NCBI GenBank assembly: GCA_022340485.1
Contig: JAJDNX010000071.1
Coordinates: 1 to 38,528 of the forward strand
Source: Gammaproteobacteria bacterium
GTDB lineage: Bacteria > Pseudomonadota > Gammaproteobacteria > UBA9214
Length of the DNA: 38,528 nt
Direction of reading: 5' to 3'
The notes under the pieces are model-generated. The model ran no database searches and was not told the origin of the DNA. It worked only from the letters and a program-made list of their open reading frames with translations. Each line of letters begins with the position of its first letter. The stretch's first letter is position 1. Shown here piece after piece: positions 1-38,528 of this stretch. The translations under genes and the position numbers were made by a program.

Positions 1-87
1 GTTGACTTCAGCCAGTCTGTTCATGCCTGTCCTTAAGGCTTACCATGTTGGTCCTTCCATCGGGACGAGTGAATCGCAGGTGACCTC

Positions 88-954
88 ATGATACGCAGTA
101 TGACGGCGTTTGCACGACAGGAGCTTGATACCGGCAGAGGCGAGTTGGCCTGGGAAATCCGTTCGCTGAACCATCGTTATCTGGAACTGGGTGTGCGCCT
201 GCCGGAAGAGCTCCGCGCCATCGAGTCGGCCGTGCGTGAACGACTGGGCGCGCGCCTCGGGCGTGGCAAGGTGGAGTGTACCTGCCGTTACCGGCCGCTA
301 GCCTCCGCGACCGTGCCGGTCGATATCGACCAGGATAACCTGACGCGTTTGCTGGCTGCCTGTGCGGACGTGTCTGCCAGGCTGCCGGAGTCTGTTCCCC
401 TGAACCCGATTGAGCTGTTGCGCTGGCCAGGGGTGCTGCGGGAAGAGGCTGTTGACACTGCGCCACTGGTGAAAACTGCGCTGGCACTGCTTGATCGGAC
501 CCTCGATGAACTGTTGCAATGCAGGGAGCGCGAGGGCGCGCAGATCAAGCAGCTGTTGTTGCAGCGCTGTGATGCCATGGGCGAACTGGTGCAGCAGGCA
601 CGCAATAGCCTGCCGGAAATACTGGTGGCGCTTCGGGAAAAACTGCAGGCGCGCCTGGCGGAGCTTGAGACCGTGGCCGATCCCGGACGGCTGGAGCAGG
701 AACTGGTTATACAAATACAGAAAAGTGATGTGGACGAGGAAATGGAGCGGCTGCAGGGTCATATTGACGAGGTGCGTCGGGTGCTGGAGCGCGATGAACC
801 CGTCGGACGCCGCCTGGATTTCCTGATGCAGGAACTGAATCGTGAGGCGAATACCCTGGGGTCCAAGTCGGTGGCGGCAGTAACGACCAATATCTCGGTC
901 GAGCTCAAGGTCCTGATCGAGCAGATGCGCGAGCAGGTGCAAAACACGGAGTGA
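88..954 (+). CDS. yicC: YicC/YloC family endoribonuclease
   Basis: 288 aa ORF; N-term MIRSMTAFAR, C-term DEEMERLQGHIDEVRRVLERDEPVGRRLDFLMQELNREANTLGSKS typical of YicC; directly upstream of gmk. Confidence 0.95.
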   Translation: MIRSMTAFARQELDTGRGELAWEIRSLNHRYLELGVRLPEELRAIESAVRERLGARLGRGKVECTCRYRPLASATVPVDIDQDNLTRLLAACADVSARLPESVPLNPIELLRWPGVLREEAVDTAPLVKTALALLDRTLDELLQCREREGAQIKQLLLQRCDAMGELVQQARNSLPEILVALREKLQARLAELETVADPGRLEQELVIQIQKSDVDEEMERLQGHIDEVRRVLERDEPVGRRLDFLMQELNREANTLGSKSVAAVTTNISVELKVLIEQMREQVQNTE

Positions 955-1629
<675 letters not shown>

Positions 1630-1685
1630 TTCGGGTAAACTCGCCCGCCCGATAGTCAGTAGTATCAGGTTTTCCGGAGAGTTAC

Positions 1686-2012
1686 ATGGCACGCGTTACC
1701 GTAGAAGATTGTCTCGACAAGGTTGATAACCGCTTTCAGCTGGTGCTGATCGCAACCAAGCGTGCCCGGCAGCTTGCCAACGGTGTGCAGCCCCTGGTGC
1801 CATGGGAAAATGACAAGCCAACCATCGTGGCCCTGCGCGAGATCGCCGCTGGCCTCGTCGGCCCTGCGATCCTCGACGAGACGGTGCATTCCGTGTTTGA
1901 AGAGGAGGATGAGGAGGAAGCCGTTGTGGGCGCCGTGTCCGAGGAAGCCACGGCAGCCGTTACATCACCCGAGACCCCTGACGATACCCCCCCGCCGGCA
2001 ACAGAGGGCTGA
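1686..2012 (+). CDS. rpoZ: DNA-directed RNA polymerase omega subunit
   Basis: [30 protein letters not shown]; acidic low-complexity C-terminal tail; between gmk and spoT. Confidence 0.97.
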
Positions 2013-2133
2013 CCACCGGACAAGCCCCGCCTGCCACTCGTGGCAGCGGTCATACGACCGCAAATCCACTCGACTTGCTGCGCCACCACCGCGGGATCAC
2101 GATGGTGGTGTGCGTATCTGCGCTGCACCCAAA

Positions 2134-2139
2134 TATAAT
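2134..2139 (+). promoter_or_regulatory. candidate -10 box (TATAAT) for spoT
   Basis: Exact TATAAT about 90 nt upstream of the spoT ATG in the rpoZ-spoT gap; no convincing -35 hexamer at standard spacing. Confidence 0.4.
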
Positions 2140-2225
2140 AGGGACTCACGGGCCGTCATTGATTTATCATCAATGCAAGACGTAGCGCCAGTCGCTACAG
2201 GCAGACCACGCAACACCAGGGTTTC

Positions 2226-4379
2226 ATGGCAAGCAGACCGGATTTAAACACCGCAGATGAATCGCGATTCCTGATCAGCGATCTGTGCGGGATGCTGGAA
2301 TCCTATTTAGACAAAGAACAGGTGCAGGAGGTTTATCGCGCCTACCTGTTTGGCGCGGAAGCGCACGAGGGACAGCAACGACTGTCCGGCGAGCCCTACA
2401 TATACCACCCCATTGCCGCAGCACGCATCCTTGCCGAGCTGCACCTCGATCACAAGTCGATTATTGCGGCCATCCTGCACGACGTCATAGAGGATACGCC
2501 AATCGCCAAGGAGCAGATTGAAAGCGCCTTCGGTGCCGATGTGGCGGAACTGGTGGACGGGGTCAGCAAGTTGACACAAATAGAGTTCGAGAGCCAGGCA
2601 GAAGCCCAGGCCGAGAATTTCCGCAAGATGATCCTGGCGATGGTGCGTGATATCCGCGTCATCCTGGTAAAGCTGGCGGACCGCCTGCACAACATGCGCA
2701 CCCTGGGTGTGATGCGCCCTGACAAGCGCCGCCGTATTGCCCGCGAGACTCTCGATATCTACGCGCCGATCGCCAATCGCCTCGGCATCAATGCACTGCG
2801 TGTGGAACTGGAAGATCTGGGTTTTGCCGCACTCTACCCGTTGCGTTACAAGGTACTGGAAAAGGCGGTGCTGGCGGCACGTGGGCACCGCAAGGAAGTG
2901 CTGAACAAGATCAATACCGCCATCAAGCGGCGTATCGAGCAGGAGCATTTACCGGCGCGGGTACTGAGTCGCGAGAAACACCTCTACAGTCTTTATCGCA
3001 AGATCCGTGACAAGGCACTGTCCTTTGAAGAAATCTACGATGTCTATGCATTTCGAATCATCGTCAAGGATGTTGATGCCTGCTACCGGGCGCTCGGTAT
3101 CATGCACAACCTGTACAAGCCGGTGCCGGGCAAGTTCAAGGACTATATCGCCATACCCAAGGCCAACGGTTACCAGTCCCTGCACAGTATTCTGTTTGGC
3201 CCCTACGGAGTACCGCTCGAGGTCCAGATTCGCACCGAGGATATGAACAAGGTTGCCGAATCGGGTGTGGCGGCTCACTGGGTGTACAAGGCCAACGAGG
3301 AAAGACTTGACCAGATGCACGCCGGTGCCCGTGAGTGGATGCGCGAGTTGCTGGAGATGCAGACCCGCGCCGGCGATTCGCTGGAATTTCTCGAAAACGT
3401 CAAGGTCGACCTGTTTCCCGATGCGGTCTATGTGTTCACCCCGGCAGGTGAGATCATGAAGCTGCCCTATGGCGCGACGGTGATTGACTTTGCCTATGCG
3501 GTGCACACCGATGTGGGTAATACCTGTATCGATGCAAAGGTCAACCGGCAGGTGGTGCCCTTGCGCACCGTGTTGCATAACGGGCAGACGGTCGAGATCG
3601 TGACCGCGGTGGGCGCCTGCCCGAGTCCTGCCTGGCTGAACTTTGTGGTGACAGCCAAGGCGCGCTCCAATATTCGCCACTACCAGAAAAGCCTGAAACG
3701 GGAAGAGGCCATCGAGCTGGGACGACGCATGCTGGATCGTGCGCTCGGTGTCTTTGAGGTCACCGCGGCGGATATATCCGAGAAGCGGCTGCAGGTGCTG
3801 TTACAAGACTATCACCTGAGCACGCTGGATGACCTGCTGGTTGAGGTGGGCATGGGCAGACGACCCTCGGTGCTGGTGGCGCGCGCCCTGGTACCCTCGG
3901 AGGCGGCTGACTCAAAGGGTGATGATATGACCATGCGGCCCCTTGTGATCAAGGGTACCGAAGGTATGGTCATGCGGTTTTCGAAGTGCTGTCGCCCGAT
4001 ACCCGGCGATCCGGTCATCGGGATAATCACCGGCGGGCGTGGCCTGATGATCCACTCCCAGAACTGCAGAAACATCACCGACAACAAATACCCGAAGGAG
4101 AACCAGCTCGATGTGCAGTGGGAACCGGGCATTGATGAAGAGTTTCCTGTTGAAGTCAGCGTCATTGTCGAGGATCGCAGGGGGGTACTGGCAAGGGTCG
4201 CAACCGTCATTGGCGATGCAGATTCCAACATCGAAAACGTCGGTATAGAAGAGCGAGACGGGTTGACGAACAAGCTGCAGTTCACCATCACGGTACACAA
4301 CCGCCAGCACCTGGCGCGCGTGATGCGCCGGGTCCGCAATATTCCCTCGGTAATCAAGATTACCAGGACCAGGAGCTGA
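2226..4379 (+). CDS. spoT: bifunctional (p)ppGpp synthetase/hydrolase SpoT/RelA family
   Basis: 717 aa; HD hydrolase HDVIEDT, synthetase YQSLH, TGS (VYVFTPAGEIMKLPYGATVIDFAYAVHTDVG) and C-terminal ACT domain. Confidence 0.97.
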   Translation: MASRPDLNTADESRFLISDLCGMLESYLDKEQVQEVYRAYLFGAEAHEGQQRLSGEPYIYHPIAAARILAELHLDHKSIIAAILHDVIEDTPIAKEQIESAFGADVAELVDGVSKLTQIEFESQAEAQAENFRKMILAMVRDIRVILVKLADRLHNMRTLGVMRPDKRRRIARETLDIYAPIANRLGINALRVELEDLGFAALYPLRYKVLEKAVLAARGHRKEVLNKINTAIKRRIEQEHLPARVLSREKHLYSLYRKIRDKALSFEEIYDVYAFRIIVKDVDACYRALGIMHNLYKPVPGKFKDYIAIPKANGYQSLHSILFGPYGVPLEVQIRTEDMNKVAESGVAAHWVYKANEERLDQMHAGAREWMRELLEMQTRAGDSLEFLENVKVDLFPDAVYVFTPAGEIMKLPYGATVIDFAYAVHTDVGNTCIDAKVNRQVVPLRTVLHNGQTVEIVTAVGACPSPAWLNFVVTAKARSNIRHYQKSLKREEAIELGRRMLDRALGVFEVTAADISEKRLQVLLQDYHLSTLDDLLVEVGMGRRPSVLVARALVPSEAADSKGDDMTMRPLVIKGTEGMVMRFSKCCRPIPGDPVIGIITGGRGLMIHSQNCRNITDNKYPKENQLDVQWEPGIDEEFPVEVSVIVEDRRGVLARVATVIGDADSNIENVGIEERDGLTNKLQFTITVHNRQHLARVMRRVRNIPSVIKITRTRS

Positions 4380-4412
4380 GAATGCTTTGTGTTTTTTTTA
4401 CTACAGGGGTCA

Positions 4413-4805
4413 ATGATGACACGCATATCGATACAGACTGAGCGCGCACCACAGGCAATTGGTACCTACTCACAGGCCGTTCGCTGCGGTAATACGGTCT
4501 ACCTGTCAGGACAGATTCCGCTACTGCCGGATACCATGGAGCTGGTTAACGGTGATATGGATGCACAGATCAGGCGCGTTTTTGACAATCTTGCGGCGGT
4601 TGCGGAGGCCGCTGGCGGGTCGCTGGCCGATGTCGTCAAGCTGAATGTTTTTCTACCCGACCTCGGGAACTTTGCGCTGGTGAATAACATCATGGCGGAA
4701 TATTTTGAGGCACCCTACCCGGCACGCGCGGCGGTGGGCGTTGCGGCCTTGCCAAGAGGCGCTCAGGTGGAGATGGATGCTATCATGGAGTTGGCAAGCG
4801 CCTGA
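4413..4805 (+). CDS. ridA: RidA family reactive intermediate/imine deaminase
   Basis: [67 protein letters not shown]; likely start ATG 4413 or 4416 rather than the ORF-track start at 4389. Confidence 0.93.
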
Positions 4806-4918
4806 CAAGCCGGTCTGGCGCAGCCAGTTCCAGGGAGTCATTGTCCCTCGTTGCCTGCCCGTGCCGTGACACGGCTGGCGCTGATTCGTCCTCTTCGTAA
4901 AAAAATCAGCCCTGAACC

Positions 4919-7027
4919 TTGAGTCAATCACCCGATAACCTCGACACCCTCCCGGTAACCGTGCTCAAGGGTGTGGGGCCACGTATCGCCCGTCGACTGG
5001 AACGGCTGCAGATACGCACGGTTCAGGATGTGCTGTTTCACTTGCCGGCACGCTACGAGGATCGTACCCGCGTTACACCCATGGGCGCCGTGCAGCCCGG
5101 CCAGTCAGTGGTGGTGCAGGGTAAAGTGGAGCTTGCAGAAGTACGCTTCGGGCGACGGCGCAGTCTGCTGGTGCGTATCAGTGACGGCAGCGGGGCGTTG
5201 ACGCTGCGCTTTTTCCATTTCAATGCGGCCCAGCAGGCGGGTTTTAAACGTGGTGCAGCGATCCGCTGCTACGGGGAGGCCCGCGGCAGCCACTCTGCAC
5301 TGGAGCTGATCCATCCCGAGTACAGCTTGCTGCCGGTCGCTGCGCACGCTGTGATGGAGGAGTCTCTCACCCCTGTTTACCCGGCGACCGAGGGTGTCCA
5401 CCAGCTGAGCCTGCGCGCCCTGACCGAGGAGGCGCTGTCCTACCTGGGCAAACCGGACAGTAACCACGGGGTTGCACTGGTCGACTGGTTACCGGCGGCG
5501 CTGGTGCGCTCATTCAGACTGACATCACTGCCGGCGGCGCTGCGTTATGTGCATCGTCCGCCCCCGAATGCCCCGCTGGAACTGCTGGCAGCCGGCAAGC
5601 ATCCGGCCCAGCAACGGCTTGCTTTCGAGGAGTTGCTGGCACACCACCTGAGCCTGAGACGCATACGCCAGCGCGCGCAGCAACTGGCCGCGCCGGCCTT
5701 TGTTGGCAGCCAGGCACTCGTCGAGCATTTTATCAAGCGCTTGCCGTTCATGCTGACCACGGCACAGCAGCGGGTGCTCGGGGAAATCCAGCTGGACCTT
5801 TCCCGAGCACACCCGATGGCACGCCTGGTGCAGGGCGATGTCGGTTCTGGCAAGACGGTGGTGGCAGCGTGTGCGGCCCTGGTAGCGGTGCAGTCCGGAT
5901 ACCAGGTCGCGCTGATGGCACCCACCGAATTACTGGCTGAGCAGCACTACCGCAGTTTCCGCGAGTGGTTGTCGCCTCTGGATATCCGCGTTGTCTGGCA
6001 CACTGGCAAGTCCAAGGGCAAGACGCGCAGTGCGGCACTGCAGGCAATCGCTGGCGGCGCGGCGGCAGTGGCCGTCGGCACGCACGCACTGTTCCAGGAC
6101 GAGGTCGAGTTTTCCCGCCTGGGCCTGGTGATTATTGATGAACAGCATCGCTTTGGTGTGCATCAGCGGCTGGCCTTGCGTGACAAGGGGCGGCTGGGTG
6201 AGCAACGCCCACACCAGCTGGTCATGACGGCAACACCGATCCCGCGCACACTCGCCATGACGGTATACGCCGACCTGGATAGTTCGGTGATCGATGAGTT
6301 GCCACCCGGGCGACAACCGGTGAAGACGGTGGCCCTCAGCCAGCAGCGACGCGAGGAAGTGATCCAGTCTGTGCGCAAGGCCTGTGCTTCCGGGCAACAA
6401 GCCTACTGGGTGTGTACGCTGATTGATGAATCCGAGGCGTTGCAATGCCAGGCGGCCGAGAACACCGCAGCCCTGCTTACCGATTGCCTGCCGGAGCTGC
6501 GCATTGGCCTGGTGCATGGCCGCCTGGCGGCAGCGCAAAAGGAAACGCTGATGGCTGCCTTCAAGGCCGGTGAGCTGGACCTGCTGGTGGCAACGACTGT
6601 CATTGAGGTCGGTGTTGATATTCCGAATGCGTCGTTAATGATTATCGAGAACCCTGAAAGGCTGGGGCTCGCTCAACTGCATCAGTTGCGCGGACGCGTT
6701 GGCCGTGGCAGTCGGCAGAGCAATTGTGTGTTGTTATATCAGCCACCACTCACGGAGACGGCACGTGAACGTCTGGCCGTGCTGCGAGCCAGCAATGACG
6801 GTTTTGAAATTGCGCGCCGTGACATGGAATTGCGCGGCCCCGGTGAGGTGCTGGGCACCCGTCAGACCGGAGAGATGCAATTCCACATAGCCGATCTGTT
6901 GCGTGACGAGTCGCTACTGGCTGCCGTGGAGGCCGCCGCCACACGGCTGCTGGAGCTGGCACCGGAGAATGTGTCGCCATTGATCCGACGCTGGCTTGGT
7001 GCGTCGGTGGATTACGGTGAGGTGTGA
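4919..7027 (+). CDS. recG: ATP-dependent DNA helicase RecG
   Basis: 702 aa, TTG start; wedge domain, GDVGSGKTVVA Walker A, DEQHRFGV, TATPIPRTLAMT, GRVGRG motifs. Confidence 0.97.
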   Translation: MSQSPDNLDTLPVTVLKGVGPRIARRLERLQIRTVQDVLFHLPARYEDRTRVTPMGAVQPGQSVVVQGKVELAEVRFGRRRSLLVRISDGSGALTLRFFHFNAAQQAGFKRGAAIRCYGEARGSHSALELIHPEYSLLPVAAHAVMEESLTPVYPATEGVHQLSLRALTEEALSYLGKPDSNHGVALVDWLPAALVRSFRLTSLPAALRYVHRPPPNAPLELLAAGKHPAQQRLAFEELLAHHLSLRRIRQRAQQLAAPAFVGSQALVEHFIKRLPFMLTTAQQRVLGEIQLDLSRAHPMARLVQGDVGSGKTVVAACAALVAVQSGYQVALMAPTELLAEQHYRSFREWLSPLDIRVVWHTGKSKGKTRSAALQAIAGGAAAVAVGTHALFQDEVEFSRLGLVIIDEQHRFGVHQRLALRDKGRLGEQRPHQLVMTATPIPRTLAMTVYADLDSSVIDELPPGRQPVKTVALSQQRREEVIQSVRKACASGQQAYWVCTLIDESEALQCQAAENTAALLTDCLPELRIGLVHGRLAAAQKETLMAAFKAGELDLLVATTVIEVGVDIPNASLMIIENPERLGLAQLHQLRGRVGRGSRQSNCVLLYQPPLTETARERLAVLRASNDGFEIARRDMELRGPGEVLGTRQTGEMQFHIADLLRDESLLAAVEAAATRLLELAPENVSPLIRRWLGASVDYGEV

Positions 7028-7253
7028 ATGCAGCCTGTATCTCCAGGCAATAGGGGTGGCTTGCCTGCCTGCAGGTTGCGTCGTCTGGATCGCCGCCGCA
7101 GTCGTTTCTTTGCCATGCGTACATACGGTGCCCTGCAGGCAACCTGTAAATCGTGTTCCGGCATCGTCTGTGTGCTGCGCCTGTCGGGGCGGCCGTGAAC
7201 ACGGCAGAAACCAGCGAACAATCATGCGATAATCCCGCCCCCGTTGGATCCTG

Positions 7254-7934
7254 ATGATATCTGCCTTGAAAACAGCCGCTGCCGATACCCGCCCGACCTG
7301 CTGGAAACCCGAGCGCTATTTTCTGCGCAGCCGTCTTCCACGGGAGTTGTCCGGCTGGCTGCTGGATACAGCTTCATTGACCCTGCGCCTGCAGCGACTT
7401 TGCCCGAAAAAATTCCAGGTACAGGTGCTGTCGCAGGCCTGGGGTGTGCCCAGGATCGATGAAGCCCGGGTGCTGGGGATGAGGCAGGCGGGTCTGGCAA
7501 TCATCCGGCAGGTGCACCTGCTCTGTGACGGTCAGCCCTGGGTGTATGCACGTACCGTGATTCCTGCTACCTCCTTGCATGGTAAATTGCAGCGCCTCGC
7601 GAAACTGGGAACGCGTCCGCTGGGTGGTGTATTGTTTGCCGATCCAGGCATGCAGCGAGGACCTGTCGAGCTGGCACGGATCTGCAGAGAGGAGTCCGTT
7701 TATCAGGCCGCCACCGGTCATCTGCGCCAGGCCCCGGCAGAAATATGGGGGCGGCGGGCGGTATTCAGGCTTTCCGGCAGGCCACTGCTGGTGAGCGAGG
7801 TGTTCCTGCCTGAATTTCCAGCGGGCAGTCCATCTGCGCCGTGCTGGAAAGGCAGCAGCTCAATCCGTGATGAACGTCACCGGGAGGGTGATTTGACAAG
7901 CGTACAACAGGCAACATGTCGTCCTCGATCATAA
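7254..7934 (+). CDS. ubiC: chorismate lyase, with an atypical C-terminal extension
   Basis: [33 protein letters not shown] motifs; immediately upstream of and overlapping ubiA by 19 nt. Confidence 0.85.
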
Positions 7935-8785
7935 CCCGTCTGGGTGATTACGCACGCCTGCTGCGGCTCGACAAGCCGATTGGCATCTTTTTGTTGCTGT
8001 GGCCGACGCTCTGGGCACTGTGGATTGCCAGTGAAGGCCACCCCGATCACAAGATCCTGGCAGTATTTGTGCTGGGTGTAATCCTGATGCGTTCTGCAGG
8101 CTGTATCATCAACGATTACGCGGATCGTGACATCGATCGTCATGTCTCGCGCACCCAGAACCGGCCATTAACCAGCGGTCGTGTCAGTCTCCGGGAGGCA
8201 AAAATCCTGTTGCTGGTGTTATGCCTCGCAGCCTTTGTACTGGTGCTGCAGCTGAATACCCTGACGATCCTGTTGTCCATTGTCGGGTTGTTGCTGGCGG
8301 CCATTTATCCGTTTATGAAACGTTTCACCCACTTGCCGCAGATTTTTCTGGGTGCGGCATTTGGCTGGGCCGTGCCGATGGCATTTGCCGCCCAGACGGG
8401 CAGCGTGCCACAAATTGCCTGGTTGATGTTCCTGGCGACATTGCTCTGGGCAACGGCCTACGACACCCTTTACGCCATGGTCGACCGTGAAGATGATCTT
8501 GCGCTGGGGATTAAATCCACAGCGATCCTGTTCGGGGATTCTGATCGCCAGATCATTGCCCTGATCCAGATCATGGTGTTGTTATGCCTGCTGATGATCG
8601 GTCGCCAGGCAGAGTTGGGGCTGATTTATTATATCAGCGTGCTACTGGCTGGCTTACTGGCCGCCTACCAGCAATACCTGATCCGCTATCGCACCCGTGA
8701 AGGGTGTTTTCAGGCATTTCTGAACAACAACTGGTTCGGGATGGTAATCTTTCTCGGGATCCTGTTCGATTACCTGGCTGCCTGA
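7916..8785 (+). CDS. ubiA: 4-hydroxybenzoate octaprenyltransferase
   Basis: [71 protein letters not shown]. Confidence 0.96.
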
Positions 8786-8827
8786 TCGGCTGTACCAGTG
8801 AGTCCCGGCGACCTGCCAGTTGCAAGC

Positions 8828-9532
8828 CTATCCCGCCCGCGCAATCACCCAGACCTCCACGTGCTCCGCACCCGCCTGTTTTAGAACCCGTGCCAGTTCA
8901 TTGCCGGTGTGGCCGGTGGTCATGACATCATCGATAATGGCAATATGCCGGGTCACAAGTTCGCGTTGCATGCTGAATGCGTTGCGCAGGTTCAAGCGGC
9001 GTGCATTGGGAGACAACAGGGATTGCGGTTCGGTCTTCCTGTTACGTTTACAGAGACGTTGATCGGTGCGGACCCCCAGCTCGCGACCGACACGACGTGC
9101 CAGTTCTGTGGCCTGGTTGAAGCCGCGTTCCCGCAGGCGCGTGTGGTGCAATGGCACCGGGACGAGCAGTGAGGGGAGCGGGGCCGCGCGTGTTGTCAGG
9201 CGCGCAGAAAGGAGTGCGGATAACACCGGGATAATGGCCAGCTCGTTGGCGAACTTCAACTGCTTTATGAGGTAATCAACCGGTGGCTGGTAGCGGAACA
9301 GGGCGGTTGTTGTATCAAAAGCGGGTGGCCGTTGCTGGCAGTGACCGCAGCGGCTGTTTTCAGCATGCTGCGGCAGTGGGGTGCTGCATTGTATGCAGGC
9401 ATTCCTGATCCAGGGTGAATCAGCTAGACACTGAGCACACAACTTCATGGTGGTGCCGGTGGCGGCGCCGCACAATCGGCAGTGTGACGGAAACAGTCGT
9501 GATTGCAGCCACTGTGCGTAGTTGTAAACCAT
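8828..9532 (-). CDS. comF: ComF family protein (phosphoribosyltransferase-like)
   Basis: N-terminal CRLCG...CAQC...CIQCSTPLP...CGHCQ cysteine pairs, PRTase motif IAIIDDVMTTGHTGNELARVLKQAGA; start assigned to MVYNYAQWLQ at 9532 rather than 9709. Confidence 0.9.
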   Translation of the reverse strand: MVYNYAQWLQSRLFPSHCRLCGAATGTTMKLCAQCLADSPWIRNACIQCSTPLPQHAENSRCGHCQQRPPAFDTTTALFRYQPPVDYLIKQLKFANELAIIPVLSALLSARLTTRAAPLPSLLVPVPLHHTRLRERGFNQATELARRVGRELGVRTDQRLCKRNRKTEPQSLLSPNARRLNLRNAFSMQRELVTRHIAIIDDVMTTGHTGNELARVLKQAGAEHVEVWVIARAG

Positions 9533-9554
9533 AAAATCCTTTACTGGTTGACAG
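9522..9554. promoter_or_regulatory. candidate BirA (biotin repressor) operator between comF and bioB
   Basis: TTGTAAACC-N15-GGTTGACAG; left half matches the gammaproteobacterial bio operator half-site exactly, right half 7/9 versus GGTTTACAA. Confidence 0.7.
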
Positions 9555-9608
9555 CTAAAAAGATCCGCCTCATAGTGACCAGCCTCTGAAACGGTGTCTG
9601 CCAAGCCT

Positions 9609-10589
9609 ATGAATAACCTATCACACTGTCTGTCGGATAAGCCTGAAGCTGTTGTGCGCCATGACTGGTCTCGAGACGAGGTCAGGGCTGTATTTGAACT
9701 GCCTTTCAACGAATTGTTGTTTCAGGCGCAGACGCTGCACCGGCAATATTTCGATCCGAATGCCGTGCAGGTGAGTACCCTGCTGAGTATCAAGACCGGT
9801 GGCTGTCCGGAAGACTGCCACTATTGCCCGCAAAGTGTCCATTACGATACCGGTCTTGAGCCTGAAGCCCTGATGGACATCGAGGACGTGGTGCTGGCGG
9901 CAAGACGTGCCAGGCAGGCGGGGGCGACACGCTTTTGTATGGGTGCTGCATGGCGCAATCCAAAAGGCCGACAGTTTCAGCGTGTGCTGGAGATGGTGAG
10001 CAGGGTGCAGGCCGAGGGTCTTGAGACCTGCGCTACCCTTGGCATGCTGGATGCGGAGCAGGCGCATGCACTCAAGGCCGCCGGGCTGGACTACTACAAC
10101 CATAACCTGGATACCTCACCGGAATTTTATGGCGATATCATCACCACACGCAGCTACGATGACCGCCTGAATACCCTGACGCATGTTCGTGATGCCGGTA
10201 TTCATGTCTGCTGTGGCGGTATCGTCGGTCTGGGAGAGCATCGCGAAGACCGCGTGGCGCTGTTATGCGAACTGGCGAACCTGCCGGAACATCCCGGTAG
10301 TGTTCCGATCAACCAGCTGGTGAAGGTGCAGGGCACGCCGCTACAGCAACAACCAGACATCGATGCCATTGAATTTGTGCGTACCATTGCAACGGCACGT
10401 ATCCTGATGCCCGCCTCGTATGTACGCCTGTCGGCGGGGCGCTCTGCAATGACAGACGAAATGCAGGCGCTGTGTTTCCTTGCCGGAGCCAACTCGATTT
10501 TTTATGGAGAGAAGTTGTTGACCACCGGGAACCCGGATACCGGTGCGGATGATGTCCTGTTTGCAAAACTGGGCTTGCATCCGGCGTAG
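9609..10589 (+). CDS. bioB: biotin synthase (radical SAM)
   Basis: [17 protein letters not shown] radical-SAM cluster motif, [23 protein letters not shown]; start 9594 or 9609. Confidence 0.97.
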
Positions 10590-10655
10590 TTGCGCAGGAG
10601 CTCTACTGGCAAGCGGATCAACGAACCGCTGCTGTGAAATGCTTGCCTATCGGAC

Positions 10656-11837
10656 ATGAAAAACCTTGCCTCACAATTGCAGGAGCGCAGGCAACAGCAG
10701 CTGTACCGAGAACGGCTGGTCGTTGACGGTCCGCAGGGCGTTGTTGTCCGGATTGACGGCAGGGACTACCTGTCATTCTGCAGTAATGACTACCTCGGAC
10801 TTGCCAATCACCCCGAGGTGGTGGCGGCCTTTCACCACGGGCTGGATGAATTCGGCAGTGGCAGTGGTGCCGCACACCTGATCACGGGGCACAGCCGTGC
10901 GCATCATGTACTGGAAGAGGAACTCGCCAGTTTTGTGCAACGGCCGCGGGCCCTGCTGTTTTCAACCGGTTACAGTGCCAACCTCGGTATTATTTCGTCG
11001 CTGCTTGGACGCAGTGACCGCGTTTTTGAGGACCGCCTCAATCATGCCTCGTTGCTGGATGCCGCCCGGCTCAGTAATGCCCGATTGCTCCGTTATCCAC
11101 ATGTGGATACGGAGGTACTGGCCTCGCAGCTGGCTGCTGCGCCAGCGTCTGAGTACCTGGTGGCAACCGATGCGGTCTTCAGCATGGACGGAGACAGTGC
11201 GCCGCTGGCACGGTTGTCCGCGGTTGCCGCTCAGCACGATGCCTGGTTGCTGGTAGATGATGCCCATGGGCTGGGCGTGCTCGGTCCGCATGGACGTGGC
11301 AGTGTCGCAGGGGCCGGTCTGGGGGTAAGCGAGGTGCCGATTCTCATGGGTACGCTGGGCAAGGCGTTCGGTACCTTTGGTGCCTTTGTTGCCGGCAGCG
11401 ATGATCTGGTGGAAACCCTGATACAGCAGGCACGAACCTATATCTATACCACGGCACCGCCACCGGCAGTGGCCTGCGCAACCCGCGCAGCACTGCAACG
11501 GGTCAGGGAGGATGACTGGCGGCGCGAGCACCTGCAGGCGTTGATCAAGCGGTTCCGAACCGGGGCCATGCAACTGGGGCTGGCATTGTGTGATTCGCAG
11601 ACCCCGATACAACCGTTGCTCGTGGGTACAGCCGGGCAGGCGCTGAAGTTTAGCCTGGCCCTGCGGGAGCAGGGGATATTGATCACTGCAATTCGTCCGC
11701 CGACTGTTGCCGAGGGTTCCTCACGCCTGCGTATCACCTTCTCGGCGATGCACAGTGAGGTGCAGGTGGACCGGTTGCTGGCAGCACTGGAGCGTGCGGG
11801 GATGGCGGCCAGGGATGCCGCAGGTGCTGCCCGATGA
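10656..11837 (+). CDS. bioF: 8-amino-7-oxononanoate synthase
   Basis: FCSNDYLGLANHPEV, HLITGHSRAHHVLEEELA, VDDAHGLGVLG, GTLGKAFGTFGAFVAGS. Confidence 0.96.
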   Translation: MKNLASQLQERRQQQLYRERLVVDGPQGVVVRIDGRDYLSFCSNDYLGLANHPEVVAAFHHGLDEFGSGSGAAHLITGHSRAHHVLEEELASFVQRPRALLFSTGYSANLGIISSLLGRSDRVFEDRLNHASLLDAARLSNARLLRYPHVDTEVLASQLAAAPASEYLVATDAVFSMDGDSAPLARLSAVAAQHDAWLLVDDAHGLGVLGPHGRGSVAGAGLGVSEVPILMGTLGKAFGTFGAFVAGSDDLVETLIQQARTYIYTTAPPPAVACATRAALQRVREDDWRREHLQALIKRFRTGAMQLGLALCDSQTPIQPLLVGTAGQALKFSLALREQGILITAIRPPTVAEGSSRLRITFSAMHSEVQVDRLLAALERAGMAARDAAGAAR

Positions 11838-12595
11838 GTCTTTATATAGAGACGGACGGCAATGGTCCCGACCTGGTCATGATTCACGGCTGGGGTTTGC
11901 ACAGTGGCATCTGGGATGCATTTGTGCCACTGCTGCAATCAGCTTTCCGGGTTACACGCGTTGATTTGCCAGGCCATGGCCGCAGTGACTGGCAAGGAGC
12001 GTCGTTGCTGGACGAGTGGGTCGACGCGGTACTGGCCGTTGTGCCACAGTCTGCTGTGTGGCTGGGTTGGTCGCTGGGTGGACTGGTTGCGATGCGTGCT
12101 GCCTTGCGGGCACCGCATAGGGTTACGTCCCTGATCACAATTGCCAGCACCCCCTGTTTCGTACGCAAGCCGGGTTGGCAGAGTGCGATGCTGCCGTCAT
12201 TGCTGGAGACGTTTTCTGTCGAACTGGAGCAAGACTATGCACGCACCCTGAACCGGTTTCTGTCCTTGCAGGTGCGCGGCAGCGAGCAGGCAAGCGCCGT
12301 GTTGAAATCACTGCGTGCCTCACTGCTTGCCCATGGCGAACCGGATGCTGCCGCACTGGCGGCCGGTCTTGCAATTCTGCGTGCGACTGATCTACGCGAT
12401 GCGATGGGGGCAATGGCTTGTCCCTTCCTTATGATAATGGGGGAGCGGGATATGCTGGTGCCGGTGAGCGTTGGCAAGGAGGTATCGAGACTGGCGGAGG
12501 ATGTGCGGCTCGAGGTGATCGAGGGTGCCGGGCATGCGCCATTCCTGGCGGCAGCGGACACGGTGGCGCGTCGAATCCAAGGATTTGTATGCTAG
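11834..12595 (+). CDS. bioH: pimeloyl-ACP methyl ester carboxylesterase
   Basis: alpha/beta hydrolase: MIHGWGLHSGIWD, nucleophile GWSLGG, GAGHAPFLA; located in the bio operon. Confidence 0.93.
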   Translation: MSLYIETDGNGPDLVMIHGWGLHSGIWDAFVPLLQSAFRVTRVDLPGHGRSDWQGASLLDEWVDAVLAVVPQSAVWLGWSLGGLVAMRAALRAPHRVTSLITIASTPCFVRKPGWQSAMLPSLLETFSVELEQDYARTLNRFLSLQVRGSEQASAVLKSLRASLLAHGEPDAAALAAGLAILRATDLRDAMGAMACPFLMIMGERDMLVPVSVGKEVSRLAEDVRLEVIEGAGHAPFLAAADTVARRIQGFVC

Positions 12596-12661
12596 GGGCA
12601 GGGCGTTTATCTCCCGCGATTCACCGGGGCATGTGCGAGGGGTGGTTACAGAAGAGGACCC

Positions 12662-13528
12662 ATGGCTGAAATAAGTACCATTGACAAGCAGCAGGCACGC
12701 CGTGCGTTCAACAGGGCGGCGGCAACCTATGATGCCGTGGCCGAGCTGCAGAATGAGATCGGCGCTCGCCTTATCGAGCGGCTCGACTACATCCGTCTGC
12801 AACCTGCACGGATCCTTGACCTCGGCGCCGGCACCGGTGCCTTTTCCAATGCCTTGTTAAAGCGCTATCGCAAGGCGGATGTGATTGCACTGGATATCGC
12901 CGAGAACATGCTACAGCGTGTGCCGTCGCGTGCTGGCTGGTTCCGCAGGCCACGCTGCGTGTGTGCCGATGGCGAATTGTTGCCGTTTGCGGACAACAGT
13001 TTTGATTTGATTTTTTCTAACCTGATGTTGCAGTGGTGCGTCGACCTTGAGTCGACGTTGAGCGAGTTGCGGCGGGTGCTGGCACCGGGCGGTTTGTTGA
13101 TGTTTACCACCCTGGGCCCGGATACCCTGATGGAGTTGCGTGCCAGCTGGGAGGCAGTTGATGGCTATACCCATGTCAATGCATTTATTGATATGCACGA
13201 TGTCGGTGATTGCCTGGTCAAAACCCGCTGGGCGGAGCCGGTGATGGATTCCGAGCGTATCACGGTGACCTACAGGAAATTGCGTACCCTGATGGACGAT
13301 CTGAAACAGATCGGTGCGCATAATGTCACGCTCGGTCGCCCAGGTGGATTGACCGGCCGGCGGCGTATGCAGCAGCTGGCGGAGGCCTATGAAGGTTACC
13401 GCGTGGATGGTGTTTTACCGGCCAGCTACGAGGTGGTCTACGGCCATGCCTGGTCGCCATTGAATAAACAGTCAAGCGGTCCAGGCAATGCAGTGCCACT
13501 CGCCAGTCTGCAACCTCCCGGTGAGTAA
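12662..13528 (+). CDS. bioC: malonyl-ACP O-methyltransferase
   Basis: SAM-MTase: KQQARRAFNRAAATYDAVAELQNEIGARL, ILDLGAGTGAFS, FDLIFSNLMLQWC. Confidence 0.95.
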   Translation: MAEISTIDKQQARRAFNRAAATYDAVAELQNEIGARLIERLDYIRLQPARILDLGAGTGAFSNALLKRYRKADVIALDIAENMLQRVPSRAGWFRRPRCVCADGELLPFADNSFDLIFSNLMLQWCVDLESTLSELRRVLAPGGLLMFTTLGPDTLMELRASWEAVDGYTHVNAFIDMHDVGDCLVKTRWAEPVMDSERITVTYRKLRTLMDDLKQIGAHNVTLGRPGGLTGRRRMQQLAEAYEGYRVDGVLPASYEVVYGHAWSPLNKQSSGPGNAVPLASLQPPGE

Positions 13529-14210
13529 GCGTTGCGGCTACTTCATCACTGCGACCGACACCGGTGTTGGCAAGACGGTGGTGACGCTGGGGCTGATGCG
13601 GCTGCTGCAGGCACAGGGCAAATCGGTGGCCGCCATGAAACCGGTGGCTTCCGGGTGTGAGCGTCATGCCGCCGGGCTCCACAATGCAGATGCACTGCTG
13701 CTGCAGCAGCAGGCCTCAGTGGCTTTGGACTATGAGCTGGTCAATCCCTATGCCTTCGAACCTGCGATTGCGCCGCACATCGCTGCAGAACAGCTGGGTG
13801 TCACCATCGACATTGAAAAAATAACTAACAATTACAATAGGCTGTGTAAAAGTGCCGACTGTGTGCTGGTGGAAGGAGTGGGTGGCTGGCTCGTGCCGCT
13901 GAATGAGGAGGAGACCCTGGCTGATCTGGCGCGGCGGCTGGGACTGGAGATCATTATGGTCGTGGCGATCCGTCTGGGTTGCCTGAATCATGCCCTGTTG
14001 ACGGCGGCCGCCATCCGGGCGGCGGGTTGTACGTTGGTCGGCTGGGTGGCGAATCGGTTGCCGCCGCTGGGGGACTCTGCGCAGGAGAATATTACTGCAT
14101 TAGAATCAAGAATTTCTGCACCTCTGCTGGGCGTGTTGCCGGATTTTCAGGGGGTAAGCGCCAGTAAAGTGGCGGATCATCTGGTGCTGCCATCCCGGAG
14201 TCCTAGTTGA
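13521..14210 (+). CDS. bioD: dethiobiotin synthase
   Basis: YFITATDTGVGKTVVTLGLMRLL, MKPVASGC, LVEGVGGWLVPL; proposed GTG start at 13521 (VSKRCGYFITATDTGVGKT) with 8-nt overlap with bioC, in frame with ORF-track start 13488. Confidence 0.94.
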   Translation: MSKRCGYFITATDTGVGKTVVTLGLMRLLQAQGKSVAAMKPVASGCERHAAGLHNADALLLQQQASVALDYELVNPYAFEPAIAPHIAAEQLGVTIDIEKITNNYNRLCKSADCVLVEGVGGWLVPLNEEETLADLARRLGLEIIMVVAIRLGCLNHALLTAAAIRAAGCTLVGWVANRLPPLGDSAQENITALESRISAPLLGVLPDFQGVSASKVADHLVLPSRSPS

Positions 14211-14345
14211 AGTAAGGGTGCCATTGCTTGGTGTTCTCAATTGAAACTTGGGGAACCGCGCTATACAATGCGCGGCACTTTGTCGCACTGGAAACTTGAT
14301 TTGCGGTAAATGGATCAGGTTGCGGGAGCAGTTTGTGCGTCCTGA

Positions 14346-14885
14346 TTGCAGTCTGACCACGAACACAGGCTCTACAAACGAGAAGTGCTAGAACGGGTAT
14401 GTGATCCATCGGGACTTGACTGTCACTGGGTGATTCGACCAAACCAGTCATTGTCATGGCGCGGTGCTGTAAGGATTTACACGGCCATTGCCACGTGTTG
14501 TCTGGGCATAGGCGTCCTGTTCGCATTCTATGGCTACTGGCCAGTGTTGCCATTTGCCGGCCTGGAAGTGTTGTTACTGGGGATTGCCTTTTACCGTTGT
14601 CTACTGCGCAGCCAGCTGCGCGAGGTGATTACTGTCAGTGCTGAGGTCGTCAGCGTGGAGAAGGGACGCCATCAGCCACAGGAACACTGGGAATGCCCGC
14701 GTGTATGGGCGCGGGTAGCGCTGCAACAGGCGCCGATAGCCTGGTACCCGAGGCGCCTGACGGTGGCCTTTCAGGGACGGCAGGTCGAGATCGGGCAGTT
14801 CCTGAATGAGGAAGAACGGGGTGTGCTGGCAGAGGAACTGCAGCAGATGATTCGCACTACGCCATGGCACAAGCACGCCGGCTAG
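14346..14885 (+). CDS. DUF2244 domain-containing membrane protein
   Basis: Two TM segments, RPNQSLSWRG, C-terminal WYPRRLTVAFQGRQVEIGQFLNEEER; position directly upstream of coxB; start (TTG) uncertain. Confidence 0.75.
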   Translation: MQSDHEHRLYKREVLERVCDPSGLDCHWVIRPNQSLSWRGAVRIYTAIATCCLGIGVLFAFYGYWPVLPFAGLEVLLLGIAFYRCLLRSQLREVITVSAEVVSVEKGRHQPQEHWECPRVWARVALQQAPIAWYPRRLTVAFQGRQVEIGQFLNEEERGVLAEELQQMIRTTPWHKHAG

Positions 14886-14950
14886 GCCGTCAGCACACAG
14901 ACAACAAGTTGCAAGATTAATCATAAACTTTGTGTTAGGGAGATTGATGC

Positions 14951-16084
14951 ATGTTTGCTAAAACGCTAAGACGCACCCTGGGAGTCTTTTTGGGTGCGCT
15001 GATCCTGCTGGGCGCAGGCAACAGCTTTGCAGGTTTTTCCGATACCCTGAATCTCAGGGAAGGCGTTACTGCTATCAGTAACAAGGTCCATGACCTGCAC
15101 ATGCTGATCTTCTGGATCTGCGTCATCGCCTGTTTGCTGGTCTTTGCCGTTCTGATCTACTCCATCTTTACGCATCGCAAGTCCAAGGGGGCCGTGCCCG
15201 CCGATTTTCACGAAAGCACCACGGTGGAAATTATCTGGACAACCATCCCGTTCCTGGTACTGGTGGCCATGGCCGTGCCGGCAACCACCACCCTGCTGGC
15301 GATCGAGGATACACGTGACTCGGACATGTCCATCCAGATCACCGGTTACCAGTGGAAGTGGAAATACGATTATCTCGATGAAGACATCAGTTTCTTCAGT
15401 ACGCTGGCCACCCCGCGTGAACAGATCGAGGGGACTGCGGAGAAGGGTGAACACTACCTGCTCGAAGTCGACAACCCGATTGTGGTGCCGATCAACAAGA
15501 AAATCCGTTTCCTGATCACTTCCAATGACGTTATCCACTCCTGGTGGGTGCCGGATCTGGGCTGGAAACAGGATGCCGTTCCCGGATTCATCAATGACGC
15601 CTGGACCGAGCTCAGTGAACCCGGACTGTACCGTGGTAAATGTGCCGAGCTCTGCGGCAAGGATCACGGTTTCATGCCCATTGTGCTGGTCGCCAAGACA
15701 GAAGAAGATTACGCTGCCTGGGTTGCCGAGCAGAAGGGTGCCGCTGCGGCGGCTGCCGATGCCGCTACCCAGACACTGGCCATGGACGAGCTGATGTCCA
15801 AGGGTGAGGCTGCCTACAACACCAACTGTGCCGCTTGCCACCAGGCCAACGGTGCCGGTATTCCGGGTGTGTTCCCGGCGCTGGCCGGCAGTGCGATTGC
15901 CACCGGTGAGGTTGGTGCCCACATCGACATCGTGGTGCACGGCAAGGCAGGAACCGCCATGCAGGCTTTTGGGGAGCAACTGGGGGCCGTTGATCTTGCT
16001 GCCATCATTACCTACGAGCGTAATGCCTTCGGCAACAATACGGGTGACATGGTGCAGCCTGCAGATGTAGTCGCTGCGAAATAG
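14951..16084 (+). CDS. coxB: cytochrome c oxidase subunit II with fused C-terminal cytochrome c domain
   Basis: CuA motif CAELCGKDHGFM and heme c motif CAACH in the C-terminal domain. Confidence 0.96.
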   Translation: MFAKTLRRTLGVFLGALILLGAGNSFAGFSDTLNLREGVTAISNKVHDLHMLIFWICVIACLLVFAVLIYSIFTHRKSKGAVPADFHESTTVEIIWTTIPFLVLVAMAVPATTTLLAIEDTRDSDMSIQITGYQWKWKYDYLDEDISFFSTLATPREQIEGTAEKGEHYLLEVDNPIVVPINKKIRFLITSNDVIHSWWVPDLGWKQDAVPGFINDAWTELSEPGLYRGKCAELCGKDHGFMPIVLVAKTEEDYAAWVAEQKGAAAAAADAATQTLAMDELMSKGEAAYNTNCAACHQANGAGIPGVFPALAGSAIATGEVGAHIDIVVHGKAGTAMQAFGEQLGAVDLAAIITYERNAFGNNTGDMVQPADVVAAK

Positions 16085-16117
16085 GAATTTTCAGGATACA
16101 AGTGGAGAGATAACGCT

Positions 16118-17698
16118 ATGAGTACAGCAACCACACACGACGAGCACCACGATCATGGCGCACCCAGCGGCCTGATGCGCTGGATTACAACCACCAACCA
16201 CAAGGACATTGGTACCCTGTACCTGTGGTTTGCCTTCATCATGCTGCTGATCGGCGGTGCCATGGCCATGGTGATCCGCGCCGAGTTGTTCCAGCCGGGG
16301 CTGCAGGTCGTTGATCCGCATTTCTTCAACACCATGACCACCATGCATGGTCTGATCATGGTGTTCGGCGCCATCATGCCGGGTATGGTAGGGCTGGCAA
16401 ACTGGCAGATTCCGCTGATGATCGGTGCGCCTGACATGGCGCTGCCGCGCATGAACAACTGGAGCTTCTGGATCCTGCCTTTCGCCGGGACCATGCTGCT
16501 CAGCACCCTGTTCATGGAAGGCGGCGGCCCGGCATTTGGCTGGACTTTTTATGCCCCGCTGTCCACGACCTTTGCCCCGGCGAGCACCGATTTCTTCATC
16601 TTCGCCGTCCACATGCTGGGTTTTTCATCCATCATGGGCTCCATCAATATCATTGCCACCGTACTGAACATGCGTGCTCCGGGCATGACCCTGATGAAGA
16701 TGCCGCTGTTCGTGTGGACCTGGTTTATTACCGCCTTCCTGCTGATTGCGGTGATGCCGGTACTGGCTGGTGCGGTGACCATGATGCTGACCGACCGCAA
16801 CTTCGGCACCAGTTTCTTCAGCGCTGCGGGTGGCGGTGACCCGGTGCTGTTCCAGCACGTGTTCTGGTTCTTCGGCCACCCCGAGGTGTACATCATGATA
16901 TTGCCGGCTTTCGGGGTGATTTCAGAGATCATTCCGACATTTGCACGCAAGAAACTGTTCGGCTACAGCTCCATGGTATACGCAACGGCCTCCATCGCGT
17001 TCTTGTCATTCATCGTCTATGCACACCACATGTTCACCACGGGTATGCCGGTGGCCGGTGAGTTGTACTTCATGTATGCCACCATCATGATCGCGGTACC
17101 CACTGCGGTGAAGGTCTTTAACTGGACTGCCACCATGTGGAAGGGCTCCATGACCTTCGAGACCCCGATGCTGTGGGCGATTGCCTTCGTCTTCCTGTTC
17201 ACCATCGGCGGCTTTACCGGCCTGATGATGGGTATAGCACCGGCCGACATGCAGTATCACGATACCTATTTCATTGTCGCGCATTTCCACTATGTGCTGG
17301 TAACCGGTGCGCTGTTCGCAATGATTGGCGCATTCTACTACTGGATGCCGAAGTGGAGTGGCCACATGGTGAGTGAGCGTCTCGGCAAGATTCACTTCTG
17401 GTGGTCGGTGATTTCCGTCAACGTGCTGTTCTTCCCGCAACACTTCATCGGCCTCGCCGGTATGCCGCGTCGTATCCCGGATTACTCGCTGCAGTTTGCG
17501 GACTGGAACATGGTCTCCAGCCTGGGCGGTTTTGCCTTCGGCCTGGCACAGGTATTCTTCCTGTTCATCATTATCAAGACCATCCGCGGCGGCAAGGCAG
17601 CTACGTCCCAGGTCTGGGAGGGTGCACATGGTCTGGAGTGGACAGTGCCCTCACCGGCACCCTACCACACCTTCGAGACCGCACCGGAAGTCAGGTAA
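16118..17698 (+). CDS. coxA: cytochrome c oxidase subunit I
   Basis: WFFGHPEVYIMILPAFGVISEIIPTF, YAHHMFTTG, HDTYFIVAHFHYVLV heme/CuB ligand motifs. Confidence 0.97.
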   Translation: MSTATTHDEHHDHGAPSGLMRWITTTNHKDIGTLYLWFAFIMLLIGGAMAMVIRAELFQPGLQVVDPHFFNTMTTMHGLIMVFGAIMPGMVGLANWQIPLMIGAPDMALPRMNNWSFWILPFAGTMLLSTLFMEGGGPAFGWTFYAPLSTTFAPASTDFFIFAVHMLGFSSIMGSINIIATVLNMRAPGMTLMKMPLFVWTWFITAFLLIAVMPVLAGAVTMMLTDRNFGTSFFSAAGGGDPVLFQHVFWFFGHPEVYIMILPAFGVISEIIPTFARKKLFGYSSMVYATASIAFLSFIVYAHHMFTTGMPVAGELYFMYATIMIAVPTAVKVFNWTATMWKGSMTFETPMLWAIAFVFLFTIGGFTGLMMGIAPADMQYHDTYFIVAHFHYVLVTGALFAMIGAFYYWMPKWSGHMVSERLGKIHFWWSVISVNVLFFPQHFIGLAGMPRRIPDYSLQFADWNMVSSLGGFAFGLAQVFFLFIIIKTIRGGKAATSQVWEGAHGLEWTVPSPAPYHTFETAPEVR

Positions 17699-17707
17699 AC
17701 AGGGTAT

Positions 17708-17729
17708 GCACGGGCCCTACGGCCCGTGC
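17708..17729 (+). repeat. perfect 9-bp inverted repeat (hairpin) downstream of coxA
   Basis: GCACGGGCC-CTAC-GGCCCGTGC; not followed by a T-tract. Confidence 0.8.
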
Positions 17730-17749
17730 GTTATTCAGGGTTCATAGAA

Positions 17750-17869
17750 ATGGCAAAGCAGAATCAGACAAGCGCTCAACGATCAAATCGCAAGGTGCTG
17801 ACGGTTGCCGTACTGGTGCTGGTGGCCTTGGGGTTTTATGTCGCCAGCTTTTTTGTGGTGAGGGGCTGA
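17750..17869 (+). CDS. 39-aa single-TM small protein, probable cytochrome oxidase assembly/accessory peptide
   Basis: ATG 17750: MAKQNQTSAQRSNRKVLTVAVLVLVALGFYVASFFVVRG, stop 17867-17869, 1 nt before ctaG; below the ORF-track length cutoff. Confidence 0.75.
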   Translation: MAKQNQTSAQRSNRKVLTVAVLVLVALGFYVASFFVVRG

Positions 17870-17870
17870 G

Positions 17871-18461
17871 ATGAGTGCTGCCGAGCAGGCTGCAGCCAAC
17901 CGCAAGGTCGTAAAACGGCTGACCATTGCTGCGGTTGCCATGTTTGGCTTTGGCTTTGCACTGGTGCCTCTGTATGACGTGTTCTGCGACATTACCGGGA
18001 TCAATGGCAAAACCGGGCGTATAGAGCTGGAAGCGGCGCTTGGTCAGACGGTAGATGAAGATCGTATGGTGACGGTGGAGTTTCTGGCAACCGTCAGCAG
18101 TGACCTGCCATGGGAATTCAAGCCTATGGTGAAAAAAGTCAAGGTCCACCCTGGCGAGGTTACCGAGGTTCATTACTACGCCATGAACAAGACAGGCAAC
18201 CAGATTGCCGGACAGGCGGTACCGAGTCTGGCGCCGGGCCTGGCGGCAAAGTATTTCAACAAGACAGAGTGTTTCTGTTTTACCCGCCAGTCACTGGGGC
18301 CGGGGGAAGGCAAGCAGATGCCATTGCGGTTTGTGGTCGATCCGGCTTTGCCTGATGAGGTGCATAGGGTGTCGCTGTCCTACACATTCTACCAGGCAGA
18401 GCCTGTTGCTGCAGGCAAGGAAGATAGCAGCGATTCGGCTCAGCTGGACTCAATTTTGTGA
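17871..18461 (+). CDS. ctaG: cytochrome c oxidase assembly protein CtaG/Cox11
   Basis: PLYDVFCDITGINGKTGR, KTECFCFTRQSLGPGEGKQMPLRFVVDP (CFCF copper motif). Confidence 0.96.
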   Translation: MSAAEQAAANRKVVKRLTIAAVAMFGFGFALVPLYDVFCDITGINGKTGRIELEAALGQTVDEDRMVTVEFLATVSSDLPWEFKPMVKKVKVHPGEVTEVHYYAMNKTGNQIAGQAVPSLAPGLAAKYFNKTECFCFTRQSLGPGEGKQMPLRFVVDPALPDEVHRVSLSYTFYQAEPVAAGKEDSSDSAQLDSIL

Positions 18462-18506
18462 TTTAAAACGTATAAACGTAATTTTGTATAGCTAAGGGAG
18501 TCATCA

Positions 18507-19370
18507 ATGTCATCATCAAACGGGGGTTACTACCTGCCAGCACCCAGCCACTGGCCGATTGTTGGTTCACTGGGTATGTTCCTGCTGCTGTTCGGTTTTG
18601 CCAGTTATCTTCATGGCAGCACCAGTCTCATCATGATCGCCGGTGCTGCGATCATCATTGTGATGCTGTTCGGCTGGTTCGGGACGGTTATCAACGAAAG
18701 CCTGGCAGGAAAATACAATAACCAGGTGGATGTGTCATTCCGCATGGGCATGGCCTGGTTCATCTTTTCCGAGGTCATGTTTTTCGCGGCCTTCTTCGGT
18801 GCCCTGTTTTACGCACGCATGTATTCCGTTCCGTGGCTTGGCGGGGCGTCCAACAATGTCATGACCAATGAGTTGCTGTGGCCTACATTTGAGGCCATAT
18901 GGCCGACCAATGGCCCGGCCGCTGTCGGTGGCGAGTACCATCCCATGGGTGCCTGGGGTATCCCGGCGATCAATACCCTGATTCTGCTGTCCAGCGGCGT
19001 GACCGTTACCTGGGCACACTGGGGGCTGAAGAAAGACGATCGTACCCAGCTGATCCTGGGTTTGATGGCCACCGTTGCCCTGGGCTTCCTGTTCCTCGGC
19101 TTGCAGGCCTATGAGTATCACCATGCCTATACCGAAATGAACCTGAAGCTGTCGACCGGTATGTACGGCACGACCTTTTTCATGCTCACCGGGTTCCACG
19201 GTCTGCACGTCACACTGGGTGCGACCATGCTCTTTGTCATCCTGATCCGCAGTATGAAAGGGCACTTCACGGAAGAGCATCACTTTGCCTTCGAGGCGGT
19301 GGCCTGGTACTGGCACTTTGTTGACGTGGTCTGGCTGGGTCTGTTCGTGTTTGTGTACTGGCTGGTATAG
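18507..19370 (+). CDS. coxC: cytochrome c oxidase subunit III
   Basis: FRMGMAWFIFSEVMFFAAFFGALFYAR, FFMLTGFHGLHVTLG, FEAVAWYWHFVDVVWLGLFVFVYW. Confidence 0.97.
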   Translation: MSSSNGGYYLPAPSHWPIVGSLGMFLLLFGFASYLHGSTSLIMIAGAAIIIVMLFGWFGTVINESLAGKYNNQVDVSFRMGMAWFIFSEVMFFAAFFGALFYARMYSVPWLGGASNNVMTNELLWPTFEAIWPTNGPAAVGGEYHPMGAWGIPAINTLILLSSGVTVTWAHWGLKKDDRTQLILGLMATVALGFLFLGLQAYEYHHAYTEMNLKLSTGMYGTTFFMLTGFHGLHVTLGATMLFVILIRSMKGHFTEEHHFAFEAVAWYWHFVDVVWLGLFVFVYWLV

Positions 19371-19394
19371 ACGGCAGCCTCTCATTGTAAAAAC

Positions 19395-19425
19395 GGGCGC
19401 TGCTCTGTGCGGCGCCCTTTTTTTT
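19395..19425 (+). terminator. Rho-independent terminator after coxC
   Basis: GGGCGC...GCGCCC stem followed by T8. Confidence 0.85.
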
Positions 19426-19620
19426 GCCTACAGGGACGTAGGTACTGCCGTTCTCGCACATCCCTGTGCTCCACGGCACCCGGACAATCTGTCCATGGTC
19501 GCCGAAAGACAGGAAAAGTCGAGACCGGAAACCGCCCGAGTGGCTGGCTTGGGCCAGGGATGTAAGTGATTGCCCCTTGATGGAGCGGAGTATCACCGTG
19601 TAGGGTGAAGACAATCGCAG

Positions 19621-19842
19621 CTAACCGGGGGTGATCCCGTGCGGTTGCAGCAGCCCGGTGGCGAAGGCGATCATCAACAGGATGAACAGCAGCACGGACA
19701 GGCTGACACGCAGGGTCAGGGCCCTCACGGTACGTTCCGACGCACCCTTGTCCTTTATCAGGTAAAACAGTCCGCTGAACAGGCTGCCAACGATGCCAAG
19801 CAGAAACAGTACAATAACAATTTTGGTGATCATGAAGGCCAA
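19621..19842 (-). CDS. twin-transmembrane protein, DUF2909 family
   Basis: MITKIVIVLFLLGIVGSLFSGLFYLIKDKGASERTVRALTLRVSLSVLLFILLMIAFATGLLQPHGI; located in the cox cluster as in many gammaproteobacteria. Confidence 0.85.
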   Translation of the reverse strand: MAFMITKIVIVLFLLGIVGSLFSGLFYLIKDKGASERTVRALTLRVSLSVLLFILLMIAFATGLLQPHGITPG

Positions 19843-19892
19843 CTGGAGTGATTGATAGAATGAAATGCGAGTATAGCAAATCAGGATGAAGC

Positions 19893-20627
19893 ATGAGACT
19901 CGGGGTATATGAATTTTCGCCGGCGCTGTGGCCGACGATCCTGACCCTGTTGCTGGTGCCGTTCCTCACCGGGCTCGGCATCTGGCAGCTGGAGCGGGCA
20001 TCCTGGAAACAGGGGCTGGTGGAGGCGCATGCAGAAAGGGGACGGTTGCCGCCGGTGTCACTGGATTCACTCGATGACATCAGGGAGGCTGAGCCGTATC
20101 GGAGAATCTTTGTACGTGGCCATTATGATATGGAGCATCAGCTGCTGCTGGATAACCGTACCTATGAAGGCTATGCCGGTTACCATGTGCTGACGCCGTT
20201 ACGGGTGGCCGACTCCGACAAGACGGTACTGGTCAACCGCGGTTGGGTCCCTGTCGGTAACAACCGGGCGGTATTGCCGGATATCCCGGGTAGCAGTGGC
20301 GAGCTGCTGGTGGACGCAACCATCCAGCTGCCACCAGAGAAAGTATTCAGGCTGGATGCCGTGGAGGAAGAAAACAGGGGGTGGCCCCAGGTCGTGCAGC
20401 AGATCGAGATGAAGGAGTTTGAACAGCGCCTCGGATATCCGTTGCAGCCACTGATACTGCTGCTGGACAAGGATGATGAGTTTGGTTTTATCCGCGACTG
20501 GAAGCCGGTGTACGGGGTCACGCCCGACAAGCATCGCGCCTATGCCGCGCAGTGGTTTACACTCGCAGTCGTGCTGCTGATGATTTATATCGGTGTGAAT
20601 ACCAAACGAATAGCTAGAGAGAAGTGA
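19893..20627 (+). CDS. surf1: SURF1 family cytochrome oxidase biogenesis protein
   Basis: WQLERASWKQGLVEA, YRRIFVRGHYDMEHQLLLDNRTYEGYAGYHVLTPL, VLVNRGWVPVG. Confidence 0.93.
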   Translation: MRLGVYEFSPALWPTILTLLLVPFLTGLGIWQLERASWKQGLVEAHAERGRLPPVSLDSLDDIREAEPYRRIFVRGHYDMEHQLLLDNRTYEGYAGYHVLTPLRVADSDKTVLVNRGWVPVGNNRAVLPDIPGSSGELLVDATIQLPPEKVFRLDAVEEENRGWPQVVQQIEMKEFEQRLGYPLQPLILLLDKDDEFGFIRDWKPVYGVTPDKHRAYAAQWFTLAVVLLMIYIGVNTKRIAREK

Positions 20628-20637
20628 CACTGACACC

Positions 20638-21273
20638 ATGAAACGAAATACATCCACCGCCAGGCAGCGCGGTTTTCTGAATTCACGCCAGGCACTGGTG
20701 CTGCTGGCTCTACTCTTCATGACGCCGGTGTTTGTTGCCTGGGTGATGCATCATCAGTCTGGGCAGAGCTGGCGCCCGGAAGGCACCACCAACAATGGCA
20801 TACTGGTACACCCTGCGCGGCCACTGGACATGCCCCTGGAACTGATGATTGCCGGTGCAACCGCCAATGACTATCTGCAGGGTAAATGGACACTGCTGTA
20901 TATCGGCGATGCCGACTGTGATGCTACCTGCAACGAAAACCTCTACAAGATGCGCCAGATAAGAACGGCACAGAACGAGAATATGCTACGTGTACAGCAG
21001 TTGTACCTGGTGCAGGACGAGAGCATGCCTGAGGCGTTGCAGGAGTTGCTGGCCAAGCAATACAAGGAGACAGCGGTTACCCTGCTGTCCGCTCGTGAGG
21101 CACAGCAGATCGCCCCCTACTTTCTTGTCGACGGCATCCCCATGCGGGGTGCAGAGCGTATATATCTTATTGATCCGCTTGGGAATCTTATGATGTATTA
21201 TCCACCGGATGCCAACCCGAGTGGTATGCTGAAAGATCTGAAGAAGCTGCTCAAGTATTCAAAGATCGGCTGA
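20638..21273 (+). CDS. membrane-anchored SCO/thioredoxin-fold protein
   Basis: N-terminal [27 protein letters not shown] (Cx3C), [31 protein letters not shown]. Confidence 0.75.
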
Positions 21274-21275
21274 TC

Positions 21276-22151
21276 ATGAACCTGCTAAAAAGCTATCTCG
21301 GCCTGTGCAAGCTCAAGGTGGTGGCGCTGATCGTATTCACCGCCATGGTCGGAATGTTTATGGCGACCACGCCGCCCGGTATGGTGCCCTGGGATGTACT
21401 GTTGTTCGGTAACCTGGGTATCGGTATGGCCGCGAGTGCGGCCGCCGCCATTAACCATGTGCTGGATGCCCGTGAAGATGCAAAGATGGCACGTACCAGC
21501 AAACGGCCCCTGCCTCAGGGTGACCTCAACGAGCGCAACGCGCTGGTCTTTGCCCTGTCCCTGGGGGCGCTGTCGATGCTCATCCTGGTGGTCTTCATCA
21601 ATACCCTGACGGCCGTGCTGACGTTCCTGTCACTGGTTGGTTATGCCGTGGTGTACACCATGTATCTAAAGCGTGCGACACCGCAGAATATCGTCATCGG
21701 TGGTGCCGCCGGCGCCGCGCCGCCGATACTCGGCTGGACTGCGCTTACCGATACGGTGGATCCGCACGCCTTGCTGCTGTTTCTGATTATCTTCATCTGG
21801 ACGCCCCCACACTTCTGGGCGCTCGCGATTCATCGGCGGGATGAGTATGCGAAAGTGGATATCCCGATGTTACCGGTGACTCATGGCATTCCGTTTACCC
21901 GCCTGCAGATCCTGCTCTACACGCTGATGCTGATCATTGTCAGTGTGTTGCCGTTCGTGTTCAGGATGAGCGGCCTGTTCTACCTGATCGGTGCGTTGTT
22001 GCTGGGTGGTGGTTTTCTGTATTACGCGATTCAATTAATGAAAGGCCATGATGAAAGTGTCGCCATGAAGACCTTTGGCTATTCCATCTGGTACCTGATG
22101 GCGATGTTTACCCTGTTGCTGGTGGACCACTACTTGCCGCTGCTGATCTGA
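21276..22151 (+). CDS. ctaB: protoheme IX farnesyltransferase (heme O synthase)
   Basis: [82 protein letters not shown]. Confidence 0.96.
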
Positions 22152-22180
22152 AATCCCCGGCCTCAGGAGCCTTTCAGGTT

Positions 22181-22720
22181 TCAGTCGCATTCGGGATGCT
22201 GGCTGCGATAGCGCGAGAATACCGCTTCAATGAACTGCACCCGCAGATCCGGGTTCTGCAGTCGGGCCTCATCCGTAACCGCTAGCCCCGGGCGTGCACT
22301 TAGCAGCGCGGCGGCGAAGGCACCGCTTCCGTCCAAGCCGCTCTGCTCGCCCTGTTCCGTCCAGGTGGGAACGCCTTCCAGTCCGCAGCTGGGGGAACGC
22401 GCCTTGAAGATATATCCACAGAGGTCTGCAAATTCCCTGGCGCAGTTGTTGCCGGCCTGCTGCAGCTGGCGGGTGACATCGACCTCGGGATGCCGGATGC
22501 CCCTCACTCGTATGCCACGGTCTGTACGCACCAGCTGTATCGGTTCACGCGGGACACCCAGTCCGATGGCCATCTCGGGACAGAAGGGTCGGAACTCAAA
22601 CAGCTCGGCAAGTTGCGTCGTAATCAGGGGGTCATACTTGTGGCCACCGTCATAGCGGACCGCTTCGCCCAACAGACAACTGCTGATACCGACTGGAATT
22701 TTCAAGGGAATGTCAGCCAT
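22181..22720 (-). CDS. DUF523 family protein
   Basis: VGISSCLLGEAVRYDGGHK, FCPEMAIGLGVPREPI, FKARSPSCGLEGV. Confidence 0.88.
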   Translation of the reverse strand: MADIPLKIPVGISSCLLGEAVRYDGGHKYDPLITTQLAELFEFRPFCPEMAIGLGVPREPIQLVRTDRGIRVRGIRHPEVDVTRQLQQAGNNCAREFADLCGYIFKARSPSCGLEGVPTWTEQGEQSGLDGSGAFAAALLSARPGLAVTDEARLQNPDLRVQFIEAVFSRYRSQHPECD

Positions 22721-22949
22721 CTCCCATACGTGTCATTGGCTTGTTTGCAGCAAGCTGCAGGTGCCAATGGTAGCAGCAGGCTGGTGTAAGTCACTACCCG
22801 ATACCTGGTTAGCAGGTGCCAGGGCTGCTATATATAACAGGTGTGATACCATCAGCTGAACAACTGTGGCGTGCTCGGAGTCCGGCGTGGGGAGGTATTG
22901 CTGCATATGCAGGAGGCAGGATTTGTCAGCCGTAGGTTCGCCGGGTAGC

Positions 22950-23420
22950 GTGGAGAGACGTGCACTCCTATTTGTGGTGCTATGTGTCGCACCGCTTGCA
23001 GCATTTGCTAAATGGTCTGTCGTTGACAAGGTAACAGGAGTGAAGGGATGCAACCTTCGGACGGAAGAGATCAGCCTCTTTGATGGCTACCAGGAGACCC
23101 GGCTGCGGCTGAGTGTGGCCAATGGGGAGTTGCGGGTAAAGACAGAATCGAATATCGACGTCAGTTTCAACGATGTGGGTCTGGCGGTAGATGGCAAGGA
23201 GTTTATCGCCGCAGATGGTGTTGCCGATGAGAAGCAGGTGCTGTTTCAATCCAGTGCGGACGCCATCATTGAACAGTTTATTCGTGGCCGTTCGGTTACA
23301 GTATACCTGCGCTTCTGGCCCAGTTATCCGGCTACGCAGCGCTACCAGGCCCGTTTCAGCCTGATTGGATTCACACGGGCATACAACGACTACAAGATAT
23401 GCAGCGACAAGCTGTCATGA
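22950..23420 (+). CDS. hypothetical secreted protein
   Basis: Signal-peptide-like VERRALLFVVLCVAPLAAFAKW from GTG 22950 (ORF opens at 22866); no family recognised. Confidence 0.55.
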   Translation: MERRALLFVVLCVAPLAAFAKWSVVDKVTGVKGCNLRTEEISLFDGYQETRLRLSVANGELRVKTESNIDVSFNDVGLAVDGKEFIAADGVADEKQVLFQSSADAIIEQFIRGRSVTVYLRFWPSYPATQRYQARFSLIGFTRAYNDYKICSDKLS

Positions 23421-23451
23421 CAGTGTGGGATTTGCTGCCAGAGGAGTAACG

Positions 23452-24324
23452 ATGCGACTGACCACCAAGTTCAATCTCGTACTGTTTGCGGTGTTTTCAC
23501 TGGGCCTGGTGATTGCCGGTTATATTTCCTACACGATGCTGCAAAAACACGCACGTGAGGAAGTACTCAACCATGCCGGCATGATGATGGAAGCAGCCAT
23601 GGCGATTCGCGGTTACACGGTCAAGGAGATTCGGCCGCTGCTGACACTGCAGATGAAGCGCGAATTTCTGCCGCAGTCGGTTCCATCCTACGCCGCCACC
23701 CAGAACTTCAGGGCGGTCCGGGAGATGTACCCTGAATATACCTACAAGGAAGCGGCACTGAATCCTACCAATCCCAATGATCGTGCCACCGACTGGGAGA
23801 CCGATATCATCCAGTTATTCCGGAACGACAGTGACACCCTGGAGATCAATGGCGAGCGCGATACCCCGTTGGGGAAATCACTCTACTATGCACGCCCGAT
23901 AAAGATCGCCAACAAGAACTGCCTGACCTGTCACAGTACTGCCGATGCCGCGCCCGAAACCATGATCAAGCTGTATGGCGACTCAAACGGTTTCGGCTGG
24001 CAGCTGGATGAGGTTGTCGGCAGCCAGATCGTCAGCGTGCCGCTGTCGCTGCCCCTGGCAAAGGCGCAGAAGGAATTCCTGATTTTCATGGCCTCACTGA
24101 TTGCGATATTTGTGGTGATATTCATCGTCATCAACCTCATGCTGGGCCAGATTGTGGTGAAACGGGTGAGGGCCATGGCACAGGTGGCGGATGACATCAG
24201 CACCGGACATATGGAGGTGCCGGAATTCATGGTGAATGGCAAGGACGAGATCGCAGACCTGAGCCGCTCTTTCAACCGCATGCGCCTCAGCCTGGAAAAG
24301 GCCATGAAGATGCTGGGAGAATGA
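23452..24324 (+). CDS. Tll0287/DUF3365-like periplasmic c-type heme sensor with C-terminal HAMP domain
   Basis: TM1, periplasmic domain with heme c motif CLTCH, TM2, HAMP (VVKRVRAMAQVADDISTGHMEVPEFMVNGKDEIADLSRSFNRMRLSLE); SD-like GAGGAG before ATG 23452. Confidence 0.85.
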   Translation: MRLTTKFNLVLFAVFSLGLVIAGYISYTMLQKHAREEVLNHAGMMMEAAMAIRGYTVKEIRPLLTLQMKREFLPQSVPSYAATQNFRAVREMYPEYTYKEAALNPTNPNDRATDWETDIIQLFRNDSDTLEINGERDTPLGKSLYYARPIKIANKNCLTCHSTADAAPETMIKLYGDSNGFGWQLDEVVGSQIVSVPLSLPLAKAQKEFLIFMASLIAIFVVIFIVINLMLGQIVVKRVRAMAQVADDISTGHMEVPEFMVNGKDEIADLSRSFNRMRLSLEKAMKMLGE

Positions 24325-24327
24325 AGG

Positions 24328-25158
24328 ATGTCTGAAGACCAGCGCAATACCGAGATGCCGCGCAACAATCGCACCTGGCTGTGCACGGTGCTGTTCATGG
24401 ATATCGTAGGATATTCCACGCATTCCGTGGATCACCAGATGATGGTCAAGCAGAGTTTCAGCACACTGGTGAGTGATGCGCTGCGCAGCCTTCCCGCCGA
24501 TGACTGTATCAAGCTCGATACGGGGGACGGTCTTGCCATCTGTTACCTGGGGGCTCCCGAGGATGTACTCTATGTTGCCGTTGGCCTGCGTGACGCCTTT
24601 GTTGATGTCAAGGAAATCTGCGGGAACTGCTACAGCGTGCGCATGGGTATCAACCTTGGCCCGGTCAAGATACTTGAAGACATCAACGGCCAGCGTAACA
24701 CCATCGGTGATGGCATCAATGCCGCCCAGCGCATTATGAGCTTCGCTCAACCCAATCAACTGCTGGTATCACGTGCCTACTATGACGTGATCAGTTGCCT
24801 GTCGGAGGAGAACCCGAAGATGTTTTCCTACATCGGTGTACATAATGACAAGCACGTGCGCCAGTATGATGTCTATGAGGTTCTGGCACACCAGGACCGT
24901 GAACATGATGGTCTCATTGTCAGTACTGAGGAGTCCGATGAGGCAATGCCACAGCACAGCAGCGACCTGGATGAACGAATTGTGAAGATTGTGCAGGAAC
25001 AGCTGGCCCTGATCATCGGGCCCATGGCCCGTGTCGTGGTAAAGCGCGCCATGCGCAAAAGCGTCAGCCTCGACCAGCTCTACCAGCTGCTTGCCGAGGA
25101 GATCCCGACACCGCAGGAGCGGCAGCGCTTCCTGTCGGGCAAGGACCGGTTGCACTGA
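24328..25158 (+). CDS. class III adenylate/guanylate cyclase catalytic domain protein with additional C-terminal domain
   Basis: FMDIVGYSTH metal-binding Asp, IKLDTGDGLAICYLG, TIGDGINAAQRI; C-term LALIIGPMARVVVKRAMRKSVSLDQLYQLLAEEIPTPQERQRFL. Confidence 0.88.
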   Translation: MSEDQRNTEMPRNNRTWLCTVLFMDIVGYSTHSVDHQMMVKQSFSTLVSDALRSLPADDCIKLDTGDGLAICYLGAPEDVLYVAVGLRDAFVDVKEICGNCYSVRMGINLGPVKILEDINGQRNTIGDGINAAQRIMSFAQPNQLLVSRAYYDVISCLSEENPKMFSYIGVHNDKHVRQYDVYEVLAHQDREHDGLIVSTEESDEAMPQHSSDLDERIVKIVQEQLALIIGPMARVVVKRAMRKSVSLDQLYQLLAEEIPTPQERQRFLSGKDRLH

Positions 25159-25288
25159 CCGTTTTGGACAATCCCGCTATGCTTGATGCAGTCAGGTGAT
25201 TCGCTGTGGTTAGCCTGCCTGCATTCAGGGCCACTGACGCTTTGCGGAATGACCCGCGCAAGGCAGCGGATCCGCTTCAATAACCACC

Positions 25289-26494
25289 CTACTCGTAGCG
25301 CAGTGCTTCTATCGGATCCTGGCGTGCGGCCTTGCGCGCGGGGAAAAAACCGAAGATCACACCGACTGCGGCGGAAAACAGGAAAGCCAGCAGCATGATG
25401 CCCGGGTCGAGCAGCACCGGCATCCCCATCATGGCAGCGAGGCCATAGGTTGTGGCCACTGCCAGCAGGATGCCGAGTAGGCCACCGAACGACGAAAGCA
25501 CGACGGCCTCGACCAGGAACTGCAACAGCACCTCGCGTTCCAGGGCGCCGATCGCCAGGCGTGTACCGATCTCGCGCGTGCGCTCCGTGACCGAGACCAG
25601 CATGATGTTCATAATGCCGATACCACCGACCAGCAGGCTGACCGCGGCCACGGCGCCGAGCAGGGTGGTGAGCACCCGGGTGGTGCCGGTCAACGCCTCG
25701 GCAATCTCCTTCATGTCGCGCACGTTGAAATCGTCATCCTCGTTTGCCGTGATGCGCCGGCGTTCACGCATCAGCAACTCGATGTCGCGTTGTACCTTCT
25801 TGGTGGAGACACCTTCGCGGGCCGAGACATAGATCATCTGCACGTCCATGTTGCCGGCCACGCGCCGCCAGAAGGTGCGCAGCGGGATCACCACCAGGTC
25901 GTCCTGGTCGCGCCCGCCGGCCGACTGCCCCTTGGAGGTCAGTACGCCGATCACCTGGCAGGATAACTTGTTGAGGCGGAGCTTCTCGCCAATTGCCTCC
26001 TGGTTGCCGAACAGTTCCTTGCGCACTGCCTCGCCGAGGATGCAGACAGCCGCGCCGGCGCGCAGCTCACTCGGGCTGAACTCGCGCCCCTTCGCCAGGC
26101 TCCAGTTGCCCACCGGGAAGTACTCGTTGTCGCTACCGGTCACTGTGGTGGACCAGTTGCGGTTGCCGTAGATGACCGTTACGGGCTGCGAGGCACCAGG
26201 TGCCACGGCGGCGACGCCACCCACCTCGCGGCCAATGGCCTCTGCATCCTCGCGGTCGAATGGTTCGGCCTCGGAGCGTTGTCCGTACCCGAGGCGCTGG
26301 CCGGTGCGGACGATCAGCAGGTTGCTGCCAAGACTGGCGATCTGTTCGCCGACCTGGGCGGTTGCGCTGGTGCCCAGGTTGACCATCACGATCACCGAGG
26401 CCACGCCGATGACGATGCCCAGCATGGTCAGCGCCGAGCGCATCAGGTTGCGACGAATCTCGCGCAAGGCAAGCAGCAGGGCGTTCCACAGCAT
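25289..26494 (-). CDS. macB: MacB-like ABC transporter permease
   Basis: RSALTMLGIVIGVASVIVMVNLG, GGIGIMNIMLVSVTERTREIGTRLAIGA, FFPARKAARQDPIEALRYE. Confidence 0.88.
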   Translation of the reverse strand: MLWNALLLALREIRRNLMRSALTMLGIVIGVASVIVMVNLGTSATAQVGEQIASLGSNLLIVRTGQRLGYGQRSEAEPFDREDAEAIGREVGGVAAVAPGASQPVTVIYGNRNWSTTVTGSDNEYFPVGNWSLAKGREFSPSELRAGAAVCILGEAVRKELFGNQEAIGEKLRLNKLSCQVIGVLTSKGQSAGGRDQDDLVVIPLRTFWRRVAGNMDVQMIYVSAREGVSTKKVQRDIELLMRERRRITANEDDDFNVRDMKEIAEALTGTTRVLTTLLGAVAAVSLLVGGIGIMNIMLVSVTERTREIGTRLAIGALEREVLLQFLVEAVVLSSFGGLLGILLAVATTYGLAAMMGMPVLLDPGIMLLAFLFSAAVGVIFGFFPARKAARQDPIEALRYE

Positions 26495-27204
26495 CAGCCG
26501 GCTGCCCCGTTCTCGACTTGTCCGTCGAGGAAGTGCACTACCTGGCGCGCGTAGGCGGCCATTTCTGCCTCGTGGGTGACCATGACAATGGTGATGCCCT
26601 GCTCGGCGTTAAAGCGCGACAGCAATTCCATGATCTCCAGGCTGCGTGCGGTATCCAGGTTGCCGGTGGGCTCGTCGGCGAGCAGTACAGCCGGTGCGGT
26701 GACAATGGCCCTGGCAATGGCGACACGCTGTTGCTGGCCGCCAGAGAGTTCGGCGGGAGAGTGCGACTCCCAGCCGGACAGCCCAACCACCGCCAGGGCG
26801 CTGCGGGCGCGTTCGTGGCGCTTTGCTGCCGGGATGCCACGATAGATCAGTGGTAGCTCGACGTTCTCCAGCGCCGAGGTGCGCGCCAGCAGGTTGAAGC
26901 CCTGGAACACGAACCCGATGTAGTTGCGCCGCAGCAGGGCGCGCTGGTTGCGGTCCAGGGCACCCACCTCGATGCCCTCGAAACGGTAACTGCCGTCGCT
27001 GGGCGTATCCAGGCAGCCAAGGATGTTCATGCATGTGGACTTGCCGGAGCCGCTCGGACCCATCATCGCCACGAAGGCGCCTGGCTGGATATCGAGGTCG
27101 ATACCGCGCAGGGCGTGCATGGCCGCCCGCCCCTGACCGTAGACCTTGGTGACACCACGGAGCGCAATCAGCGGCGTGGTAGTTGCCGCGGCTTGTGTGT
27201 TCAC
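26494..27204 (-). CDS. ABC transporter ATP-binding protein (MacB/LolD type)
   Basis: GPSGSGKSTCMNILGCLD Walker A, LSGGQQQRVAIARAI signature, LLADEPTGNLD Walker B. Confidence 0.95.
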   Translation of the reverse strand: MNTQAAATTTPLIALRGVTKVYGQGRAAMHALRGIDLDIQPGAFVAMMGPSGSGKSTCMNILGCLDTPSDGSYRFEGIEVGALDRNQRALLRRNYIGFVFQGFNLLARTSALENVELPLIYRGIPAAKRHERARSALAVVGLSGWESHSPAELSGGQQQRVAIARAIVTAPAVLLADEPTGNLDTARSLEIMELLSRFNAEQGITIVMVTHEAEMAAYARQVVHFLDGQVENGAAG

Positions 27205-28472
27205 GGTTTCACGGTGACTGCATCGACCACGACCCGTTGTCCGGGCCGGAGATCCCCCGACTGCAGCGCGGTGACCTTGCCGTCGCTGGCACCGGTTTTC
27301 ACCGCGACGGCTTCAGTCGCGCCGTCGCGCAATATCCAGACCTGCTGGTCGCCGTTGCGCGCTGCATTGCTGCGTCGCTGACCCATTGGCGGCCTGGGGA
27401 ACAGCATGCCGAAGACGCCGCCACCACGAGTTTGTTCGGCCTCGGTCTGTGGTGGTGTGAACCGCAGGGCCGCATTTGGAATCAGCACTACGTTTTGCAG
27501 CTGCTGCACGGTAATGACTGCAGTCGCGGTCATCCCCGGGCGCAGTGACAGATCCGAATTATCCACGGCAAGCAGGGTCTCGTAGGTGACCACGCCATCG
27601 ATGGTCCGCGGTGCGAAGCGCACCTGGGTGATGCGTGCAGGGAAATTGCGTTCTGGCCAGGCGTCCACGGTGAACACTGCAGACTGGCCCACGGCGATCT
27701 TGCCGACGTCGGCCTCGTCAACGGCCACATGCAATTCCATCTGCGACAGGTCCTCGGCCAGGGTGAAGAGGATGGGTGCCTGCAGGGATGCCGCCACGGT
27801 CTGGCCCGGCTCGATCTGGCGCAGCAGCACCAGCCCGTCGATAGGGGAGTGGATCTCTGCCTTGGCCAGTTCCGTTTCCTTGCCGTCCAGGGTGGCACGC
27901 GCCACGGCCACCTGCGCCCGCGCGCTGGCCTCGGCGGCCTTTGCACGGGTATACGCGGCACGGGCAGCATCAAGATCCCCGACGGTGCAGAGCTGGCGTT
28001 CAGCAAGCTTCTCGCAGCGTTCAAGACTCAGCCGCGTCTCCTGTACGGTGGCTTGTGCCTCCTTGACCTTGGCCTCGTTGGATTGCAGCGAGGCACGGGA
28101 TTCGAGCACCTGCGCCTGCAGACGGTCGGTATCCAGGCGAGCCAGCAACTGGCCGCGTTGTACCTTGTCATTGAAGTCCACCGCCACTGTCTCGATGGTG
28201 CCGGACAGCTCGCTACCCACATCCACCTGGTTCACCGGCTCCAGCGCCCCGGTGGCGGTGACCGTCACGGTGAGATCGCCCTGCTGCACCTCTGCCGTTT
28301 CATAGCGCAGCGCTGATTCCTCGCCGGGCATCAGCAGCAGGGTGCCACCCGCGAGCAGCAATACAGCCAGTGTCGCGAGTGCCCAGCGCAAGCGGCGCTG
28401 CCGGGGTGAGTGCCGGCCGGCGTTCAGGACTGCATGGATTTCTTCGCCGGAGGGTGGTCCGTTTCGGGGCAT
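27201..28472 (-). CDS. macA: MacA-like efflux RND/HlyD periplasmic adaptor subunit
   Basis: VTVTATGALEPVNQVDVGSELSGTIETVAVDFNDKVQRGQLLARLDTDRL; start at 28472 (MPRNGPPSGEE) preferred. Confidence 0.9.
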   Translation of the reverse strand: MPRNGPPSGEEIHAVLNAGRHSPRQRRLRWALATLAVLLLAGGTLLLMPGEESALRYETAEVQQGDLTVTVTATGALEPVNQVDVGSELSGTIETVAVDFNDKVQRGQLLARLDTDRLQAQVLESRASLQSNEAKVKEAQATVQETRLSLERCEKLAERQLCTVGDLDAARAAYTRAKAAEASARAQVAVARATLDGKETELAKAEIHSPIDGLVLLRQIEPGQTVAASLQAPILFTLAEDLSQMELHVAVDEADVGKIAVGQSAVFTVDAWPERNFPARITQVRFAPRTIDGVVTYETLLAVDNSDLSLRPGMTATAVITVQQLQNVVLIPNAALRFTPPQTEAEQTRGGGVFGMLFPRPPMGQRRSNAARNGDQQVWILRDGATEAVAVKTGASDGKVTALQSGDLRPGQRVVVDAVTVKP

Positions 28473-28783
28473 TCCTGTGTGACTCGCGTTCAGCGGAATA
28501 ATTCCGGGGGAAGGGGATGAGGAGGATAACGCAGAAGTCTCGAGTTTACACGGAGGATGGGTGTAGTTGGTACCGGTACGGCTTAGCAAGCCATGCTTTT
28601 GTACGGGGCTGGCCCACCAGTCCGTCTGAAGCTGCTGTAGGTTCACTGGAGTCGCTACAGAGACCACCGGGAGCTGTGGCTTTTCACGGCACGATTCAGT
28701 GGTGATCCGGGGCTTTCCCCCTCATCCCGGCACGGTTATGCTACTTGCCATGGCCAACAGGCAAGCTATCCGGAGGTATGTGA

Positions 28784-29197
28784 ATGACAAGCATCAAGCG
28801 TATCAGTGTTCAGGATGTCATGAAGACAGACTACGGTACCATCAACCGTCAGGCGACCATAACGGAAGCCCTTAACGAGATGAAGCGCTTGCAATGTGCT
28901 GTGCTCGTGGTGGAAAAAAGGGATGAGCTTGACGAGTACGGCCTTATCCTGGTGTCAGACATTGCCCGCCAGGTACTGGCCAAGGACAAGGCACCCAGCC
29001 GGATGAATGTCTATGAAATCATGACCAAGCCAGCCGTCTGTGTTCCCCCCGATATGGACATCCGTTATTGTTCCCGGCTCATGTCCACATTGAACCTGAC
29101 ACGTGTCCTGGTTGTGAAGGATAGCGAGCTGCTGGGCACCGTCAGTCCCCGGGCCCTGGTATTGCAAGGCCTGGCTGCACTCGAGCTGGACGACTGA
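28784..29197 (+). CDS. CBS domain-containing protein
   Basis: VQDVMKTDYGTINRQATITEALNEMKR...VYEIMTKPAVCVPPDMDIRYCSRLM; paired CBS motifs. Confidence 0.88.
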   Translation: MTSIKRISVQDVMKTDYGTINRQATITEALNEMKRLQCAVLVVEKRDELDEYGLILVSDIARQVLAKDKAPSRMNVYEIMTKPAVCVPPDMDIRYCSRLMSTLNLTRVLVVKDSELLGTVSPRALVLQGLAALELDD

Positions 29198-29349
29198 TCG
29201 CCCCGGGTTCATTTACCGAGGCACTCACCCAACCCAAACACCCACCCGGCAAGTTTCCGGTTCCCCGTGACTGCGATCAAGCACTGCTACGGATGACGCC
29301 CGCTGCGGGCACAGGACTCATGGCCTGTGAGGCCCACCCGGATAGCGGC

Positions 29350-29661
29350 TTACATCTCTCCCAGTGGCCGCAACCAGGCATATTCAAACGGTTCTTTCAC
29401 CAGCTTGGTCCCGGCTTCACCGACATTACCGCCCAGCGCACTGAACGGCAGTGTGACCACAAATACGGCTGCACCGACGATGGTGACTGCAGTCATCGGC
29501 AAGCGCATGAACACCGCATCCGCGAGCATGGCACCTCCCGAGGGTCGTTCGTTGTTGCTGTCATACTCTCTTGCGTAGGCGCCGTTGACCAGCGTCAGGT
29601 TGGATGTGACCAGCACAATGGCCAGAAAACAGCTGACCAGTTTCTTCTGCAGACTGTTCAT
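29350..29661 (-). CDS. small exported protein of unknown function
   Basis: Signal peptide MNSLQKKLVSCFLAIVLVTSNLTLVNGAYA, C-term FEYAWLRPLGEM; AGGAGG SD upstream of ATG 29661. Confidence 0.7.
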   Translation of the reverse strand: MNSLQKKLVSCFLAIVLVTSNLTLVNGAYAREYDSNNERPSGGAMLADAVFMRLPMTAVTIVGAAVFVVTLPFSALGGNVGEAGTKLVKEPFEYAWLRPLGEM

Positions 29662-29902
29662 GATGTGTACCTCCTGTTGTTTCCATGGAATGAAGCCACG
29701 AAAGCCGTAGAGCAAAGATGATCCTTCAATGGCAATCAAACGCACGCCAAGTTGTGTGAAAATGCCTTGTGCCAGTCACGCAAAGTGATGCCACACGTAA
29801 GCAGAAATATTACCATGAAATTCAGAAATTTATATTGATATCGCGGATATTGTGAGGCAGCAGCTCTGCAGTGCTGGGCGATAGAATTGCAAGCCGCTGT
29901 GC

Positions 29903-30373
29903 TTAGTTGCGCTCGTGTGTCGGCACAATGAGAATCGGGATTTCCGATTTGTGCAGAACCCCTTCGCTCACGCTGCCGAGTAGCAATTGGTACATCTTGT
30001 TCCGTCCGTGAGAACCGATGACAATCATATCGGCATCCAGTTTCTTGGCTTCCTTCAGGAGGGTATCAACCGCTGCTCCCTCCACAAGAAGGGCGGTTGC
30101 ATCCAGGCCTGTCCTGCGCAATCGATCCGCGATCTCCTGCAACTGGCGGTGCTCGGCGTGGAACCGGTGGGCAAGGGAGTCGCGGATAAACTGCGGGTCC
30201 GGTTCCAGTCCAATGGTATCCGGTTCCTGAGCTGCCAGGTAGAGATCCGCTGGCTCCGCCTTTGTACTATGCAGCAGCCACACCGTTGCCGAGAGTGCGG
30301 TGGCGAGTTCCTCGACCTTTTTCACGACCTTTTCCGTGGCTTCAGAAAGGTCGATTCCCACCAGAAGTTTCAT
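29903..30373 (-). CDS. universal stress protein UspA family
   Basis: MKLLVGIDLSEATEKVVKKVEELA, LDADMIVIGSHGRNKMYQLLLGSVSEGVLHKSEIPILIVP. Confidence 0.93.
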   Translation of the reverse strand: MKLLVGIDLSEATEKVVKKVEELATALSATVWLLHSTKAEPADLYLAAQEPDTIGLEPDPQFIRDSLAHRFHAEHRQLQEIADRLRRTGLDATALLVEGAAVDTLLKEAKKLDADMIVIGSHGRNKMYQLLLGSVSEGVLHKSEIPILIVPTHERN

Positions 30374-30572
30374 GTCTTGTCTCCAGCAGTCAGGCACCCG
30401 TACAGCGAACCGCTGATGTTGCACCCTGGTTAACGAGCTGCTTGATAAAGTAAGCCTTGCCGCTCCATAGATCAAGACAAGAAAAAATCACACCGAAAGG
30501 GCGGCGCCGAGCATCCCCTGGCATCGAACACCCGGGGTATTTGCAGCATGTCCTGGCTGCATTTGCAGCCGC

Positions 30573-31442
30573 CTATTCGAACACCACCGTGCGGTTTTCA
30601 TAGACCAGGATATTGTGGTGCAGGTGGTGCCATATGGCGCGTGACAGCACCATCTTCTCGAGGTCGCGTCCCTTGCGGACCATGTCTTCGACTGAATTCT
30701 CGTGGCTCACGCGCACCACGTCCTGTTCGATGATCGGCCCGGTATCCAGTTCGGCGGTTGCATAGTGGCTGGTGGCACCGATAATTTTCACCCCCCGCTC
30801 ATGGGCGGAGTGGTAGGGACGGGCACCGGGAAACGCCGGCAGAAAGGAATGGTGGATATTGATGATGCGGTCCGGGTACCTGTCGATGAATCCGTTACCC
30901 AGGATCTGCATGTAGCGCGCCAGTACGATGAAATCAATACGATACTGCTGCAGCAGTTCAAGTTGCTTGAGCTCCTGCTCCTTGCGGTTTTCCGCTGTGA
31001 CCGGCAGGTGCACATAGTCGATACCGAGACGCCCTGCCGCGGTTTGCATGTCCGTGTGGTTGCTGATAATCAGCGGGATATCGACCTGCCACTCGCCGGC
31101 TTCGTAGCGCGCCAGGATGTCGTAGAAACAGTGCGGCTGTTTTGATACCAACAGGGCCATGCGCGGCACTTCATCAGAGAAATGCAACTGCCAGTTCATC
31201 GAGAAGCGCCTGGCTACGAGGGTTTCAAAGTATTCACCAATCTTCCCGTCGGCGATGACGAAGTCCTGCAGGTCCCATTCGATGCGCATGAAAAAGACCT
31301 GCCGCTCGGTATCCACGTGCTGGTCCAGGTAAAGGATATTGCCGCCATTCTTGAATATGAACTCGGTAATGGAGATCACGATCCCCTTCTGGTCCGGGCA
31401 GTGAATTAGCAGTATGGCTGACTTCGAGGTCGGGTTTTCCAT
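30573..31442 (-). CDS. purU: formyltetrahydrofolate deformylase
   Basis: ACT domain LLIHCPDQKGIVISITEFIFKNGGNI and formyltransferase domain INIHHSFLPAFPGARPYHSAHERGVKIIGATSHYAT. Confidence 0.96.
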   Translation of the reverse strand: MENPTSKSAILLIHCPDQKGIVISITEFIFKNGGNILYLDQHVDTERQVFFMRIEWDLQDFVIADGKIGEYFETLVARRFSMNWQLHFSDEVPRMALLVSKQPHCFYDILARYEAGEWQVDIPLIISNHTDMQTAAGRLGIDYVHLPVTAENRKEQELKQLELLQQYRIDFIVLARYMQILGNGFIDRYPDRIINIHHSFLPAFPGARPYHSAHERGVKIIGATSHYATAELDTGPIIEQDVVRVSHENSVEDMVRKGRDLEKMVLSRAIWHHLHHNILVYENRTVVFE

Positions 31443-31466
31443 GTGGCTCTTCATCTTCAGGGGGAA

Positions 31467-31491
31467 TAAAAAACGGCCCCGCAGGGCCGTT
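31467..31491 (-). terminator. Rho-independent terminator after rpoH (minus strand)
   Basis: On the minus strand AACGGCCC-TGCG-GGGCCGTT followed by a T-rich tract. Confidence 0.85.
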
Positions 31492-31512
31492 CTGATTATA
31501 TACAGCCTGGCG

Positions 31513-32385
31513 TCAGGCAAGCATGGTCTTTTTCAGCTTGCCAAGCGCACTTTTTTCCAGCTGGCGGATGCGTTCGGCAGAAACATCAAAACGGGCGGCC
31601 AGTTCATGCAGCGTGCTTTTTCTGTCTGTCAGCCAGCGTTCTTCAAGGATGGTGCGACTGCGTTCGTCCAGCGTTGCCAGTGCCTCGCTCAGGTTACCGT
31701 TACTGTCGCTGCTCCAGTCCTCCTGCTCAATCATCAAAGCCGGATCGTTGGATGCGTCTGTGAGATAGGCAGCCGGTGCAAAGTGATGGCTATCTTCGTC
31801 GTCATCCTCCACCGTGAGGTCAAAACCGATGTCCTGGCCACTCAGTCGTGACTCCATCTCCAGCACGACTTCCGGTTTGACGCCAAGGTCGTCTGCAATG
31901 CCATTGACCTCTTCCTGGTTCAACCAGCCTAGGCGCTGCTTTTTGCTGCGCAGGTTAAAGAACAACTTACGCTGTGCCTTGGTGGTCGCCACTTTCACGA
32001 TTCGCCAGTTGCGCAAAATGAATTCATGAATCTCCGCCCGTACCCAGTGTACGGCGTAGGAAACCAGGCGCACACCGGCGTCCGGATCAAACCGTTTTAC
32101 TGCCTTCATCAGGCCAATATTGCCTTCCTGGACCAGGTCCCCCAGCGCCAGGCCATAACCGCTGTAACCGCGCGCAATGCGAATAACGAAGCGCAGGTGA
32201 GACATCACCAGGTCACGTGCCGCGTCCAGGTCACCCTCATTTTGCAGTCGCAGTGCCAGGGAACGTTCCTGCTCCGCGCTCAGTACGGGCACGCTGAATG
32301 CCGCCTGGATATACTGATCCAGATTGCCGGTGGGCGGTAATGCTACTGCAAGTGTCTGATTTCTGGTTACTAAAGCCTGTGTCAT
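31513..32385 (-). CDS. rpoH: RNA polymerase sigma-32 factor
   Basis: [88 protein letters not shown] (RpoH-type region 2/RpoH box). Confidence 0.97.
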
Positions 32386-32414
32386 GTATTACCCCTCTGT
32401 CTATACTGAGGCTA

Positions 32415-32444
32415 ATCCTAGCACTCTTAACTATAGAGTGCCAA
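32415..32444 (-). promoter_or_regulatory. candidate sigma70-type rpoH promoter (TTGGCA-N18-TAGGAT)
   Basis: Minus strand TTGGCA (32444-32439), 18-nt spacer, TAGGAT (32420-32415), about 30-60 nt upstream of the rpoH ATG. Confidence 0.45.
32418..32444. promoter_or_regulatory. CIRCE element (HrcA operator) upstream of rpoH
   Basis: CTAGCACTC-TTAACTATA-GAGTGCCAA: 16 of 18 positions match consensus TTAGCACTC-N9-GAGTGCTAA with exact 9-nt spacer. Confidence 0.85.
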
Positions 32445-32539
32445 TTTCCTGATTAGTTCTCGTGAATTCGGTTTGCAGGCAGGTTTCTTGAGTGGCTTTC
32501 CTTGCTCGAGTGCGGTGGTACTGCCCGGGGTAACGCCCC

Positions 32540-33526
32540 TCAGCTGGGTTCAACGGCGTCCAGGTGGCGTCCGACCGCCAGCCAGGAGCCGAGCAGTCCA
32601 AGCAATGTGCCTGCTGCCAGTAATATCCCCAACAGCTGCACCGGGAGGGTCTCAAGGCTGAAGTCACTCTGGTAGAGACCGGCCAGCCGGGAGACCGGTT
32701 CGGATAACAGCCAAAAGCCCGCTTCCACCACCAGCCAGGCGATGAGCGCACCCAGCACACCGTACCAGATGCCGCCATAGAGAAACGGTCTGCGCACGAA
32801 ACCATTGGTTGCGCCGATGAGCTTGGTAACCAGGATTTCCTCGCGCCGGTTCTGGATTTCCAGACGAATGGTATTGCCAACGACAAGCATCACAGCCAGC
32901 GCCAGCAGCACGCTGATTATCAGGATGACACGATGTGCAATAGCCAGGATGGCCGCGAGGCGTTGCACCCACTGCAGGTCCAGCTGTGCCAGTTCGGTTT
33001 CCGGCAGCTGGCTGAAACGGTCACGCAGGGCACTGGCGGCAGCCGGGTCGATGTGGTCTCCTGCCGGTAGCACGATCATGACATAGGGTAGCGGATTTTC
33101 CTCCAATACCCCGAGGACATCTGCAAAGCTGGACTGCTGGCTAAATTCCTGCAGAGCCTGCGCCGGCGTGATCAGCTGCACGGATTCAACCTCGGGCCAT
33201 TCATCCACCTGAGCGAACAGCGCGCGTGCACTGTGGTCCGTGATGTCCTGCTTCAGGAAGATGGACAGGCTGGCTTGACCATCCCAGGAACCACTGAGTC
33301 GTTCAAGATTGCCTAGCAGCAGGTACAGCCCGGAAGGCATTGCCAATGCGATGGCGATGACGGCGGCAGTCATTAGCGTGGGAAGCCGGTTCCGGTACAA
33401 GCGTCCGAGGCTGTCGAGGGCGACCTGTGCGTGGCGTTGCAGGATGGTGCCCGGTGAGAGCATGCGACGCAGGTTGTCTTGCCAGTGGTGTTGTGACTGG
33501 CGCCGGTTTTTACGCATTCGGTTCAT
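32540..33526 (-). CDS. ftsX: cell division protein FtsX
   Basis: Permease with N-terminal cytoplasmic extension; LSIFLKQDITDHSARALFAQVDEWPEVESVQLITPAQALQEFSQ; downstream of ftsE. Confidence 0.95.
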   Translation of the reverse strand: MNRMRKNRRQSQHHWQDNLRRMLSPGTILQRHAQVALDSLGRLYRNRLPTLMTAAVIAIALAMPSGLYLLLGNLERLSGSWDGQASLSIFLKQDITDHSARALFAQVDEWPEVESVQLITPAQALQEFSQQSSFADVLGVLEENPLPYVMIVLPAGDHIDPAAASALRDRFSQLPETELAQLDLQWVQRLAAILAIAHRVILIISVLLALAVMLVVGNTIRLEIQNRREEILVTKLIGATNGFVRRPFLYGGIWYGVLGALIAWLVVEAGFWLLSEPVSRLAGLYQSDFSLETLPVQLLGILLAAGTLLGLLGSWLAVGRHLDAVEPS

Positions 33527-34194
33527 GCAGCGCCGGCAACGTCATGAGCCAGACGCCCTTGTTGCAGGGACAGTACCGGGTAATCGAGTTCCTTGATCAA
33601 GGGGATGTCGTGGCTGGCAATCAGCACGCTGACACCAACGTCATTGAAGAGTGAGAACAGTGACATGATCTCGCGTGACAACTCCGGGTCCAGGTTTCCG
33701 GTGGGTTCATCCGCCAGCAGCAGCATGGGTTTGTTGACGACGGCACGAGCAATACCAACGCGCTGCTGTTCACCGCCGGAGAGGGTGATGGGATAAAGGC
33801 GTTCCTTGCTCAGCAGGCCCAGTTTATCCAGTGCAGCCCGAACCCGGCGTCCGATTTCCTGGTGCCGGTAGCCAGCGATAATCAGTGGTAATGCGACGTT
33901 GTCAAAAACGGTACGGTCAAACAGCAGGTGATGTTCCTGGAAAATAAAGCCGATCTTGCGGCGGATATAGGGAATGCGACGTTTGCTGATGCCGGTAACA
34001 TTCTCCCCATCGAGTATGACCTGGCCACGGGTGGCGTACTCGATCAGGGCAACCAGTTTCAGCAGGGTACTTTTGCCGGCGCCGGAGTGCCCGGTGAGAA
34101 AGGCCATGACGCCCTTTTCCATGTGAAAATTGATGTTGCTCAGCGCCTCAAACCCGCCCGGGTAGCGCTTGCTGACATTGGTGAAACGGATCAT
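33523..34194 (-). CDS. ftsE: cell division ATP-binding protein FtsE
   Basis: MIRFTNVSKRYPGGFEALSNINF, GHSGAGKSTLLKL, LSGGEQQRVGIARA, LLADEPTGNLD. Confidence 0.96.
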   Translation of the reverse strand: MIRFTNVSKRYPGGFEALSNINFHMEKGVMAFLTGHSGAGKSTLLKLVALIEYATRGQVILDGENVTGISKRRIPYIRRKIGFIFQEHHLLFDRTVFDNVALPLIIAGYRHQEIGRRVRAALDKLGLLSKERLYPITLSGGEQQRVGIARAVVNKPMLLLADEPTGNLDPELSREIMSLFSLFNDVGVSVLIASHDIPLIKELDYPVLSLQQGRLAHDVAGAA

Positions 34195-34225
34195 ATGAAC
34201 GAGAGTTCCGGGTACCGAGTGGGCA

Positions 34226-35233
34226 TTACTGCTCTTTTACAAACAACGCATTGACGAATTCTTCGGCATCGAATTCGCGAAGGTTTTCAATGCCTTCACC
34301 GACTCCAATAAAGCGTATTGGAAGCCGCATCTGTTTTGCGATGGCAAATATGATGCCCCCCTTGGCGGTGCCGTCCAGCTTGGTCAGGGTGATACCGGTA
34401 AGTCCGATGGCATTGTTGAATTCCTGCGCCTGGTTGAGCGCATTCTGGCCGGTGCCTGCATCCACTACCAGCATCACTTCATGGGGTGCGCTTGCATCCA
34501 GCTTTCCCATCACCCGCTTGATCTTTTTCAACTCTTCCATGAGGTTGCCCTGGGTGTGCAGGCGCCCGGCAGTATCCGCAATCAGCACGTCCATGTTGCG
34601 CGACCGGGCCGACTGCAGGGCATCGAAAATGACCGAGGCTGCATCCGCTCCCTGTTGCTGCGCAACGACTGGCACATTGTTGCGCGCACCCCAGGTCTGC
34701 AATTGCTCAACCGCCGCAGCACGGAAGGTATCTCCGGCCGCCAGCATGACCTTCAGACCCTGCTGCTGTAAGCGATGGGTGAGTTTACCGATCGTGGTGG
34801 TCTTGCCGGCCCCGTTGATGCCGACCATCAACAGGACAAAGGGGCGAGTGCCCTCTGGAATGACCAGCGGCTGGCTGCTGGGGGCGAGTATTGCCTGCAT
34901 GTGTTTGTGCAATGCAGTCATCAGGGCGTCGGCATTACTGAACTGCTTGAGTGCAACCTGTTCGGTCAGACGGTCCATGATCTCGCGCGTTGCCTCGATG
35001 CCAACATCCGCCACCAGTAGCTGTGTTTCGATCTCTTCAAGCAGTCCTTCATCGATTGACTTGCTGCCCAGTACCAGCTCGGTGAGTCCGTCGGTGAGAT
35101 TGTGACGGGTCCGTGACAGTCCGTCCCGGAGACGTTTGAAGAGTCCGGGTTTTCCAGCGTCGTCGCTGGAGGCCGATGCTTTGTTTTTTCCGAAACCTAA
35201 CATGAAATTGGTTGTCTTTGAGAGATTAGGCAA
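34226..35233 (-). CDS. ftsY: signal recognition particle receptor FtsY
   Basis: GINGAGKTTTIGKL, DTFRAAAVEQL, DTAGRLHTQGNLMEELKKIKRV, LTKLDGTAKGG. Confidence 0.97.
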   Translation of the reverse strand: MPNLSKTTNFMLGFGKNKASASSDDAGKPGLFKRLRDGLSRTRHNLTDGLTELVLGSKSIDEGLLEEIETQLLVADVGIEATREIMDRLTEQVALKQFSNADALMTALHKHMQAILAPSSQPLVIPEGTRPFVLLMVGINGAGKTTTIGKLTHRLQQQGLKVMLAAGDTFRAAAVEQLQTWGARNNVPVVAQQQGADAASVIFDALQSARSRNMDVLIADTAGRLHTQGNLMEELKKIKRVMGKLDASAPHEVMLVVDAGTGQNALNQAQEFNNAIGLTGITLTKLDGTAKGGIIFAIAKQMRLPIRFIGVGEGIENLREFDAEEFVNALFVKEQ

Positions 35234-35301
35234 TACCGGGGTGGGTATCCTATCATCCCCAGACCATCCGGGTTAACTACCCGAAGTAAAGGAGTGAATG
35301 A

Positions 35302-36678
35302 ATGCGAAGATTGCTGCTAACCGGCCTGTTAGCCGTTGCCAGCCAGGCGGCGCTGGCGGTCGGAGTTGTCCATGAATATCAACTGGATAACGGTCTGAAA
35401 CTGATCGTCAGGGAAGATCACCGTGCACCGGTGGTGGTCTCACAGGTGTGGTACCGGGTCGGGTCGAGTTACGAGCATGACGGTATCACCGGCGTCTCGC
35501 ATGTGCTGGAACATATGATGTTCAAGGGTACGGATAAGCATCCGCCGGGCGAATTTTCGCGCATTATTGCTGCAAACGGTGGCAGTGAGAACGCCTTCAC
35601 CAGCAGTGACTACACGGCCTATTTCCAAAAACTGGAGAAAAGCCGGTTGCCGATCAGCTTCGAACTGGAGGCTGACCGGATGCGCAATCTGCACTTGCAG
35701 GATGAAGAATTCCAGAAGGAAATCAATGTGGTGATGGAAGAACGGCGGTTGCGCACCGAGGACAAGCCGACAGCACTGACCTATGAACAGTTTGGTGCAG
35801 TTGCCTTTACCAGCAGTTCGGTACGCATCCCGACGATTGGCTGGATGAATGATCTGGAGAACATGCAACTGCCTGATCTGCAGCATTGGTACGAGCGCTG
35901 GTATGCCCCCAATAACGCCATCGTCGTGGTCGTGGGCGATGTTGAACCGGAGGCCGTATTCGCACTGGCAAAGAAATACTTCGGGCCACTGAAGCCGGAA
36001 GAGATTGTGCCGCCCAAGCCTCGTATTGAACCGCCCCAGAAAGGCAAGCGAGACATTATCGTGGAGGCGCCGGCCGAGGTGCCCTATACCATTCTGGGTT
36101 ACAAGGTGCCGGTACTGGCGACTGCCGAGGAGCGCTGGGAACCCTATGCGCTGGAAGTGCTGGCCAATATCCTGGACGGTGGAGACAGTGCCCGCCTGAC
36201 CCGTGAACTGGTACGTGGCAGTCAGATTGCAACCAGTGCGGGTGCCGGCTATGACCTCTACGAGCGGCAGGCAGGCCTGTTTTTGCTGGATGGCACACCG
36301 GCGGGATCACGCGCTGTTCCCGAGTTGCAGGCGGCATTGTTCGAACAGATTCAACGTCTGCAGGAGGAACCGGTTACCGATGAGGAACTGGCACGGGTTA
36401 AGTCCGGCGTGGTGGCCAGTGCCGTTTATGAACTGGACTCGATTTTTTACCAGGGGATGAAAATCGGTCAACTGGAAGCGGTCGGCCTGGACTGGCGACT
36501 GGCCGACGAATACGTGCAGCGTATCAATGCGGTGACGGCTGAACAGGTACAGGCCGTTGCGAAAAAGTACCTGGTCGAGGAGGCCCTGACCGTGGCAGTG
36601 CTGGACCCCCTGCCAATGGAGCAGGGCCGCCAGGCTCATGCTGACAGCAATGGAGTGGGTGATGAATACCAGAATTGA
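35302..36678 (+). CDS. M16 family zinc metallopeptidase (catalytic)
   Basis: Signal peptide; HVLEHMMFKGT (HxxEH) with downstream glutamate region NGGSENAFTSSDYTAYF. Confidence 0.94.
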   Translation: MRRLLLTGLLAVASQAALAVGVVHEYQLDNGLKLIVREDHRAPVVVSQVWYRVGSSYEHDGITGVSHVLEHMMFKGTDKHPPGEFSRIIAANGGSENAFTSSDYTAYFQKLEKSRLPISFELEADRMRNLHLQDEEFQKEINVVMEERRLRTEDKPTALTYEQFGAVAFTSSSVRIPTIGWMNDLENMQLPDLQHWYERWYAPNNAIVVVVGDVEPEAVFALAKKYFGPLKPEEIVPPKPRIEPPQKGKRDIIVEAPAEVPYTILGYKVPVLATAEERWEPYALEVLANILDGGDSARLTRELVRGSQIATSAGAGYDLYERQAGLFLLDGTPAGSRAVPELQAALFEQIQRLQEEPVTDEELARVKSGVVASAVYELDSIFYQGMKIGQLEAVGLDWRLADEYVQRINAVTAEQVQAVAKKYLVEEALTVAVLDPLPMEQGRQAHADSNGVGDEYQN

Positions 36679-38008
36679 ACCTTCCCTGCAGCGGTTGATC
36701 GGTGCCGTTCTGTTGCTGTGGCTGGCGGCAATACCGGCAGTGTCGGCAATGCCGGTGATACAGCACTGGGTGACGGATAACGGCGTGCGGGTCTACTTTG
36801 TGGCGGCACCGGAGTTACCGATGGTGGATGTCAATGTCACCTTCGCGGCGGGCAGCGTACGTGATGACGGGCATGCCGGCCTGGCGCACATGACCAGCAC
36901 GCTGCTGACTATGGGAGCAGCCGGACTCAGTGCGGATGAGATCGCCAGCCGCACAGAATCGCTGGGTGCCGAGCTGAGTAGTTCGTCTGCACGTGACATG
37001 GCCTCGGTAAGACTGCGCAGCTTGAGTGATGCAGAACACCTGCAGCCGGCACTGAAGCTGCTTGCGGATGTGATCAACCGGCCGGATTTCAACAAGGCGG
37101 ACTTTAAACGGGAACGTGAACGTACGCTGGTCTCGATTCGCCACAGCGAACAGTCACCTGCCACGGTTGCCGAGTACACCTTTTTCCGGGCGCTTTACCA
37201 TGACCATCCCTACGCACTGCGTCCCAGCGGTACCCTAGAAAGCATCAGCGCCATAAGGCTTGACCAGATCAAGGCATTTTACAAGCAGTATTACGTTGCA
37301 CGTAACGCCGTGTTTTCTATTGTAGGTGACCTCGACCGCAAGGCGGCAGAAAAGCTGGTAGAGCAGGTAATCGGAAAGTTGCCGGCCGGCGAGCGTGCCG
37401 CTGCAGTGGCACCAGTCCCGGCCCTGACGAAAGCAGAAGAACAGCGTATCTTTCATCCCTCCACCCAGACGCATGTGCTCGCAGGTGCACCGGGTATGCA
37501 CCGGGGTGATCCGGACTACTTTCCATTGTACGTGGGGAATCACGTACTCGGTGGCGGTGGACTGGTATCGCGCCTGAATGAGGAAGTACGCGAGAAGCGC
37601 GGTCTCTCCTACAGCGTCAGCAGCTACTTTTCTCCCATGGAACAGGACGGGCCCTATCTCATTTCCTTGCAGACCCGTAATGACCAGGTAGATGATGCCC
37701 TGGCCGTAATGCGGGGGATATTGCAGGACTATGTTGATCATGGCCCCACTGAAAAGGAGCTGCTCAACTCGAAGAAGAATATTACCGGTGGTTTTCCTCT
37801 CGCAATCGCCAGCAATTCCAATATCCTCGATTACCTCAATATGATCGGATTTTATGATCTGCCACTCGACTATCTGGATACGTTCAACAGCAAGGTAATG
37901 GCAGTCACGCGTGCGCAAATCATCGATGCCTTCAAGCGCCGGGTAGTGCCGGGAACCATGGTGACCATTATTGTGGGGGGTGAGGAGCCGTCTGCCACTG
38001 CACTCTGA
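36662..38008 (+). CDS. M16 family peptidase-like protein lacking the HxxEH motif
   Basis: M16 fold motifs (VGDLDRKAAEKLVEQVIGKLP, REKRGLSYSVSSYFSPM) but GLAHMTSTLLT in place of HxxEH; ATG 36662 overlaps the preceding gene by 17 nt. Confidence 0.92.
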   Translation: MNTRIEPSLQRLIGAVLLLWLAAIPAVSAMPVIQHWVTDNGVRVYFVAAPELPMVDVNVTFAAGSVRDDGHAGLAHMTSTLLTMGAAGLSADEIASRTESLGAELSSSSARDMASVRLRSLSDAEHLQPALKLLADVINRPDFNKADFKRERERTLVSIRHSEQSPATVAEYTFFRALYHDHPYALRPSGTLESISAIRLDQIKAFYKQYYVARNAVFSIVGDLDRKAAEKLVEQVIGKLPAGERAAAVAPVPALTKAEEQRIFHPSTQTHVLAGAPGMHRGDPDYFPLYVGNHVLGGGGLVSRLNEEVREKRGLSYSVSSYFSPMEQDGPYLISLQTRNDQVDDALAVMRGILQDYVDHGPTEKELLNSKKNITGGFPLAIASNSNILDYLNMIGFYDLPLDYLDTFNSKVMAVTRAQIIDAFKRRVVPGTMVTIIVGGEEPSATAL

Positions 38009-38178
38009 TTGCAGCGCGCTACTGGAAGGAACGGGGCTCGTGAACTGACCCCTGGCAACCCTGCTTGCCCGGGAATGACCGCAAAGAAACCGCTAGGGAT
38101 TGTGCCGAATAACCCTGTCCATACTTGGCCTATCAGTATTTGCTGACGGGCCGTGTAGCCTTTGGCTGACTGAAAATC

Positions 38179-38248
38179 CTTTGCCCGCCCGGTAGGGTAG
38201 CGCACTGGACACCCGGAGACGGGCCTGGGCAAGGAAGCCCGCTTTTTT
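38179..38248 (+). promoter_or_regulatory. candidate transcription attenuator with alternative antiterminator/terminator pairings
   Basis: CTTTGCCC-GCCCG (38179-38191) can pair with CGGGC-(ct)-GGGCAAGG (38220-38234); CGGGC (38220-38224) alternatively pairs with GCCCG (38237-38241) ahead of T6. Confidence 0.55.
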
Positions 38249-38277
38249 GTACTCAACATACCCATGGAGGGCGCGCG

Positions 38278-38528
38278 ATGTTTTTTTCAGGGAAGTCAGG
38301 GCTGTGTATGACACAGTGTGTAGGTGCATGTATTGCTGTACTGTCAATGTCGCCTGTGCAGGCGCAGACAGTCCTATCTGAAGTGCTCTATGATGCGAGC
38401 ACTACCGATAACGGCAATGTTTTTGTTGAATTGTACGGCACGCCTGGCAGCGTGCTCGATGGCCTGTTGCTGGAGGGTGTGAATGGTGCGGACGGCAGTG
38501 TCTACCGCAGTGTCGCGCTGGCCGGCAC
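38278..38528 (+). CDS. lamin-tail-domain (LTD) secreted protein, truncated by window end
   Basis: ATG 38278 with SD GGAGG; MFFSGKSGLCMTQCVGACIAVLSMSPVQAQTVLSEVLYDASTTDNGNVFVELYGTPGSVLDGLLLEGVNGADGSVY...; open to the window edge. Confidence 0.75.
   Translation, partial: MFFSGKSGLCMTQCVGACIAVLSMSPVQAQTVLSEVLYDASTTDNGNVFVELYGTPGSVLDGLLLEGVNGADGSVYRSVALAG

Follow-up and report, generated by a model that had tools for sequence, protein, structure and literature searches.

Introduction

In Bacillus subtilis, the repressor HrcA is kept active by the GroE chaperonin. In E. coli, the P3 promoter of rpoH is controlled by σE. To our knowledge, the textbook account of rpoH control is the E. coli model, and E. 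coli is without HrcA. The HrcA and σ32 regulons of beta-, gamma- and epsilonproteobacteria were reportedly surveyed by Permina and Gelfand in 2003.

The link between rpoH and CIRCE, the HrcA operator, is itself not new. For Geobacter sulfurreducens, Rodionov et al. (2004, PMC545781) predicted a CIRCE of perfect consensus at position −51 upstream of rpoH, and additional ones at hrcA-grpE-dnaK-dnaJ and groESL. For σE promoters, passages of two other papers give the AlgU/σE consensus as GAACTT-N16/17-TCTNN (PMC7641640), list the Shewanella rpoH promoter as GAACTT-N16-TCTAT (PMC4336711), and report that σE/AlgU controls the rpoH genes of both Shewanella and Pseudomonas (PMC4336711, PMC7641640).

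Here, we analyze the rpoH locus of a gammaproteobacterium (contig JAJDNX010000071.1) in a window that comprises the whole stretch of DNA studied, 38,528 nucleotides. On the strength of sequence comparison, we hold it quite probable that the element in front of rpoH is a composite promoter–operator, in which a CIRCE site lies across overlapping σ70-type and σE-type promoters and HrcA would block both. The apparent interlocking of CIRCE with a σE-type promoter at rpoH is what this analysis adds, with the reservation that a limited literature search, by title, abstract and matching passages, returned no description of such an arrangement.

A CIRCE operator lies over a σ70-type promoter in front of rpoH

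The rpoH locus contains the following genes and operator:

31513 to 32385, minus strand: rpoH, heat-shock sigma factor, 290 aa (TIGR02392, 405 bits; cut-off 323.1)
32540 to 33526, minus strand: ftsX, the upstream neighbor of rpoH (TIGR00439, 357.5 bits)
32418 to 32444, minus strand: CIRCE operator TTGGCACTC-TATAGTTAA-GAGTGCTAG, with two mismatches to the consensus and arms that are near-invariant in 18 family members

Measured against the applied consensus, TTAGCACTC-N9-GAGTGCTAA, the site TTGGCACTC-N9-GAGTGCTAG agrees at 16/18 positions and has the exact 9-nt spacer, and one of the two mismatches is the outermost base. Both the coordinates and the 16/18 count had been given correctly in an earlier note made from this DNA alone. 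On the minus strand, the operator (32444–32418) is followed 32 nt downstream by the rpoH ATG. By a uniform-base estimate, the chance of a CIRCE with at most two mismatches in the 154-nt ftsX–rpoH gap is 2.7e-6, and dinucleotide shuffles of the window yield 0.01 matches at three mismatches or fewer. At the same threshold, the whole genome (2.77 Mb) contains only two CIRCE-like sites, one at rpoH and the other at hrcA.

The promoter scan places a σ70-type promoter under this operator:

32439 to 32444, minus strand: candidate σ70-type −35, TTGGCA, within the left CIRCE arm
32415 to 32420, minus strand: candidate σ70-type −10, TAGGAT, with a TG extension, starting in the right CIRCE arm

The pair TTGGCA-N18-TAGGAT, which the earlier note had described as covered by CIRCE, is thus recovered; it matches 9/12 hexamer bases, with TG before the −10 and a spacing inside the 16–18 nt range. 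The closing AT of the −10 lies beyond the palindrome, and is invariant in the 18 family members and present at 75–83% of other rpoH sites vs 0/19 hrcA or groES sites. Conservation of these bases outside the palindrome suggests that the σ70-type promoter is conserved in its own right, in addition to the operator.

Predicted rpoH leaders measure about 23 nt from the σ70-type promoter and about 40 nt from the σE-type promoter described below. The earlier note had taken a leader of about 20 nt to be too short for an E. coli-type RNA thermometer. This argument fails because the pairing that makes up the rpoH thermosensor of E. coli takes place within the coding region, an arrangement compatible with a short leader. 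Heat could then act on rpoH mostly at translation, by way of a coding-region thermometer of E. coli type, while HrcA plays a minor part, and such control can coexist with a composite promoter–operator. We consider this rather unlikely. No Rfam match was found. Static folds open the start region only gradually with temperature, but the enterobacterial controls, for which start codons were roughly chosen, likewise fail to reveal the known switch, so that the folds do not decide between the two.

The left CIRCE arm may also serve a σE-type promoter

Whereas the overlap of CIRCE with a σ70 promoter was already part of the earlier reading of this region, a second promoter, of σE type, had been overlooked:

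32454 to 32459, minus strand: candidate σE-type −35, GAACTA, a conserved block in the family alignment and identical to the −35 upstream of the genome’s rpoE
32433 to 32437, minus strand: candidate σE-type −10, TCTAT, 16 nt from the −35, matched in box and spacing in front of rpoE

Together, GAACTA-N16-TCTAT spans 32459–32433, and its −35 agrees with GAACTT at 5/6 positions. The left CIRCE arm ends with the TC of TCTAT and the spacer opens with its TAT, so that this arm appears to provide the −10 of a candidate σE (RpoE) promoter as well. We note that the −10 in the window ends in T, vs A in many σE promoters. In the family alignment, AACTT is near-invariant 16 nt upstream of TCTAT, while its flanks vary.

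We counted a σE −35 as in register when it matched at 5/6 positions or more at a spacing of 15–17 nt. Such a box is found at 18/18 family rpoH sites (0.5 expected from shuffles), at 8/20 rpoH sites of the class (0.5 expected) and at 20/35 in another collection (0.6 expected), giving 28/55 outside the family (about 1 expected). Because these site sets overlap in ancestry, the recurrence of the register owes as much to common descent as to independent repetition. It is found at 0/19 hrcA or groES CIRCE sites.

The genome encodes rpoE (TIGR02939, 322.6 bits, above the cut-off), and 35 nt before its ATG lies GAACTA-N16-TCTAT, identical in boxes and spacing to the rpoH element. Of the 16 family rpoE loci whose upstream sequence reaches far enough, 15 carry GAACTA-N16-TC, 8 of these ending in TCTAT. 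Genome-wide, GAACTW-N16-TCTAT has three matches, two of them at rpoH and rpoE, vs four in a reversed control, and is therefore not enriched. At rpoH loci without CIRCE, σE-like boxes are common, including GAACTT-N16-TCTGA in enterobacteria, as judged by a looser scan that carries no computed chance background.

The third match in this genome (L159, C119:4501-4527) is located about 70 nt before a lipoprotein-like gene, and may be a further σE target or a chance occurrence.

HrcA might instead act over the σ70 promoter only, with GAACTA-N16-TCTAT incidental or inactive and σE without a role. Beyond the family, roughly half of the CIRCE sites at rpoH are without GAACTT in register, as this reading would have it, and the boxes in the window (GAACTA, TCTAT) are imperfect. 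It is nevertheless difficult to reconcile with an AACTT kept amid variable flanks, with a register held at 15–17 nt over distant lineages, and with the occurrence of the same boxes upstream of rpoE; we judge it distinctly improbable.

The rpoH operator is conserved and follows hrcA

The earlier note had made conservation of the inverted repeat in relatives a check on its reading. The CIRCE site upstream of rpoH is kept in 18/18 readable family members, and across relatives it tracks hrcA. Within the family, information amounts to 1.96 bits per position in the arms, 0.73 in the spacer and 0.55–0.62 in the flanks. Conservation extends over the full nine positions of both arms and includes GAGTG, for which a promoter has no use.

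Across relatives, CIRCE is found upstream of rpoH in 34/35 genomes with hrcA vs 3/12 without. The association persists in genomes at least 90% complete (25/26 vs 1/10, p=1.0e-6), as it does when each family is represented by a single genome (p=3.5e-5). Because the genomes share ancestry, these p values serve only as guides. Named genomes with the rpoH site include Dyella, Nitrosomonas, Trinickia, Pandoraea and Methylocaldum, among others. Nitrosomonas communis (L073) and Dyella flagellata (L046) are examples of culturable, non-pathogenic relatives in which hrcA and the composite site occur together. No CIRCE was found at the Pseudomonas, Vibrio and Enterobacterales rpoH loci examined, and hrcA is absent from the genomes of these groups that were searched for it.

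That the bases are kept as promoter elements alone, the palindrome being a by-product and HrcA inactive here, would fit the overlap of these elements with the CIRCE arms, but we reject it as highly improbable because whole arms are conserved, down to the promoter-irrelevant GAGTG, the site follows hrcA across the class, and hrcA-less Pseudomonas, Vibrio and enterobacteria have no CIRCE at rpoH although they keep σE-like boxes.

Several individual loci depart from the common pattern. In Luteimonas, Xanthomonas, a Lysobacteraceae genome and G034 (L031, L045, L062, L118), the rpoH operator arms are altered, with CAGTC replacing CACTC, and L062 and L045 carry the matching change in the opposite arm, suggesting that the sequence recognized by HrcA has shifted in this lineage. 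G038, which is 97% complete, has a CIRCE with one mismatch upstream of rpoH, yet no HrcA was found in it with PF01628. Upstream of its rpoH, G032 carries a tandem pair of CIRCE-like sites, and in G054, which has two rpoH genes, only one is preceded by CIRCE.

The probable HrcA regulon of the family

The presence of hrcA and of CIRCE before groES or dnaK in the same genome had likewise been proposed as a check. The genome has a single copy of hrcA (346 aa; TIGR00331, 336 bits vs a cut-off of 197.2; also PF01628). The gene is intact, precedes co-oriented grpE, dnaK and dnaJ, and has its own CIRCE-like site 46 nt upstream of the hrcA-grpE-dnaK-dnaJ operon. The part of the check that concerns groES could be followed only in a relative; a search of this assembly, which is 93% complete, yielded no groES, and the family member G016 has three CIRCE sites, the third about 60 nt before groES. 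With CIRCE at hrcA, at rpoH and, in G016, at groES, the HrcA regulon of the family probably comprises groESL, hrcA-grpE-dnaK-dnaJ and rpoH.

Many family hrcA loci (L002, L144, L145, L147, L151, L154) have a conserved TTATCATG block that follows CIRCE at a distance of about 6 nt and is possibly the −10 of the hrcA promoter.

Discussion

The match to CIRCE, its restriction to two sites in the genome, its conservation in the family and its tie to hrcA make HrcA control of rpoH likely. The earlier proposal of a CIRCE operator over the rpoH promoter is borne out by the sequence match and the promoter scan, and by the same conservation and tie to hrcA. Its further suggestion, that HrcA represses rpoH and so links the HrcA and σ32 regulons, gains support as likely from sequence, conservation and co-occurrence.

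In the composite promoter–operator that we favor, both σ70 elements overlap the operator and the left CIRCE arm would form the σE −10. As long as cells are unstressed, the GroE chaperonin would keep HrcA active, and HrcA would bind the operator and block both promoters; this role of GroE is an assumption carried over from Bacillus subtilis. Once GroEL is occupied by unfolded proteins, HrcA would release the operator and rpoH could be transcribed by σ70, while envelope stress would add a σE input. Other targets of HrcA repression would be the hrcA-grpE-dnaK-dnaJ operon itself and, in relatives, groES. From the sequence, its conservation, its co-occurrence with hrcA, and the motif identity with the rpoE upstream region, we infer that HrcA binds here and represses each promoter, that heat induces rpoH and that the σE promoter is active.

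More broadly, the evidence leaves about an even case for a conserved and undescribed beta- and gammaproteobacterial composite, where a single palindrome serves simultaneously as HrcA operator, σE −10 and σ70 −35/−10, so that HrcA would gate both the housekeeping and the envelope-stress input to σ32, and lineages that lose hrcA would keep the σE-driven control of rpoH known from E. coli and Pseudomonas. Here, and in most of the sampled beta- and gammaproteobacteria with hrcA, an HrcA repressor regulon appears to stand above the σ32 regulon, and its operator appears interlocked with the type of σE promoter known from the rpoH genes of Pseudomonas, Shewanella and E. coli. Should this hold, E. coli could have a pared-down version of a switch with three inputs, which is testable in culturable relatives.

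Comparison with known systems

The locus shares with Geobacter sulfurreducens, a deltaproteobacterium in the terms of that study, a CIRCE upstream of rpoH, perfect there and with two mismatches here, and the published passages on the Geobacter site note no overlap with σE or σ70 promoters (PMC545781). With the classical CIRCE sites at groESL and hrcA-dnaK operons it has in common the palindrome and the N9 spacer, and the family groES and hrcA sites share the motif. Unlike the rpoH site, CIRCE at groES of relatives is immediately preceded by a promoter of the TTGACA/TATNAT type, and σE boxes in register are missing from groES and hrcA sites alike. The rpoH genes of Shewanella and Pseudomonas are preceded by a promoter of the GAACTT-N16/17-TCTNN type (PMC4336711, PMC7641640), which the candidate boxes here resemble. 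The P3 promoter of E. coli rpoH is of this type as well. In these σE-using comparison genera, the rpoH loci examined revealed no CIRCE and the genomes searched are without hrcA, in contrast to the present locus, where the σE-type boxes and the HrcA operator occur together and hrcA is intact.
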